Shown here: piece after piece, positions 1-64,000 of the stretch | Position numbering within the stretch: position 1 is the first letter of the stretch | Layout of the letters: every line of letters starts with the position of its first letter | Assembly: GCA_017643585.1 (NCBI GenBank) | Contig: JAEPND010000005.1 | Span: 1 to 64,000, forward strand | Direction of reading: 5' to 3' | Origin: Maricaulis sp. | GTDB taxonomy: Bacteria; Pseudomonadota; Alphaproteobacteria; Caulobacterales; Maricaulaceae | Length of the DNA: 64,000 bases | Position numbers and translations under genes: made by a program | The notes under the pieces: generated by a model | The model's database searches: none | The model's input: the letters and a program-made list of their open reading frames with translations, nothing else | Told to the model about the DNA's origin: nothing

Positions 1-1
1 G

Positions 2-85
2 GAACACCAACCGGACCACTTGCTGAACAGCTGTAACCAGCTCATCACCTGCCTCCAGAACGAGAGCCTTCCAGCCCGCGCCTGA
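2..85 (+). CDS. 3' end of an unidentified CDS (partial)
   Basis: The second forward frame is open from the window edge to a TGA at 83-85. It encodes a 27-residue tail ending ESLPARA. Most third codon positions are G or C, as in the real genes of this window, which supports coding. A perfect hairpin lies 50 bp downstream. The start and most of the protein are outside the window, so no family can be named. It could also be chance open frame. Confidence 0.4.
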   Translation, partial: EHQPDHLLNSCNQLITCLQNESLPARA

Positions 86-135
86 CCGGCCGGGCTTTAC
101 GGCAACCTGCACGGGCCAGGCCGCAAAACGAACCA

Positions 136-162
136 CCCCGGACCGATCGAGGCGGTCCGGGG
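136..162 (-). terminator. Hairpin between convergent gene ends
   Basis: A perfect 10-bp inverted repeat (CCCCGGACCG / CGGTCCGGGG) encloses a 7-nt loop, just past the stop codon of the nitronate monooxygenase gene on the minus strand. On that strand the stem is followed by a moderately T-rich stretch (GGTTCGTTTTG). It could also serve the partial gene reading in from the left. Confidence 0.6.
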
Positions 163-200
163 CGTTCAATCACTCTCAAATGTGCAGCCGACCGAGACGA

Positions 201-1163
201 TCAGGAACAAAGCCGCGCCTTTGTCGCCTCGTACTCCGACGCCAGCTGGTCGATATATTCGCCGGCACTCTGGATGGCCTTGACCGAGCCAATTCCCTGG
301 CCGGAGCCCCAGATGTCTTTCCAGGCCTTGGCGTCGGAATTGCCACCAGAGCCGAAATTCATCGCTGACGGATCGCTTTCCGGCAGATTGTCCGGGTCGA
401 GACCGGCTTCTTCGATCGACTTGCGCAGATAATTGCCGTGCACACCGGTGAAGAGGTTGGTGTAGACGATGTCCTCGGCCTTGCCGTCGACAATGCCCTG
501 CTTGTACGCCTCCTCTGCGCGCGCTTCCTTGGTCGCGATGAAGGCAGAACCGATATAGGCGTAGTCGGCGCCCATGGCCTGGGCTGCGAGCACACCGCCA
601 CCGGTCGAGATCGAGCCGGAACACAGGATCGGCCCGTCAAACCATTCGCGGGTCTCGGCGATAAATCCATAGGGTGACAACGCGCCGGCATGACCACCCG
701 CACCGGCCGACACACAGATGAGGCCCGTCGCCCCCTTGTCGATAGCCTTGTGCGCAAAGCGCTGGTTGATAACATCGTGCAGCGTGATGCCGCCCCAGTT
801 ATCGACGGCCTTGTAGACCGCTTCCTGGGCGCCCAGAGAGCAGATCACGACCGGCACCTTGTACTTCTCACAAAGCGCCATGTCCTCTTCGAGCCGATTA
901 TTGGAGCGATGCACGATCTGGTTCACGGCGAAGGGCGCGGCCGGCTTGTCCGGATTGGCGCGGTTATAGCTGTCCAGCTCGGAGGTGATCTGGTCGAGCC
1001 ATTCATCGAGCTGACTGACTGGGCGCGCATTCAGGGACGGGAAAGATCCCACAATACCCGCCTTGCACTGGGCAATAACCAGGTCCGGGTTAGAAATGAT
1101 GAAAAGCGGCGCGCCAATCACGGGAATGCGCAGCTTGCCTTTCAGGATATCGGGTTCGGCCAT
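201..1163 (-). CDS. Nitronate monooxygenase / NPD-type FMN oxidoreductase
   Basis: A 320-residue cytoplasmic TIM-barrel flavoprotein of the nitronate monooxygenase (2-nitropropane dioxygenase) family, which oxidises nitronates with FMN and oxygen. Family features visible are the N-terminal IPVIGAP strand near residue 13, a glycine-rich CVSAGAGGHAG segment near 150, and the FMN-phosphate region GSISTGGG...MGADYAYIGSAF near 182-208. The length is normal for the family. The ATG at 1163 has a strong GGGGAGAG ribosome-binding site, which fixes the start. It is divergent from amt across 592 bp and ends at a hairpin. Members of this family are often annotated simply as NAD(P)H-dependent flavin oxidoreductases, so the true substrate is uncertain. 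Confidence 0.9.
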   Translation of the reverse strand: MAEPDILKGKLRIPVIGAPLFIISNPDLVIAQCKAGIVGSFPSLNARPVSQLDEWLDQITSELDSYNRANPDKPAAPFAVNQIVHRSNNRLEEDMALCEKYKVPVVICSLGAQEAVYKAVDNWGGITLHDVINQRFAHKAIDKGATGLICVSAGAGGHAGALSPYGFIAETREWFDGPILCSGSISTGGGVLAAQAMGADYAYIGSAFIATKEARAEEAYKQGIVDGKAEDIVYTNLFTGVHGNYLRKSIEEAGLDPDNLPESDPSAMNFGSGGNSDAKAWKDIWGSGQGIGSVKAIQSAGEYIDQLASEYEATKARLCS

Positions 1164-1755
1164 GTCTCTCCCCTTTGGAATCTATCGACCAGTCGATCGT
1201 CGGCGTTGGCGCCGCTCATCTTGTAAACAGTGTTCATATCGACGTTAGCTAGCGGATCTGGGCCTGTCGAGTGGCGCCCTGCCATTCCTCCGGGCACCCG
1301 CACAGCGCAAGATTCACCCAAGATAACACCCCAGAGACTTCGCCGATGCAATATTCTTGCTGCACATGCGAGCAAATCTGCTCGATATCGAAGCAGTTTC
1401 GCGGGCACTCAAAATAAAAACTAACGCTTTCTTGACGATTTGGGCGCGCGAAACCCCACTGAAGACGCGGTGTCTTGTCGGGACCGCGATCTGTGACTGC
1501 TGGCGGCGGCCGACGCCAGCTTTTTCAGATCACCGACAAGACACCGCCAGACGCCAAAAGGCGCAAACAGGGCGACAGACCCGACCACAGATCGATCCGA
1601 CGACCCCGCCGCAGAGTTACAGGCTGCGGTCTTGGTCGCGTGAACCCGGGATAGCCCGGCGCACACCAAACCCCAGCTCCGCACGCGGGCCGGCCATGCC
1701 GTGACCCAATCGCGCAGCGCCCGGCGCTGCACCCGCAGGACTATGGAGGGTTATT
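1164..1755. other. 592-bp divergent intergenic region, nitronate monooxygenase / amt
   Basis: No convincing gene is present. It must hold the promoters of both flanking genes. The right part holds a nested inverted repeat (1467-1547). No sigma-54 -24/-12 element (TGGCAC-N5-TTGC) could be found by eye, although amt genes are commonly nitrogen-regulated. No glnK-like gene precedes amt, unlike many proteobacteria. Confidence 0.6.
1467..1547 (+). repeat. Nested inverted repeat in the amt leader, possible attenuator or small RNA
   Basis: The outer arms GCGGTGTCTTGTCGG (1467-1481) and their exact complement (1533-1547) are 15 bp and perfect. Inside them GATCTG (1488-1493) pairs with CAGATC (1526-1531). 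Innermost, GCTGGCG (1499-1505) pairs with CGCCAGC (1514-1520), immediately followed by five T residues (1521-1525). The inner hairpin plus T5 looks like an intrinsic terminator embedded within one long hairpin, some 210 bp before the amt start codon. Confidence 0.65.
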
Positions 1756-3102
1756 ATGTGGGAGAAAAAGAGAAGCTGGCGCACCAAGGCGGCAGTGATC
1801 ATCGCGGCAGGACTGGGCATGGGGCTTTTGACCTCGGCCAATGCCGCAGCTGAGGTTTCAGAAGAAACAGCGTTTGTATTCAACACCCTGCTCTTTTTGA
1901 TCGGGGGCTTCCTTGTCATGCTCATGGCGGCGGGTTTCGCCATGCTGGAAGTTGGTTTTGTCCGGACCAAGCACGCGGCAGCGATCTGCCTGAAGAATAT
2001 CGCGCTCTACTCGATCGCGGGCATCATGTTCTATCTTGTTGGCTATCAGCTGATGTATGGCGGCCAGACGCCGTTTTTCGGCATTCCGGAAATCTGGGCG
2101 CCGTCTGAAGTTGCCGCCGATGAGAGTATTGATCTTTCGACCGGTTATGCAGCTGCCTCAGACTGGTTTTTCCAGATGGTCTTCGTTGCGACCGCTGCCT
2201 CGATTGTCTCCGGCACCATTGCCGAGCGTGTCAAACTGGGCTCATTCTTCATCTTCGTCGTGGTTTTGACGGGCTTCATCTATCCGATCCAGGGATCGTG
2301 GGAATGGGGTGCCGGCTGGCTCGACAGCGAGTTTGGCTTTTCCGATTTTGCCGGCTCCACCCTGGTGCACTCCACAGGCGGCTGGGCTGCACTGGCGGGG
2401 GCCATCCTGATTGGTGCGCGCTCCGGTCGTTTCGGCCCCGACGCCGTGGCCATGCAGCCTTCGTCTCTGCCGCTGGCAACGTTGGGAACGTTTGTGCTCT
2501 GGTTCGGCTGGTTCGGCTTTAACGGTGCCTCGCAACTGGCCATGGGTTCCGCTGCGGACGCTGTCGCGATCTCACAGATCTTTGCCAATACCAACATGGC
2601 TGCGGCGGCAGGCGTTGTGACCGCCTATGTCCTCTCGCTGATCCTCGGTCGCGGCAAGGCCAACCTGGCCTATTGCCTGAATGGCGCACTGGCCGGTCTC
2701 GTGGCCATTACGGCAGAACCGCTCACCCCGACCATCACGGAAGCCATGCTGATCGGTGCTGTTGGCTCGGTCATCGCCACCTTCGGTGCGAAACTGCTCG
2801 AGGCCGTGCGTATCGACGATGTGGTTGGCGCGATCCCGGTTCACCTGTTTGCAGGCATCTGGGGCACGATGGCTGTGCCGCTGACCAATGGCGACGCGAC
2901 CTTCTATGGCCAGGCCGTGGGCGTTGGCGCGATCGGAGCCTTTGTCTTCATCACCAGCTTTGTCGTCTGGCTTGGCCTGAAACTGACGCTGGGTATCCGC
3001 CTGTCTGCTGACGCAGAAACCGTAGGCGGCGACCTTTCGGAACTGGGTCATGCGGCCGGCGCGGTCTTCGTTCCAGAGGGAAAGGACAAGGCTCTGGCCT
3101 GA
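1756..3102 (+). CDS. amt: Ammonium transporter (Amt/MEP/Rh family)
   Basis: A 448-residue inner-membrane ammonium channel. An N-terminal hydrophobic segment (about residues 11-31, ending ANAAAE) looks like a cleavable signal, as in AmtB. It is followed by about 11 membrane helices. The twin pore histidines are visible as H205 (in LVHSTGGW) and H363 (in PVHLFAGIWG). Other family landmarks are GFAMLEVGFVR near 60-70, FVLWFGWFGFNG near 247-257, and CLNGALAGLV near 307-315. The ATG follows TATGGAGGG. No P-II (GlnK) gene lies next to it, so any P-II partner must be encoded elsewhere. The nested leader structure may control it. Confidence 0.95.
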   Translation: MWEKKRSWRTKAAVIIAAGLGMGLLTSANAAAEVSEETAFVFNTLLFLIGGFLVMLMAAGFAMLEVGFVRTKHAAAICLKNIALYSIAGIMFYLVGYQLMYGGQTPFFGIPEIWAPSEVAADESIDLSTGYAAASDWFFQMVFVATAASIVSGTIAERVKLGSFFIFVVVLTGFIYPIQGSWEWGAGWLDSEFGFSDFAGSTLVHSTGGWAALAGAILIGARSGRFGPDAVAMQPSSLPLATLGTFVLWFGWFGFNGASQLAMGSAADAVAISQIFANTNMAAAAGVVTAYVLSLILGRGKANLAYCLNGALAGLVAITAEPLTPTITEAMLIGAVGSVIATFGAKLLEAVRIDDVVGAIPVHLFAGIWGTMAVPLTNGDATFYGQAVGVGAIGAFVFITSFVVWLGLKLTLGIRLSADAETVGGDLSELGHAAGAVFVPEGKDKALA

Positions 3103-3342
3103 TCCAGGCCATGGCGAACACGGCCCTGGCAACAACTGCCGGGGCCATCGCCGAAACGACCAGAGCCCTCGTGGAAAGGCCCTCCCCTGAAACCGCCGCA
3201 GCGGTCCGCCGCTCGGCCCCAACACTCGGACCATCGCGCAAGCAAGCCCCTGTCACCCGGCGCAAGTCTGCCGGTCGGGTCTCTGCGCCGAAATGAGTTT
3301 CGAAAAAATCTATTCAATGCTTGAAAACAAGGAGTTAGTGGG

Positions 3343-4014
3343 ATGATCAAGCAAGTAGCAGCAGCCGGCCTCCTGGCTGCAACCGTCACCGGACTGGCCA
3401 GCGCAGGCGACGTCACCGGAAATGTGGGACTGACGACCAATTACATCTTCCGTGGCATCACCCAGACCGATAACGGCCCGGCCGTGTCGGGCGGATTCGA
3501 TGTCGAGAAAGAGGGCTTTTACGGCGGCATCTGGGCGTCCTCGGTGGACTTCAGTGATGCGACGACGATGGAGCTCGACTTCTACGGCGGCTACACCTTC
3601 TCTGCCGGTGATTTCGACCTGGACTTTGGCGCGATCTATTATGCCTATCCGGACAGCCCGGAATATTTCGGCGAAAGCCAGGACTTCATGGAGCTGTATT
3701 TCGGTGCAGGCCGTGCGCTCGGTCCGGTCGCTGTCGATGTGAAATTCTCATGGTCCGATGATTTCTATGCCGGCACTGGTGAAGCGCTCTACGCGGAAAT
3801 CGGTGCAGCGATCGAGCTCGTCGAGGGTATCTCCGCAGATGCTCGTTTTGGCTCCAGCACGTTCGATGACCTGGCGGGTGCCGACTATGAGGACTGGCAG
3901 GTCGGCGTATCCGGTGAAGCCTTCGGCGTTGGCTGGGACCTGCGCTATCACGACACGTCCGACTTCTTCGACGATTCTTTCGTGTTCTCGATTTCCCAGA
4001 GCTTCGGCGGGTAA
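3343..4014 (+). CDS. TorF-family putative porin (Gcw_chp family)
   Basis: A 223-residue outer-membrane beta-barrel candidate. Residues 1-21 form a signal peptide (cleavage after ASA). The mature protein opens with GNVGLTTNYIFRGITQTDNG, the hallmark of the Gcw_chp/TorF family. Alternating hydrophobic and polar strands run through the rest, and the protein ends in a C-terminal aromatic-containing strand (VFSISQSF) typical of Bam-assembled barrels. A good AAGGAG ribosome-binding site precedes the ATG. It lies 240 bp after amt with its own terminator, and in other proteobacteria such genes are often close to amt or glnK, which hints at a link with nitrogen uptake. That link is inference. Confidence 0.85.
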   Translation: MIKQVAAAGLLAATVTGLASAGDVTGNVGLTTNYIFRGITQTDNGPAVSGGFDVEKEGFYGGIWASSVDFSDATTMELDFYGGYTFSAGDFDLDFGAIYYAYPDSPEYFGESQDFMELYFGAGRALGPVAVDVKFSWSDDFYAGTGEALYAEIGAAIELVEGISADARFGSSTFDDLAGADYEDWQVGVSGEAFGVGWDLRYHDTSDFFDDSFVFSISQSFGG

Positions 4015-4031
4015 CCCTCCGCAGTGAAGGG

Positions 4032-4066
4032 CGGCGGGGCAGACTTCGGCCTGTCCCGTCGTTTTA
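4032..4066 (+). terminator. Intrinsic terminator after the porin gene
   Basis: An 11-bp stem with two G:U pairs (CGGCGGGGCAG, 4032-4042, with CTGTCCCGTCG, 4051-4061) is followed by TTTT. It separates the porin gene from the convergent sulfotransferase gene. Confidence 0.75.
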
Positions 4067-4073
4067 TCTCTGC

Positions 4074-5693
4074 TTATGTCCGCTGCGCGGCCGCGGCTCG
4101 CGGCCTCAACCACTGCCCATCGGCATCAAGCACACCACCCTCCTGCAACCGGGCGATCACGGGTAACAGCGCCTCGCGATAATGTTTCCAACGCCCAACT
4201 GACGAGGAATACAAGGGCTGACGGACCTGGACCGAACTGGCTGTGGCCACGGCAGCATCCTGCTGGTGGAAATCCAGACACGCATCCTGCCAATCGAGAC
4301 CGCAATGGCTTAGCAAGCGCCGGGTCTCGCCTTCCTGATCGGCGATGATGTCCTCATAGACGATCTCCATGAAACGGTCCGCCGGCAATCGCTCCCGCCA
4401 GACCCGCATCAGGCGGTCAAATTCCAGATAATAACGAGCGGTATGCTCCAGCGAGTATGCGTAATTGTAGTACGAGAAGCTGGTCGCAAACAGCTGCCGG
4501 AAATTGCTCAGACATGTATCCAGCGGATGCCGCCGCAGACAGACGATGCGCGCATTGGGCAATGCCGCCAGGATATGTCCCGCGAACATGAAGTTCAGCG
4601 GCATCTTGTCGGTAAAACGACGCGCCTCTCCGACCAGGTTGCGCGTACTGTCCTCATACGCCTTGCCCAGGGCAGAAAAATCCACATTCCAGCCCTGCTC
4701 AAGCGTTGGTGCATCCATGACAAACCCTCCTGGCGTGCCTGCCAGTCGTTTCATCTGGATGGAGAAATTGCTGAGCTCGCCCGCCATCTCCACATCGCCA
4801 TGTGCGCCGAGGATGCGGTCAACCAGGGTGGTTCCCGTCCGCGGCATGCCGACGACAAATATCGGCCGGTCCGTGTCATGTCCGCGAGAACGAACCGATT
4901 TCGGAACCCTTGCCGCGGCGGCGAAGACCTTGCGGTCCTGCTCCGGATCATGGCCCAGCTGGCGGGACTTCAATGCTTTGGCTTTTTTCAGCCACTGCAT
5001 GGCCGCGGGATAATCCTTGCGGTCCTCGCAAAGCTTGGCGAGCGCGTGACCAAGGTGCAGGTCGCGCTCGGCGCTCGGCGTCCCGCTTTCAAAAGCCTGC
5101 TCCAACGTCGCTTCCAAGGCCGGGTCCCCATAGTCACGCCCCAGCGAGACCAGGGCCGAGCTCGCCTTGTACAGGCTGGGATCGATTTCTATGGCGCGCT
5201 TATAGGCCTTGGCCGCACCTTCGAATTCACCGGAAAATTGCCGTGAAGCCCCCAGATTATAATAGAAATTCGCGTCCTTCGGGTTCTGGGAAACCGCCGT
5301 TTCGAACAGTTGCACCGCCTCCTCATGGGCGCCCAGTCGCGTGAGGACGACGCCGACCGTGTCAAACGTCAAAGCATCTTTGGGGCCGCACTTCATGGCC
5401 TGCCGCGCCGCGGGCCAAGCCAGGTCCTGTCGATTGATCACCAGCAGGCAGCGCGCGCGATGAGCATGAAAGCGAGCATCACCGGGAGTCAGTGCGATCG
5501 CACGGTCCAGAATCTCCGCCGCCTTGCCAGCATTGCCATGCTCGACCGCGATCAGGGCCAGAACGAAAAACGCCTCTGCCTCCGGCCCCTGCGTTTGCAG
5601 AACCTGCATGGCATTCCGGTGCGCGTCCTCGAACCGGCGCTGCGCCAGCGCGTTTCGGGCAGAATCAATCAGCCGTGATTTCAGGTCATTCAT
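4074..5693 (-). CDS. TPR-repeat sulfotransferase
   Basis: About 539 residues. The N-terminal half (roughly 10-240) is a run of tetratricopeptide repeats. The C-terminal half is a PAPS-dependent sulfotransferase domain starting with the 5'-phosphosulfate loop VVGMPRTGTTLV (about 280-291); a 3'-phosphate-binding segment (IVCLRRHPLDTCLS) lies about 120 residues further on. Such proteins transfer sulfate from PAPS to a hydroxyl group on a sugar or a protein. The substrate is unknown here. The start is ambiguous: ATG at 5693 (MNDLKSRL) fits the TPR onset, and an in-frame ATG at 5720 adds nine residues. Neither has a clear ribosome-binding site. The gene is divergent from a TonB-dependent receptor. 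Confidence 0.85.
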   Translation of the reverse strand: MNDLKSRLIDSARNALAQRRFEDAHRNAMQVLQTQGPEAEAFFVLALIAVEHGNAGKAAEILDRAIALTPGDARFHAHRARCLLVINRQDLAWPAARQAMKCGPKDALTFDTVGVVLTRLGAHEEAVQLFETAVSQNPKDANFYYNLGASRQFSGEFEGAAKAYKRAIEIDPSLYKASSALVSLGRDYGDPALEATLEQAFESGTPSAERDLHLGHALAKLCEDRKDYPAAMQWLKKAKALKSRQLGHDPEQDRKVFAAAARVPKSVRSRGHDTDRPIFVVGMPRTGTTLVDRILGAHGDVEMAGELSNFSIQMKRLAGTPGGFVMDAPTLEQGWNVDFSALGKAYEDSTRNLVGEARRFTDKMPLNFMFAGHILAALPNARIVCLRRHPLDTCLSNFRQLFATSFSYYNYAYSLEHTARYYLEFDRLMRVWRERLPADRFMEIVYEDIIADQEGETRRLLSHCGLDWQDACLDFHQQDAAVATASSVQVRQPLYSSSVGRWKHYREALLPVIARLQEGGVLDADGQWLRPRAAAAQRT

Positions 5694-5902
5694 GGTGGCG
5701 ATAGCCCCATATTGCAGCATCGAGTGCTCGAACAGGCGTCATTTCTTTGCGAATGGTTGCAAAAAGAGGCCGCAGGCGTGCTTCTCGCGCAACAACCACC
5801 AGACAAACGACGAATAATGACAAAAATATAACTTCGAATAATTGCATTACCCAATCGTCTTGGACCAAATTTCTTCATCTTGTTTCGGAGGAGAGATCAA
5901 GA

Positions 5903-8401
5903 ATGAAATCGGATACAAAAAGCAAATCGCTGAAACGCCAACTCGTGACGTCCATCAGCGCGTTTGCGATTCCGCTGTCTTCTCTGGCGCTGGGTGCTGC
6001 TGCCCAAGCCCAGGATAGCTCAGCTTCAGACGACATCATCGTCGTCACCGCGACGCGCCGTGAGGAAACGGTGCAGGAAGTCCCGCTGAACATCGCAGCC
6101 ATCGGCGGCGAGCAGATCGAGGAACAGGGGTTCTCCGAACTCGCTGACGTCCTCGGCTATGTTCCGGGCATCAATATCGTCGATCGTGGCGGCCGTCAGG
6201 GCAACCCGATCATCGTCCGCGGCCTCAACGCTGACCCGATCGGCTCGGGCGATGGCAATAATGACGGCGGCGGCACGGTAGCTACCTATCTCGGTGAGAT
6301 CCCGATCTTCATCGACCTCAAGCTCAACGATCTCGAGCGCGTCGAAGTCCTGCTCGGGCCGCAAGGCACGCTGTATGGTGCGGGCACGCTGGGCGGCGCA
6401 ATCCGCTACATCCCGAACCGTCCGCAATTCGACTCCGACACGTTTGAAGTTCGCGCACAGGCCTACCAGTACTCCGAATCCGGATCGCTCTCGACCGGCG
6501 TGGGCATGACCTTCAACCACGGCCTGACGGACACGCTCGCCATTCGCGGTTCGCTGGACTACCTCGATGACAGCGGCTTTATCGACTATCCGTTCGTTGT
6601 CAGCGAAGTCGGTGTGTCCAATCCGGACCCGGACTTCAACGACGCTGCAGACCGCGCGGCGAATTTCTCGCCGGTCGAAGATGCCGACGGTGAAGAAGCC
6701 TTCTCCGGTCGCCTCGCTGCACGCTGGGCGCCGAATGACGTGTTTGACGCGACCCTGACCTATTACTTCCAGTTCCAGGACATTGGCGGCCGGACGATCT
6801 CGTCCCAGCGCTCCACGGTCCCGGCAGGTCGTTATGAGTCCGGTCTTCGCGTTCTCGAGCCGATCTCCCGCGACAATGAGCTCGTCTCGCTGGAGATGAC
6901 CCTTGATCTGGGCTTTGCGGAACTGACATCCGCAACCGGTTACGGCACGTATGAGGAAGACGGTCAGCGCGACCAGACCGACCTGTTGATCTCGCTGGAA
7001 TACTCCTACGAGACCTTCCCGAACTTCACGGCCTTCACGCGTGAAATCGGTGAGGACGACTTCTTCAACCAGGAAGTCCGTCTCGTTTCCACGGGCGACA
7101 GCAATATCAACTGGATCATTGGCGGTTACTACAACAAGTCCAATGTTTCCGGTTCTTCCAGCGAGTTCGTTCCGAACTACGTCGACTACGTCAACGCCGC
7201 GCCGTTCTTCTTCGGCCTGTCTGACCAGCCGGGTGGCCTGGAATACTACTCCACAGCCTACAGCCAGCTCACCGAGCAGGCTTTCTTCGGTGAAGTCGGC
7301 TGGGACATCACGGACCGTCTGACGGTAACCGTGGGTGGTCGTTACTACGACTATGAACTGGAAGCCGTGAACACCGTGGACTTCCCGCTGTTCGAGCCGG
7401 TTCCGTTCCAGCGCATGTCCATTTCGGAAATTCGTGACCAGGCCTTCGATCCGGCCCTGTTCCAGGCCGATGATGGTGTTCTGACCAAGTTCAACATCGC
7501 CTACGACCTGACCGACAACATCCTGGCCTATTTCACCGTCTCCGAAGGCTACCGGATCGGTGGCTCTAACGGCCTCGGCCCGTGCCCGGCCTTCGACCCG
7601 AACGCAACGCAGGGTGCCTGTGCCCTGGCGCCGGGTCAGCAATACGGCCCGAACCCGGGTGATATCGCCCAGTTCGACGAACGTCAGTTCGGTCCGGACC
7701 AGACGACCAACAACGAACTCGGCTTCAAGTCTACCTGGCTTGATGGTGCGATGACGTTCAACGGTGCGTTCTTCTTCGTCGAGTGGGAAGGCCCGCAGGT
7801 CTCCTCCGCGACGGTGAACGCGAATATTCCGATCACGGTCAACGCGGCCGGCGCCGAGTCCACCGGTGTGGAACTGCAGGCATCCTGGCAGGTTACGCCG
7901 GCCTTCGCCCTGCGCGGTACGTTCAGCCGCACGACGTCGGAGCTGACCGAGGACGTTCCGTTCCTCGTTCGCACGATCACGCCTCCGGGCTTCGCGACGG
8001 CGTTCGAGGACGGCCAGGCTGGCGATCGCCTTCCGGGCTCCCCGGAAACCCAGTTCTCCATTTTTGCCCGTTACGAGCAGGAACTCGCGAACGGCAATAT
8101 CCTGAACTGGAACATGGGCCTGACGCATCAGGGTGATGTCCTGACCCGTACGGGTGGCCGCGGCTCTTCCGTCGCGCTGGACAGCTACACCCAGGTCAAC
8201 GCGTCCGTAACGTATGATGCGGATGAGTGGCGCGCGACCTTCTTCGCGAACAATCTGTTTGACGAGTACATCGAGACCGGTATCCGCTCGACGCCGCTCT
8301 CCAATCAGACGATTGCCGGCCACAATGTCCGTTCGCACTATGCGAACGTGGCACCGCCGCGCACGATCGGTGTTCGCTTCAGCCGCAGCTTCGGCGAATA
8401 A
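5903..8401 (+). CDS. TonB-dependent receptor
   Basis: An 832-residue outer-membrane active transporter. The ATG at 5903 follows GGAGGAGAG and starts a signal peptide ending AQAQD. A longer in-frame start at 5747 is rejected because it would bury this signal. DDIIVVTATRREETVQEVP is the TonB box and plug onset. The plug continues with LADVLGYVPGINI, VRGLNADP and VEVLLGPQGTLYGAGTLGGA. The barrel ends in the typical GVRFSRSF-type terminal strand with a penultimate-region phenylalanine. The substrate is unknown. It lies divergent from a TPR-sulfotransferase and carries its own terminator. Codon choice is strongly biased and regular, suggesting high expression. Confidence 0.92.
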   Translation: MKSDTKSKSLKRQLVTSISAFAIPLSSLALGAAAQAQDSSASDDIIVVTATRREETVQEVPLNIAAIGGEQIEEQGFSELADVLGYVPGINIVDRGGRQGNPIIVRGLNADPIGSGDGNNDGGGTVATYLGEIPIFIDLKLNDLERVEVLLGPQGTLYGAGTLGGAIRYIPNRPQFDSDTFEVRAQAYQYSESGSLSTGVGMTFNHGLTDTLAIRGSLDYLDDSGFIDYPFVVSEVGVSNPDPDFNDAADRAANFSPVEDADGEEAFSGRLAARWAPNDVFDATLTYYFQFQDIGGRTISSQRSTVPAGRYESGLRVLEPISRDNELVSLEMTLDLGFAELTSATGYGTYEEDGQRDQTDLLISLEYSYETFPNFTAFTREIGEDDFFNQEVRLVSTGDSNINWIIGGYYNKSNVSGSSSEFVPNYVDYVNAAPFFFGLSDQPGGLEYYSTAYSQLTEQAFFGEVGWDITDRLTVTVGGRYYDYELEAVNTVDFPLFEPVPFQRMSISEIRDQAFDPALFQADDGVLTKFNIAYDLTDNILAYFTVSEGYRIGGSNGLGPCPAFDPNATQGACALAPGQQYGPNPGDIAQFDERQFGPDQTTNNELGFKSTWLDGAMTFNGAFFFVEWEGPQVSSATVNANIPITVNAAGAESTGVELQASWQVTPAFALRGTFSRTTSELTEDVPFLVRTITPPGFATAFEDGQAGDRLPGSPETQFSIFARYEQELANGNILNWNMGLTHQGDVLTRTGGRGSSVALDSYTQVNASVTYDADEWRATFFANNLFDEYIETGIRSTPLSNQTIAGHNVRSHYANVAPPRTIGVRFSRSFGE

Positions 8402-8421
8402 GGCGGAGCCATCTCACGAGA

Positions 8422-8448
8422 AAGGCCGCGCAATGCGCGGCCTTTTTT
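8422..8448 (+). terminator. Intrinsic terminator after the TonB receptor
   Basis: A perfect 10-bp stem (AAGGCCGCGC / GCGCGGCCTT) with an AAT loop is followed by T6. Confidence 0.92.
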
Positions 8449-8463
8449 GTGCCTGGGCGTCGG

Positions 8464-9099
8464 TCATCCGCCCGGACCCGTGATCGGTGCCCCGTCCGGC
8501 GGCGCATCCACATGCGCCCACATATAGATGGCCAGCCAGGACCGATAGGGTTGGAACCGCTGCGCGGTCCGCACCGTCTTGCGACGCTTCGAGGTCAGGC
8601 GCTCGAGCGTTTTCCTGGCAGCAACATCACCGTCCGGCCAGACATCCTGCTCCCCGAAGTAGAACATGTTCATCATGTCTGCCGTCCAGGCGCCCACACC
8701 CCAGAGAGTGGTCAGTCGGTCCGCACGCTCCCGGGCGCTCAGTGGCCGCAGCGTCGCGACATCCAGCCCTTCTTCAAGGTGCGTGCGCGCTATCCCCTGG
8801 ATGGTTTTCACCTTGGCGTTCGACAATCCGCACTGGCGCAGCCCCTGGCCATCGCAGGCGGCGAAGTGCTCGACCAGTGACCGGCCCTCGGCACTGGCAA
8901 CAACCCTCGCCCAGATACTCTGTGCGGCCTTGACTGAAATCTGTTGCCCGGAAATCGCACGACACAGATATTCCGGAAACGGCAGATCATCGCGTCGGCG
9001 AAATTCCTGTGGCCCCAGGCGCTGAAGCGCTCGGGCCAGGTCCGGCGCAAAGTCTTGCGCCGTCTCAATGAATTGCTGGTGCACATGATCAGAGCTCAT
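8464..9099 (-). CDS. DNA-3-methyladenine glycosylase II (AlkA-like, HhH-GPD)
   Basis: A 211-residue base-excision repair glycosylase that removes alkylated purines. The helix-hairpin-helix and GPD region is clear: AISGQQISVKAA near residue 48, GLSNAKVKTIQGIA near 95, LWGVGAWTADM near 130, then DVWPDGDVA, which contains the candidate catalytic aspartate. The ATG at 9099 gives a normal compact length. A longer open frame upstream (to 9465) is antisense to the next gene and has no family similarity. It is convergent with the preceding TonB receptor and divergent from the DUF2946-like gene. Confidence 0.88.
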   Translation of the reverse strand: MSSDHVHQQFIETAQDFAPDLARALQRLGPQEFRRRDDLPFPEYLCRAISGQQISVKAAQSIWARVVASAEGRSLVEHFAACDGQGLRQCGLSNAKVKTIQGIARTHLEEGLDVATLRPLSARERADRLTTLWGVGAWTADMMNMFYFGEQDVWPDGDVAARKTLERLTSKRRKTVRTAQRFQPYRSWLAIYMWAHVDAPPDGAPITGPGG

Positions 9100-9201
9100 A
9101 ATGCGATGGTAAGCAGCGCTGTTCGGACCGTCGACCCGAAAACTGCGACGGCGCCAACGCGCCGCATTGCCTGCGCAACCCGAACGCGCTAACTCCCGGT
9201 C

Positions 9202-9609
9202 ATGCACCGTTGGCCTGACCTCATCCAGCACACTCTGCGCCAGGCCCTGCTGGCCCTCGCCCTGTTGGCGGCGGGCACCCAGGCGGCCTTGCCCCAGGGT
9301 TTCATGCTGGAGCGCAACACGCACAATGGTGCGTTGTCGGTGGTATTCTGTGCCGCCGGCGACGGCGTCGAGACTCGATGGCTGGACCTGGCGACCGGCG
9401 AGACCATCGACCGCGATGTCAACGCCGACCGAAGCACAGACCTTTGTACCTTTGCCGCAGCCCATACGCTGGCGATTGATGCGGTCGAGAGGTTGTCATT
9501 GCCCCCTCTTGGGGCAACCGTCTCGACCCTTCACCCCGTTTCCGACGCTGCGCGCAAGTCCTCGTACCGGGCCAACCGCCGCGCCCGGGCTCCCCCACAC
9601 CTCCTGTGA
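9202..9609 (+). CDS. DUF2946-like small secreted or membrane protein
   Basis: A 135-residue protein with an N-terminal hydrophobic signal or anchor (about residues 14-30, LALALLAAGTQAALPQ) followed by a short extracytoplasmic part with cysteines at CAAG and LCTF. It ends with a basic RANRRARAPP tail, a recurring ending in DUF2946 proteins. DUF2946 genes are commonly found beside copper-type TonB receptors, exactly as here. The next gene begins 45 bp downstream, so the two probably form an operon. The assignment rests on layout, tail motif and context rather than strong sequence identity. The ribosome-binding site is weak. Confidence 0.55.
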   Translation: MHRWPDLIQHTLRQALLALALLAAGTQAALPQGFMLERNTHNGALSVVFCAAGDGVETRWLDLATGETIDRDVNADRSTDLCTFAAAHTLAIDAVERLSLPPLGATVSTLHPVSDAARKSSYRANRRARAPPHLL

Positions 9610-9654
9610 CCCCATCGAACATTCTGGTTTTTGATCGGCATCACAGGAGTTTCC

Positions 9655-11742
9655 ATGCCGCGTTCAATTCTTTTGAGCACCTGTTTTGGTGTGCTCGCCA
9701 CGGCGCCTGCTTTCGCACAGGACGCCGCCCCTCTCGTTGACATCATCACCATCAATGCCAGCCGTACGTCAGCAGAGACGACACAGCTGGATCAACAGGA
9801 TATCGCCTCCCAGACCACACCGGACGCCACCGCAGTGCTGGCACAATTGCCGGGCCTGAATTCCGTGAGCAATGGCGCCCTGTCCGGCCAGGTGCAGTAT
9901 CGCGGCCTGTTCGGCGATCGCCTGAACATCCGGTTGAACGGTCGCCAATTTGTTTCCGGTGGCCCCAACCTTATGGATCCACCGATGCATTATGCGCCGG
10001 CCTCCCTGCTGGAACAGGTCATCGTCGACCGTGGCATTTCACCCGTCAGTGCCGGGCCGGGTCTTGCCGGCGGCATGGATGCCCAGTTCAAATCTGTCGA
10101 CTGGTCGCAGGACAGCACTTTCTCATTCTCTGCGGACCTCTCAGTCGGGCTACAGAGTGTCGATGAGGGGTGGTCGCGCTCGGCGCTTCTCGGAACCGCC
10201 AACAACCAGTTCCGGCTCTACGCCTTCGGCGCACACGAGACCGGCGAGGATTTTTCCAGTGGCGATTTCGATATTGCGGGCACGCAGTATGAACGCCTGA
10301 TCTATGGCCTGGGCGCAGGCCTTCAGTCCGACGATCAATCCCTCTCCGTTCAGTTTCGCCGCAATGAGACCGGCCCGACCGGCAATCCGCAGTTCGCGAT
10401 GGATATCCGCTTTGTCGACAGCGACTTCATCGAGGTGGATTATGATCGCAGCCAGGGCGCGTGGACGTTTGGAGCACGGCTCAGCTGGAATGATGTCGCG
10501 CACGCGATGAATAATTTCAGCCTGCGCCCTGCGCCGGGCGACATGATGCGCTTCCGCGAAACCTTCGCCTATGCAGAGCACCAGGCGATCGCCCTGACGG
10601 CCAGCCGTGACTTTGCGGGCGGAGCACTGTCGCTGGGCCTGGATCACACCCGGGCAACGCACGATGTGACGATCACCAATCCGAACAATGCGGATTTCTT
10701 CCTCAACAATCTGCCAGACATCGAGATCCAGCGCACGGGCGCCTTTGTTGAGTGGCAGGGCCCGCTCGGTCAGTGGGACGCCGAGATCGGTGCGCGCTTC
10801 GACAGCCATGATGCTGAGGCCGATACCGCCAGCGTCGGCTCGGCTGTCCCCATGATGCCGGCCATGTTGGCCATGAATTTTAACATGTCAGATCGCGCAT
10901 GGGATGATGTGACGACAGATTTCGCCGCCCGGATCTGGCGCCCCCTGTCAGATCAGGCTCTCCTGCGCGTGAACCTGGCTCGCAAAACCCGCGTGCCCAC
11001 CTATCTGGAACGCTTTGCCTGGTTGCCGACACCGGCCAGCGCAGGCCTCGCGGACGGCAATACCTATGTCGGGGACATTGAGCTGGAGGCGGAGACGGCC
11101 TGGATCGTCGAGGCCGGGATCGATTTCCAGAACGACACCGCCTATTTCCGCCCCTCTGCCTTCTATCGCCGCGTCGATGACTATATTCAGGGCGTCGCCT
11201 TTGACGACACGGTCGGCATTGTCGATACGCCGGTGGAAATGGTGTCGATGATGAATGGCGACATGACACCCCTGCGTTTTGCCAATGTGGATGCAGAACT
11301 CTACGGTTTTGACGGGGATTTCGGTTATCAACTTAGCCCCTCCTGGCAGCTGGACGGGCGGTTCGAATATGTGCGCGCCAAACGCCGCGACATCAGTGAC
11401 AATCTCTACCGTGTGGCCCCCGGCAATATCGGCCTCGGCCTCACCTATCAGGCCGAACGCTGGCAGGCGGGTCTCGAGACAGTCTGGACTGCCAGCCAGG
11501 ATGAAGTCTCCAGCACCAATTCCGAGCAGGCGTCGGACAGCTATTGCCTGTGGAATTTTCATGCCCGACTGGACGGGCCCGCTGGCAGCACGCTGGCCGT
11601 TCGCATGGATAACCTGTTCGACGAAACCTATGTGCCGCATCTGAGCGGACGGAACCGAAACGCCGGTTCCCAGCTGGCCCTGGGTGATGGCATCCCCGGC
11701 GCCGGCCGAAACTTCGGCCTCCGGTTAAGCTGGGCCCGTTAG
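9655..11742 (+). CDS. TonB-dependent receptor, copper (OprC/NosA-like) type
   Basis: A 695-residue outer-membrane receptor. The ATG at 9655 has AGGAG five bases upstream; an in-frame start at 9631 is less likely. The signal peptide ends AFAQD. The plug carries NGRQFVSGGPNLMDPP followed by M111-H112-Y113, which corresponds to the GPN-MDPP-HY segment of copper receptors of the OprC/NosA group. Two methionine-rich stretches lie in predicted extracellular loops: M400, M401, M404, M407, M411, and M529, M532, M533, M537. Methionine clusters of this kind fit Cu(I) binding. The barrel ends GLRLSWAR. The upstream DUF2946-like gene supports a copper role. Substrate assignment is inference. Confidence 0.8.
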   Translation: MPRSILLSTCFGVLATAPAFAQDAAPLVDIITINASRTSAETTQLDQQDIASQTTPDATAVLAQLPGLNSVSNGALSGQVQYRGLFGDRLNIRLNGRQFVSGGPNLMDPPMHYAPASLLEQVIVDRGISPVSAGPGLAGGMDAQFKSVDWSQDSTFSFSADLSVGLQSVDEGWSRSALLGTANNQFRLYAFGAHETGEDFSSGDFDIAGTQYERLIYGLGAGLQSDDQSLSVQFRRNETGPTGNPQFAMDIRFVDSDFIEVDYDRSQGAWTFGARLSWNDVAHAMNNFSLRPAPGDMMRFRETFAYAEHQAIALTASRDFAGGALSLGLDHTRATHDVTITNPNNADFFLNNLPDIEIQRTGAFVEWQGPLGQWDAEIGARFDSHDAEADTASVGSAVPMMPAMLAMNFNMSDRAWDDVTTDFAARIWRPLSDQALLRVNLARKTRVPTYLERFAWLPTPASAGLADGNTYVGDIELEAETAWIVEAGIDFQNDTAYFRPSAFYRRVDDYIQGVAFDDTVGIVDTPVEMVSMMNGDMTPLRFANVDAELYGFDGDFGYQLSPSWQLDGRFEYVRAKRRDISDNLYRVAPGNIGLGLTYQAERWQAGLETVWTASQDEVSSTNSEQASDSYCLWNFHARLDGPAGSTLAVRMDNLFDETYVPHLSGRNRNAGSQLALGDGIPGAGRNFGLRLSWAR

Positions 11743-11748
11743 AACCCC

Positions 11749-11772
11749 TGGCCCGGTCGCAAGGCCGGGCCA
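11749..11772 (+). terminator. Hairpin after the copper-type receptor
   Basis: A perfect 8-bp stem (TGGCCCGG / CCGGGCCA) without a T-run lies six bases after the stop codon. It is a plausible but weak terminator in front of the convergent tRNA gene. Confidence 0.4.
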
Positions 11773-11819
11773 GCCTCGCTTGTGGCACACTGGCAACAAT
11801 CAGATCTCGACACGAATGC

Positions 11820-11906
11820 TGGTGCGGGCGACCGGACTTGAACCGGTACGACCTTGCGGTCGGCAGATTTTAAGTCTGCTGCGTCTACCAATTCCGCCAC
11901 GCCCGC
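11820..11906 (-). tRNA. tRNA-Leu (UAA)
   Basis: An 87-nt class II tRNA. The acceptor stem GCGGGCG pairs with CGCCCGC, followed by discriminator A and an encoded CCA (11820-11822). The anticodon arm is CAGACTTAAAATCTG, with anticodon TAA, and there is a long variable arm (CGACCGCAAGGTCG) and a T-arm CCGGTTCAAGTCCGG. It decodes TTA, a rare codon in this G+C-rich genome. Confidence 0.96.
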
Positions 11907-12306
11907 CGAACCAGTGGCGCGATCCTACACACTCGTCTTGCGCATTCCAGTCGCAGTTTCACTGCGAACGGAAGCGATCCTTGCTCGCCCGCTCGAGCGT
12001 GTCCCAGCCCCGCGCTGGAAGCCGGCCCCTGTAAGCTAACAATTCGCTCATAAAGAGTGCCAACTGCGCAACACGAACCTGTTTTATCGTTGCAGATGAA
12101 ACTATCTGCAATGCAAATCACGAAGCGCATACCATTGTTTTATATACATATATTCTAAAACACATGGAAAACCGGGCTGTGATTTCTCACATTCCCGTCA
12201 ATTGCTTTCGGCGAAAAACGCGCGTCACAATCCTGTCGTGCTCGTGACTGCCGGAAGAGCCAACTCGTGATTAAAAATCCGGCTACATACTCCTAGGGGA
12301 CATGCA
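11907..12306. other. 400-bp divergent intergenic region, tRNA-Leu / TonB receptor
   Basis: It contains the promoters of tRNA-Leu (minus) and of the following receptor (plus). The middle part, about 12100-12170, is markedly A+T-rich (for example TTTTATATACATATATTC) compared with the surroundings, as expected for a promoter or regulator-binding region. No gene and no recognisable riboswitch were seen. Confidence 0.5.
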
Positions 12307-15300
12307 ATGAAACGTATGCAAAGCGTTTTGTTACGGTCGACCATGCTTGCTGGCCTTGTGCTGTCAGGCGTCGCCGTATCTCAACCAGCTCTCGCGCAAG
12401 ACAACCAGACCGATGATGATCGTGAACGCATCGTCGTGACGGGTTCGCGTCTGCGTCGTGACGAGTTTTCTGCCATCTCGCCCATCCAGGTCATCAATGC
12501 TGATGAACAGCGTCAGCTGGGCATTTCCGACGCCACGGCGCTGATCGCTGATTCGCCAGTTGTTTCGGGCGTCCAGCTCGACGGATCCGTGAACTCCGGT
12601 TCTCCGACCGCCGCCGTGGAAGGCGTTCCGGTTAATGGCCCGGGTGCATCCACCGTCGCTCTGCGTGGCCTGGGCGCAGAACGGACCCTGCTGCTGGTCA
12701 ATGGCCGTCGCCTCGGCCCGTCAGGTGTTCGTGGCGCACCGGTCGCACCTGACCTCAATCTCATCCCGAGCATGATGATCGACCGCGTCGAGCTGCTCAC
12801 AGACGGCGCTTCCTCCGTCTATGGTGCCGACGCTGTTGCCGGCGTTGCCAACATCATCCTGCGTGACGAATTTGACGGTTTTGAAGTCTCCACCTTCGCC
12901 TCCCTGCCGGAGAATGAGGGTGGTGAAGTTTTCCAGATGGGCTTCATTGGTGGCGCATCCACCGACCGTTCCAACTTCACGGTTTCCGGTGAATTCTATA
13001 ACCGCACCGCTGTTCTGGCGGGCAATCGCTCGCACTGGAATGACTGTCTGCGTGACATCGACGTGACCGATCAGGGCGACATCCTGTCCGTGTGTATGGA
13101 CCGCCGTCCCGATAATGCTGTCTTCGTTGCGGGCACGGGTTTTGTCTACTCCCTTCCCGGCTTCGACAGCACCGACCTGGCCGGCTTCCCGACCGGTTGG
13201 GGAACGCGCGCCGAAGTCTTCGAGGAGACTGGATCTCACTTCTACGAGCAGGATGCCTACAGCCTGCAGGACGAGGAACGCCGCACCCAGCTGATGGAAA
13301 ACCTGGAGCGGATGAACCTCTTCGCCTCCGGCTTCTATGACGTGAACTTCTTCGAACGTGACACGATCTATTTCGAAGCGTCCTATGCGACCCGTAACTC
13401 AGTCGGCCGCTTTACGGACGAACAGGTCTTCCCGGGTGTTCCGGCCCTGATCCCGATGGAAGATGCCAATGGCAATCTTCTGGTCAATCCGGACGGTTCC
13501 CTGCAGCTGTTTGACAACCCGCTGAACCCGTTCTCTGCGGACGCGCTGCCGGTGTACTCGCTCGAGGGGCTGTCCCAGCGTCGTAAGTCCGACGTCGACG
13601 TGTTCCGTTTCGTTGGTGGCATGGAAGGCGACCTGCCCTTCCTGATGGACCGCAACTGGGTCTATGACGTTTCGCTCGCCTATGACCGATCAAACGGAAC
13701 CGCTTCCCAGCCGATCATGCGCGAGGATGCGATCCGTGAGGCTCTGGACACCCTGCGTCTTGACGAGAACGGCAACCCGATCTGTGGCCTCGGACGTCAG
13801 GCTACCAGCTTTGGCTTCCTGACGCCGGCGAACTGCCCGACCGTCGATTTCTTCAACGCCTCGCTGTTCACCACGCAAGGCGGTGACCGCAATTTCGCGA
13901 CGCAAGAAGAAACCGATTTCCTGTTCGGTCAGGCGATCAACATCACCGAGATGGAACAGGTTCACGCCCAGGCCATCTTCACGGGTGACGTCTTCGAGAT
14001 GCCGGCTGGTACCGTCGGTCTCGTTCTCGGCCTCGAATTCCGCGAACAGCGCATCAACTCCATCAATGATGCAACGCGCGTTCTCGGTCTCGGTGCATCG
14101 GAAATTCCGGATACGGAACGCCCGACCATTGGTCGTACCTCACTCTACGAAGTGTTCGCGGAGACCGAGGTACCGGTCACCGACAACCTGCTCTTCTCGC
14201 TGTCCGGTCGTTTCACCGAACACGAGACCTTTGGCGCTCACATGACCTATAGCGGCAAGGTAGACTGGCAGCTGACGGACAGCTTCCGCCTGCGTTCGAC
14301 CTACGGAACCTCCTTCCGTGCGCCGAACCTGCGTGAGCAATTCCTGGCCGGTGCAACGGGCACGATTGGTGGCGCGAACGACCCCTGCCTCGTCCCGACG
14401 GGCGCGAATAATGGCGGGGTCTATGATCCGAACGGTGAGACACGCTCTCAGCTTCTGCTGGATAACTGTGTCGCCGCTGGTGCAGACCCGACGGCGCTTG
14501 GCCTGCTGGCAACCACGGGTATCACCACGTCGACCGGTGGTAACCCGAACGCCACGGCCGAGACGTCCGAGTCCATGACCTTCGGTGCGGTCTTCCAGCA
14601 CAGCTTCGCAAATGACCTCGATCTCGATGTCTCCGTGACGTATTTCGACATCCAGGTTGAAGACTCGCTGGAAGAGTCCAATGCCGCGCAGATCATCGCT
14701 AACTGCTACACCAACCAGCCGAACCTGGCTGATCCGGCTTGTTCGCGCATCACCCGTAACACCGGTGATCCGACGACGGCGACGATTTCCCTGGTGGACG
14801 CGTCCTTCATCAATATCGGTCAGCTGACCTCCACGGGTATTGACTATAATGTCCGTGCGAATATGCCGTTGTCCTTCATTGATGATCAGACCGACCTGAC
14901 CCTGGTATTCAACGCAGCTCAGTATCTTGAGCAGCTGCGCAACCAGGACCCGAGCGATCCGAACTCTCTGGAAGAAGACCTGGTAGGCCGCATCGCCAAT
15001 CCGGAATGGCTGTGGCAGTTCTCTGCAACGGCAACCCGTGGCAATTGGGCCGCTCGTTGGCGCACGCGCTATCAGGGTGAAGGTCAGCAGGAGAACTCTG
15101 ATGCTCTCGTGGCGACCAACCTGACCCGTGACGTACCGCTGACGGCTTGTGAAGCCTTCGGTTATGCTGGTCAGTGCCGTGATGTCGATTTTGTCGACAG
15201 CTACATGACGCACGACATGTCCCTGTCCTACGATGCAGACATGTGGAGCTTCTCGGCTGGTGTGAACAACATCACCGACGAGCAACCACCGCTTATCGAC

Positions 15301-15396
15301 CAGGGTGAAGGTCCGTCGCGCATGAACATGGTTGTTCAGTCCGGTTATGACCTGATCGGTCGCCGGGCGTTCGCATCCATCACGCGTCGCTTCTAG
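12307..15396 (+). CDS. Large TonB-dependent receptor
   Basis: A 1029-residue outer-membrane receptor. The signal peptide ends PALAQD. It is followed by the plug onset ERIVVTGSRLRRDEFSAISP, then LRGLGAERTLLLVNGRRL and VELLTDGASSVYGADAVAGV. The barrel ends in RAFASITRRF with a terminal phenylalanine. Several extracellular loops carry cysteine pairs (for example around residues 245-260 and 795-810) that may form disulfides. The size and the SRL-R-plug style match the large polymer- or peptide-scavenging receptors abundant in Caulobacterales, but the ligand is unknown. ATG follows a modest AGGGGA site. It is monocistronic between an A+T-rich leader and a terminator. Confidence 0.92.
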   Translation: MKRMQSVLLRSTMLAGLVLSGVAVSQPALAQDNQTDDDRERIVVTGSRLRRDEFSAISPIQVINADEQRQLGISDATALIADSPVVSGVQLDGSVNSGSPTAAVEGVPVNGPGASTVALRGLGAERTLLLVNGRRLGPSGVRGAPVAPDLNLIPSMMIDRVELLTDGASSVYGADAVAGVANIILRDEFDGFEVSTFASLPENEGGEVFQMGFIGGASTDRSNFTVSGEFYNRTAVLAGNRSHWNDCLRDIDVTDQGDILSVCMDRRPDNAVFVAGTGFVYSLPGFDSTDLAGFPTGWGTRAEVFEETGSHFYEQDAYSLQDEERRTQLMENLERMNLFASGFYDVNFFERDTIYFEASYATRNSVGRFTDEQVFPGVPALIPMEDANGNLLVNPDGSLQLFDNPLNPFSADALPVYSLEGLSQRRKSDVDVFRFVGGMEGDLPFLMDRNWVYDVSLAYDRSNGTASQPIMREDAIREALDTLRLDENGNPICGLGRQATSFGFLTPANCPTVDFFNASLFTTQGGDRNFATQEETDFLFGQAINITEMEQVHAQAIFTGDVFEMPAGTVGLVLGLEFREQRINSINDATRVLGLGASEIPDTERPTIGRTSLYEVFAETEVPVTDNLLFSLSGRFTEHETFGAHMTYSGKVDWQLTDSFRLRSTYGTSFRAPNLREQFLAGATGTIGGANDPCLVPTGANNGGVYDPNGETRSQLLLDNCVAAGADPTALGLLATTGITTSTGGNPNATAETSESMTFGAVFQHSFANDLDLDVSVTYFDIQVEDSLEESNAAQIIANCYTNQPNLADPACSRITRNTGDPTTATISLVDASFINIGQLTSTGIDYNVRANMPLSFIDDQTDLTLVFNAAQYLEQLRNQDPSDPNSLEEDLVGRIANPEWLWQFSATATRGNWAARWRTRYQGEGQQENSDALVATNLTRDVPLTACEAFGYAGQCRDVDFVDSYMTHDMSLSYDADMWSFSAGVNNITDEQPPLIDQGEGPSRMNMVVQSGYDLIGRRAFASITRRF

Positions 15397-15415
15397 GCGC
15401 CAACCCACACAAAAG

Positions 15416-15451
15416 AGGGGCGGCGATCATCCGATCACCGCCCCTTTTTTT
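15416..15451 (+). terminator. Intrinsic terminator after the large TonB receptor
   Basis: A 12-bp stem with one mismatch (GGGGCGGCGATC / GATCACCGCCCC) and a 4-nt loop is followed by T7. Confidence 0.92.
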
Positions 15452-15492
15452 CTTGTCGCCCCGATCCGTCCGGTTCGAGCTGTTTGGATAGC

Positions 15493-16125
15493 CTAGCGAA
15501 TGCGTTCGACACGGATAATCCGGGACAGTTCATTGATGCGCAGCTGGTAGCCGCCCAACCGGCCTTCCTGGATGCTGGCGGTATAGTCCCGGTTCTGTCG
15601 CATGCGAGTGGCAACACGCTGATTATCCGCCGAGATCTGGCGCCAGACCTGGCCGTTGGCCAAGGTGATCTCCAGTCGCTCATAGGGAATAACCTCGAAG
15701 GCCGCGATCGCACTGTCAACGCGATCATCCTCGGCTGCAGCCAGCTGGACAGACCGACGATTGCTCCGCCGCGCATTGACCTGTTCCGCTCCCAGGCCGT
15801 CCACGGGAGGCATAGTCTCGTCCGCCTGTGCCGCAACAGCGCCCTCACTGTCGCGCTGCTCCCGATTACCGAATGGCAGCCCGGGAAGGCGAAAACCGCG
15901 GCGTTGTCCTGTTTCTGCCGTTTGCGGCGTCTCCACGACATCCTCCCGGCTATCAGCCCGCAGGGCGTCTTCCAGACAGGCGATCCGGGCCTCGGCCGTA
16001 GCAGCCGTGCGGCACCGGGCGATCGCGTCTTCCTGGGCATGAGCGCCGCTGACGGGAAGAAGCACGCTGGTCACGAGAATGGCAGTCAGGCTGCCGGTTG
16101 ATACTGCCCAGTCACGAATAGGCAT
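15493..16125 (-). CDS. Secreted protein of unknown function with N-terminal Cys pair
   Basis: A 210-residue protein. The ATG at 16125 follows GGAGGTG, a strong site, and opens a signal peptide (residues 1 to about 31, ending SGAHA). A longer in-frame start at 16164 is less likely. The mature N-terminus has two cysteines 12 residues apart in IARCRTAATAEARIACLEDAL, a pattern seen in many secreted proteins of the VasI-like kind (Cys, about ten residues, R-[LI]-x-C-[YL]-[DE]). The C-terminal 70 residues (from ERLEITLANGQVWRQI) may form a small beta-rich domain. No family name is assigned. It lies behind a VWA-domain gene on the same strand, 78 bp apart. Confidence 0.7.
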   Translation of the reverse strand: MPIRDWAVSTGSLTAILVTSVLLPVSGAHAQEDAIARCRTAATAEARIACLEDALRADSREDVVETPQTAETGQRRGFRLPGLPFGNREQRDSEGAVAAQADETMPPVDGLGAEQVNARRSNRRSVQLAAAEDDRVDSAIAAFEVIPYERLEITLANGQVWRQISADNQRVATRMRQNRDYTASIQEGRLGGYQLRINELSRIIRVERIR

Positions 16126-16203
16126 TTGCACCTCCAACACTATGTGAACAGGAGTGTCCGCCACAGGGCCAGCAGGTGCAAGTGCCTATTTTGTAATGCC
16201 TGT

Positions 16204-17979
16204 TTAATAGACCTTGAGATCATCCTGCCAGGCGACATAGCGGGCGATTTCCACCAGTTCCAAGAACTGGCTGCGATAGCCATAGACATCCTGGCCGCTC
16301 AGGCCATCGACCCCGTCCAGCACGCTGTCATAGTCATACCCGTTCTGCAGATAGGGATCACCGCGCAGCAATTGGGAGAAGCCGGCCACCTGGGCCGAGA
16401 AACGGGCGTCAACCGAGGCGTCGCTTAGTCGAGACACCGCATCGCCTGGCGTAATCGGGCGTTCGATCAGTTCGCTGGCGCCCTCACCGGGCAGTTTGTA
16501 GCGAATGCGCAAATGCGCGAACTCGGCGGAGGTGTCGTGCGCGGCCGGCGAGGCATCGCCATAGCGCAGTGGATCCGTCAGGGCGCCGTCACTTCCGGGG
16601 GCGGCGATTTCATAGATGGCGGTAACGGAGTGGCCGGAACCAACCTCGCCCGCATCAACCGCGTCATTGTTGAAATCCGCGCGGTCAAGCAAACGCGTCT
16701 CATAGCCGACCAGGCGATATTCAGCGACCTGGGCCGGGTTGAACTCGACCTGGATCTTGACGTCATTGGCGATGGTGAACAGCGAGCCAAACGTCTCCTC
16801 GACCAGCATGCGACGCGCCTCTTGGCGACTGTCGATATAGGCGGCAACGCCGTTTCCGGCCTGGGCAATGGTCTGCATCATCTGGTCATTGTAATTGCCA
16901 CGACCAAAGCCCATCACCGAGAGATAGATGCCACTGTCTCGCTTACGCGCGACAAAGTCTTCCAAGCGTTCATCCTGGGTCACGCCGACATTGAAATCAC
17001 CATCGGTGAGCAGCATGACACGATTGACCGCCTCGGGATCGAAATTTTCCTCGGCCAGGCTATAGGCCAGGGATAGACCGGCACCGCCCGCTGTGGAACC
17101 GCCAGCTCGAAGACTGTCCAGCGCCTCGTGAATCTGGCGAGCGTGACGCGCCTGTGTCGGCTCGAGGACGGCACCGGCCGCGCCCGCATAAACGACGATC
17201 GACACCGTGTCGTCCTCGTCCAGCTCGTCCACCAGCATATGCATGGCCTGAAGGGCCAGCGGCAGCTTGTCGGGCGCATTCATCGAGCCGGATACATCGA
17301 TCAGGAAGACAAGGTTGGCGCGCGGCCGCTCGGTCGGGATGAGATCATAGCCCTGTACACCAATGTGCAGCAGCTGGGTGTTCTCGTTCCATGGCGTCGG
17401 CATGACCTGGATCGAGGTCGAGAACGGCGAGTCCGCGGCCTCGGGAAGCGCGTATTCGTAATCGAAGTAATTCACCATCTCCTCGATACGCACAGCATCA
17501 CTCGGCGGCAGCTCGCAATCATGCAGATGATTACGCACAACGGCGTAACTTGCCGTGTCGACATCGATCGAGAAGGTCGAAACCGGGGTTTCCGCTGTCA
17601 CATTGACCGGGTTGGCCTGCACGTCCTCGAACCGGTCCCGGTTGGGCATGGGGTCAGGCTGGGGCCGTGCGAAATTGCCGCTCAATGTTGTGGGTGCACG
17701 CACGAGCGGCTGTGGTGAGGCCGGCGGCGGAGGCGGCGCCGGTGGAGGTGGTGGGGGCGGTGGCGACGACAGCGCAGCCTGCTCCTGCATCACCATGGCC
17801 GGTGCGCGGCTTGAATAATGCACCCTCCGGTCTTCCTCGACCGGTCGAGGCAGGCATACCTGCGGTACCGCCCGGTCATATTGTGGAACATCCTGAGCTG
17901 TCACACGCGGTGTATCGACAATACTCATGCCACCGATCAGGGCGACGGCCGCAGCGCTCATCAAGAGTTTCTGAGACAT
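16204..17979 (-). CDS. VWA-domain protein (YfbK-like, DUF3520)
   Basis: A 591-residue exported protein. The N-terminal signal (about 1-28) is followed by a proline-rich linker with runs of eight and five prolines (about residues 74-87). A conserved region with FSIDVDTASYAVVRNHL precedes the von Willebrand A domain, whose MIDAS motif is intact (LIDVSGSMN, with the later conserved LLTDGDFNVG). A C-terminal DUF3520-like region follows. This layout matches YfbK-type proteins, whose role is not settled; the VWA fold usually mediates metal-dependent protein binding. The start has GGAAGGGGAAGG upstream. It may form an operon with the downstream Cys-pair protein. Confidence 0.88.
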   Translation of the reverse strand: MSQKLLMSAAAVALIGGMSIVDTPRVTAQDVPQYDRAVPQVCLPRPVEEDRRVHYSSRAPAMVMQEQAALSSPPPPPPPPAPPPPPASPQPLVRAPTTLSGNFARPQPDPMPNRDRFEDVQANPVNVTAETPVSTFSIDVDTASYAVVRNHLHDCELPPSDAVRIEEMVNYFDYEYALPEAADSPFSTSIQVMPTPWNENTQLLHIGVQGYDLIPTERPRANLVFLIDVSGSMNAPDKLPLALQAMHMLVDELDEDDTVSIVVYAGAAGAVLEPTQARHARQIHEALDSLRAGGSTAGGAGLSLAYSLAEENFDPEAVNRVMLLTDGDFNVGVTQDERLEDFVARKRDSGIYLSVMGFGRGNYNDQMMQTIAQAGNGVAAYIDSRQEARRMLVEETFGSLFTIANDVKIQVEFNPAQVAEYRLVGYETRLLDRADFNNDAVDAGEVGSGHSVTAIYEIAAPGSDGALTDPLRYGDASPAAHDTSAEFAHLRIRYKLPGEGASELIERPITPGDAVSRLSDASVDARFSAQVAGFSQLLRGDPYLQNGYDYDSVLDGVDGLSGQDVYGYRSQFLELVEIARYVAWQDDLKVY

Positions 17980-18098
17980 TTCCTTCCCCTTCCTGTCCCT
18001 GGGACAGACAGGGATGCGCGCGCTTCACAGCCAAGCCTTGGCTGAAACGGGGCATTCTCGGGGCATTTTGTTCATCAAGCGGGCCGGATTGGGCCGCT

Positions 18099-18872
18099 TC
18101 AGGCCAGTTCCGGCTCGTGGCCCAGCCCTTTGACCAGGGCAATAATGCGATCAATCACCGCATCCAGCCGGGTCTCATCGGTCGCGCGCACAACCAGCTG
18201 GGTGCCCCGCCGCAGCTTGCCGTCCTGCAGTTCGAGGAAATAGGGATAGCTGCCGATGGAAACGTCGGGATACTCGCTCTGAAGTTCGCCCAGCTGGACG
18301 GCAATATCGCCTTCGCGCAGGCCTTCGCCCTTGACCGAGCGCGAGCGCGTCACCGCCCCGCCCTCCAGGCGATGGGCGATGTCCTCGAGCATGCCGCGGG
18401 CAATCTTTGGCACACCGGCCAGGGTGAAGACATTGCCAGTCTGGAAACCGGGCGCGCCGGTCACAGGGTTCTCGATCAGCGATGCCGTGTCCGGGATCCG
18501 CGCCATTCGCTTGCGGCTTTCTGTCAGCGGCGTGCCGGTCTTTTCATACCAGTGCTCGATGATCGCCAGTGCGTCCGCGCGCACGTCGATGCCGACACCA
18601 AAAGCCCTCGCGATACTGTCTGCGGTAATGTCGTCATGGGTCGGTCCGATGCCGCCGGTCGTGAAGACATAGTCGGCCTTGGCCCGCAGCGTATTGACCG
18701 CATCGACGATCTCTTCCTCGACATCGGGAACGACCCGACATTCGCTGATATTGATCCCCAGCGGCGCGAGAAATTGAGCGATCTGCTGCAGGTTCTTGTC
18801 CTGGGTGCGTCCCGAGAGCACTTCATCGCCGATCAGCAATACTGCCGCTGTAACCTGTTTCATCTCACCCAT
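18099..18872 (-). CDS. CinA-like / MoaB-fold molybdopterin-binding-type protein
   Basis: A 257-residue cytoplasmic protein with an N-terminal MoCF-biosynthesis (MoaB/MogA-like) domain, seen in VLLIGDEVLSGRTQDKN and the TTGGIGPTHDDIT loop. It lacks the C-terminal nicotinamide-deamidase half of full-length CinA, as many alphaproteobacterial homologues do. Later motifs include GAPGFQTGNVFTLAGVP. Its biochemical role is not defined for this short form. ATG at 18872 follows AGGTGA with 6-base spacing and is preferred over an in-frame TTG at 18878. It is divergent from sfsA with only about 60 bp between. Confidence 0.85.
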   Translation of the reverse strand: MGEMKQVTAAVLLIGDEVLSGRTQDKNLQQIAQFLAPLGINISECRVVPDVEEEIVDAVNTLRAKADYVFTTGGIGPTHDDITADSIARAFGVGIDVRADALAIIEHWYEKTGTPLTESRKRMARIPDTASLIENPVTGAPGFQTGNVFTLAGVPKIARGMLEDIAHRLEGGAVTRSRSVKGEGLREGDIAVQLGELQSEYPDVSIGSYPYFLELQDGKLRRGTQLVVRATDETRLDAVIDRIIALVKGLGHEPELA

Positions 18873-18935
18873 ATCCAATCACCTTTGACTCGGTTCTACT
18901 GGGGTATATGAGCCGGTGCGGGGATTGTCCAAGCC

Positions 18936-19640
18936 ATGAAATTTGAAACAACCCTGATCGAGGGACGCCTGGTCAAGCGCTACAAGCGTTTCTTCGCTGA
19001 TGTTGAACTGGCATCCGGCGCGATCGTAACCGCGCACTGCCCGAACACCGGCGCGATGGCCGGTATCAAGGATCCCGGCCTGCGCGTCTGGATCGAGCCT
19101 GCATCCAATCCCAAGCGCAAGCTCCGCTACACCTGGGAAATTGTCGAGGCGGGCGGCGTACTGATCGGCGCACACCCGGCCCGGGCCAACGCGCTGGCCG
19201 AGGAAGCCATCAATGCGGGCATCATCACGGAACTGGCCGGCTATTCCAGCCTGCGGCGCGAGGTGAAATACGGAGAGAACTCTCGTATCGACCTGTTGCT
19301 GGAAAAGGACGGCGCCCCGCCCTGCTGGGTCGAGGTCAAGAATGTGCACTGGCAGAGGCAGCCGGGACTGGCCGAATTCCCCGATGGCGTGACGAGCCGA
19401 GGCGCCAAACACCTCAACGAGCTGGCCGCGCAGGCTGCCAAGGGCGATAGGGCTGTCCAGCTCTTCGTCGTCCAGCGGGACGATTGCCAGACCCTGCGCC
19501 CTGCCGCGGATCTGGATCCGGTCTATGCCGAGACCATCAAACAAGCTCGGGCGGCCGGGGTTGAGGTCCTCGCCTACGCCTGTTCGGTAAGCCCCGAGGA
19601 AATCTCGATCAGCCACCGCATGGAATTTGCAACATTATAA
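18936..19640 (+). CDS. sfsA: SfsA family protein (sugar fermentation stimulation)
   Basis: A 234-residue protein of the SfsA family, named after an E. coli gene that affects maltose metabolism and binds DNA non-specifically. Family motifs are the onset LIEGRLVKRYKRFFADVEL, HCPNTGAM, and the nuclease-like core RIDLLLE...CWVEVKNVHW, plus FPDGVTSRGAKHLNEL. That core resembles a PD-(D/E)XK fold, so a nuclease role has been proposed for the family. The length is normal. The function in this organism is unknown. Confidence 0.93.
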   Translation: MKFETTLIEGRLVKRYKRFFADVELASGAIVTAHCPNTGAMAGIKDPGLRVWIEPASNPKRKLRYTWEIVEAGGVLIGAHPARANALAEEAINAGIITELAGYSSLRREVKYGENSRIDLLLEKDGAPPCWVEVKNVHWQRQPGLAEFPDGVTSRGAKHLNELAAQAAKGDRAVQLFVVQRDDCQTLRPAADLDPVYAETIKQARAAGVEVLAYACSVSPEEISISHRMEFATL

Positions 19641-19738
19641 CGGTGCAACATGACTGAAAAATAAGGCCAATACGCGTTGTGAAGCACTGACCCGTCAGTA
19701 TATTCCCCCGGTCGATTTTTACTCTGGGGAGGCAGAGT

Positions 19739-21412
19739 ATGAAGTATCTAGTTCCACTGCTGGCGAGTACCGCACTGGTCGCCTGTGGCATGGACAGCCT
19801 GACGTCTGGCGGCGGTGACGCGGCCTCTGCAGAGTTCACGCCGAATGTCAGCGTCGAGAATATCGAAGCGCACATTCGCTTCCTCGCATCCGACTATATG
19901 GGCGGACGCGACACGGGTTCGGACGGCTATGAAATCGCCGCCAACTACGTGGCTTCTCAGTATCGCCTACTCGGCCTCGAGCCTGCCGGCGACAATGACA
20001 CCTATTTTGCGGAAGTTCCGCTGCAGGAAGTCACATCCGATCTGGAATACAGCCAGCTGACGATCAACGGCCAGACCTTCGCCCAGGGCGAACGCGCGCT
20101 GATCAGCACGAATTCCAGTGTTCTGGAATCTGAAGTCACTGCACCGCTCGTCTTCGTCGGCTATGGCGTTTCAGCGGCAAATCGCGGTCATGACGACTAT
20201 GCGGACATCGACGTCGAAGGCAAAATCGTTGTCGTCGTCAATGGTGTGCCAGACATCTTCCCGAGCGAGGAACGCGCCCACCACAATTCAGGCACGACCA
20301 AGCGCAATAATGCCGCTGCGAACGGCGCTGTCGGCATGATCACCATTTCCGGCTGGAGCGATGAACAGGTGGCCAGGATCGTACAGGGCTTCTCGACCCG
20401 TCCTCAGGTTCGCCTGACCGCAGCAACCGGCCCGAGCTCGCTCGAGCAGGTTCGCGCCTCTGCAACCGTCAGCGCTTCGCTGGGTGCCGAGCTGTTCGAA
20501 GGCGCCGAGATGAGCCTCGAGGAAGTCCGTGGCGCCATGAGTGCCGACGAAGGTGCGACCTTCCCGCGCTTTGATCTGCCGGGCGAAGCGACCATCCGCC
20601 AGCGCACGAATTCCGAGCCGTTCTCCGACCCGAATGTAGTCGGCATGATCCGCGGCTCCGATCCGGAAGTGGCCGATGAGTATGTCGTTCTGACGGCGCA
20701 CCTCGACCATATCGGTCAGATCACCAATTCCATGCGCGCCAGCGGTGCCTGTCGTTCCGACGACGAGGAAGACACGATCTGTAACGGTGCTGTCGACAAT
20801 GCATCGGGCATCTCGGTCATGCTGGAGACGGCCCGCACCTTCCAGGAACACGGCACACCGCGCCGCTCCATCCTGTTCGTCGCCCTGACGGGTGAGGAAA
20901 AAGGCCTCCTGGGTTCCGAGCACTTCGCACGCAACCCGACGGTTCCGCACGACCAGATGGTCGCCAATGTGAACCTGGACATGCCGGTCATCGTGTATGA
21001 ATTCTCTGATGTTGTGGCCTTTGGTTCCGACCATTCCAATCTCGGCCCGATCGCATCGCGCGCCGCAGACCGTCTGGGCATCGCGGTGTCCGAGGACCCG
21101 ATCCCGGAACAATCCCTCTTCGTGCGCTCGGACCACTACAATTTTGTCCGCGAAGGCGTGCCGTCCCTCTTCCTGATGACGGGTTTCTCGTCTCCGGACC
21201 CGCGCTGGGACCAGGGCGAAGGCTTCATGGGCTTCCTGAACACCTACTACCACCGCCAGACCGACCAGCTGGACGGTGAGCTGGAGGTTCTGTTCACCCA
21301 GGGCGCCAAATTCGCCAACATCAACTACATGATCGCGCGCGAAATCGCTGACAGCGAAGAGCGCCCGGCATGGAATGATGACAGCTTCTTCGGTCAGACT
21401 TTCGGCCAGTAA
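19739..21412 (+). CDS. M28-family zinc aminopeptidase, lipoprotein
   Basis: A 557-residue exported metallopeptidase. The N-terminus carries a lipobox (LVAC, Cys16), so it is probably anchored in the outer membrane or periplasm. A PA-type insert lies around residues 140-270. The M28 metal site is visible: TAHLDHIG, VDNASGIS, LTGEEKGLLG, NLDMP and a late RSDHYNFV histidine. A WSDEQ-rich linker separates PA and catalytic parts. The product would trim N-terminal residues from imported peptides. Start follows GGGGAGGCAG. It has its own terminator and is one of two M28 lipoproteins in this window. Confidence 0.9.
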   Translation: MKYLVPLLASTALVACGMDSLTSGGGDAASAEFTPNVSVENIEAHIRFLASDYMGGRDTGSDGYEIAANYVASQYRLLGLEPAGDNDTYFAEVPLQEVTSDLEYSQLTINGQTFAQGERALISTNSSVLESEVTAPLVFVGYGVSAANRGHDDYADIDVEGKIVVVVNGVPDIFPSEERAHHNSGTTKRNNAAANGAVGMITISGWSDEQVARIVQGFSTRPQVRLTAATGPSSLEQVRASATVSASLGAELFEGAEMSLEEVRGAMSADEGATFPRFDLPGEATIRQRTNSEPFSDPNVVGMIRGSDPEVADEYVVLTAHLDHIGQITNSMRASGACRSDDEEDTICNGAVDNASGISVMLETARTFQEHGTPRRSILFVALTGEEKGLLGSEHFARNPTVPHDQMVANVNLDMPVIVYEFSDVVAFGSDHSNLGPIASRAADRLGIAVSEDPIPEQSLFVRSDHYNFVREGVPSLFLMTGFSSPDPRWDQGEGFMGFLNTYYHRQTDQLDGELEVLFTQGAKFANINYMIAREIADSEERPAWNDDSFFGQTFGQ

Positions 21413-21448
21413 GGCTGGACTTACCGACCAAAACTGCACACATGGGGG

Positions 21449-21481
21449 CACGCGCCGTTTCTAGCGGCGCGTGTTTTCGTT
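21449..21481 (+). terminator. Intrinsic terminator between M28 peptidase and map
   Basis: A perfect 9-bp stem (CACGCGCCG / CGGCGCGTG) with a 7-nt loop is followed by TTTTCGTT. Its position inside the longest open frame of map argues that map starts downstream of it. Confidence 0.85.
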
Positions 21482-21507
21482 ATAGGGTGGCCGACCGGAG
21501 GGCCAAA

Positions 21508-22344
21508 TTGACGACCGCTTACGAAACCGTTTCCGACTACGACACCGCATCTCCGCGCGATGGGCGCATCAAGCTGCACGGGCCTAAGGGCTTTGAAGGC
21601 ATGCGCAAGGCGGGCAAGCTGGCCGCTTCAGTGCTGGACATGCTGACCACGGAAGTCGAGCCGGGTGTCTCCACGGAGAAGCTGGACCGTTTGACCCGCG
21701 AATTCGTGTTCGATCACGGCGCGACACCGGCCACGCTGTTTTATCGCGGCTATCGTCATTCCCTGTGTACATCGATCAATCACGTGGTCTGCCATGGCAT
21801 TCCCGGCCCCAAACCGCTCAAGAACGGCGATATCGTCAATATCGACGTCACCGTGGTGGTTGATGGCTGGCATGGCGATACCTCGCGCATGTACATGGTG
21901 GGCGAACCCAAGCGGAAGGCCGAGCTGCTGGTCGACACGACCTATGAAGCGATGATGGCCGGCATCAATGCGATCAAGCCGGGCGTCACGCTGGGCACGA
22001 TCGGCGCCATTATCCAGGAATATGCCGAAGCGCGCCGCTGTTCGATCGTCCGCGATTTCTGCGGCCATGGCCTGGGACAGCTCTTCCATGACAGCCCCAA
22101 CGTGCTGCACTTCGGCACCCGCGGCGAAGGCCCCGAACTCAAGCCGGGCATGTTCTTCACGGTCGAACCGATGCTGAATCTGGGTCGCCCCGATGTGAAG
22201 ATCCTGTCCGATGGCTGGACGGCTGTCACACGCGACAAGACACTGTCGGCACAGTTCGAACACTCTGTCGGCGTGACCGAGGATGGTGTCGAGATCTTCA
22301 CCACCTCTCCCAAAGGCCTGCACAAGCCCCCCTATTCCAGCTGA
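21508..22344 (+). CDS. map: Type I methionine aminopeptidase
   Basis: A 278-residue cytosolic enzyme that removes the initiator methionine. All metal ligands are present in family motifs: NIDVTVVVDGWHGDTSR (two Asp), FCGHGLGQLFH (His), FTVEPM (Glu) and QFEHSVGV (Glu). The substrate-pocket segment SINHVVCHGIP is intact. The start is TTG at 21508 (LTTAYETV): it has GGAGG six bases upstream, whereas the longer ATG frame from 21442 would overlap the terminator at 21449-21481 and add 22 unrelated residues. It is followed three bases later by radC. Confidence 0.93.
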   Translation: MTTAYETVSDYDTASPRDGRIKLHGPKGFEGMRKAGKLAASVLDMLTTEVEPGVSTEKLDRLTREFVFDHGATPATLFYRGYRHSLCTSINHVVCHGIPGPKPLKNGDIVNIDVTVVVDGWHGDTSRMYMVGEPKRKAELLVDTTYEAMMAGINAIKPGVTLGTIGAIIQEYAEARRCSIVRDFCGHGLGQLFHDSPNVLHFGTRGEGPELKPGMFFTVEPMLNLGRPDVKILSDGWTAVTRDKTLSAQFEHSVGVTEDGVEIFTTSPKGLHKPPYSS

Positions 22345-22347
22345 TCC

Positions 22348-23028
22348 ATGCGGGACGCGGCGCATCATAACGGCCACCGCCAGCGCTTGCGCGAAAAACT
22401 AACCCTGGCGGGTGGTGATGCACTTCACGATTATGAATTGCTGGAACTCTATCTGTTTCGGGCCATCCCGCGCCGAGATGTCAAACCCATCGCCAAGGAC
22501 CTGATCCATCGTTTCGGGGATCTCGGCGGCGTTGCCGCGGCCCCGGTGGAACAGCTCGTCACGGTCAAGGGCGTCAGCGAGAAGACGGCGGCTGAGCTCA
22601 AACTCATCCAGGCGCTCAGCGAACGCCTGGCACGTGAACAGGTCATCGGTCGACCGGTGATCTCCTCCTGGTCCGCCCTGGTGGGGTATTGCCGGACCGC
22701 ACTGCAACATGCCCGCACCGAACAGTTCCGCGTGCTCTTCCTGGATCGCAAGAACCGCCTGATCGCCGATGAAATCCTGGGACGTGGCACGATTGACCAC
22801 GCCCCGGTCTATCCGCGCGAAGTGGTCAAGCGGGCGCTGGCGCACGAAGCCTCGGCCCTGATCCTGGTGCACAACCACCCCAGCGGCGACGCCACACCCA
22901 GCCAGACCGATATCGAGATGACCAAGACACTCGCCGAGGTCTGTCAGCCCTTCGATATCGTGTTGCACGACCACCTGGTCATCGCGCGCGAGAATACGGC
23001 GAGCTTCAAGACGCTGGGATTGTTGTGA
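22348..23028 (+). CDS. radC: RadC-family JAB-domain protein
   Basis: A 226-residue protein with an N-terminal helix-hairpin-helix-like UPF0758 region (DYELLELYLF, VKGVSEKTAAEL) and a C-terminal JAB/MPN+ domain. The zinc motif is intact: H175, H177 and D188 in HNHPSGDATPSQTD. The name comes from early repair genetics in E. coli that later work questioned, so the true role is unknown. It begins three bases after the map stop codon, so the two are co-transcribed. Confidence 0.92.
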   Translation: MRDAAHHNGHRQRLREKLTLAGGDALHDYELLELYLFRAIPRRDVKPIAKDLIHRFGDLGGVAAAPVEQLVTVKGVSEKTAAELKLIQALSERLAREQVIGRPVISSWSALVGYCRTALQHARTEQFRVLFLDRKNRLIADEILGRGTIDHAPVYPREVVKRALAHEASALILVHNHPSGDATPSQTDIEMTKTLAEVCQPFDIVLHDHLVIARENTASFKTLGLL

Positions 23029-23063
23029 TGGACCTGCGCCCGTCAGCTTTCTAAGCTTGGCCC

Positions 23064-24806
23064 ATGTTCAGATATCTGCTTGCCCTTCTCACCGCCCTTC
23101 TCGTCGTTTTCTGGTTTGCGGCATCGCCCTATGAACGTGCCGGCCACCAGGTGTTCCTCAATGGGGAAATCCTGCTCCCCGGCAGCGGGTCGGCCGAGGC
23201 GATCTATGTCAGAGACGGCCACATCGCGGCGATCGGATCCCGGCAGGACATGCTCGATGCTGCACCGTGGGGCGCGGATCGCATTGATCTGGATGGCGGC
23301 ACGCTGACTGCGGGCCTGATTGAACCGCACACCCATCCCCTCGCCGCCGCCATGCTGGGCGCCGCAGTCGATGTCAGCGGCATCACCTATTCGCGCCGGA
23401 CGGACATGATGGCAGCCATCGAAGCCGCGATCGCCCAGAATGGCCCCTCGCCCTGGGTGATCGCCTTTGGCTGGGACCCCGCGATGATCGCGGGCCTGGA
23501 AGCACCAACGCGGGCAGAGCTGGACGCGATGGCGCCGGATCGCCCTGTGGTGATTCTGACCCAGATGATGCACGAGGCTTTCGTCAATTCCGCTGCGCTC
23601 GAGGCAGCCGGCATCACCGCCAACACCCCGGACCCGGCCGGCGGTCGCTTTGAACGCGATGCTGCCGGAGAACCGACTGGTCGCCTGATCGAGGTCAGCG
23701 CCCTGCGGATGTTGATGGAAGCCGCGCCGGAGGCCCCCAATGCGGCGATCGGCTACCTGCTTTACGAGACCCTGAATGACTATGCGCGCGCCGGATATAC
23801 AACCATAGGCGTCGCCGCACTGGTCGGTCGCGCACATGACCCGCTCGACCTGTTCGCGCGGACCAGCCAGGCCCGGCACGCCCCCATCAACTCGATCCTG
23901 TACACCGCACCAGAGCGCGCCCAACGCGCCCGGTCACTCTGGCAGGATATGGATCAGGAACGCTTTATCTCCCGCCATGCCGGGATCAAGTTCTGGATGG
24001 ATGGCTCTCCCTATGTCGGCGGTGCGGCCCTGGCCGAACCCTATGCGCGCTCGACCTTCACCGAACAGGTGATCGAATTGCCCGCAGGCTGGCACGGCGA
24101 GTTGCTGACGCCGGAGGACACCGCCCGGCGATTGATCCGCGATGCGGAAGCACGCGGGCTGCAGGTCGCCATTCATGCCCAGGGCGAAGACGCAATCGAT
24201 GCTATTTTGGACGCCATCGCGGCAGAGAGTTCCGGTGCCATTGAACACCGCCTCGAACATCTCGCCCTGATCACGCCGGAGCAGATCGCGCGCGCCGAAA
24301 CGCTCGGCGTCTCGCTGGGCTTTTTCATCGACCATATCCGCTTCTACGGCCACATGCTGCCAGACCTGGTCGGCGAGGACCGGACAGCCCGCTACATGCC
24401 GGTAGGCCAGGCCCTGGCCGGTGCCTCGACGGTGACGCTACACGCGGACAGCCCGGCCACGCCCATTGATGCAATCCGGGTTCTTGAGACCGCGGTGGAA
24501 CGCATCAGCCGCAGCTCGGGGCTGGTCATTGCCGCCGATCAGCAAGTCACCCGGCAACAATCCCTGGACATGATGACGCTACACGCCGCGCGCCAGCTGG
24601 GCATTGATGACGAGACCGGTTCGATCGAAATCGGCAAGCGCGCAGACTTCACCTGGCTGTCGGCCAATCCACTTACCGTGGACAGGTTGAGTGAGCTGGA
24701 GGTTCGCGGCACCTGGGTCAGCGGACGCCGGGCGGACACACGCGCCTGGTCACGCCCCGCCTTGTTACACCTGATCAAGGCCGGCTGGGCCGTGCTGTTC
24801 GGCTAG
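23064..24806 (+). CDS. YtcJ-like amidohydrolase, membrane-anchored or exported
   Basis: A 580-residue metal-dependent hydrolase of the amidohydrolase superfamily, YtcJ branch. An N-terminal hydrophobic helix (about 4-20) suggests export or anchoring. The metal-site signatures are GLIEPHTHP (HxH), KFWMDGSPYVGGAA (the lysine region), AIHAQGEDA, HRLEHLALI and HADSP. The substrate cannot be read from the sequence; family members cleave N-acyl or formyl amide bonds. It follows radC on the same strand by 35 bp. Its last four bases overlap the convergent VOC gene. Confidence 0.88.
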   Translation: MFRYLLALLTALLVVFWFAASPYERAGHQVFLNGEILLPGSGSAEAIYVRDGHIAAIGSRQDMLDAAPWGADRIDLDGGTLTAGLIEPHTHPLAAAMLGAAVDVSGITYSRRTDMMAAIEAAIAQNGPSPWVIAFGWDPAMIAGLEAPTRAELDAMAPDRPVVILTQMMHEAFVNSAALEAAGITANTPDPAGGRFERDAAGEPTGRLIEVSALRMLMEAAPEAPNAAIGYLLYETLNDYARAGYTTIGVAALVGRAHDPLDLFARTSQARHAPINSILYTAPERAQRARSLWQDMDQERFISRHAGIKFWMDGSPYVGGAALAEPYARSTFTEQVIELPAGWHGELLTPEDTARRLIRDAEARGLQVAIHAQGEDAIDAILDAIAAESSGAIEHRLEHLALITPEQIARAETLGVSLGFFIDHIRFYGHMLPDLVGEDRTARYMPVGQALAGASTVTLHADSPATPIDAIRVLETAVERISRSSGLVIAADQQVTRQQSLDMMTLHAARQLGIDDETGSIEIGKRADFTWLSANPLTVDRLSELEVRGTWVSGRRADTRAWSRPALLHLIKAGWAVLFG

Positions 24807-25195
24807 GCCTTGGGCTCGATCGGCTGCCACAGCTCGATCTTGGTGCCATTGGGGTCCATGACCCAGGCGAAACGGCCATAGTCAAAATCCTGTGGCTCGC
24901 CTTCCAGGGCGACACCCTTTTCCTTCAGGCGTGCCAGCATGCTGTCCATGTCATCAATCATCAGATTGATCATGAAGGGTTTGTCGGACGGCGCGAAGTA
25001 CTCCGTCGTGTCCTTGAAGCCCGAAAAAATCGTGCGAGCCCCCTGTGGGAAGGCCTTGCCACTGTCCGCATGCAGGAAATCCGCGCCGCCATAATCATTG
25101 ATCGTCAGACCTAGCTTGTCCTCATACCAGGCCATCAGGCCTTCCGGATCCGGGCTCTGGAAAAACACGCCACCGACACCGATCACCTTGGCCAT
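24803..25195 (-). CDS. VOC-family protein (glyoxalase-like)
   Basis: A 130-residue vicinal-oxygen-chelate fold protein: GVFFQSPDPEGLMAWYEDKLGL at the start, a central MINLMIDDMDSMLARLKEKG, and FAWVMDPNGTKIELWQP with the conserved C-terminal glutamate. Members include glyoxalase I, dioxygenases and resistance proteins. The exact role is not identifiable. ATG at 25195 follows GGGGAGG. The gene overlaps the end of the amidohydrolase gene tail to tail by four bases. Confidence 0.88.
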   Translation of the reverse strand: MAKVIGVGGVFFQSPDPEGLMAWYEDKLGLTINDYGGADFLHADSGKAFPQGARTIFSGFKDTTEYFAPSDKPFMINLMIDDMDSMLARLKEKGVALEGEPQDFDYGRFAWVMDPNGTKIELWQPIEPKA

Positions 25196-25320
25196 GAACA
25201 CCTCCCCGTTGAGTAAGAACGGCCAGTTATGGATGCCCCTCGAAGCTTGTCATCCGCAAGTATGAACCGGCTGGCACGACACCGGTTTGAGATCGTGGAA
25301 ATACGCGCTAAGCAAAGGTC

Positions 25321-26538
25321 ATGTACGCAAACTATTTTACCCATCTGGAATGCTCCGACACCGGGGCAGTCTTCGCCAAGAACCAGCCCCAAAACCTTTC
25401 CGACGTCGGCTTGCCCTTGCTGGCACGTTATGACCTGGACACAGCACGCTCGGAGGTTGACCGGGATGCCATTGCCGCGCGCGATGGCGGGTTCTGGAAA
25501 TGGCGCGAATTGCTGCCGGTGGCCGACGACAAGGATGTCTGTGCACTGGGCGAGATCGACACGCCGCTGATCGATGTGCCCGCCACCGCCAAAGCCTCCG
25601 GCGCAACCGGCCGGGTTATCGTCAAGGATGAAGGCCGCCTGCCCACCGGCAGTTTCAAGGCCCGCGGCCTGGCGCTCGCTGTCGCCATGGCGCATTCTTT
25701 CGGCATCAAGCGCATGGCCATGCCCACCAATGGCAATGCCGGTGCGGCGCTGTCGGCCTATTGCTCGCGCATGGGCATGGAGAGCTGGTGTTTCGCGCCG
25801 GAAGACACACCGGAAGCCAATCTGCGCGAAATGGCGCTACAGGGTGCCCGCGTCTTCAAGGTCAATGGCTATATCCATCATTGCGGCGCCCTGGTCGGCG
25901 CTGGCAAGGCGGAGATGGGCTGGTTTGATGTCTCCACCCTCAAGGAGCCCTATCGGATCGAGGGCAAGAAGACGATGGGGCTGGAACTGGCCTTCCAGAT
26001 GGGCTGGACCCTGCCCGACGCGATCTTCTATCCCACCGGCGGCGGTACCGGCCTTATTGGCATGTGGAAGGCCTTCGACGAGATGGAACGGCTGGGCTGG
26101 ATCGGCCCGGAGCGTCCGAAAATGATCGCCGTCCAAGCCGAGGGCTGCGCCCCCATCGTCAGGGCCTGGCACGCCGGCACCAAACACGCCGAGGAATGGC
26201 TCGACGCCGAGACAGCCGCCATGGGCATCCGCGTTCCCAAGGCCATCGGTGACTTCCTGATCCTCAATGCCTGCCGGGAAAGCGGCGGTTTCGCCATCGA
26301 CGTGTCGGAGGACCAGATTGAGACGGCGCGGGTTCGCTGCGCCCGCGAGGATGGCCTGCTGCTCTGCCCGGAAGGCGCTGCGACCCTGGCGGCGATGGAA
26401 AAAGCGATGGCGGACGGCATGGTGGAGCGTGACGCGACCTGCATGCTGTTCAATTGCGGATCCGGCCTGAAATACGCGATGCCGGACGGGGCGCAGGTGC
26501 TGGACCGGCATGCGGAGATCGATTGGGGGGCGTTGTGA
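25321..26538 (+). CDS. thrC: Threonine synthase
   Basis: A 405-residue PLP enzyme of the threonine synthase / tryptophan-synthase-beta-like family, converting O-phosphohomoserine to threonine. The PLP lysine lies in PTGSFKARG. The phosphate cup corresponds to PTGGGTGLIG, and NGNAGAALSAY is the Asn-containing cofactor loop. The N-terminus contains a short zinc-ribbon-like remnant (HLECSDTG). The length suits the class of threonine synthases without the long N-terminal extension. The ribosome-binding site is weak (AAAGGTC). A small membrane protein overlaps its stop codon. Confidence 0.9.
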   Translation: MYANYFTHLECSDTGAVFAKNQPQNLSDVGLPLLARYDLDTARSEVDRDAIAARDGGFWKWRELLPVADDKDVCALGEIDTPLIDVPATAKASGATGRVIVKDEGRLPTGSFKARGLALAVAMAHSFGIKRMAMPTNGNAGAALSAYCSRMGMESWCFAPEDTPEANLREMALQGARVFKVNGYIHHCGALVGAGKAEMGWFDVSTLKEPYRIEGKKTMGLELAFQMGWTLPDAIFYPTGGGTGLIGMWKAFDEMERLGWIGPERPKMIAVQAEGCAPIVRAWHAGTKHAEEWLDAETAAMGIRVPKAIGDFLILNACRESGGFAIDVSEDQIETARVRCAREDGLLLCPEGAATLAAMEKAMADGMVERDATCMLFNCGSGLKYAMPDGAQVLDRHAEIDWGAL

Positions 26539-26903
26539 GGTCTCCCACCACTGCAACCTCTTCCATTGGCATTTCGCTCTGTCTTGCCCTGGTGATAATG
26601 ACGAGCGGGTGGGCGTTTTACCCCGCCTATCTGCCTGACACAGCCTGGGGCATGCTCGCATTCGCGCCACTCTTTACTCTAGCAGCGATCGGGTTGGGCG
26701 TTTTTCTCAGCACCCTACGTCGCGCGGTTCGGTTCCCCGACCCATCCGGCACAGGCCGCGCCCCAGCTCCGCTGAGCGCGATATTCGCCACACTCTACAG
26801 CGTCGCACTCCTGGCGCTGCAAGCAATGATCCTGATCAAAATGATCGCCCCGTTGAACGAGTGGGTGGAAACGCAAAGCTGGATCATCAGATTGGGTGCG
26901 TGA
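26535..26903 (+). CDS. Small membrane protein coupled to thrC
   Basis: A 122-residue protein with about three hydrophobic segments (near residues 10-27, 38-58 and 85-105). GTG at 26535 overlaps the thrC stop (GTGA), and GGGGGG lies just upstream, so translational coupling is likely. No family is recognised. Whether it acts with ThrC is unknown. Confidence 0.6.
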   Translation: MRSPTTATSSIGISLCLALVIMTSGWAFYPAYLPDTAWGMLAFAPLFTLAAIGLGVFLSTLRRAVRFPDPSGTGRAPAPLSAIFATLYSVALLALQAMILIKMIAPLNEWVETQSWIIRLGA

Positions 26904-26922
26904 GGCGGACGGTACTGAATCA

Positions 26923-26964
26923 CCTCACCCTCGCTTCGCTCGACCTCTCCCCCGAGGAAGAGGG
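26923..26964. repeat. Intergenic repeat-like C-rich segment
   Basis: Between the thrC-coupled gene and purB lies a stretch of the form CCTCACCCTCGCTTCGCTCG followed by ACCTCTCCCCCGAGG. Sequences of this style recur as dispersed extragenic repeats in many G+C-rich proteobacteria. Only one copy is seen in this window, so the call is tentative. Confidence 0.3.
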
Positions 26965-27091
26965 ATACAACAGCGCTGAACCAAACTCCCGTGACCCGCC
27001 TCACACCTTGCGCATACCGGCCTTCACTTGATTTTTGCGCCACATCGGCGCATCACGCCGCCTTCTTGAGCACCCAGCCCGGAGCGCGCGC

Positions 27092-28390
27092 ATGATTCCC
27101 CGCTATACCCGTCCTGAAATGGCCGCCATCTGGTCGGACCAGAACAAGTACAAGATCTGGTATCTGATCGAGGCACATGCGACGGAAAAGCTGGCCGAGC
27201 TGGGCGTTGTGCCCCAGTCCGCCGTGGACGCGGTATGGAAAGCCAAGGATGTCGATTTCGATGTCGACCGGATCAACGAGATCGAGGCCGAGGTCAAACA
27301 CGACGTCATCGCCTTCCTGACGCACCTGGCAGAACATGTTGGCGAGGAAAGCCGGTTTGTGCACCAGGGCCTGACCTCATCCGACGTGCTGGACACCTGC
27401 CTGGCGGTACAGATGAAACAGTCTGCCGACCTGTTGCTGGTCGCCATGGACCGTGTTCTCGCGGCCCTGAAAACCCGTGCGGAGGAGCATAAATACACCG
27501 TCTGTATCGGCCGCTCGCACGGCATCCATGCCGAGCCGACAACGATGGGTCTGAAATTTGCCCGTTTCTATGCCGAGTTCGCGCGCAACCGGGCCCGCCT
27601 CGTTGCCGCACGTGACGAGATTGCCACCTGTGCCATTTCCGGTGCCATCGGCACGTTTGCCAATGTCGATCCGTCTGTTGAGGCGCATGTCGCTGAGCAG
27701 ATGGGCCTGACCGTCGAGCCGGTCTCCACCCAGGTCATCCCGCGTGATCGCCACGCCAACTATTTCGCCGTGCTGGGCCTGATCGCCTCGGCGATCGAGA
27801 ATATCGCGGTTGAAGTGCGCCATCTTCAGCGCTCCGAAGTGCGCGAGGCGCAGGAATATTTCTCCAAGGGCCAGAAAGGCTCGTCCGCCATGCCGCACAA
27901 GCGCAATCCGATCCTGACGGAAAACCTGACCGGTCAGGCGCGCCTGGTGCGCTCGGCCGTCATACCGGCCATGGAAAATGTCGCCCTGTGGCACGAGCGC
28001 GATATCTCGCACTCCTCCGTGGAGCGCGGTATCGGCCCGGACGCCAATGTCCATCTCGACTTTGCCCTGCACCGGACCGCCGGCATGATCGAGAAGCTGA
28101 TCGTGCATGAAGATCGCTGCCGCGAGAATCTGGAAGCCTATGGCGGCATCCATAATTCCCAGCGTGTTCTGCTCGCCCTCACCCAGGCTGGCGCCTCCCG
28201 CGAGGACAGCTATCGCCTGGTTCAGCGCAATGGCATGAAAACCTGGGATGAAGGGGGCAAGCTGGTCGAACACCTCAAGGCCGATGAAGGCGTCACCGCC
28301 CTGCTCTCTGACGAACAGATCGAAGCCTGTTTCGACGAGGCCTATCACCTCAAACATGTCGACACGATTTTTGCGCGTGTTTTTGCCTAG
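27092..28390 (+). CDS. purB: Adenylosuccinate lyase
   Basis: A 432-residue homotetrameric enzyme of the fumarase/aspartase superfamily, acting twice in purine synthesis (SAICAR to AICAR, and adenylosuccinate to AMP). The signature loop SSAMPHKRNPIL is present near residue 266, as are TSSDVLDTCLA and the GRSHGIHAEPTTMG region with its catalytic histidine. ATG at 27092 has GGAG at 7-base spacing; a longer in-frame start at 27035 is less likely. It lies 2.2 kb ahead of the purC-S-Q-L operon, with unrelated genes between. Confidence 0.95.
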   Translation: MIPRYTRPEMAAIWSDQNKYKIWYLIEAHATEKLAELGVVPQSAVDAVWKAKDVDFDVDRINEIEAEVKHDVIAFLTHLAEHVGEESRFVHQGLTSSDVLDTCLAVQMKQSADLLLVAMDRVLAALKTRAEEHKYTVCIGRSHGIHAEPTTMGLKFARFYAEFARNRARLVAARDEIATCAISGAIGTFANVDPSVEAHVAEQMGLTVEPVSTQVIPRDRHANYFAVLGLIASAIENIAVEVRHLQRSEVREAQEYFSKGQKGSSAMPHKRNPILTENLTGQARLVRSAVIPAMENVALWHERDISHSSVERGIGPDANVHLDFALHRTAGMIEKLIVHEDRCRENLEAYGGIHNSQRVLLALTQAGASREDSYRLVQRNGMKTWDEGGKLVEHLKADEGVTALLSDEQIEACFDEAYHLKHVDTIFARVFA

Positions 28391-28420
28391 CAAGCTCGCT
28401 TAAGTTATCGCCATTCTATA

Positions 28421-28449
28421 GCGTCATCCCGACGAAAGTCGGGACCCAG
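28421..28449 (+). repeat. Left terminal inverted repeat with GAAA-loop palindrome
   Basis: A perfect 29-bp partner of 28749-28777. The internal hairpin is CCCGAC (28428-28433), GAAA, GTCGGG (28438-28443). The repeat ends two bases before the ATG of the enclosed gene. Confidence 0.85.
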
Positions 28450-28450
28450 A

Positions 28451-28744
28451 ATGACGTTTCAGCCTTGCGTGCACATAATGGCGAGCAAGCGCAACGGTAC
28501 GCTCTACACTGGCGTCACCAGCGACATCGCCATGCGTGCCTTGATGCACAAGGAAGGTCGCGGTTCGAAATTCTGTGCCAAATACGGTGTCAACATGTTG
28601 GTCTGGCTGGAACTTCACGAGACCATGGACACCGCGATCACGCGCGAGAAACGCATCAAGGAATGGAAGCGCGCCTGGAAACTTGAGCTTATCGAGGGGC
28701 GAAATCCCGATTGGCGCGACCTGTACGACGACCTGAACAGCTGA
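28451..28744 (+). CDS. GIY-YIG nuclease family protein
   Basis: A 97-residue single-domain GIY-YIG protein. The motif is seen as VHIMASKRNGTLYTGV (HIM replacing GIY, LYTG for YIG). It continues with the arginine-bearing helix (ITREKRIKEWKRAWKLELIE) and the NPDWRDLY ending typical of the small UPF0213-like subfamily. The GIY-YIG fold usually makes single-strand DNA breaks. The ATG at 28451 lies directly after the left terminal repeat and has no clear ribosome-binding site. An internal ATG at 28478 would remove the first motif half. The gene is enclosed exactly by inverted repeats, which suggests that nuclease and repeats move or act together. Confidence 0.85.
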   Translation: MTFQPCVHIMASKRNGTLYTGVTSDIAMRALMHKEGRGSKFCAKYGVNMLVWLELHETMDTAITREKRIKEWKRAWKLELIEGRNPDWRDLYDDLNS

Positions 28745-28748
28745 ACCA

Positions 28749-28777
28749 CTGGGTCCCGACTTTCGTCGGGATGACGC
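28749..28777 (-). repeat. Right terminal inverted repeat with palindrome
   Basis: The exact reverse complement of 28421-28449, beginning four bases after the stop codon of the GIY-YIG gene. Confidence 0.85.
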
Positions 28778-28877
28778 GGATGGTGGCTGATTTGTGCATA
28801 TACGCCATGTCGCTGGGCGACTTTTTCTCAGCAGCAACTCGACCTAATGTTCGTGGCGGGGCGAAGCGGAGAGTGAC

Positions 28878-29438
28878 ATGGCCAAGTTCTACGACCAGAT
28901 TGATGATCGCATTCAAGCCTTTATCGACAGGCAGAAAATGTTCTTCATCGCTACGGCCCCGTCGGGCGATGACGGTTCGGTCAATCTCTCGCCCAAGGGG
29001 TATGACAGTTTTCGGGTGATTGGCCCCAATGAGGTTGCCTATCTGGATCTGGGCGGCTCGGGGATCGAAACACTCGCACATGTGCGTCAGAACGGCCGCA
29101 TCACCTTCATGTTCTGCGCTTTCGAAGGCGCTGCGAACATCTTGCGCCTCTATGGCACGGCACAAGCGGTGACATTCGAGGAACCGGGTTTTGCCGAAAA
29201 GCTCGCCCTGTTCCCGGACTTCCCCAAGGCCCGCGCTGTCATCACCGCGAAGATCCACAAATGCCAGGACAGCTGCGGCTGGGGCGTGCCGTTCTACGAA
29301 TTCAAGGGTGAGCGCGACCAGCTGGTGCGCGTCAACGCCCACCGTTCCGACGAGGAATGGGCGGCGCGGCGTTATGAGAGCAATGCCCAGTCGATCGACG
29401 GCCTGCCCGGCCTGATCAAGCCGGAAGGGGCGGAATAA
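28878..29438 (+). CDS. Pyridoxamine 5'-phosphate oxidase-like FMN-binding protein
   Basis: A 186-residue split-barrel flavin protein. The onset QKMFFIATAPSGDDGSVNLSPKGYDSFRV and VAYLDLGGSGIETLAHVRQNGRITFMF are typical of PNPOx-like proteins of the Pfam PNPOx group that are not vitamin B6 enzymes. A CQDSCGWGVPFYEF segment near residue 137 is conserved in this subfamily. Its substrate is unknown; such proteins usually bind FMN or F420-like cofactors. The ATG has GGAGAG upstream. Confidence 0.88.
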   Translation: MAKFYDQIDDRIQAFIDRQKMFFIATAPSGDDGSVNLSPKGYDSFRVIGPNEVAYLDLGGSGIETLAHVRQNGRITFMFCAFEGAANILRLYGTAQAVTFEEPGFAEKLALFPDFPKARAVITAKIHKCQDSCGWGVPFYEFKGERDQLVRVNAHRSDEEWAARRYESNAQSIDGLPGLIKPEGAE

Positions 29439-29560
29439 CCAAGGCATAAGCAAGGCGCCGGCCCAGCCTCGGAAAATGGCAAGCTGACGCGCTTGTTACC
29501 GACGCGCAGATGACGCGACGCACGACCTGCCCTATCTAGGTCCTATCTGTGGAGTATTTC

Positions 29561-29998
29561 ATGCGCCTGTCTTTGATCATCCTCGCCGCCCTCGCCATTT
29601 TCATGGCTCCGAACTTTTTCCGCGCGGAATGGGAAACGGCGGCCCAGGCCGACGTCGTCGAGGATCGTCCGAGACTGGTTGCGGCGATGTTCCGCTCGTC
29701 CTGGTGCAGTTCCTGCCGGATTATCGAGCCGCGTATCGATGATGTGCGCGAGGATTATGAGGACGCCGCCGTCGAGTTCATCCGCTTCGATTTCACGCTG
29801 GGTCGCCGAGACGGGTTGCGGGAACGCGCGGAGGAAGCCGGTATCAGCGAGGTCTTCCTGCAGCTCGAAGGCCGCACCGGCTTCATGCTGCTGATCGACC
29901 GGGATACGGGCCAAGTCTTCGAGGCTGTCACCACGGCCTATGACCGCGACAATATCCGCGCGGCCATTGATCGGTGGCTGGCAGTGACGGCGGACTGA
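29561..29998 (+). CDS. Exported thioredoxin-like protein (WCSSC)
   Basis: A 145-residue thioredoxin-fold protein with an N-terminal hydrophobic signal or anchor (about 2-18) and a dithiol motif WCSSC near residue 47. The rest follows the fold (VEFIRFDFTLG, then a GFMLLID strand), but the cis-proline expected opposite the active site is not obvious, and the fold's end is short. It should act in the periplasm in disulfide exchange. ATG at 29561 follows TGGAG with 6-base spacing; the in-frame GTG at 29549 overlaps that site. Confidence 0.8.
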   Translation: MRLSLIILAALAIFMAPNFFRAEWETAAQADVVEDRPRLVAAMFRSSWCSSCRIIEPRIDDVREDYEDAAVEFIRFDFTLGRRDGLRERAEEAGISEVFLQLEGRTGFMLLIDRDTGQVFEAVTTAYDRDNIRAAIDRWLAVTAD

Positions 29999-30018
29999 GC
30001 CGCCGTCACGACGAGGGA

Positions 30019-30342
30019 TCAGCCCTCGGACTGGATCTGGTTGCGGGCTTCGATCAGGAGATCGTCCATCTGCTTGCGCAGCAGGTGGTCGGACAGCTCA
30101 ACGCCCTTTTCGTCGAAGTCAGCGCGGACCTTGCGGAAGACATCGTCATCGCCGGCTTCCTCGAAATCAGCCACGATGACGGATTTCGCGTAGTCCTCGG
30201 CGGCATCGCCGTCCAGACCGAGTTCGCCTGCAGCCCACAGGCCCAGCAGTTTATTGCGGCGAGCATTCGCCTTGAATTCCATTTCCTGATCGTGGGCGTA
30301 TTTGTTTTCAAACGCGTTTTCGCGATCGTCGAGGCCGGACAT
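30019..30342 (-). CDS. DUF1476 protein, ATPase inhibitor zeta-like
   Basis: A 107-residue all-helical protein of the DUF1476 family, typified by the zeta subunit that inhibits the F1-ATPase of Paracoccus denitrificans. Family hallmarks are the onset LDDRENAFENKYAHDQE and RRNKLLGLWAAG, with acidic DFEEAGDDDV later. The N-terminal helix is the inhibitory region in Paracoccus. CAGGGAGA precedes the ATG. It is divergent from purC, an arrangement widely seen in alphaproteobacteria. Confidence 0.93.
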   Translation of the reverse strand: MSGLDDRENAFENKYAHDQEMEFKANARRNKLLGLWAAGELGLDGDAAEDYAKSVIVADFEEAGDDDVFRKVRADFDEKGVELSDHLLRKQMDDLLIEARNQIQSEG

Positions 30343-30564
30343 GGCAGTCTCCCTGAAGGATGGTGTTTGATAGTCTCGTTAGCTTGCCCCCACGGGGAAA
30401 TCAACGCCTGTGAAACAGGCTGCGACACTGCGGCGTCCCGGCATTGCGAATAATGGGCTGTGCGGCTAGTTTCCGCGCTCGAAGCGCGGTCCGTCACTGA
30501 GTCGGGCCGCGCCACGCTTTTTATAGGCCTGATACGGTATCCGGCCCCTGCAGGAGCGTCGCTG

Positions 30565-31344
30565 ATGTCCCGTCGCAAAAAACTCTACGAAGGCAAGGCC
30601 AAGATTCTCTATGAAGGTCCTGAGGCGGGCACGCTCGTCCAGTACTTCAAGGATGACGCCACGGCCTTTAACGGTGAGAAACACGCCACCCTCGAGGGCA
30701 AGGGTGTTCTCAATAACCGTATCTCCGAGCACATCTTCCTCGGTCTTCAGCGGATCGGCATCAATACGCACTTCATCAAGCGCCTGAACATGCGCGAACA
30801 ACTCGTCCGCCAGGTCGAGATCGTGCCGCTGGAAGTGGTCATCCGCAATGTCGCCGCCGGGTCCATCGCCAAGCGCCTGGGCCTGACCGAGGGCGACCCG
30901 CTGCCGCGCCCGATTGTGGAGTTCTATTTCAAGAATGACGATCTCGGCGACCCGATGATCGCGGAAGAGCATATCAACGCCTTTGGCTGGGCCGCTCCGC
31001 ACGAAATGGACGAGATGGTCTCCACCGCCTTCCGCACCAATGACTATCTGTGCGGACTGTTTGCCGGAGCCGGTATCCGCCTGGTGGATTTCAAACTGGA
31101 ATTCGGCCGCATTTTCGACAATGAAGTGCCGCGTATTATCCTGGCCGACGAGATCAGCCCGGACAGCTGCCGTCTTTGGGACATGGAATCCGATGAGAAG
31201 CTGGACAAGGACCGCTTCCGTCGCGATCTGGGCAATGTGACCGAGGCCTATGCCGACGTCGCCCGCCGCCTGGGCATTATGAAAGAAAACAATGTGGTCG
31301 CCATGACCGCTGACGCCACGACTACTGATGAGGGCTCAAAGTGA
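30565..31344 (+). CDS. purC: SAICAR synthetase
   Basis: A 259-residue enzyme of de novo purine synthesis that joins CAIR and aspartate with ATP. Family motifs are [13 protein letters not shown] at the start, [28 protein letters not shown] and DFKLEFG. ATG at 30565 follows CAGGAG at 8-base spacing. An in-frame upstream start at 30460 would add 35 non-homologous residues. A perfect 7-bp hairpin (CCGCGCT / AGCGCGG, 30473-30489) lies in the leader. It is the first gene of purC-purS-purQ-X-purL and overlaps purS by four bases. Confidence 0.95.
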
Positions 31345-31580
31345 AAGCCAAAATCCACGTCTACCTGAAACCCGGTGTTCTCGACCCGCAAGGTGCGGCT
31401 GTTGCCGGCGCCCTGCACAATATGGGTTATGAGGAAGTCACGGCCGCCCGCCAGGGCAAGCTGATCGAGCTGGACCTGACCGGCGATGATGCCGACGCAG
31501 CCAAGGCCCGTGTCGACGAGATGTGCCAGAAGCTTCTCTCCAACCCGGTGATCGAGAGCTACTCGATCGAAATCGCGTAA
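31341..31580 (+). CDS. purS: FGAM synthase, PurS subunit
   Basis: A 79-residue small subunit that bridges PurQ and PurL in the three-part formylglycinamidine ribonucleotide synthase. Motifs are [12 protein letters not shown] and the second half [17 protein letters not shown]. The start is GTG at 31341, overlapping the purC stop (GTGA), so it is translationally coupled. Confidence 0.95.
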
Positions 31581-31593
31581 AACGGAGCGGGCC

Positions 31594-32256
31594 ATGAAAT
31601 CCGCAGTCATCGTCTTTCCCGGTTCAAACTGTGACCGTGATGCCCATGATGCCATTGAACGTGTGACCGGCGAGAAACCGGCCATGGTCTGGCATCAGGA
31701 GAGCGAACTGCCCGAGGGCACCGAGTTCGTCATGATCCCGGGGGGTTTCTCCTACGGAGACTATCTGCGTTGTGGGGCCATGGCCTCGCGCTCGGCCATC
31801 CTGCCGGCGGTTGTCGCGCATGCCGCAACCGGTGCACCGGTTCTGGGCGTCTGCAACGGCTTCCAGATCCTCACCGAGAGCGGTCTTTTGCCCGGCGCGC
31901 TGATGCGTAATGCGGGCCTCACCTTTGTCTGTGAGAAAGCCCCGCTGAAGATCGATAACGGCAATACGCGCTTTACCTCGCGTTATGGCTCGACCTCAGA
32001 GCTGATCATTCCGATCGCTCACCATGACGGCAATTATTTCGCCGATGCCGAGACTCTCGACCGCATCGAGGGCGAAGGCCAGGTCGTCTTCCGCTATGGC
32101 AATAATCCGAACGGTTCCCAGCGCGACATCGCCGGCGTGATGAATGAACAGGGCAATGTCCTGGGCATGATGCCTCACCCGGAGCGCGCAGTAGACGAAA
32201 AGCATGGCGGCACGGACGGCCTTGCACTGTTTGAATCCCTGCTGGGGAGTGCGTAA
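31594..32256 (+). CDS. purQ: FGAM synthase, PurQ glutaminase subunit
   Basis: A 220-residue class I glutamine amidotransferase that delivers ammonia to PurL. The catalytic triad is visible: Cys near 86 in GVCNGFQIL, and His and Glu in [10 protein letters not shown] near the C-terminus. The onset [14 protein letters not shown] is typical. It begins 13 bp after purS. The next open frame starts immediately after its stop and is not a purine gene. Confidence 0.96.
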
Positions 32257-32880
32257 TTGTCCCTGGCTGCGATCCTAAGCTCTGCCCTGTTAGCGTTAGC
32301 CTCTACGAGCGCTGATGTTTGCGTACCGCCTTGCACGCTTATCCAAGTAGCGGAAGACGGTTCGTACAGCGCGAGCGTGCCGCGTCAGGGTAGCCGCTCG
32401 ACGCCCAGTATAGAAGCCAATGTCATCGGTTTCAGCTCGTTTGATATAGACGGGGACGGAATCGAAGAACGGGTCGTGATCGATGATCGCGAGTCTGCTT
32501 TCGGGTCCGTGTCAGCAGTCTTCTTCGACGTCTCGTCCGGTGATGCCTTTGTTGCATTTCAGTGCCAAGCCTCGACTGTGGAGACCGCACTTGACGATTG
32601 CGTGACATGGTACAGCGGCCTTGTTGCTGCGGACATCGCAGCGGGACTTGATAGGGTGCAAACTTCTACGCGCACCGATGGTGCTTTGGATTGGGAAACG
32701 CAGCATCTCCTAATCCCGAATGTGACAACGACGGCGAGTATGTTGCTTGCCATCCAATCGGTTGATCTAGCTCGAGCTCAACTCGCACTCGCGACAGAGT
32801 CGGAAGAAGCGCTATCCGCGCTGAAATCGGCCCTTCTCTTTAGAGAGCAACGCGCTCTCCGCTTCACCTTTGCGGACTGA
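32257..32880 (+). CDS. Secreted protein of unknown function inside the pur operon
   Basis: A 207-residue protein, initiated at TTG immediately after the purQ stop (GGGGAG nine bases upstream). Residues 1 to about 20 form a signal peptide, followed by a CVPPC pair. Near residues 62-77, [16 protein letters not shown] resembles an EF-hand or FG-GAP-type calcium loop. Codon use is less G+C-biased than in purQ and purL (many CTA, TCA and AGT-type codons), which suggests later arrival. No family is recognised. Its stop lies four bases before purL, so it is transcribed with the operon. Confidence 0.65.
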
Positions 32881-32884
32881 ACCC

Positions 32885-35116
32885 ATGACCCAATACGCTG
32901 AAGGCATCACTGCCGAAATCGTCGCCGAACACGGTATCAATGACGAGGAATACGCCATCATCCTCGACCGTCTGGGCCGGGCGCCCAACATGGTTGAGCT
33001 GGGCATTTTCTCGGTCATGTGGTCGGAGCACTGTTCCTACAAATCCTCCCGCGCCCACCTGGGCAAATTCCCGACCTCGGGCGAGAAAGTTATCCAGGGT
33101 CCGGGCGAGAATGCCGGCGTCATCGATATCGGTGACGGCCAGGCCGCCATCTTCAAGATGGAGAGCCACAATCACCCGTCCTACATCGAGCCCTATCAGG
33201 GTGCGGCGACGGGCGTGGGCGGTATCCTGCGCGACGTCTTCACCATGGGCGCGCGTCCCGTCGCGCTGTTGAACGCGCTGCGCTTCGGTGCACCGGACCA
33301 TGAAAAGACCCAGCACCTGGTGGGCGGCGTTGTTGCCGGTATCGGGGGTTACGGAAACTGTGTCGGCGTCCCGACCGTGGGCGGCGAGACCAATTTCCAC
33401 GAGGGTTATAACGGCAACATCCTCGTCAATGCCATGGCCGTTGGCCTGGCGGAGACGGACAATATCTTCTACGCCCGCGGCGCCGAGCCGGGCCAGCCGA
33501 TCGTCTATGTCGGTTCCAAGACCGGCCGCGACGGCATTCATGGTGCGACCATGGCCTCGGCCGAGTTTGACGATGAGAGCGAAGAGAAGCGTCCGACCGT
33601 CCAGGTTGGTGACCCCTTCGTCGAGAAAAAGCTGATCGAGGCCTGTCTCGAGCTGATGGCCACGGACGCCATCGCCGCGATCCAGGATATGGGCGCCGCC
33701 GGCCTCACTTCCTCTTCCGTCGAAATGGCGGACAAGGGCGGTATCGGCATCAAGCTGATCATGGATGACGTGCCGCAGCGCGAAGAGAACATGACCACCT
33801 ATGAAATGATGCTCTCTGAAAGCCAGGAGCGCATGCTGGTGATCATGAAGCCGGGCCGCGAAGACGTGGCCAAGGCGATCTTTGAAAAATGGGAACTCGA
33901 CGTCGCCGTGATCGGCGAGACGACGGATACCGGCCGCATGGTGCTCGAGCACAAGGGCGAGATTGTCTGTGACATCCCCGTCGCGCCGCTGGCCGATGAT
34001 GCACCGAAATACGAGCGGCCCTACTTCGCTCCGGAAGTGCGCGCCCAGATCAACGCCAAGGACGTGGCCCAGCCGTCTCACATGGGCGAGGTCCTGCTCA
34101 AGCTGATGTCCAGCCCGAACATGGCTTCCAAGGCCTGGATCTGGCGCCAGTATGACCGCCACGTGATGGCCGATACGGCTGCCAGCTCCGAGGATCCGTC
34201 AGACGCGGCGATCGTGCGTGTGCACGGCACCAACAAGGCCCTGGCCATCACCACCGACTGTACGCCGCGTTATTGTTATGCCGACCCGTTCGAGGGCGGC
34301 AAGCAAGCCGTCGCGGAAGCCTGGCGCAATCTGACCGCCACCGGCGCCGATCCGATCGCGATCACAGACTGCCTGAACTTCGGCAATCCGGAACGTGAAG
34401 AGATCATGGGCCAGTTCGTGGGCTGTGTTGAAGGCATGGCGCAGGCCTGTGCCGCGCTCAACTTCCCGGTCGTGTCCGGCAATGTCAGCCTTTACAACGA
34501 GACTAATGGCGTTGCCATTCCGCCGACCCCGGCGGTTGGCGGCGTCGGCCTGATCCCGGACATGGACAAGCGTGCCGGCTTTGGCTGCATGACCGAAGGC
34601 CACATCCTGATGGTCGTGGGCAAGACGACCGGCGCCATGGGCGCATCAACCTATCTGCGTGTGATCGAGGGCCGCGAGGAAGGCGGAGCTCCGCTGGTTC
34701 ATCTCGACCTTGAAAAATCCAATGGCAATTTCGTGCGCGGCCAGATCCGTGCCGGCCGCATCAGCGCCTGTCACGACCTGTCCGATGGTGGTCTGGCCTG
34801 TGCTGCAGCGGATATGGCCCTGGCCTCGGGCACCGGCATCAAGTTGGCGCACGATGCCGACAGCGACGTTCCGATGCATGGCTTCCTGTTTGGTGAAGAC
34901 CAGGCGCGCTACCTGCTGGCAGCGAAAAAGGATGATGCCATCGCCATCATCCAGGACGCCAAGGCCGAGAACATCGACATCCAGGTTGTCGGCCTGGCCG
35001 GTGGTACGGCCGTGAGCGTCAACGGCGCTCATCATCTCGAACTGGACCGCCTGCGTGCGGCCTGGGAGGGTTGGTTGCCTGAGCTGATGGAACCAGCTGC
35101 TGAGGCCGCCGAGTAA
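32885..35116 (+). CDS. purL: FGAM synthase, PurL subunit
   Basis: A 743-residue ATP-dependent synthetase subunit of the short PurL type that needs PurS and PurQ. Motifs are [35 protein letters not shown] and [10 protein letters not shown]. Length fits the short form. The ATG at 32885 is preceded by the stop of the inserted gene and lacks a clear ribosome-binding site, so expression may depend on coupling to that gene. It ends the operon at a strong terminator. Confidence 0.96.
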
Positions 35117-35121
35117 GTCAC

Positions 35122-35151
35122 AAAGCCCCGCTCTCGCAGCGGGGCTTTTTA
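35122..35151 (+). terminator. Terminator of the pur operon
   Basis: A 9-bp stem (AGCCCCGCT / AGCGGGGCT) with a CTCGC loop is flanked by AAA on the left and T5 on the right, so it can act in both directions for purL and the convergent membrane-protein gene. Confidence 0.93.
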
Positions 35152-35616
35152 TTTGCCGGGCCCCAGGCGGTGAATGGAACTGGCGATAGGGCGCGCGACC
35201 ATCACCCGATAGGTCAGGACCATCAGCGCGGCCAGGTCAAACACATTGAAAAACAGATCCGCCAGTGACGCCCAGGCCGGAGCGGCATCTGCGTTGAAAC
35301 TGACCGAATGCACCGACAGCCAGAGTGTGATGTCGATCGCGTAGCCGATGCTGTAGAGCGTCAGCGCGAGGATGCGCCGGTCCAGCACAACGGCGACACC
35401 GGCCACCATGTAGGCGCAGGCATAGACACACCAGGCGATGACGACCATGGGATTGGCGCTGGCGAAATAGCGCGAAAGTTCCGGACCGAATTCGCGGATA
35501 TCAAACACGCCGGCCAGAGCCAGCATGACCAGCACACTGAAGAATACAGAATAGGCGCCGCGAGCCATAATCACGGCGCCCAGTATTCTGGTCCAGATTT
35601 TTTGAACTCGCCCCAT
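35149..35616 (-). CDS. Four-helix membrane protein of unknown function
   Basis: A 155-residue integral membrane protein with four hydrophobic helices (about 12-35, 57-75, 83-98 and 121-141). No recognisable motif. Its stop codon abuts the terminator that it shares with purL. The start at 35616 has only a weak ribosome-binding site. Confidence 0.6.
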   Translation of the reverse strand: MGRVQKIWTRILGAVIMARGAYSVFFSVLVMLALAGVFDIREFGPELSRYFASANPMVVIAWCVYACAYMVAGVAVVLDRRILALTLYSIGYAIDITLWLSVHSVSFNADAAPAWASLADLFFNVFDLAALMVLTYRVMVARPIASSIHRLGPGK

Positions 35617-35677
35617 GCGAATTCAATACTTTCCGAGTGCTACCAAACAGTGAAAATATTCAGGAGCTGCGTTTGCA

Positions 35678-36637
35678 CTAGCGGCCGCTTTCCTCGGCAA
35701 TCATGCCGAGATTGGCGTCGGCCTCCCGCGCGAAATCCAGAATGGTCTCTGTGGCATCCTGGAAAAACTCCAGCGTCATGTTCTCATAGGTGTCCGACGG
35801 CTGGTGATAGTGCGGATGGAAATCCACGCCCAGATAGATGAAGGGAATGCCCGCCGCATGGAAGGCGCCACTGTCGGTCAGCATGGTCCAGTCACTGCCG
35901 GGCGGGCCACCGGGTTCGTCATAGCCCATTGGCAGGTTGACGTTGGCGCGCTCGGCGACACGCTCAACCATCGGCTTGAGGAAGGGATAGTGATACGTGC
36001 CCACGGCCCACAGGATGCGATCCTCTGACATCGCGACCATGTCGAGATTGAGGTTGAAGACGATGTTTTCTTCCGGCACCGGCGGATTGGCGACGAAGGC
36101 GCGTGCGCCCTGCAGGCCCCGCTCCTCGGCATCGACAAAGACGAAGATCAGATCATGTTCCGGCGGGTTCTCGGCAAAGTCCTCGGCCAGGGCCAGGAGG
36201 GCTGCAACGCCGGACGCATTATCGTCGGCACCATTCCAGATCTGGCCATCGCGCATGCCTTCATGGTCGAAATGCGCCGTCAGCACCATAACGTGGTCGC
36301 TGTCACTGGTGCCTTCGATCTCGGCGAGGATGTTCACACCCGGCAGGCGCTCGCCCGGACCACGGCGGAAGGAATATTCGAACGGGTGTTCAAAACTCTC
36401 TCCCACCGGATCAACACCGATGCCTTCCAGGCGCTCGATGATATAGCCGCGGGCCAGGGCATTGCCCGGTGTGCCGGCCTCACGACCCTGCATCATGTCG
36501 GATGCCAGGATCTGCAGATCGTCGAGCAACTGAGCCCGGTCCAGACCGTCATAATCGCTGGACGGGCCCGCTGCGACGGATGAACAGGCAGCCAGGCCAA
36601 GAAAGGCTGCGGATGAAAGCAGTGCAGTAATACGCAT
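35678..36637 (-). CDS. M28-family zinc peptidase, lipoprotein
   Basis: A 319-residue lipoprotein (lipobox LAAC, Cys18) with an M28 aminopeptidase domain. Metal ligands are seen in TAHFDHEG, GADDNASG, VDAEERGLQG, NLDMVAM and the C-terminal HPHYHQPSDTYENM. It lacks the PA insert carried by the other M28 lipoprotein at 19739-21412. It should act outside the inner membrane on small peptides. Confidence 0.9.
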   Translation of the reverse strand: MRITALLSSAAFLGLAACSSVAAGPSSDYDGLDRAQLLDDLQILASDMMQGREAGTPGNALARGYIIERLEGIGVDPVGESFEHPFEYSFRRGPGERLPGVNILAEIEGTSDSDHVMVLTAHFDHEGMRDGQIWNGADDNASGVAALLALAEDFAENPPEHDLIFVFVDAEERGLQGARAFVANPPVPEENIVFNLNLDMVAMSEDRILWAVGTYHYPFLKPMVERVAERANVNLPMGYDEPGGPPGSDWTMLTDSGAFHAAGIPFIYLGVDFHPHYHQPSDTYENMTLEFFQDATETILDFAREADANLGMIAEESGR

Positions 36638-36712
36638 AATGTTCCCCGGTTATGCTTTGGGGCCACCATGCCAGATCCGCAGCCCGGACCGAACCCAATT
36701 TTCTGTAATGGA

Positions 36713-37216
36713 TCAGAACCAGCGGCTGGGGCGGGCGGCCGGTTCCGGCTCGTGGTCCGGCCAGTGGGCTTCGGAACGCTCGGTATAGCCGGGAATATCC
36801 TCTTCCCAGCTACGCTGGATATTGGCTGAGAAATTCATGTAGAGCACGCCGTCAACGACCTGATAGGCCAACGGGTCCGTGCGCACCTTGCGATCATGGG
36901 CCAGCGCATAGGCACAGTGCCCGTCATAGGCGGGCGCATAGACGTCCGGTGAAGCCACAAAGAGATCGCGATTGGCTTCCGTGGCGAAATACCAGGTTGC
37001 GCCATTGTACTCCGCGGTGATGCTGTCCAGCCCTTCCAGCGGCATTTCTTCGGTATGATAGCTGACCACATCATAGCCACCCACGGGTCGGCCCTCGCGG
37101 TCGACATACTGATCGCCGGCCATGGCCACACCACTCAGAACGGCAAAGACCAGAGCGAGATTGAGCATCCCCAGCGAGAGACGGGTAACGAGTTTCACAG
37201 CAAAGATCGGGTTCAA
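36713..37216 (-). CDS. YHS-domain exported protein
   Basis: A 167-residue protein with an N-terminal signal or anchor (about 9-33, ending VAMAGDQ) and a YHS domain: PVGGYDVVSYHT...EYNGATWYFATEANRDLFVASPDVYAPAYDGHCAYALA. YHS domains often accompany metal or copper handling. The start is TTG at 37216, which has AGGAGG five bases upstream; longer frames to 37342 would add 42 residues with no similarity. Confidence 0.83.
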   Translation of the reverse strand: MNPIFAVKLVTRLSLGMLNLALVFAVLSGVAMAGDQYVDREGRPVGGYDVVSYHTEEMPLEGLDSITAEYNGATWYFATEANRDLFVASPDVYAPAYDGHCAYALAHDRKVRTDPLAYQVVDGVLYMNFSANIQRSWEEDIPGYTERSEAHWPDHEPEPAARPSRWF

Positions 37217-37362
37217 GGCAGCCTCCTGTTTTTCCAGCCGGCTGAGATATGGCTGTTTCCGCCCTTGCAGGAAAGCGCAACTGCCAACACATTCCTTCAC
37301 TAAGACGAGGCTCCGCGTGAGCTTTCGTGAACTATTCGTCATCTTTGCCCGGAGCGCCCGCC

Positions 37363-37599
37363 ATGCCCATGCCTGCCGATGAGATTATCGCCCTGATCAA
37401 GGCCGGAATTCCGGATGCCGAGATCGAGATGGAAGACCTGGCGGGCGATAATGATCACTGGAAGGCGGTTGTCACCAGCGAGGCTTTCCGGGGCAAGCTG
37501 CGCGTGGCCCAGCACCAGCTGGTCTATGCCGCGCTGGGCACCAAGATGGGCAATGAACTCCACGCCCTGGCGCTGGAGACCCGAGTGCCCGATGCATGA
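37363..37599 (+). CDS. BolA-family protein
   Basis: A 78-residue protein of the BolA/IbaG family. The core HWKAVVTSEAFRGKLRVAQHQLVYAALGTKM has the conserved histidine and FxGK-type loop. Such proteins pair with monothiol glutaredoxins to hold or relay Fe-S clusters. ATG at 37363 follows GGAG at 8-base spacing. Its stop codon overlaps the next gene (ATGA), and grxD follows that gene, so the three are one unit. Confidence 0.9.
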   Translation: MPMPADEIIALIKAGIPDAEIEMEDLAGDNDHWKAVVTSEAFRGKLRVAQHQLVYAALGTKMGNELHALALETRVPDA

Positions 37600-38420
37600 T
37601 TGATCACCCCGCCTTCGCGAGACTGGGTTTCGGAGTCACAGGACCGCATGCCAGCCTGATCGGCTCAGTATCGCAGACCCGTGACCTGGTTCACCGGGCG
37701 GTTGATCTGGGTGTCACCCTGTTTGACACCGGTCCAGCCTATGGCGCGGGACGCGCGGAAAAACGGCTGGGCCAGGCCCTTCGGGGCATCCGGCGCGACA
37801 AGGTCTTTGTGTGCACCAAGGCCGGCATCCATGCGGGCGGGCATCGTGACTTTTCCGCCGGCGCCGTCGAAATGTCGCTGAAGGAGAGCCTGGCGCGCCT
37901 ACAGACCGACCATGTCGACCTCCTGCTGCTGCACGGCCCGGCCGAGGAAGAGCTGACCGACAAACTCATTCGCCATCTCGAGGCCTTCAAGGCGCGGGGC
38001 ATGATCCGTCATCTCGGCATTTGCGGCCGCGGGGCGGAGCTGGAGGTGGCCACCCGCATACCGGCCATGGACGCGATCATGGCGCCGCTCAATCCCGAGT
38101 TGACGGCTGGGGAATTGGAACGGCTGGAGCGCTGCAAAAAAGCAGGGCTGTCGCTGATCGGTATCGAAGTCATGAAAGGCTCCGCGAAATCCGCGCGCCT
38201 TCCCCTAAGCCCCTCTTCTGCCTGGTACTTCGCGCGCCACATCAAGCAGTCTCTGCTGGGGCGAAACGCGGCGCCCAGCGGCCGCAGTCCGCAGAAATCA
38301 CTGTCCTGGGCGCTCGATCACCCCTTGAGTGATAGCGTAGTATCCCTGACAACACGTTTGAAACATCTGGACGCAAATGCCCGGCAGGCAGGTCTTGAAG
38401 GATCGCCGTCCAGCCCCTAG
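37596..38420 (+). CDS. Aldo/keto reductase
   Basis: A 274-residue NADPH-dependent oxidoreductase of the AKR superfamily. The catalytic tetrad is complete: D44 and Y49 in FDTGPAYG, K75 in VCTKAG, H113 in LLLLHGP. The ending NKSLSWAL-like helix is present, though the C-terminal loop is short. It sits between a BolA gene (four-base overlap) and grxD (30 bp), an unusual insertion in a functional pair. Confidence 0.9.
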   Translation: MIDHPAFARLGFGVTGPHASLIGSVSQTRDLVHRAVDLGVTLFDTGPAYGAGRAEKRLGQALRGIRRDKVFVCTKAGIHAGGHRDFSAGAVEMSLKESLARLQTDHVDLLLLHGPAEEELTDKLIRHLEAFKARGMIRHLGICGRGAELEVATRIPAMDAIMAPLNPELTAGELERLERCKKAGLSLIGIEVMKGSAKSARLPLSPSSAWYFARHIKQSLLGRNAAPSGRSPQKSLSWALDHPLSDSVVSLTTRLKHLDANARQAGLEGSPSSP

Positions 38421-38450
38421 CTCTAGCGCCAGACGACCAAGGAGTTCGAC

Positions 38451-38783
38451 ATGACGGAAACCGTCCAGGATCACATCAAATCCACCATCGAGACGAATGA
38501 TGTTGTGCTCTTCATGAAAGGCACACCGATCTTCCCGCAATGCGGTTTCTCCTCTGTCGTCGCCCGCGTTCTCGACCACCTCCAGGTCGATTTCGAGAGC
38601 GTCAACGTGCTCGAGGATGACGGCATTCGTGAAGGCATCAAGACCTTCTCCAACTGGCCGACCATCCCGCAGCTCTACATCAAGGGCGAGTTTGTTGGCG
38701 GCTGCGATATCGTCAAGGAAATGTTCGAGACGGGTGAGTTGCAGACCTATCTGCGCGAGCAGGGCCTGATCGAGGCCGCCTAG
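38451..38783 (+). CDS. grxD: Monothiol glutaredoxin, Grx4 type
   Basis: A 110-residue monothiol glutaredoxin with the CGFS active site (Cys31), the FMKGTPIFPQ approach and WPTIPQLYIKGEFVGGCDI glutathione-binding region. It binds 2Fe-2S clusters with glutathione and BolA partners. It is downstream of the bolA-like gene and an aldo/keto reductase, probably in one operon. Confidence 0.96.
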   Translation: MTETVQDHIKSTIETNDVVLFMKGTPIFPQCGFSSVVARVLDHLQVDFESVNVLEDDGIREGIKTFSNWPTIPQLYIKGEFVGGCDIVKEMFETGELQTYLREQGLIEAA

Positions 38784-38800
38784 TCCAAAGGACACCTGCC

Positions 38801-39181
38801 ATGACTGACACCAACCGACCGGTCCTGCAGCCAGGACCGGAACACCCGATCCATATCTCCGATCAGGAGATTGATGTCGTGGTCAGTGCGCGCGGCGAGC
38901 TTCTCGCCAGCGAAGCACAGGCAATCGAACTGAAAGAACACGTGTACGCGCCCGTTCTTTATGTCGATCGTCAGGCCATCGAACCGCGATTGCTCGAGCG
39001 CTCCGAACATACAAGCTGGTGTCCATACAAGGGCGAAGCGAATTATTTCCATCTCACGCTCGAGAGCGGAGAACGGCTGGAGAATGCTGTCTGGACGTAT
39101 GAGACGCCGTTCGAGGCCGTCGCGCCAATCCGGAATCGTCTCGGATTCTACCCGGACCGTGTCGAGGTCACACCGCGCTAG
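38801..39181 (+). CDS. DUF427 protein
   Basis: A 126-residue protein of the DUF427 family: ELLASEAQAIELKEHVYAPVLYV, HTSWCPYKGEANYFHLT and the ENAVWTYETPFEAVAPIRNRLGFY ending. Function is unknown. It starts 17 bp after grxD and probably belongs to the same unit. It overlaps the next gene tail to tail by four bases. Confidence 0.92.
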   Translation: MTDTNRPVLQPGPEHPIHISDQEIDVVVSARGELLASEAQAIELKEHVYAPVLYVDRQAIEPRLLERSEHTSWCPYKGEANYFHLTLESGERLENAVWTYETPFEAVAPIRNRLGFYPDRVEVTPR

Positions 39182-39681
39182 CGGGCGGCCATCTGACGTC
39201 GCTGCGCGTAAGGGTTCCAGTCCCAGGCCCGATCATCAAGCGGATTGAGGACGATCACCTGCCCGCCGTGCGGAACCCCCAGCTCTTCAAAGCCAAAGCC
39301 AAGCTGGATGCCCCACGGGATGTCCTCGGCACAACGATCAATCTCTTCGCGGCTGATCGACACCGTATAGACGTCATCATGATATTGACTCACCGAGACG
39401 TCGAAATCGGACCGCGAGGTGCAGCCCTGAGTATTGGCGTGAATGACGAGAATGTCGTCCTCGATAACCCGCCAGTAGATCACGCTTTCCAGCGCCGGAT
39501 CGACGGCCGGAGCCTGGCGATTGGTGCCGGGAATGGAAATGTCGGAGATCGACATGCTGGGCATGGAGGGCAAGCTCGGCAGCGTCGGCAGGAAGCTTGA
39601 TCGCTCTGCATCATCCGGAGTGGAACTACACGCCGCACAGGCCAGCACAAGGCCAGCTACCGGTAAAACACGCCAGGTCAT
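39178..39681 (-). CDS. Lipoprotein of unknown function
   Basis: A 167-residue protein with a lipoprotein signal (VLAC at about residue 16, followed by AACSS). The mature part has two cysteines (in NTQGCTSRSDFD and IDRCAEDIPW) that could form a disulfide. No known family. ATG at 39681 is preferred, with GGGGG upstream; an in-frame ATG at 39702 adds seven residues. Confidence 0.7.
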   Translation of the reverse strand: MTWRVLPVAGLVLACAACSSTPDDAERSSFLPTLPSLPSMPSMSISDISIPGTNRQAPAVDPALESVIYWRVIEDDILVIHANTQGCTSRSDFDVSVSQYHDDVYTVSISREEIDRCAEDIPWGIQLGFGFEELGVPHGGQVIVLNPLDDRAWDWNPYAQRRQMAAR

Positions 39682-39932
39682 ATTAGCCCCCGATTTCCCC
39701 ATTTACCCCAATTTGTCGAACGGCGATTAGCCCCGCGCCATTTCGACATTGCAAGAAAAGCGCGAATAGCCCTCCCGATCAATCCCTTGTGTCCGATTGG
39801 GGGAAAGTCGCTGCAGAAGTCGCCTCAGCGTTGAGCGTTAACGCCGCGGTTTCGAGCAGTCCTGATCCAGGGGTTGTATGAATTGGATTCACCTCCACTA
39901 TCCCACTTCACCGGAAACCGGAGGGCCGAGCC

Positions 39933-40397
39933 ATGACCAAGTCTCGCGCGGTGTATGCTTTTCTCGGAGCGTCGCTTTATCTGGCGATGTTTGTTGTTTT
40001 CACCGTCCTCGTGGACAGCGTGGCCCAGCCGGCGAGCCCTGGCGGGAGCCTGCTCTGGCCGATGGCCTGGATCATCTATCTGGCATTGCCCCCGCTGGCC
40101 GTTGCCACAGGATTGTCTGCGGTCTGGAAAACCTGGCACACCAGCAATCGTTTCTCGCTGTTTGCCGCCACAACCTTGTTCGGAGCCGGTGCCATGACAC
40201 TCCTGCCCGCCCTGGTTTATGTCTGGCGCACTTACGAGCACACTCTCACCGCGGTCAGCGAAGAGCGCGTGATGATGTCGACCGTGCTCCACCTGCCGAC
40301 CATCACCTCGATCGCCAGCGCCCTGGCCCTGACGGTGCTGATGTTCATCGGGCACCGGGTGTTTGGGACATCGGTCAGCTCGCGCGATCTGGCCTGA
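39933..40397 (+). CDS. Four-helix membrane protein
   Basis: A 154-residue integral membrane protein with four predicted helices (about 8-28, 42-62, 77-97 and 123-143). GGAGG at good spacing precedes the ATG, so it is probably real. No motif or family recognised. Confidence 0.65.
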   Translation: MTKSRAVYAFLGASLYLAMFVVFTVLVDSVAQPASPGGSLLWPMAWIIYLALPPLAVATGLSAVWKTWHTSNRFSLFAATTLFGAGAMTLLPALVYVWRTYEHTLTAVSEERVMMSTVLHLPTITSIASALALTVLMFIGHRVFGTSVSSRDLA

Positions 40398-40443
40398 CAG
40401 GATACGAAGCTCACGCATTTCCCACAAAGACGCCTTAAAGCTC

Positions 40444-40818
40444 ATGAAAACTCAAACTTTTGGCTGGGTCATTTTCGCTTTCTCGAGCATCGCATCCGCC
40501 ACGATACATCTCGCGCACATATTCGCACCATCACCTCCGCCACCGCTTGTCGCGGTCATTGGAGTGATCGGGACCTTTAGCGGCGTTGCATTAATCGTCC
40601 ACTCGTCGATGCGAGCTAAACCGCGCATTCCGCCCGGCGGGCATACGGCGCTACGTTTCGTAGGGCTGGTTCTCGTTGGGTTGGCCGGCTGGATATCGAC
40701 GAGCGTATTTCCGTTGCTTGCACCAATATGGGACCCGGGGGCACCTTTTTGGTCACCGGCGATCGGAATAGCAATCATCTTCGGCGTGACCGGATTACGC
40801 CGATTGATGGTCCAATAA
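40444..40818 (+). CDS. Small membrane protein
   Basis: A 124-residue protein with four hydrophobic segments (about 7-24, 31-50, 66-85 and 98-115). It lies 46 bp behind another small membrane-protein gene and shares its strand. No family and only a weak ribosome-binding site (TTAAAG) are seen. Confidence 0.55.
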   Translation: MKTQTFGWVIFAFSSIASATIHLAHIFAPSPPPPLVAVIGVIGTFSGVALIVHSSMRAKPRIPPGGHTALRFVGLVLVGLAGWISTSVFPLLAPIWDPGAPFWSPAIGIAIIFGVTGLRRLMVQ

Positions 40819-40853
40819 AAAAACCCGCCCGGCATAGCCAGGCGGGTTCTTTT
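40817..40853. terminator. Bidirectional terminator
   Basis: An 8-bp stem (AACCCGCC / GGCGGGTT) is flanked by a run of seven A on the left and TTCTTTT on the right. It can stop both the membrane-protein gene and rpsD, which converge on it. Confidence 0.9.
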
Positions 40854-40873
40854 GAACTCGGATGTCATCGTGA

Positions 40874-41491
40874 TTACGAGGAATAGAATTCGACAACCAG
40901 GTTCGGTTCCATCTGTGCAGCGTAAGGAACTTCCGCGAGTTCCGGCATTCGCACATAGGTGACCTTCATGGCTTTCGGGTCGAGGTCGACATAGTCCGGA
41001 ATATCGCGCTCGGCGCTTTCCAGCGCTTCCAGGACCAGAGCCATGGAGCGGGACTTCTCGCGAACTTCGATGACGTCGCCCGGCTTGCAGCGGTAGGACG
41101 GGATGTTCGTCTTGACGCCATTGACCAGGACGTGGCCGTGGTTGACGAACTGACGGGCTGCGAAAACGGTCGGAACGAACTTGGCGCGGTAAACGACAGC
41201 GTCCAGACGGGATTCCAGCAGGCCGATCAGGTTCTCGGCGGTGTTGCCGGTGCGGCGAGCGGCTTCGTCATACGTACGACGGAACTGCTTTTCGGTGATG
41301 TTACCGTAGTAACCCTTCAGCTTCTGCTTGGCGCGCAGCTGGATACCGAAGTCAGACAGCTTGCCGGCGCGGCGCTGGCCGTGCTGACCCGGGCCGTACG
41401 GACGGGAGTTGATCGGAGATTTCGGACGACCCCAGAGGTTTTCACCCATACGGCGGTCGATTTTATATTTTTGCGAATGACGCTTTGACAT
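40874..41491 (-). CDS. rpsD: 30S ribosomal protein S4
   Basis: A 205-residue ribosomal protein that nucleates 30S assembly and lines the mRNA entry. [26 protein letters not shown] is the alphaproteobacterial onset; the S4 RNA-binding domain is [34 protein letters not shown]. The ATG at 41491 follows GAGAG. The 158-bp gap to the next gene upstream would hold its promoter. It is a single gene here, away from the ribosomal operons. Confidence 0.97.
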
Positions 41492-41649
41492 CAGTCTCTC
41501 TATTTCGATGTGGCCCGGCGGCCTCCCTATTGAGGCCCGCAATTGAAACGGCGGTTCACACATCACCCGTACCTCCCGCGCCAGCACATGCTCGCGCGAG
41601 AAGCGGGGTTTCTACAGCCCTGACAGGGAAAGTCAATGCGTGTGTGCGG

Positions 41650-42753
41650 TCATTGTAGCGCGGGGTCGGACACCTTGCGGCGACCAGCCAGGAAGACCAG
41701 CCCAAGAGCCGCAACAAGAACACAGATCTCGATGATCTTGCGATCCACCTGCCAATGCATCGTCAACGCCCAGTAACCGGCATAGGTCATGGCGGCCAGC
41801 AGGCCAAGGTGAAGCGTATCCACGCTCCACAGACTGCTGGCAATGCGCCGCCCCGCCTCCCAGATCTGGCGGCGTGCGATCAGGATAACCGCCACCGTCA
41901 GCCCGACGCGCAGCCATTCATATTCCAGCGCCACGGGCACATTGATCATGGCGTGCGCGATAATAGCCGGCACCAGCGAGCCGGTGCGCAGGAAGACGTA
42001 GCCGAAGATCACCCCCGCATAGATCACCCCGACCAGCGTGATCATGCCAATGGGACCGAGCGACCAGTACTGGCTGTGCATCGCCGCGAACAGGATGCCA
42101 ACGCCCAGCAGGGCTGCACCCGGTGCAAAGGCACGGGCCATGAAGCCCAGCATGCCTCCGCGATAGGCAAACTCCTCGAGCAGGGGAACCAGGACGTAGC
42201 TGCCCACGGCCATGAAGATCCACATGTCCAGGTCCCACTCGACCCGGTCCATCGCCCACCAGAAGGGCGTGTCATCGCCCAGCGGGAACAATTCCTTGCC
42301 GGCGAAGATCACAGTCGATGCGATATTGGCGACGGCGCCCGCCGTCACGCCGATGACGATGAGCTGGCCCAGATTGCGCTGACCAGTCGTGATACCCAGA
42401 TCGCGCACGCGCAAGCGGCGGCCGACCAGTCCCAACAGCACCAGCACGACGACCACGCCGCCATATTGATAGGCAAAGAACTCGGCATTGACCCAGGAAG
42501 CCTGGGTAAAGTCGGGGTCCGGCGCGGTGTCGGAACCGTGGGGATAGCACAGCTCCATCAAGATCCCGCCGAACACCGTATTGAAATCGATACGCATGAA
42601 ATGCAGGGCGACATCCCCGCCCCAATACATGCCAACGATCACCAGCATGACGCAGGCGATGGCCGCGATCTGATCCAGCCATCGGCGCTGCGCGTCAGCC
42701 GGCGAGATGGCAAAGCCCGGCAGGTCTGGCCGAGAGGAAACAGGGTCTGACAT
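41650..42753 (-). CDS. CPBP-family intramembrane metalloprotease
   Basis: A 367-residue membrane protein with about eight helices. The CPBP (Abi/Rce1-like) motifs are EEFAYRGGMLGF (the EExxxR), followed by FAAMHSQYW and AHAMINVP. Bacterial members are intramembrane proteases linked to immunity or signalling. ATG at 42753 follows GGAG with 9-base spacing. The N-terminal 25 residues are cytoplasmic. A palindrome lies about 90 bp upstream. Confidence 0.85.
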   Translation of the reverse strand: MSDPVSSRPDLPGFAISPADAQRRWLDQIAAIACVMLVIVGMYWGGDVALHFMRIDFNTVFGGILMELCYPHGSDTAPDPDFTQASWVNAEFFAYQYGGVVVVLVLLGLVGRRLRVRDLGITTGQRNLGQLIVIGVTAGAVANIASTVIFAGKELFPLGDDTPFWWAMDRVEWDLDMWIFMAVGSYVLVPLLEEFAYRGGMLGFMARAFAPGAALLGVGILFAAMHSQYWSLGPIGMITLVGVIYAGVIFGYVFLRTGSLVPAIIAHAMINVPVALEYEWLRVGLTVAVILIARRQIWEAGRRIASSLWSVDTLHLGLLAAMTYAGYWALTMHWQVDRKIIEICVLVAALGLVFLAGRRKVSDPALQ

Positions 42754-42840
42754 CGGGTAGGCTCCAATCACTGTTCAAACGTTGTGATCGGAGATTGTCG
42801 CCGTGTGAGAACGCGGTCGCCTCGATTGGCTCGACCGGTG

Positions 42841-42870
42841 AAATCCGGACGTCCGGATTTTATCCGGACG
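42841..42870. promoter_or_regulatory. Palindromic operator-like repeat
   Basis: 42841-42860 is a perfect 20-bp palindrome (AAATCCGGAC / GTCCGGATTT), followed at once by a second ATCCGGACGTCC copy. It overlaps the stop codon of the AraC-like gene and lies upstream of the CPBP gene. It may be an operator, or the 3' structure of the regulator gene (a 9-bp stem with a TTT loop spans 42850-42870). Confidence 0.5.
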
Positions 42871-43924
42871 TCCCGGACCGTCGCCGAAACTCGGTCGGGG
42901 TCAGCCCTGTGTGCCGCTTGAACGCCTCGTTGAAGGAAGACTTGCTGCCAAAGCCCGCATCAAGCGCCAGCTCGAGTACAGGGCTGTCGGCTCCGGACTG
43001 GATGTCGTCAATGACCTGCTCGACACGCCAGCGGTTGAGATAGTCATTGAAGTGGCCGGCCCCGCCGCTTCGGATCGCCTGCGTCAGGCGCGGCAAAGTC
43101 CAGTCGAGGCTCTCGGCGAGACGCTCTGCCGACAAACCGGATTGCAAATAAGGCCGGGCTTCCTGGAAGTGGGCGGTCAGGCGCTCAAAGTCGATGTCCG
43201 CATCGGTGCGTCTTGTCTCCGGCATGGGCGAGAACGCCATGCTGGTCCCGGTGACGAAGAAACCGACCAGCAAGAGCTGCACGGCCAGCGTCCCGAATGT
43301 AACCCAGGCGACCGCATCGATGGTAATGAAGCCGAACTGGGACCCCAGATCGCTCGCCCAGCCTCCGATGACTGACAGGAAGGTTGCCACACACCAGGCG
43401 ATCAGCCAGTCAAACCGCTTTGCCGCTGTATTGCCCTGTCGAAAGGCGATGGCACGGCGGGCATTCAGCAAGCGGCGCAGGGACAGCGCCGGATACGCGG
43501 CCAAGATGGCGATCACGATCATGGTCAGCGCGTTAATCCAGGACCACTGAGGCGAATCCACGGCCAGCAAGCCAACATCCATGCGAGCCCCGGACATCGC
43601 GTGCAGTCCGGCAATCAGCACGACATTGCTCAGCGGTGGCAGCACATGCGGCCAGAGAACACGAGCGGGTGCGCCTGTCACCGCGCGCACATGCAGGTAT
43701 TGAACCGGATAAAGCGCAACGAGCGCCGTCGTGTAGATCAGGGCCGCCCAGAAGCCGGCAATGTCGGCGAAGGAACGCGCGAGAACAAATCCGAGGAAAG
43801 TGAGCAAGGCAAGAGCGAACCAGAGCCGGGACCACAGCAGGTCTGCCCTGCCCCGCTCACGCATTTGTGCTGCCAGCAGCAAGGCTGCGAGCACCGATCC
43901 CACGCCGATAACAAAATCAATCAC
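42860..43924 (-). CDS. Membrane-anchored AraC-family regulator
   Basis: A 354-residue protein. The N-terminal 225 residues contain about seven hydrophobic helices. The C-terminal 100 residues form an AraC-type double helix-turn-helix (SAERLAESLDWTLPRLTQAI and VLELALDAGFGSKSSFNEAFKRHTGLTPTEFRR). This integral-membrane sensor design (7TM plus AraC domain) links an external signal to transcription. Its probable target is the adjacent CPBP protease gene, which lies 106 bp downstream on the same strand. The start at 43924 is the only reasonable one that keeps the first helix. Confidence 0.88.
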   Translation of the reverse strand: MIDFVIGVGSVLAALLLAAQMRERGRADLLWSRLWFALALLTFLGFVLARSFADIAGFWAALIYTTALVALYPVQYLHVRAVTGAPARVLWPHVLPPLSNVVLIAGLHAMSGARMDVGLLAVDSPQWSWINALTMIVIAILAAYPALSLRRLLNARRAIAFRQGNTAAKRFDWLIAWCVATFLSVIGGWASDLGSQFGFITIDAVAWVTFGTLAVQLLLVGFFVTGTSMAFSPMPETRRTDADIDFERLTAHFQEARPYLQSGLSAERLAESLDWTLPRLTQAIRSGGAGHFNDYLNRWRVEQVIDDIQSGADSPVLELALDAGFGSKSSFNEAFKRHTGLTPTEFRRRSGTSG

Positions 43925-44006
43925 GGGCCAGCTGCCCCAAGGTGAATCACTCCGGGGTCAATCTATCAGAATTGCCGTATTGAAAAGCTGGCTTTCGAGT
44001 CCGCAG

Positions 44007-44273
44007 TCAGGCCGCGTCGCTGTCATCCTCGTCCAGCAGGTTCAGGAACAGGTCCTTGAGCACTGCGGACTGGGCCAGCTCGGCTTCCCAATGGCCGCTG
44101 GCCTCGACGATTTCACGGGAGTCAGCCCCGCCGAGCGCGAACTGGGAAGAGATCGCCGACATGGCATCGCTGGCATGCACGCCTTCCGCAGCAAGTCGCG
44201 AAACAAACTCGGCCATTTTGGCAGTGTCGTATGTGTGCGGCGCGTCAGACACTATTTTAACCCGGTTATCCAT
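44007..44273 (-). CDS. Short acidic protein of unknown function
   Basis: An 88-residue predicted cytoplasmic protein without signal or membrane segment, ending in an acidic LLDEDDSDAA tail. The ATG at 44273 is chosen over an in-frame TTG at 44285. No family known; third-position G+C is typical, so it is probably real. Confidence 0.55.
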   Translation of the reverse strand: MDNRVKIVSDAPHTYDTAKMAEFVSRLAAEGVHASDAMSAISSQFALGGADSREIVEASGHWEAELAQSAVLKDLFLNLLDEDDSDAA

Positions 44274-44382
44274 CCCAGTGATCAATGAAACAGAAAAACC
44301 CTAAGGTTTGGTTGCATCACGCCGACCAATTCGCTCCAAGGAACTGTTTCAAGGTCGTAATTCGCGCTGTGCGCGCTCCTAC

Positions 44383-44411
44383 TTGTCAGTCATTGCCCGT
44401 CCGTCTATAGC
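44383..44411 (+). promoter_or_regulatory. Sigma-70-like promoter for the MBOAT gene
   Basis: TTGTCA (44383-44388) and TATAGC (44406-44411) are 17 bp apart, close to the classic -35/-10 consensus, about 40 bp before the GTG start. Confidence 0.55.
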
Positions 44412-44451
44412 ATCGACAAGGGAGGCAACACTCGCAGGGACAGGGGTAGGC

Positions 44452-45894
44452 GTGCTATTTAACTCGCTGGAATTCTTATTCATTTTATTACCAGCGACGC
44501 TCGCGCTCTATTATCTGGTCCGACGCTAGGTCAGTCACCGGGCCGCGCTTTTCGTGCTTACCGTCGCCTCCCTCGTTTTCTACGGGTGGTGGAACCCGAT
44601 CTACCTCGGGATCCTCGGTGCATCGATCATCATCAACCAGTTTCTGGCGATCGAGATTGCCAAGCAGCGCAATAAACACTGGCTGACCGGCGGGATCGTC
44701 TTCAACCTGGCGCTGATCGGTGTTTTCAAATATCTCGAATTTGCGATTGGCAATGTGAACACGATCACGGGAGCGGAAATCCCGTTGCAGGGACTACCCC
44801 TGCCTTTGGCGATCTCCTTCTTCACCTTCCAGCAGATCAGCTATCTGGTCGATGTCTCACGCAAGCAGACCGAACCGGGCGCATGGCTGAACCAGACCCT
44901 GTTTGTCGCCTTCTTCCCGCAACTGATTGCCGGCCCGATTGTTCGGCACAGCCAGATCAGTGACCAATTTGCGGACACCGAGCGAAAAGACAATCTGGCA
45001 GACAATCTGGGAGTGGGCGCATCAATATGCGCCATCGGCCTGGCCAAGAAAGTGCTCCTTGCGGACAATCTGGAGCCCTACGCCTCCTCCGCGTTCGACG
45101 CGGCTGCCGATGGCGCGACCGTTGGCTTCCTTGAGGCCTGGGCTCTGAGCTATTCCTTCCAGATTTTCTTCGACTTCTCCGGCTATTCCGACATGGCGCT
45201 CGGCCTGGCACGCATGTTCGGCTTCCATCTGCCGGCAAACTTCAACGCCCCCTATCGCGCGCGTTCCATTGTCGATTTCTGGCACCGTTGGCACATCACC
45301 CTGTCGCGCTTTCTGCGCGACTATCTCTACATCCCGCTGGGCGGTAACCGGCACGGCCAGTTCCGTCTTGGCGTGAATGTGGCCCTGGTCATGCTGCTCG
45401 GTGGATTGTGGCACGGTGCCGCCTGGACGTTTGTAGTCTGGGGCGGCATTCATGGCCTCGCCCTCGCGTGGTGTCACTGGCTGAACCGGGTCAGACCCGA
45501 CGGCCTGTTCGCCCCGGGCTTCAAGTGGATTTCGCCCATCCTGACCTTCCTGTTCGTGACGGTTGCCTGGGTGTTTTTCCGAGCCGAGAACTTTGCGGCA
45601 GCGGGCGAAATGCTGTCCGCAATGGTCTATGTGAACGGCTTCGGACCGCTGACCAATGATGAACCCTTCATCGGTGCAGTCCTGTCCCGGCTGATCATCT
45701 GGCGGCTGCCCGATACAATTTCCCTGTTCCAGAACGCGCTGGACCCGCGCACGCTGGAAGGGTTGCAATCAGACCTGCAAAAGGGGTCGCGCTGGAAACC
45801 CGGCATCGGCACGGCTATCGGCCTTGCGAGCCTGTTCTTCTTTGCCATTATCAATTCCTGGACCGTAGCGGAGTTCATCTATTACCAGTTCTAG
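44452..45894 (+). pseudogene. MBOAT-family O-acyltransferase gene with in-frame amber stop
   Basis: The reading frame from GTG at 44452 encodes VLFNSLEFLFILLPATLALYY, the standard beginning of AlgI-type MBOAT proteins, and runs without shift to 45894. Codon 26 is TAG (44527-44529). The 455 codons after it are intact and include GPIVRHSQI, FSGYSDMALGLARMFGF and the catalytic-region WHRWHITLSRFLRDYLYIPLGG and GGLWHGAAW histidines. Restart at GTG 44554 would lose the first membrane helix. AlgI-type proteins pass acetyl groups across the membrane to polysaccharides. The stop could be a real mutation, a readthrough site or a sequencing error. Confidence 0.8.
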
Positions 45895-45952
45895 CGACAC
45901 CTCGCGCCTGACGCGTTACGCAAGGGCCTTCGCGATCACTCTCGCAGCCTGG

Positions 45953-47182
45953 TTGATTGGCTGGGGCGGGTTTGTGCTGTTCATCGACCCTTATGGTGTC
46001 AGCGGTGCGCCTCTGATCGAGGGCATCAATGCCCGCAAGAGCCGCGCGCACGAAGATGGCTATCGCATTGCGACCTCGCACGAAATCATGTCGACCCAGG
46101 CCGGCACCATCGCCATGGGAAGCTCACGCATCGTTGACGGCTTCCCCGATGAACTGTCCTACTGGGATGGCGGTTTTGCCAATATGGGTATTTCCGGCAC
46201 CAGCGCTTTTGAACTCTCCCGTGCAAGCCTGCTTGCGGCCGAAAACGAAAATATTCAGTGCGTCATCATTGGTATCGACAGTCGCGAGTTCGGCACCGAC
46301 ACCCTGGCCAAGGCGACCTATTGGTTGACCACATTCGACGGCGGTAGCCGCGCAGCGTCACTGACCCGAACGGCCCTGGCGCCGCATGCGTTTGCCCGCG
46401 CATTGCAGACCTTCATCGACAATATGACCGGCGGCGAAGACACGGCCTGGGTCAATGCCTATCGTGAAGATCTCATGCGGGCGGAATTCGATGAAGAAGT
46501 CGACAAGCGTTATCGCTACTACCTGAATTTTGAATACAACCAGGATCGTATCGAATTCCTTTTCCGGGGGATCGACGCCCTGCTGGCCGCTGACAAGCAG
46601 GTCGCAGTCTTCATACACCCGCGCCATGGCTGGCAGGAGGAAGCCACGCAGCGCGCTGGTTCTGGCTATGTCGAAGAAATCATGCGCCGCGATCTTGCGG
46701 CTGCGGCCGACGCGCGCAGCCACCTCCCCCGCCCGGACAATGCGTGTTTTGATGCGGGGGCATTGAGCGTGTGGGATTTCGCCGGCTTCCGTCCGATATC
46801 TACGACACCTCCGCCTGATGAAAGTGGCGAGCATCCCAGTCCCTGGTTCCATGAACCTTCGCACTACCGCGATATTGTCGGCGAGAGCATCATGAGCTGG
46901 CTGGCCGGCACACCGCTTGAAAACGGCGCGCCGCATGAGGATTTTGGCGAGCGTCTCACCACCGAAACCGTCGACTCCGTGATTGCCGGATTACATGCGC
47001 GTCGCGAAGCCTGGCTGGGCCAGACGGATGATCCGTGGGTGGAATACCTCAACGGACGGTTTGACGAGCTGGACGCCAACCCGCCCTCCCCGGAAGCCCA
47101 GCCGAGCATTTTCCTCACACCCAGCCAGTGGTCATCGCTGAACTCGGCTGTCGAGCGCATTGAACGGGCAAACGCGGACTGA
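45953..47182 (+). CDS. MBOAT-partner protein, SGNH-like, periplasmic
   Basis: A protein of about 409 residues from TTG 45953, beginning within a hydrophobic stretch; the open frame extends upstream and a start at ATT 45881 would supply the complete anchor helix (see finding). Following IDPYGV, it carries AMGSSRIVDGF near residue 53, an SGNH-like block I, and ends with a helical region. Proteins of this design accompany MBOAT acyltransferases in polysaccharide O-acetylation, as AlgJ/AlgX do for AlgI. No other catalytic blocks are certain. Upstream MBOAT is nonsense-interrupted. Confidence 0.7.
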   Translation: MIGWGGFVLFIDPYGVSGAPLIEGINARKSRAHEDGYRIATSHEIMSTQAGTIAMGSSRIVDGFPDELSYWDGGFANMGISGTSAFELSRASLLAAENENIQCVIIGIDSREFGTDTLAKATYWLTTFDGGSRAASLTRTALAPHAFARALQTFIDNMTGGEDTAWVNAYREDLMRAEFDEEVDKRYRYYLNFEYNQDRIEFLFRGIDALLAADKQVAVFIHPRHGWQEEATQRAGSGYVEEIMRRDLAAAADARSHLPRPDNACFDAGALSVWDFAGFRPISTTPPPDESGEHPSPWFHEPSHYRDIVGESIMSWLAGTPLENGAPHEDFGERLTTETVDSVIAGLHARREAWLGQTDDPWVEYLNGRFDELDANPPSPEAQPSIFLTPSQWSSLNSAVERIERANAD

Positions 47183-47932
47183 TCAATCATCCCGCTGAAT
47201 GCGAGCCTTGCCGCGGCCGATTGCGAGGGCTTTGACCGCACCGCGGAACGTGCGCACCTCTTGCGTGGTCCAGCGCCCGCGAATGAAGGCGCTGCGCAGG
47301 TTCTGCGTCATCAAGGCCGTCTTCTCCGGCGGATAGAAAAAGCCCGCACGTTCCAGCTCGTCCTCGAAATGTACAAACATGCGCTCGAGGTCCTCGCGAC
47401 TGGCCGGATCCGACACTTCCTCGAACTCCGCGGGAGCGCCCTCTTCCGCTGTCCACTCATAGGCGATCACGGCCACCGTCTGGGCGAGATTGAGCGAGGA
47501 GAAACTGCGATCCACCGGCAGGGTGATGATCGCATCGGCCATAGCCACCGCTTCATTGGGCAGTCCCGACTTTTCCGCACCGAACAGGATGCCAACCTTT
47601 TCACCTGCCATCTGGGCCTGGCGAATCTCGGCCATGGCCTGGCGCGCCGTCAGGACAGGTTTTTCCATCCCGCGCGGCCGCGCCGTGGTCGCATAGATCC
47701 GCGTCAGATCGGTCGAAGCCTCCGCCATATCCGTCACGACCTTCGCCGCATCGAGCACCGGCGATCCGGCGGCCATGGAAAAGGCCTTGTCATTCGGCCA
47801 ACCATCGCGGGGATTGATGATCCGCAGGTCCGGCAGGCCAAAATTACCCATCACACGCGCTGCAGCGCCGATATTCTCGCCCATCTGGGGCGAATGCAGG
47901 ATAATCGCCGGGGTCTGTGTGTCTGCACTCAT
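47183..47932 (-). CDS. trmJ: tRNA (cytidine/uridine-32-2'-O)-methyltransferase TrmJ-like
   Basis: A 249-residue SPOUT-class RNA methyltransferase. Motifs are ILHSPQMGENIGAAARVMGNFG (motif 1), GILFGAEKSGLPNEA (motif 2) and DRSFSSLNLAQTVAVIAYEW (motif 3, trefoil knot). The extra C-terminal helices fit TrmJ, which methylates position 32 of tRNA. Assignment to TrmJ rather than another SpoU relative is probable. It converges on the SGNH-like gene, the two stops being adjacent, and is divergent from icd. Confidence 0.88.
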   Translation of the reverse strand: MSADTQTPAIILHSPQMGENIGAAARVMGNFGLPDLRIINPRDGWPNDKAFSMAAGSPVLDAAKVVTDMAEASTDLTRIYATTARPRGMEKPVLTARQAMAEIRQAQMAGEKVGILFGAEKSGLPNEAVAMADAIITLPVDRSFSSLNLAQTVAVIAYEWTAEEGAPAEFEEVSDPASREDLERMFVHFEDELERAGFFYPPEKTALMTQNLRSAFIRGRWTTQEVRTFRGAVKALAIGRGKARIQRDD

Positions 47933-48038
47933 GGAGCCGCCTCTTCACCTTCTCGCGCACCAATGCTAGAGAGCGCGCAAATCATTCCAGGTGCGTTCTA
48001 GCGCCTATACACCACGTCCGAAAAGAAAGCAGAACATC

Positions 48039-49262
48039 ATGGCGAAGATCAAAGTCGATACACCGGTCGTCGAACTCGACGGCGATGAAATGACCCGCAT
48101 CATCTGGCAGATGATCAAGGACAAGCTGATCCTGCCCTATCTCGACATTGATCTTAAGTATTACGACCTCTCGGTCACCAAGCGTGACGAGACGGACGAC
48201 CAGATCACCGTTGAAGCTGCCGAAGCCATCAAACACTATGGTGTGGGCGTAAAATGCGCCACCATCACGCCGGACGAAGCCCGCGTCGAAGAGTTTGATC
48301 TCAAGAAGATGTGGCGCTCCCCGAACGGCACCATCCGCAACATCCTGGGTGGAGTTGTCTTCCGCGAGCCGATCGTCATCTCCAATGTTCCGCGCCTGGT
48401 TCCGGGCTGGCAGCAGCCGATGGTCATCGGCCGTCACGCTTTTGGCGACCAGTACCGTGCTACCGACTTCCTGGTCGACAAGCCGGGCAAGCTGACCATG
48501 ACCTTCGTGCCGGAAGACGGTTCCGAGCCAGTCACACGCGAAGTCTTTGACTTCCCGAGCTCCGGCGTTGCCATGGGCATGTATAACCTGGACGAGAGCA
48601 TCAAGGATTTCGCGCGCGCCAGCATGAATTACGGCCTGCAGCGTGGCTGGCCGGTTTACCTGTCCACGAAGAACACGATCCTGAAAGCCTATGACGGCCG
48701 CTTCAAGGACATCTTCCAGGAGATCTTCGACAGCGAGTTCAAGGACGCTTTCCAGGCGAAGGGCATTTCATACGAGCACCGTCTGATCGACGACATGGTT
48801 GCAGCAGCCATGAAATGGTCCGGTGGTTTTGTCTGGGCTTGCAAAAACTATGACGGCGACGTTCAGTCCGACACCGTGGCCCAGGGCTTCGGCTCCCTCG
48901 GCCTGATGACCTCTGTCCTGATGTCTCCGGATGGCAAGACGGTTGAAGCGGAAGCCGCACACGGCACCGTCACCCGTCACTACCGCCAGCATCAGCGTGG
49001 CGAGCAGACCTCCACCAACTCCATCGCTTCCATCTTTGCCTGGACGCGTGGCCTCTCCCACCGCGGCCGCATGGACGGCAATGAGCAGGTGATGAAGTTC
49101 GCCGAGACGCTCGAGAGCACCATCATCAAGACTGTTGAAAGCGGTTACATGACCAAGGACCTCGCACTCCTGGTCGGCGACAAGCAGGGTTGGCTCTCCA
49201 CCGAGGGCTTCCTGGAAAAGGTCGACGAAAACTTCAAGGCCGCCATGGCTGTCGACGCGTAA
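48039..49262 (+). CDS. icd: NADP-dependent isocitrate dehydrogenase
   Basis: A 407-residue enzyme of the TCA cycle, oxidising isocitrate to 2-oxoglutarate. It is the eukaryote-like homodimeric type common in alphaproteobacteria: [20 protein letters not shown] at the start, [12 protein letters not shown] substrate loop, and [17 protein letters not shown] with NADP-binding residues. ATG at 48039 matches the family start; the longer frame to 47991 is not conserved. The ribosome-binding site is weak (GAAAG). Confidence 0.96.
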
Positions 49263-49282
49263 GCGCTCGAGAATATGCATGA

Positions 49283-49314
49283 AAAGGCGGGGCTTTGGCT
49301 CCGCCTTTTTTGTT
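49283..49314 (+). terminator. Intrinsic terminator after icd
   Basis: A 12-bp stem with one G:U (AAAAGGCGGGGC / GCTCCGCCTTTT) and a short loop, ending in T6. Confidence 0.93.
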
Positions 49315-49364
49315 TGTCGATCCTGGGCAAACGATGCCATGGCTGGAGCGAGGGGTAAGCTGGC

Positions 49365-49757
49365 ATGCAACACGATCTAGTCATCGATACGGACAGGCAG
49401 CTGGTGCGGTCGCGCATCCGAGGCGTCTTGACCGCGCAGACAGCGGAAGCGGTCTATCGGGAATGCCTCACGCACCCGGACTGATCACCGCATTTCGACC
49501 ATTTGCTGGTCTACGAGAAAATCGACCTGTCCGAACTCTCCACGTCGGCTGTGCAGGATATGGTGCGACGCTTCAAGGCGCTGGATGACCAATACCGCCA
49601 GGGCATCACCTCCAAGGCCGCCACGGTGATGGACAGTGAATTACAGGCTGGAATTCTCAGCTTTTACGAGCATATCTCCGAACCGGAACTGGTGACCGAG
49701 GAGCGAATTTTCGAGACCGTTGAAGAGGCGCTGCTCTGGCTGGGGCAAGTCTCATAA
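49365..49757 (+). pseudogene. First of two tandem paralogues, interrupted by TGA
   Basis: The frame from ATG 49365 (MQHDLVIDTDRQLVRSRIRG, AGGGG upstream) is stopped after 39 codons by TGA (49482-49484) and continues open, without frame change, to 49757. The stop falls in HPD-stop-SP, where the intact paralogue downstream reads HPDWAP, so TGG to TGA is the likely change. The rest aligns with the paralogue (FKALDDQYRQGITSKAATV, SELQAGILSFYEHI, ERIFETVEEALLWL). A TTG at 49503 could restart translation of the last 84 codons. The family, about 130 residues, is unknown to me. Confidence 0.75.
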
Positions 49758-49795
49758 CTTAAACGGCCACTCCTGCGCGCATATCGCTATTCTCA

Positions 49796-50230
49796 ATGCC
49801 GACCGAGCCGGGAGTGTTGAACGCCGTGTTGTCCCAGTTGGAAATCGATACCCAAGACCGCCTGTGCATCTGGCGCATTGGTGGCGAGACATCACTTGAC
49901 GCCTTGCGCGTGGGGTATGCCCAACGTTTTGAACACCCCGACTGGGCCCCCGACCTCATGAGCATGAGTGTCCTCACCCGCCTGGGGCTGGGCGCCTTCA
50001 CCCCCGACATGGCCGTTCAGTTCGCGGACTTCGTTCGCCAATGCGATCTGGACCATGGTCGCACCGCATCGCGGGCGGCCATCGTCTGCGGAGACGAAAT
50101 GGCGCGAGCCCTTCTCTATTATTGGGAAAAGAAAGCCACCCAGGTGCTTGGCCGGCAGGAACGCAGCTTTTCGACTGAGGCGGACGCACGACAATGGCTT
50201 TTGACGGGCAAGGATAGCCGCGTGGCCTGA
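49796..50230 (+). CDS. Unknown small protein, second tandem paralogue
   Basis: A 144-residue predicted cytoplasmic protein. Its middle (LEIDTQDRLCIWRIGGETSLDALR) and end (ERSFSTEADARQWL) match the interrupted gene just upstream, so the two arose by duplication. The shared pattern, a short strand with a conserved DW or similar near residue 48, a DHGRTASRAAIVCGDEMARALLYYWE helix, then a C-terminal E-rich helix, resembles SpoIIAA-like or STAS-like small proteins. That resemblance is only general. The ribosome-binding site before ATG 49796 is poor. Confidence 0.65.
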   Translation: MPTEPGVLNAVLSQLEIDTQDRLCIWRIGGETSLDALRVGYAQRFEHPDWAPDLMSMSVLTRLGLGAFTPDMAVQFADFVRQCDLDHGRTASRAAIVCGDEMARALLYYWEKKATQVLGRQERSFSTEADARQWLLTGKDSRVA

Positions 50231-50683
50231 TCAGAGCATGCCGCCCGTGCGCTTGATCGTGACAAAGGTTTCCGCCTCGATTTTCCAGTCCAGCTCGTCC
50301 AGCCGCCATTTGGCGAAATACCGCCCCATATAGGAAATCTGCATGCCCTGGCTGGTCCAGCCGCCTGTCCAGCGACCGGTCTCGGCCGCCAGATGCCCGT
50401 CTTCCGACACTTCGATACGCGCCGGCGCGCGAAGATAGTGGACCTGGTCCATGCTGTCGTAAATCGACTGCCAGGCCTCCAGCTGGGCGGCGCGGCCTGC
50501 AATCAGCTGCGCGTCATCCCCCGGAACCAGAACAACGTCCTCTCCCAGAACACGCTCGATCGCGGCCATGTCGCGTGCAGCCAGCGCTGCGTTGAAGCTC
50601 TCTCGGGCCTCTAGGATGAGCCGAGCCGCAGATTTCTCTCCGACGAGCTGGCAATCACTCGATGGTTTTCCCCTGCGCGCCAT
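50231..50683 (-). CDS. SnoaL/DUF4440-like protein
   Basis: A 150-residue NTF2-like fold protein (SnoaL/DUF4440 type): FNAALAARDMAAIERVLGEDVVLVPGDD at the start, GRAAQLEAWQSIYDSM, later RYFAKWRLDELDWKIEAETFVTI. Members are ketosteroid-isomerase-like and their roles vary. Its ATG overlaps the alaS stop codon by one base (TAATG), indicating translational coupling to alaS. Confidence 0.8.
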   Translation of the reverse strand: MARRGKPSSDCQLVGEKSAARLILEARESFNAALAARDMAAIERVLGEDVVLVPGDDAQLIAGRAAQLEAWQSIYDSMDQVHYLRAPARIEVSEDGHLAAETGRWTGGWTSQGMQISYMGRYFAKWRLDELDWKIEAETFVTIKRTGGML

Positions 50684-53334
50684 TAGCCGGCAATCACCGC
50701 GCGGATCGCGGCCAGGGCATCCTCTGCCTTGCTCCCGTCAGGTCCACCGGCCTGCGCGAAATCAGGCCGACCACCGCCACCCTTGCCACCGACTGCAGCA
50801 GAGCCGGCGCGCACGAGATCAACAGAGCTGAAGGTGGCGGTCAGGTCGTCAGACACACCCACCGCCAGGGCGGCCTTGCCATCATTGACGCCTATGAACA
50901 CGGCAATACCCGATCCCATAGAGGTCTTCGCCTCGTCGACTAGACCGCGCAGGTCCTTGCCGCCAACGCCCTCGACCACACGGCCGATGAATTTGGTGCC
51001 ATTGATATCTTCCGGTCCGGCAGGCGCTGTGCCGCCACCTCCGCCCATGGCGAGCTGTTTCTTGGCCTCGGCCAGCTGACGCTCGAGTTTCTTGCGCTCG
51101 TCCTGCATGGCCGCCACACGCGCCGGCAGGTCTGCCGCGGGGATCTTCAAAGCCTCGGCGGCTGAACGGCCAAAGCCCATCTGCTCTTCCATGAACAGGC
51201 GTGCCGCTTCACCGGTCAGCCCCTCGATGCGGCGCACACCCGCCGAGACAGCGCTCTCGCCGATGATCTTGAACAGGGCGATATCTCCGGTCCGCTCAAC
51301 GTGGGTGCCACCGCACAATTCAACGGAATAGGCCTTGTCGTCACCCGCGAGGCCACGGCCCATCGACAGGACCCGGACTGTGTCACCGTATTTCTCGCCG
51401 AACAGCGCCATTGCCCCGGCTTCAATCGCCGCGTCCGGTGCCATCTCGCGGGTCGACACGGCCGCGTTCTGGCGAATGACCGCGTTCACCTGGGCCTCGA
51501 TCCGCGCGATTTCGTCCGCGGTCACGGCCCCGTTGTGCGAGAAGTCGAAACGCAGGCGATCCGGCCCGACATAGGAGCCTTTCTGGGTCACATGGGCGCC
51601 CAGGACATCGCGCAGTGCGGCATGCAGCAAGTGTGTGGCCGAGTGGTTGGATTTGCTTTCCGTACGCTTGTCGGCATCGACAACCAGGCTAGCGCCATCC
51701 CCGAGCGTGATCTCACCCTTTTCCATCACACCGATATGGGCGTGCAGATCGCCACCGCGTTTCTGGGTGTCCTCGACCCGGAAAACCGCACCGTTTTCAA
51801 AGGTGACAAGCCCGGTATCGCCGGCCTGACCGCCGCTTTCACCATAAAACGGCGTACGATCGAAAATCAGTTCACCGGCCTGGCCGTCGCCGAGCGCCTT
51901 GGCTTCCGCCCCTTCGGCAACAATGGCGTTGAGCTTGCCCTCGCCGGTTGTGCCGTCATAGCCAAGAAATTCTGTCGGCTGGAGCTTTTCACGAACCGCG
52001 AACCAGACCTCGTCCAGCGCGACAGCACTGGACAAGGCGCCCCCCTTGGAGCGTTCCTTCTGCTTGGACATTTCAGCGTCAAACCCGACGACATCCACAT
52101 CGATACCGCGCGGACGCAGCGCGTCCTGGGTCAGGTCGAGCGGGAAGCCATAGGTGTCATAGAGTTTGAACGCGGTTTCGCCGGGCAGGCTGTCGCCTTC
52201 GCCCAGCTTGGCGGTCGCTTCGTCCAGCAGGCCCAGGCCACGGCCCAGCGTGCGCTGGAAATTGGCCTCCTCGACCTTCAGCGTATCCTCGAGCAGGGCG
52301 CGGGCGCGGCCGAGCTCCGGATAGGCATCGCCCATCTCGGCTTCCAGCGCGGGCACCAGCTTCCACATCACCGGCTCGCTCGCGCCCAGCAAATGCGCGT
52401 GACGCATGGCCCGGCGCATGATCCGGCGCAGGACATAACCCCGCCCCTCATTGGACGGGGTCACCCCGTCCGCCATCAGGAAACAGGTCGAGCGCAAATG
52501 GTCGGCAATGACACGATGGCTGCCCAGCGCATCGCCCTCCGCCTTGACCCCCAGCACGTCCTCACCCGCCCTGATCAGATTGGAGAACAGGTCGATATCG
52601 TAATTATTGTGCTTGCCCTGCAGGATGGCCGCGATGCGCTCCAGCCCCATGCCCGTATCGATGGACGGCTTGGGCAAGTCGATACGCTCGTCCTTGGCGC
52701 GCTGCTCATACTGCATGAAGACGAGATTCCAGATCTCGATAAAACGATCGCCGTCTTCCTCGGGCGATCCGGGCGGGCCGCCCCAGATTTCCTCGCCATG
52801 ATCAAAGAAGATTTCCGAACACGGACCACACGGCCCGGTATCGCCCATGGACCAGAAATTATCAGACGTCGAAATGCCGATAATGCGGTCATCGCCGAGG
52901 CCGGCGATTTTCTTCCACAGCTGGCGCGCCTCATCATCCTCGGAATAGACCGTGACGAGGAGCTTGTCCTTGGGCAGGGCGAACTCCTTGGTCACCAGCT
53001 CCCAGGCGTGATGGATGGCGCGTTCCTTGAAATAATCGCCGAACGAGAAATTGCCCAGCATTTCAAAGAAGGTGTGGTGGCGCGCGGTATAACCGACATT
53101 GTCCAGATCATTGTGCTTGCCGCCGGCACGCACGCATTTCTGCGAACTGACAGCCCGCGGAACCTCGCGGGTTTCCTTGCCCGTGAAGACATTCTTGAAC
53201 TGGACCATGCCGGCATTGACGAACAGCAGCGTCGGATCGTCCTGCGGAACGAGCGGGCTGGATGCGACCACCTCGTGCTCATTCTGGCCGAAATAGTCGA
53301 GGAAGGTGGCACGGATATCGCGCAAGCTTGCCAT
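50683..53334 (-). CDS. alaS: Alanyl-tRNA synthetase
   Basis: An 883-residue class II synthetase charging tRNA-Ala. Motif 1 region [25 protein letters not shown], motif 2 around [22 protein letters not shown], the editing-domain zinc ligands [17 protein letters not shown] and [12 protein letters not shown], and a C-terminal glycine-rich region ([13 protein letters not shown], the DHHA1 domain). ATG at 53334 gives the standard [12 protein letters not shown] onset; a 16-codon extension to 53382 is less likely. A strong hairpin (53404-53436) lies 70 bases upstream. Confidence 0.97.
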
Positions 53335-53403
53335 GTCAGGTCCAATAATCTGGTGCGGAGATATCGCCGCGATGCCGGGCAATATCGGGAAGACTTACAT
53401 ATG

Positions 53404-53436
53404 GAAACGGGTGCTTGGCCCCGCCAAACACCCGTT
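53404..53436 (-). terminator. Strong hairpin between recA and alaS
   Basis: A 9-bp outer stem (AAACGGGTG / CACCCGTTT) is followed inward by a TTGGC / GCCAA stem. It has no long U-run on the minus strand. It may be a second terminator for recA, or a 5' structure of alaS mRNA. Confidence 0.55.
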
Positions 53437-53441
53437 TAATC

Positions 53442-53459
53442 AAAACCCGCCTTGCGGGG
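53442..53459 (-). terminator. recA terminator
   Basis: On the minus strand CCCGC-AAG-GCGGG is followed by TTTTGATT. It lies 55 bases after the recA stop codon. Confidence 0.6.
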
Positions 53460-53514
53460 CAATGCATGCCGTCAGCCTGAAGGGCCAAGCGGCCCTGTTG
53501 GACCAGAGCCGTGA

Positions 53515-54591
<1,077 letters not shown>

Positions 54592-54660
54592 AACCGTATT
54601 CCCTTATTTCACGCCGCCAGATAGCGGGCAACCAAGATTGATGTACCAATTTTGTTCCGG

Positions 54661-54675
54661 GAACACAAGGGGAAC
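54661..54675 (-). promoter_or_regulatory. Alphaproteobacterial SOS (LexA) box upstream of recA
   Basis: The sequence GAAC-N7-GAAC (GAAC at 54661-54664 and 54672-54675), i.e. GTTC-N7-GTTC on the coding strand, is the established direct-repeat LexA operator of alphaproteobacteria. It is 70-84 bases before the recA start. Confidence 0.85.
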
Positions 54676-54789
54676 ACTTATGGTTAACAAAGCAGAACAA
54701 AATCAGATAGTCAGACCCTGTCTCCGCCCGTCCGCCCCGTTTCCCGGCCACGTCGATCGGTGAGTCTCACTCTAGGGAAGTGGGGTGAC

Positions 54790-54818
54790 AAAAACGGCCA
54801 TCCCGCAAATTCGGGCCG
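54790..54818 (-). terminator. cckA terminator
   Basis: On the minus strand a CGGCC...GGCCG outer stem with an inner CCCG / CGGG pairing is followed by TTTTTG, just past the cckA stop codon. Confidence 0.65.
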
Positions 54819-54826
54819 AATAAGAG

Positions 54827-57358
54827 CTAGGCCTGTTCCTTGGCGCTGAGCTCTTCCTTCACCTTCTCCGCCAGCTGGGTCAGCGTGAAGGGCTTGGGCA
54901 GGAAGGAAATGTCCTGCTCTTCCGACAGCGTCTTGGAGAATTGCTCGGCCGCATAGCCGGAAATGAAGACGATGCGCGTATTGGTGAGCAGGTCACGGGC
55001 CTTCTCCAGCAAGCCCGGCCCGTCCAGGCCCGGCATGACCACGTCAGAGATCAGCAGGTCAAAGGGCTCGTCCTCGTCCTCGAGAATCTCCAGGGCTTCC
55101 TCGCCGTCTTCCGCCTCGGTGACGTCATAGCCACGCTTGGCCAGGGTCTTGGCGGCGATGTTGCGCACCGCATCCTCGTCCTCGACCAGCAGGATACGTC
55201 CCTTGCCGGAGAGGTCGGCCGGCGCGGCCTCGACCGTCCTGGCCTGTTCGACCTCGGCCAGCTCGACTTCCTCGGCCTCGGTGGGCTGATAGCCCGGCAG
55301 GAAGATGGTGAAGGTCGTCCCCTTGCCCACTTCACTGTCGGCAAACAGGAAGCCACCGGATTGCTTGACGATGCCGTACACGGTGGCCAGGCCCAGCCCG
55401 GTGCCCTTGCCGGCTTCCTTGGTGGTGAAGAAAGGCTCGAAGATCTTGCCGAGCGTTTCCTTGTCCATGCCGTGGCCCTGGTCCTCGACCTCGATGGCCA
55501 CCCAGTCGCCTTCGCGCGGGTTCGGTGCCCCGCGTTGACGGACATCCTCGGCGTCCAGCGACCGGGTCCGGATGACCAGCTCGCCACCGCCCTGGTCGCG
55601 CATGGCGTCACGGGCATTCGCCGCCAGATTGATAATCGCGGTTTCCAGCTGCCCCTTGTCCGCCTTGATCAGCGGCACTTCGCGACCGTGCACAATATCC
55701 AGCTTGACGGTTTCCTCGACGATCTGGCGCAACAGTACCGAGACATCCGAGAGCATGTCACCGACATCGAGCGTCTCGGTGCGGAAGGTCTGCTTGCGCG
55801 AAAAGGCCAGAAGCTTCTTCACCAGGCCGGCCGCCCGCGCCACGGTGGAATTGATCGCCTGCAGCTCACCATAGTCCGGGTCACCGACCGGGTGACGATT
55901 GAGCAGCTCGTCCGTGTTGAGCCGCACCGCGGTCAGCAGGTTGTTGAAGTCATGCGCAACACCCCCGGCCAGCTGGCCAACGGCCTGCATCTTGTTGGCC
56001 TGGGAAAACTGCCGCTCCATGTCCTTCCAGCTGGTCACATCAATGATGTAGGCCACGCGCTTGCCGCCGCGCGCAGGCGCGAAGGCGAGATGGACATAGG
56101 CCGGTTTTTCACCGGCCAGCTTGGCTTCTGCAGGATCTCCGCTCCCGGCCATGGCCGAGGAGAAGGCATCCGTAGCCGAGCGCCCGTCATCCCAGTCGAA
56201 CATCTCGCAGAATTTGACGCCGGGCACGGCCTTGCCGCCTGTCAGCTGGACCAGCGCCGGGTTGACGTCCTCGATGATCGCAGTTTCCGGATCTGCACCG
56301 TCCAGGCGCACCACGCCGAAGGGCGCGCTGGCAAACATCTCGTCCAGCGTATGGCCAGCCGCACGGCCCTCACCCATGGCCTGAGCAACGCCGGGAGGCG
56401 CACCGGTCGCAGACAGCCCGTACATCACGGCCCGCCCCATCGGCGGATCGCCGGCCGCCCACTCCACTGCAATCGCGACCGGGCTTTCAATGCCGTCGCG
56501 GGCCTTCAGCCGCGCATCGATGCGCGCCACGCCTTCACCACCACGGGTCTGCATGAGCGCGCGAGCGCCATCACCGGCCAGGATATCGGTCAGACGCGGA
56601 AACGCCTCGCCCGGGGCCAGGCCCAGCCAGTCTCGCAGCGTCGCATTGCCCATGGCGATTTCACCACTGGTGCGCAGCGAGAACAGGGCCACCGGCGCGT
56701 TCTGGGACCAGTCCGCGGAGGCCGTGGCACTGCCGGCGCCCGCCTGTTCAACAGGTTGCAGGCGCCAAAAGACCAGCCCGTCAGCCAGCGGGCGCGCTTC
56801 AAGGCGGACATTCAAGGTTTCGGTATCGCCAACTGGCAGGGGCGGTAGCAGCTCACAGGCGCCCTCTCCGCGCGCCGCAGCACGTGCCAGGCGATAGACG
56901 GAGCCATCTCCGCCGCCGGCACCAGCCCACAGGCGGTCGATCGTCGGCAGACCAAAGCTTTGACCCAGGGATCCCGCCGTCTTGGCGAGTTCGCGATAGG
57001 CGTCATTGCCCCAGCGCACTGCACCGCGGCGGTCGGTGATCAGGACCGGCTCTGGAAAACTGTCCATGGCGCTGTAGCCGAGCTCGGCGATCGAGGGCAC
57101 TCGATTGCGGATGACGGTATTGCGGATCCCGCGGCCCGCCGTTTCACCGGCGGCGATCGTGTAGAGCACGAGGAAACTCGCCGCCGCCAGACCAGACAGA
57201 TAGATAAAGCCCTGTCGCCCTGCCTCGACCGGCGCAAAAACGGCGGCCAATGCCGCGAGCACCACGATGAAACCCAGGACCCAGAAGGTCACCCGACCAA
57301 AGGGTTTTTCCCAGAAGGACTTCTGATTTTCAGAGTTCGAAACAGGCATTTCGGCCAT
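54827..57358 (-). CDS. cckA: Hybrid histidine kinase CckA
   Basis: An 843-residue cell-cycle kinase. Two membrane helices (about 24-42 and 51-70) are followed by PAS-like regions (about 95-200 and 220-440), a HisKA domain with phosphoacceptor H469 in [11 protein letters not shown], an ATPase domain ([32 protein letters not shown]) and a C-terminal receiver with phosphoacceptor D772 ([13 protein letters not shown]). In Caulobacter, CckA feeds phosphate through ChpT to CtrA and CpdR. The hybrid layout and the location behind flhB agree with CckA. The gene ends at its own terminator ahead of recA. Confidence 0.93.
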
Positions 57359-57396
57359 GGGCGGCTCCAGCGCGAATCAAGTGCGGTTGGGAGAGC

Positions 57397-58491
57397 TTAC
57401 TCGCTCGGACGGTATTGTGCGCGTCCCGGGGATTGGGACAGGGACAGGACATAGCCGATCACCCGGGCCACAGCCTTGAAGTGATCGACCGGAATTTCTT
57501 CATCCAGCTCGGCGGTTGCGTAGAGGGCGCGCGCCAGCGGCGGGTCTTCGACAATCGGGACGTCGTTGTCCTTGGCCAGCTCGCGGATGCGCAGCGCGAC
57601 CTCGTCCACACCCTTGGCAACACAGATCGGTGCCGGCGTCTCCCCCTGCTCGTAGTGGAGGGCAATGGCGTAGTGGGTCGGGTTGGTGATGACGACGGTG
57701 GAATCGGGCACCTTGGCCATCATCCGTTTCTGGGCGCGTTCCTGGCGCAGCTGACGCAATTTCGCGCGCACCATCGGATCACCTTCGGACTGCTTCAGCT
57801 CGTCCTTGATCTCCCGGCGCGACATGCGGTTTCGCTTGATGAAGGTCTGGCGCTGATAGGCGTAGTCAAGCGCTGCCACCGCGGCATAGACAATCAGGGC
57901 AGCGATCATCAGTTCGATCGCCGATTGACGCACGATGGCCAGAATGGACGGGATGTCCATCAAGGGCATGCCCGCGAGGATTTCCCGCTTGGGATAGATG
58001 ACGATGAAGGCCGCCCCGGCGACCAGGATCATCTTGCCCACGCCTTTGATGAAATTCATCCAGGCTTCGGCTCCGAAGACGCGTTTGGCACCTTCGAACG
58101 GATTGATCTTGGACAGTTTGGGCTGGATCTTCTCGGTGGTGAACAGCATGCCTTGTTGCACGTAATGCCCCGCAAATCCTGCCACCACCAGCAACAGGAT
58201 CGGAAACGACACCATCACGACTACCTCTTCGGCCGTCTGTTGCATCATGCCCATAATGGCTTGCGGGTTCATCGAGAATTCGTGTGCCCGAGCAAAATAG
58301 ACCTGCATGGTGTCGGCCATATTGCGGGCCATGGATGGCAGCAGGAATCCGATCAGGGCCAGGCCGGAGGCCAGAATGAACCAGCCGGGAATTTCCTGGG
58401 ATTTGGCGACATCGCCCTTCTTGCGCGCGTCATCCAGCCGCCGCTGGGTCGGTTCTTCTGTTTTCTGGCTGTCGTCTTCGCCCTCGGCCAT
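57397..58491 (-). CDS. flhB: Flagellar export protein FlhB
   Basis: A 364-residue component of the flagellar type III export gate that switches substrate specificity. Four membrane helices (about 35-53, 90-110, 153-168 and 188-208) precede the cytoplasmic domain with the autocleavage motif N270-P271-T272-H273. The onset EDDSQKTEEPTQRRLDDARKKGDV is typical. GGGGGA precedes the ATG, and fliR ends 12 bases upstream. cckA follows 38 bases downstream. Confidence 0.96.
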   Translation of the reverse strand: MAEGEDDSQKTEEPTQRRLDDARKKGDVAKSQEIPGWFILASGLALIGFLLPSMARNMADTMQVYFARAHEFSMNPQAIMGMMQQTAEEVVVMVSFPILLLVVAGFAGHYVQQGMLFTTEKIQPKLSKINPFEGAKRVFGAEAWMNFIKGVGKMILVAGAAFIVIYPKREILAGMPLMDIPSILAIVRQSAIELMIAALIVYAAVAALDYAYQRQTFIKRNRMSRREIKDELKQSEGDPMVRAKLRQLRQERAQKRMMAKVPDSTVVITNPTHYAIALHYEQGETPAPICVAKGVDEVALRIRELAKDNDVPIVEDPPLARALYATAELDEEIPVDHFKAVARVIGYVLSLSQSPGRAQYRPSE

Positions 58492-58503
58492 GAACCGGTC
58501 CCC

Positions 58504-59256
58504 CTAGTTCAGCTCGATGGCGAAACGCTGCATGCGTTCCAGCCACACGGCGCTCATCGCGCCCAGAGCAATGGTGAAGATGAACAGCCCGACCATGATA
58601 TTGGCGGGCATGGCGATGAAGAAAATCTGCAATTGCGGCATCAGTCGCGAGAGCACGCCCAGCGCCAGATAGAAAATCAGACCATAGACGATCAGCGGCG
58701 CGGCCAGTTGGACCGCGATGCGGAAAGTGTCGACAAACGCGCCCAGCGCCCACTGCCCGGCATCCGTCATCGACGGCATGTCGCCCGGCGGGAACAACTC
58801 GTAGGAATTGTGCGCGGCCATCAATAACAGGTGGTGCAATCCGGTGGTGAACAGGAGCGCAATGAACACCAGGTTCAGGAAGGTGGACATGATGGCGCCC
58901 TGGGTGCCCATGGACGGGTCGAAACTCTGCGCCATGGCCAGACCGCTCTGCATGCCGATAATCTGACCGGCGATCGCAGCTGTGGCCATGAAGATGCGCG
59001 CCATCGCCCCGATCATCAGACCGATGAGAACTTCGGTCATGACCAGTCCCGCAAGAGGCAGGGGCTGTTCCGGCATCGCCGGCAACATGGGCGCAATGAT
59101 CGGTCCCATCACCAGACAGATCAAGAGGGCAAATGCCAGGCGGATGGGAACAGGAATAGAGGGCTCTCCGAAGCCCGGCATCAGCATCAGGATCGCGCCG
59201 AGACGGGCGAAGACCAAACCTGCAGCGAACACGAGCTCGGGCAGGAGACCGGTCAT
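58504..59256 (-). CDS. fliR: Flagellar export protein FliR
   Basis: A 250-residue inner-membrane component of the flagellar export gate with six helices. Family landmarks are GLVFARLGAILMLMPGFGEPSIPVPIRLAF and the conserved GLAMAQSFDPSMGTQGAIMSTFLNLV. Its ATG overlaps the fliQ stop by four bases. It lies between fliQ and flhB in one transcription unit. Confidence 0.95.
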   Translation of the reverse strand: MTGLLPELVFAAGLVFARLGAILMLMPGFGEPSIPVPIRLAFALLICLVMGPIIAPMLPAMPEQPLPLAGLVMTEVLIGLMIGAMARIFMATAAIAGQIIGMQSGLAMAQSFDPSMGTQGAIMSTFLNLVFIALLFTTGLHHLLLMAAHNSYELFPPGDMPSMTDAGQWALGAFVDTFRIAVQLAAPLIVYGLIFYLALGVLSRLMPQLQIFFIAMPANIMVGLFIFTIALGAMSAVWLERMQRFAIELN

Positions 59257-59516
59257 GGATTGGCGATCCGGTCGATGATGACGGACATGAAACCGCCCAG
59301 CAAGGCGCCCATGAGCGGCAGGAAAATCAGCAGCGAAATGAAGATGGCGATGATCTTGGGAACGAAAACCAGGGTCATTTCCTGGATCTGCGTCAGAGCC
59401 TGGAACAGCGCAATCGTGATACCCACGGCCAGACCGGTGATCATGATCGGCGCCGACATGGCCAGCATCAGCCAGATCGCTTCTCGGGCATAGTCGAGGA
59501 CTTCAGGTCCGGTCAC
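59253..59516 (-). CDS. fliQ: Flagellar export protein FliQ
   Basis: An 87-residue export-gate component with two membrane helices (about 17-37 and 50-75). The middle has the typical ALFQALTQIQEMTLVFVPKI segment. It is the first gene of the fliQ-fliR-flhB-cckA unit. The A+T-rich upstream region holds TTAA halves (59549-59558) that might bind CtrA, but not at the consensus spacing. Confidence 0.95.
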   Translation of the reverse strand: MTGPEVLDYAREAIWLMLAMSAPIMITGLAVGITIALFQALTQIQEMTLVFVPKIIAIFISLLIFLPLMGALLGGFMSVIIDRIANP

Positions 59517-59626
59517 CGTGTGCGTGCCTTCTGCAGCGGGGGAATCGATTAAAGTTAATTATCTTTACGATTCTCCGAACCCCGTTAAGAAAGAGTCAAT
59601 TCTGGTAAATACGGGGAACACTTGCC

Positions 59627-61513
59627 ATGATTATTCGCGACCTTCTGATCGGCGTCAGCGCCCTCTCCTTGATCACGGCCTGCACGCCGGCCAATGACCA
59701 GGCCGGGCAAGCGCCTGCCGCATCGGAAAGCACGCCGGCCGGCGGCGAAACCGCCGCTGCAGAGCAAACCGAAACCGAGCGTCTCTACGCCTTCTTCCAG
59801 GAGGCCTTCGAGGAAGAAATGGCCCTGTCACCGCTGACCCAGACCTATCTGGGCATGGTTGAGGACCTGGACGCCTATGGCCAGTGGGATGATGCCTCGG
59901 AAGAGAATTTTCGGGCCGGCCTGCAGCGCGAGGCCGATCGCATTCGCCGTATGAATGAGGAGTTTGACTATAACGCCCTCACCCCGGCGGCACAGATCTC
60001 CTGGCGTTTCGCCGAATTTATCGCTGCCAATAACCAGCAACAGGCTGAGTTCTGGGATCACGGCTATGTCTTCACCCAGTTCTTTGGCCCGCACACGCAG
60101 ATGCCCACCATCCTGATCGGCTATCACCGCGTGGACAGCGTCGAGCACGCGGAGGCCTATATCTCCCGCCTCAACGGTCTGGGCGATCTGATGCGCACCT
60201 ATACCGCACAGGCGGATGCCCGCGCCGAGAGCGGCGTCGTTCCGCCGGCCTTTGCCTTCCCGATCATCATCTCGACCACACGCGGCATGATCACCGGCTT
60301 CCCGTTCGATGAGAGTGAAGATGACAGCCCGCTGATGGCTGATTTCCGAATGAAGGTCGACTCGCTGGGCCTTGAGGAGGCAGCCGCCACGGATCTTCTC
60401 GATCGCGCGGCCGAGGCCATGCGCACGTCCATCCAGCCGGCCTATGAAGACCTGATCGCAACGATGGAACGCCATGCCGAGCTGGCGGGCGACGCCAATA
60501 ACGGCGCCTGGGCACTGCCGGAAGGCCAGGCCTTCTACGAGAGCCAGCTGCGCAACTACACTACACGCAATGACATGACTGCCGAGGAGATCCATCAGAC
60601 CGGTCTTGCCGAAGTCGAGCGCATCCATGGCGAGATGCGCGCCATCATGGAACAGGTGAATTTCGAAGGCAGCCTGCAGGACTTCTTCGAATTCGTACGG
60701 ACAGACGACCAGTTCTACTATCCCGACAGCGATGAAGGCCGTCAGCGTTATCTCGATGAATCCACCGAGATGATCAACGCGCTGATGGAAGTCGCGCCGC
60801 AATATTTCGGCCAGCTGCCGAGTGGCGAACTGGAAGTGCGGGCGGTTGAGCAATACCGCATCGAGACCGCCACCGGCGCCTTCTACGAGCAGGGCTCGCT
60901 GGATGGCACCCGTCCCGGTGCCTACTATGTGAACCTCGCAAATATGCGCGACAACCCGACCTATCTGATGGAGTCCCTGGCCTTCCACGAAGGCGCACCG
61001 GGTCACCACTTCCAGGTCGCGCTGTCACAGGAACTGGAAAACACGCCGATGTTCCAGCGTTTCGCCTGGTACTCGGCCTATGGCGAGGGCTGGGCCCTCT
61101 ATGCCGAGAACCTGGGCAAGGAAATGGGCTTCTTCACCGATCCCTTCCAGGATTTCGGTCGCCTCTCCTATGAGGTCTTCCGAGCGGCGCGCCTGGTCGT
61201 TGATACCGGCATCCACCACTATCAGTGGACCGAGGAACAGGCGAATGCCTACATGCTCGAAGCGACGCCGATGCCGGCCGGCGATATCGAAAACGAGGTC
61301 CGCCGCTACATCGTCTGGCCTGGACAGGCCGTCTCCTACAAGGTCGGCATGCTGACCATCCAGGAACTGCGCCAGCGCGCCATGGACGCCCTCGGCGATG
61401 AATTCGACTGGGGAGAATTCCACGATGTCGTGCTGACCAACGGCTCCGTCCCGCTTTCGCTTCTGGAAGCCAATATCGACGCATACATCGCGGACACCTT
61501 GGCCGCACAGTAA
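59627..61513 (+). CDS. DUF885-family metallopeptidase lipoprotein, copy 1
   Basis: A 628-residue lipoprotein (lipobox LITAC at Cys19) with the DUF885 domain, a putative metallopeptidase family. The zinc-type motif HEGAPGHHFQ is at residue 454, followed by EGWALYAENLGKEMG about 30 residues later, supplying the downstream glutamate. Residues about 25-45 are a low-complexity linker. It should act in the periplasm or at the outer membrane on peptides. A tandem paralogue follows 82 bp downstream. Confidence 0.88.
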   Translation: MIIRDLLIGVSALSLITACTPANDQAGQAPAASESTPAGGETAAAEQTETERLYAFFQEAFEEEMALSPLTQTYLGMVEDLDAYGQWDDASEENFRAGLQREADRIRRMNEEFDYNALTPAAQISWRFAEFIAANNQQQAEFWDHGYVFTQFFGPHTQMPTILIGYHRVDSVEHAEAYISRLNGLGDLMRTYTAQADARAESGVVPPAFAFPIIISTTRGMITGFPFDESEDDSPLMADFRMKVDSLGLEEAAATDLLDRAAEAMRTSIQPAYEDLIATMERHAELAGDANNGAWALPEGQAFYESQLRNYTTRNDMTAEEIHQTGLAEVERIHGEMRAIMEQVNFEGSLQDFFEFVRTDDQFYYPDSDEGRQRYLDESTEMINALMEVAPQYFGQLPSGELEVRAVEQYRIETATGAFYEQGSLDGTRPGAYYVNLANMRDNPTYLMESLAFHEGAPGHHFQVALSQELENTPMFQRFAWYSAYGEGWALYAENLGKEMGFFTDPFQDFGRLSYEVFRAARLVVDTGIHHYQWTEEQANAYMLEATPMPAGDIENEVRRYIVWPGQAVSYKVGMLTIQELRQRAMDALGDEFDWGEFHDVVLTNGSVPLSLLEANIDAYIADTLAAQ

Positions 61514-61522
61514 CGCACATGT

Positions 61523-61564
61523 AAGCCCGGAACCTTGCCTTGGCAGGGTCCGGGCTTCATTTTG
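61523..61564 (+). terminator. Terminator between the DUF885 paralogues
   Basis: A 9-bp stem (AAGCCCGGA / TCCGGGCTT), extended inward by ACC-GGGT and followed by CATTTTGCC. The two genes can thus be transcribed separately. Confidence 0.7.
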
Positions 61565-61595
61565 CCTGCAATACAGCATCACTGAGGGGAACCAG

Positions 61596-63482
61596 ATGAG
61601 CTATTTGAAACACCTGACGCTTGGCGTCTCCGTTGCGGCCCTGTTGACCGCGTGCAGCCAGCCGGCCGCCGATGACGCGGCACAGGACAGCGCTGCCGCA
61701 CCGGCCGCCGAAAGCGCCCTGAATGACGCGGCGACAGCCGCCAGCGACACGGTCGAAACGGAAAGCGATCGTCTGAACGCCTGGTTCCAGCAGGTCTTTG
61801 ATGAAGGCGTGGCAGAATCGCCCATGTACCAGACCTTCCTGGGCATGAAGACGAATTACGACCAGTGGGACGACCCGTCGCCGGAAGAAGAGCTGCGCCA
61901 GTATGAGCGCGGTCGTGAACAGCATGCCTACATGCTGGCCAATTTCGATTTCGATGCGCTGGACCGTTCTGCCCAGATCTCCTGGCGCCTCGCCGAGTAC
62001 AATAATGCCCGGGCCGAAGCCGGTCGTCAGTGGACCGATCACGGCTACACTTTCACGCCGCGTTCCGGCCCGCACATGAACACGCCCACCTTCATGATCA
62101 ACAATCACCGGGTGGACACGCTGGAAGATGCTGAGGCCTATATCGGTCGCCTGCGCAATATGGGTGCGTATCTGGATCAGCACATCGCCAATTCCCGCCG
62201 CTCTGCAGAGCTGGGCGTCTATACACCGCGCTGGACCTATCAGCCGATGATCGCGACCTCGCGTAACATCATCACCGGCGCGCCGTTTGATGAGAGCGGT
62301 GAAGACAGCCCGCTGATGGGCGATTTCCGCCGCAAGGTCACGGCGCTGGAGCTGAGCGAAGAGGACACCAATCGCCTTCTGGACGAGGCTGCAGCAGCGC
62401 TCACCGAGATCGTCGCGCCCGCCTATGGCCGCATCATCGCGCTGTTTGAAGAACAAGAAGCCGTCGCCAATGATGATGACGGCGTGTGGAAACACCCGCA
62501 GGGCGATGAATATTACAACCACCTGCTGAACGGCTACACGACGATGGATATCTCTGCTGAGGAGATCCATCAGCTCGGTGTTGCTGAGGTCGACCGCATT
62601 CACAATGAGATGCGCGCCATCATGACCCAGGTTGGCTTTGAAGGTTCGCTGCAGGACTTCTTCGAATTCATGCGGACGGACGAGCAGTTCTATTATCCGA
62701 ACACGGATGAGGGCCGCGACGCCTATCTCGCCGACGCGACGGCGATGATCGACACCATGGTCGAGACGCTGCCGCAGATGTTCAACCGCTTCCCGCAAGC
62801 GGAACTGGAAGTCCGTCGCGTTGAACCCTTCCGGGAAAACGCTGCCGGCAAGGCCTTCTATCAACGCCCGGCGGCCAATGGCTCGCGCCCCGGCATCTAT
62901 TACGCCAACCTGCGCGACATGGCCCAGATGCCCAGCTACCAGATGGAAGCCCTCGCCTATCATGAAGGCGCGCCGGGTCACCACATGCAGCTGGCCATCA
63001 TGCAGGAGCTGGAAGGTATTCCGGCGTTCCGTCGCTTTGGCGGCTACACGGCCTACACCGAGGGCTGGGGTCTTTACACCGAGTACTTCCCGCTCGAGTT
63101 CGGCTTCTATTCCGACCCGTATTCCAACTTCGGACGCCTGGCGATGGAGCTGTGGCGTGCCTGCCGTCTGGTGGTCGATACCGGTCTGCACCATCACCAG
63201 TGGACACGCCAGGAAGCCGTCGATTATCTGATGGAAAACACGCCGAACCCGGAAGGTGATGCGATCAACGCGATCGACCGCTACATCGTCTTTGCCGGCC
63301 AGGCGACGGCCTACAAGATCGGCATGTTAGAGATTCTTCGCTTGCGAGGTATTGCCGAAGAAGAGCTGGGCGAAGACTACGACATCCGCGAATTCCACGA
63401 TGTCATCCTGCGCGAAGGCGCCCTGCCGCTCTCCATCCTGGCAGAGCAGGTCCGGGCCTATATCGCCGAGACCGGGGAGTAA
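61596..63482 (+). CDS. DUF885-family metallopeptidase lipoprotein, copy 2
   Basis: A 628-residue lipoprotein (lipobox LTACSQ, Cys20) of the same length and plan as the previous gene. The motif HEGAPGHHMQ is at residue 456 and EGWGLYTEYFPLEFG follows. The two share long identical segments (for example EEIHQLGVAEVDRIH-like and EGSLQDFFEF), so they arose by duplication. Substrate unknown. Both are probably scavenging peptidases, with terminators after each. Confidence 0.88.
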   Translation: MSYLKHLTLGVSVAALLTACSQPAADDAAQDSAAAPAAESALNDAATAASDTVETESDRLNAWFQQVFDEGVAESPMYQTFLGMKTNYDQWDDPSPEEELRQYERGREQHAYMLANFDFDALDRSAQISWRLAEYNNARAEAGRQWTDHGYTFTPRSGPHMNTPTFMINNHRVDTLEDAEAYIGRLRNMGAYLDQHIANSRRSAELGVYTPRWTYQPMIATSRNIITGAPFDESGEDSPLMGDFRRKVTALELSEEDTNRLLDEAAAALTEIVAPAYGRIIALFEEQEAVANDDDGVWKHPQGDEYYNHLLNGYTTMDISAEEIHQLGVAEVDRIHNEMRAIMTQVGFEGSLQDFFEFMRTDEQFYYPNTDEGRDAYLADATAMIDTMVETLPQMFNRFPQAELEVRRVEPFRENAAGKAFYQRPAANGSRPGIYYANLRDMAQMPSYQMEALAYHEGAPGHHMQLAIMQELEGIPAFRRFGGYTAYTEGWGLYTEYFPLEFGFYSDPYSNFGRLAMELWRACRLVVDTGLHHHQWTRQEAVDYLMENTPNPEGDAINAIDRYIVFAGQATAYKIGMLEILRLRGIAEEELGEDYDIREFHDVILREGALPLSILAEQVRAYIAETGE

Positions 63483-63504
63483 CACCACCAGCCCCCTTAT
63501 GATT

Positions 63505-63537
63505 GGGCCGTACTGATTTTGATCAGTGCGGCCCTTT
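63505..63537 (+). terminator. Terminator after DUF885 copy 2
   Basis: A 13-bp stem with one G:U (GGGCCGTACTGAT / ATCAGTGCGGCCC) and loop TTTG, followed by TTT. A strong hairpin with a short U-run. Confidence 0.75.
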
Positions 63538-63935
63538 CGCATTAAACATCTCTTTTTTCCCGGAGGAGCGAAGCGAATTCCTTGACCTACCCCTGGGCAA
63601 GCTAGAACTCGTTTGTAGGCCCCGGCACAAGGCCGGGGGAAATGGATAGTGACATTGGTCAGTGATATCGAACCAAAGGTCTTTCCACCCCGGATTACCA
63701 TCCTCGATCAGATTGAATTTCCAGGCACGCGGATGGCGCTTGATTTGCTGCTCCTTACGCCACGCGGCCTCCCAGCAATCATGGGGCTCGAAATAGACGA
63801 GCTGGTTGATCGAGTACGTCTTCGTGTGACCGCGCAAAAACATGTTCGGTGTTCCCACTCACGCCGCACCAGGTCTCTTGTCCGACCGGTGTACAGTGCG
63901 CCGCGCGGACGGCTTGCCATGATGTAGACTGTCTC
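63523..63935 (-). pseudogene. Frameshifted GIY-YIG nuclease gene
   Basis: The N-terminal half of a GIY-YIG domain (ETVYIMASRPRGALYTGRTRDLVRREWEHR, read from about 63935) and the C-terminal half (GHTKTYSINQLVYFEPHDCW, then REQQIK-type RKEQQIKRHPRAWKFNLIE and NPGWKDLWFDI) lie in different frames that meet near 63845. One base inserted or lost explains it. The second frame then runs on through a REP-like palindrome and the terminator to 63523 with no stop at the usual domain end. It is the second GIY-YIG gene in the window and not a close copy of the first. Confidence 0.7.
63620..63638. repeat. REP-like palindrome beside the GIY-YIG pseudogene
   Basis: CCCCGGC-ACAAG-GCCGGGG, a 7-bp stem with a 5-base loop, lies just past the normal end of the GIY-YIG domain. 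Its sequence differs from the 29-bp repeats at 28.4 kb, but the placement beside a GIY-YIG gene is the same. Confidence 0.6.
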
Positions 63936-64000
63936 GTGTGCGTCGATGATCGTGCAAAACCTCCGATTGCATACAAACGATCTACTACCGAAAAGATGAA

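Follow-up and report, generated by a model that had tools for sequence, protein, structure and literature searches.

The window analysed here, a stretch of 64,000 nucleotides from a Maricaulis genome, holds at positions 28421-28777 a compact unit in which a small nuclease gene is enclosed by two hairpins. The parts of this unit, its two neighbours and a further relative of the gene near the end of the window are as follows:

28421-28449, plus strand: left REP hairpin, with its CGTC tag outward, stem, GAAA loop, stem, and CCCAG tail towards the gene
28451-28744, plus strand: GIY-YIG nuclease gene of clade 1, 97 codons, with His instead of Tyr at residue 8
28749-28777, minus strand: right REP hairpin, an inverted copy of the left REP, tag outward and tail towards the gene
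ending at 28390: purB, the upstream neighbour of the unit (gene name taken from the sequence-only reading)
28878-29438: PNPOx-domain gene, the other neighbour of the unit (PF01243 match)
63658-63960, minus strand: frameshifted GIY-YIG remnant, a relative of the gene

The 29-mers at 28421-28449 and 28749-28777 are exact reverse complements of each other, each occurring once in the window, and the sole open reading frame between them encodes a 97-residue protein matching the GIY-YIG family PF01541 (E 7.8e-14). The gap between the left repeat and the ATG is a single base, and that between the TGA and the right repeat is four bases. The sequence-only reading had described exact inverted 29-bp repeats around a single GIY-YIG gene, a description confirmed by the sequence, the list of reading frames and the PF01541 match. 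It had also stated that each repeat is a GAAA-loop hairpin, and folding against shuffled sequences bears this out: as single-stranded DNA the left repeat reaches -11.5 kcal/mol (z -4.6, with none of 200 shuffles as good) and the right repeat -10.5 kcal/mol (z -2.2, with 8 of 200 as good). The stem, TCCCGAC/GTCGGGA, is of 7 bp with one A-C mismatch at its base. A known RNA element as the identity of the unit was ruled out by the absence of Rfam matches (0) in 28200-29000. The 3' arm of the left hairpin contains GGGA six bases before the ATG, a putative ribosome-binding site for the nuclease gene; by its overlap with the gene's start region the hairpin could also adjust translation.

The protein belongs to a family in which G16-T17-L18-Y19-x-G21, R29, H33, E66 and N85 are invariant among 40 aligned rows (10 of the 50 intended rows having been left out), while Y19 and L18 are nearly so in another alignment. 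The conserved residues of the GIY-YIG motif have catalytic roles. The window protein retains G21, R29, H33, E66 and N85, and carries His at residue 8, where the nearest relative (L014) has the Tyr that is nearly invariant in the family. As this Y8H change replaces the first tyrosine of the motif, the copy in the window may be weak or dead, that is, decaying or otherwise impaired. Purifying selection on the gene is shown for the measurable copy pairs, with dN/dS values of 0.02-0.33 in six of seven pairs; the remaining pair, between the window gene and L015, was saturated. The nearest solved structures are the UPF0213 proteins 1zg2 (E 1e-6) and 1ywl (E 8.6e-5), followed by UvrC (E 0.03). Relatives are annotated as 'GIY-YIG nuclease family protein', 'excinuclease ABC subunit C' or 'hypothetical protein', and an NCBIfam search of the protein returned one match, at chance level. 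A known defence gene was ruled out, as PADLOC gave no match, and so was a phage gene, since three phage records match, none over 80% of the protein, and PHROGs gave one match at E 0.17.

The repeats have the anatomy of the CGTC REPs defined by Di Nocera et al. 2013 (PMC3733652), in which an unpaired CGTC-type tag is followed by an 8-9 bp stem that starts with an A-T pair, a loop of 4-5 bases and a CCA-type tail. Tag, stem, loop and CCCAG tail are all present in the window repeats, with a stem one pair short of the described 8, and in the terms of that paper the two repeats form an HH dimer with the tags outside. Copies of such REPs are dispersed through a genome, often paired with the tags outermost. 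According to the same authors they occur chiefly in Alphaproteobacteria, every order of which has species that carry them, and are mostly intergenic, often downstream of genes; in the available part of the paper no dedicated transposase was found for the superfamily, no associated enzyme gene is reported and what spreads these REPs is left open. Here, unlike in that account, a recurrent partner appears, namely the GIY-YIG gene. Two of the species named there as CGTC-positive, A. lipoferum and S. meliloti, carry a GIY-YIG gene with such hairpins, and the superfamily described in PMC3733652 includes the Neisseria dRS3 repeats, alike in tag, stem, loop and CCA-type tail to the repeats reported here. 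In Bergeriella denitrificans (L116, 5527-5808) and Neisseria gonorrhoeae (L343, 1501-1776) a relative of the gene is flanked by dRS3-like hairpins (ATTCCCGCGCAGGCGGGAAT).

Within its own 3.1-Mb genome the exact 29-mer occurs at its two places in the unit alone, while allowing up to 3 mismatches brings the number of sites to six. With a degenerate CGTC-REP pattern, at up to 2 mismatches, 12 dispersed sites are found, a low copy number, compared with 0 for a reversed-pattern control. Two further relatives of the gene (contigs C33 and C44) are each flanked by their own hairpin variant as plus/minus pairs. The sequence-only reading had named a repeat present only here as a result that would count against it; taken literally this is in part what was found for the exact 29-mer, while variant hairpins and many units of gene plus hairpins exist elsewhere. 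The remnant at 63658-63960 has a GC-rich hairpin just past its 3' end (about 63618-63638), which lacks a CGTC tag.

The gap between purB and the PNPOx gene varies between species of the genus, and the comparison shows turnover at this site, which may be an insertion hotspot. One relative (G004, L014) has the same two hairpins around a gene with an internal deletion; another (G008, L015) has a diverged gene with its own matching hairpins; others have a hairpin pair without a gene (G003, L020), one hairpin (G006, L016) or a gap of 14 bases (G010, L028). A clean insertion junction was not found at this site among the relatives compared. At L022, L024 and L026 the gap holds longer, TGTC-tagged palindromes with a second inner hairpin, and likewise the flanks of the C44 copy (L005).

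This patchy occupancy bears on the possibility that the nuclease serves the host, by resolving or trimming REP cruciforms and so protecting it, in which case the REPs at the gene would act as a sensor or in autoregulation and mobility would be incidental. Such a role would agree with the purifying selection on the gene, with the overlap between the left REP arm and the start region, and with the action of the related GIY-YIG enzymes SLX1 and ANKLE1 on branched or cruciform DNA, as described in the literature. The occupancy of the purB and other sites, however, has the look of a mobile element rather than of housekeeping, and one genome (G144) carries ten strong clade-1 copies, in addition to which decayed copies occur; we thus regard a host function as quite improbable.

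The pairing of gene and hairpin recurs widely. A profile of four sequences, searched against 241 alphaproteobacterial genomes, matched in 109 of them and scored above 90 bits in 72, a value that corresponds to a gap in the scores; the cut-offs used throughout (above 90 bits for clade 1, above 97 bits for clade 2 and at least 4 repeat hits) were set after the tables had been viewed. A wider search of genome contigs with a 22-sequence alignment gave at least 588 relatives, from which the best 80 were kept, chosen by protein only; their record titles span Alpha-, Beta-, Gamma- and Deltaproteobacteria, together with several other phyla in metagenome bins. Around these best 80 genes the density of CGTC hairpins is 7.28 per kb at 0-100 bp from the gene, 3.29 at 100-200 bp and 0.04-0.12 at 0.5-8 kb, compared with 0-0.004 per kb in a reversed-sequence control. 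With seven loci left out that lacked 300 bp on one side, a CGTC hairpin lies within 300 bp of the gene in 70 of the 73 scorable loci (on both sides in 47), compared with 45 of 614 other genes in the same loci. The alphaproteobacterial sample of 75 loci gives a weaker picture by the tag rule, 43 of the 73 loci so scored being positive, against 3 of 35 control genes; most, not all, of the negatives have hairpins with other tags, as judged by eye in 26 of the 30 negative rows, which represent 25 genes.

A test free of any consensus, which asks for an inverted 12-mer common to both flanks, gave 50 of 73 loci compared with 17 of 664 control genes, and in the alphaproteobacterial sample 37 of the 74 loci scored compared with 1 of 67 controls. 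Chance or a local artefact is ruled out by the comparison with control genes and with reversed sequence and by how widely the pairing recurs. The unit is usually REP, nuclease gene, REP with the tags outward, sometimes with a REP pair on each side: in 73 of 101 loci the tag of the nearest upstream hairpin points outward, and in 28 it points the other way (median distance 25 bases from the matched region); for the nearest downstream hairpin the numbers are 67 of 99 and 32 (median 14 bases), and among the REP pairs in the loci examined 77 are outward and 49 inward. In a variant in genus g9 (L293-L303, L208, L217) the reading frame crosses the downstream hairpin and ends beyond it, so that the REP encodes part of the C-terminus of the protein.

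Comparison of sites between relatives indicates that the unit moves. The sequence-only reading had called for a comparison of empty sites, and the unit was indeed found to occupy sites that are empty in relatives, at the L300 locus, in Azospirillum and in Sphingobium. In genus g9 one REP-gene-REP unit is found at seven sites with unrelated flanks, and in one genome (G030) two copies resemble each other across the span of the hairpins and a few bases beyond, and differ outside it. The L300 site is unoccupied in G326, where the flanks meet without a gap; among the 12 loci compared there 3 are occupied and others have short gaps or other inserts, and the L300 insert also takes in roughly 40 and 30 bases outside the hairpins. 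The site of L217, occupied in G030, is empty in G286 (gap of 7), but about 40 further bases on one side are unaligned. At this latter site sister species of the same genus (L264, L266, L267, L269, L281) carry short palindromic inserts of other, unrelated kinds.

In Azospirillum lipoferum 4B the region between sufB and sufC holds the gene with one hairpin pair on each side, and four other Azospirillum plasmids are without this insert, their flanks being 96% identical in three and 90% in one. Among Sphingobium plasmids, seven records have the unit between fnrL and a response regulator, one of them (AP027340) with the reading frame of the gene disrupted, and in four records this site is empty; the alignment covered all four of these and two of the occupied ones. 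One of the empty sites (L347) holds a single palindrome identical to the joined outer halves of the occupied site's two hairpins; a near copy of this joined palindrome is present at L351, and there is none at L348 and L349. Palindromes tagged at both ends are rare, with 1 compared with 300 one-tag REPs in the 80 loci. The L347 site can be read as the target of insertion at the tip of a palindrome, as the product of excision by cuts at both tips, or as the outcome of a deletion between direct repeats of 8 bases (ACCCCGGG) that lie within the hairpins, since deletion between short direct repeats can also leave an empty site of this type. No target duplication is apparent by eye at the Sphingobium and Azospirillum sites, and plasmid searches with one Rhizobium copy and one Shinella copy yielded no clean empty site.

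A different picture is given by G189 (L223, L224, L225), where the unit is present twice with the same internal deletion in the gene, its two copies being 95.5% alike. The sites of these copies are unrelated; longer terminal inverted repeats enclose each copy, and direct repeats identical at 11 of 12 positions lie on either side (by eye). Such gene-deleted copies suggest movement in trans, either by the enzyme of an intact copy or by another transposase.

The nuclease family includes a second clade with a palindrome of its own. Weaker GIY-YIG genes, at first used as a negative control, were found to carry another palindrome; these clade-2 genes form a sister clade, score 44-63 bits against the clade-1 profile and carry in their flanks palindromes such as CCTCATCCTGAGCTTGTCGAAGGATGAGG. 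When flanks were scored by rule, 113 of 145 clade-1 genes had CGTC hairpins, compared with 0 of 23 clade-2 genes, whereas TGAGC palindromes were beside 4 of 145 clade-1 and 11 of 23 clade-2 genes. For this comparison one gene of G144 that had been entered twice (L061, L166) was counted once by leaving out L166, so that 72 loci of the alphaproteobacterial sample were scored, while 23 of the 24 clade-2 loci were scored, 11 of the 24 being from the same genomes as loci whose flanks had already been viewed. The lone 'weak' locus with a CGTC hairpin (L165) proved to be a split, frameshifted clade-1 gene, and none of the 12 other weak loci has one.

The repeats follow the genes at the level of whole genomes as well, in counts that ignore kinship: at least 4 CGTC hits occur in 26 and at least 4 TGAGC hits in 1 of the 59 genomes with clade 1 only, in 0 and 5 of the 13 with clade 2 only, in 5 and 4 of the 13 with both clades, and in 13 and 3 of the 156 with neither. 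Against a strict pairing, 13 of the 44 genomes with at least 4 CGTC hits are without a strong clade-1 gene, and 41 of the 72 gene-bearing genomes fall below 4 CGTC hits by this narrow pattern. On a FastTree of 176 proteins, which is poorly resolved, the REP class requires 26 changes compared with 51.3 in shuffles. Within 16 multi-copy genomes the upstream flank is closer to the gene's own downstream flank than to those of the paralogues in 48 of 59 genes, including six clade-2 genes and L165, with mean scores of 58 versus 22. Protein and flank similarity are correlated among 116 paralogue pairs (rho 0.38, within-genome permutation p about 0.003); the medians of flank similarity hardly differ (22.5 versus 21), so that a few close paralogue pairs carry this effect.

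These observations weigh on two further explanations. In the first, REP pairs would be moved in trans by another transposase, and the nuclease gene would be cargo caught between two REPs. The G189 copies, with their terminal inverted repeats and direct repeats, are what this would produce, and some REP-rich genomes do without a strong gene. Clade-by-clade pairing with two different palindromes is, however, not expected of cargo, and the same small gene would have to be the recurrent cargo in many phyla, each time; we consider this explanation unlikely, although less so than a host function. In the second, REPs would insert preferentially beside GIY-YIG genes, or act there as terminators, with no tie to the protein. 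The mostly intergenic location of REPs, often downstream of genes (PMC3733652), would fit this, as would the presence of some hairpin in the flanks of 246 of the 664 control genes. Yet the hairpins flank the gene on either side as a matched pair and travel with it, and the type of hairpin depends on the clade of the nuclease, so that this explanation was already disfavoured and is very improbable indeed.

The reading that we favour, and hold to be probable, is that small GIY-YIG nucleases and REP palindromes form a widespread mobile partnership, to which this locus belongs; the partnership would be similar to RAYT/REP systems in its working and built on an unrelated enzyme. The pairing of nuclease clade with palindrome class, the matched repeats, the several unrelated sites and the occupied and empty sites are shown, as is purifying selection in the measurable copy pairs; the agreement of REP class with the protein tree and the joined hairpin halves at one empty Sphingobium site also speak for this reading. 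Of the suggestion in the sequence-only reading, a REP-type element with a GIY-YIG enzyme in the place of the transposase, the element itself is supported by the hairpin density, the control genes, the clade-specific pairing and the mobile units with empty sites; that the nuclease itself acts on its REP, cutting or moving it, is what we infer. Against the favoured reading stand the mixed orientation of the hairpins, the finding of the TGAGC motif in only 11 of 23 clade-2 genes, and a window protein without the first tyrosine of its motif, as do the REP-rich genomes without a strong clade-1 gene, the gene-bearing genomes with few CGTC hits, the lower share of positive loci in the alphaproteobacterial sample, the rarity of two-tag palindromes, the deletion reading of the empty Sphingobium site and the G189 copies.

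In the mechanism that we propose, the nuclease would recognise its own REP as a hairpin or cruciform, either extruded or single-stranded, in line with the action of SLX1 and ANKLE1 mentioned above, and would cut near the tip or tag of the REP, whether the REP belongs to the nuclease's own unit or to a pair without a gene. The unit might then be copied or relocated by host repair, the overall outcome being a homing-like spread directed by DNA structure. GIY-YIG enzymes are hydrolytic, and strand transfer by the nuclease itself is not expected, which is why the copying or relocation is assigned to host repair.

Since the pairing is common to many bacteria, the enzyme is a candidate for the missing partner of a common REP family. 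A wider proposition, to which we give an even chance, is that the CGTC REP superfamily, with the Neisseria dRS3 repeats among its members, owes its mobility to small GIY-YIG nucleases dedicated to this task, and that the sister clade does the same for the TGAGCTTGTCGAAG palindromes. The enzyme-driven spread of REPs would then have arisen at least twice from unrelated enzymes, with HUH transposases serving the GTAG REPs and hydrolytic GIY-YIG nucleases acting at hairpin tips here. If true, this would suggest a function for many genes with a vague GIY-YIG, excinuclease or hypothetical annotation, and a mode of spread dependent on DNA structure and host repair instead of strand transfer by a transposase. 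With such a nuclease family as partner, the question of how CGTC REPs spread can be put directly to a protein of 97 residues and an oligonucleotide of 29 bases.

Among known systems, MITEs and insertion sequences share with the present unit a short length bounded by inverted repeats and, in G189, deleted copies in two places; they differ in that the ends here are self-complementary hairpins and that there is no transposase. Terminal inverted repeats with direct repeats, as target duplication might leave in such elements, were seen by eye round the two G189 copies, and none are apparent by eye at the Sphingobium and Azospirillum sites. The UPF0213 and bacterial Slx1-like small GIY-YIG proteins are akin through the nearest solved structures, 1zg2 and 1ywl, and an association of these proteins with REPs was not found in the literature searched. 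GIY-YIG homing endonucleases such as I-TevI and the Seg enzymes belong to the same nuclease superfamily, and their genes are likewise present or absent at a site. Unlike them, the protein described here has 97 residues without an added DNA-binding domain, and its unit brings its own palindromes and sits at unrelated sites. With regard to the intact target that homing expects in an empty allele, the four empty Sphingobium sites comprise one with the exact joined halves, one with a near copy and two with neither. A survey of the superfamily reports no GIY-YIG homing enzymes in Alphaproteobacteria (PMC1564403).

The closest parallel is found in the RAYT/TnpA-REP REPtrons of the GTAG REPs, in which an enzyme gene is likewise flanked by short tagged palindromes, gene-less copies and pairs occur elsewhere, and enzyme and repeat co-vary, the TnpA-REP groups having co-evolved with their REPs (PMC8266576). 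A REPtron carries an HUH tyrosine transposase and a GTAG tag, whereas the sole reading frame here is a PF01541 GIY-YIG gene and the tag is CGTC; because the HUH enzyme and the GTAG tag are absent, the unit is not a member of the REPtron family, and a further difference is that here units move together with the gene. A literature search by title and the start of the abstract, with most subscription journals and all preprints outside its scope, returned no paper with a GIY-YIG/REP pairing. Counting any pair of REP and enzyme as one kind would make the present system a variant of the known REP systems; we regard it as a new kind, because its enzyme class, and hence its chemistry, differs from that of the known REP system.
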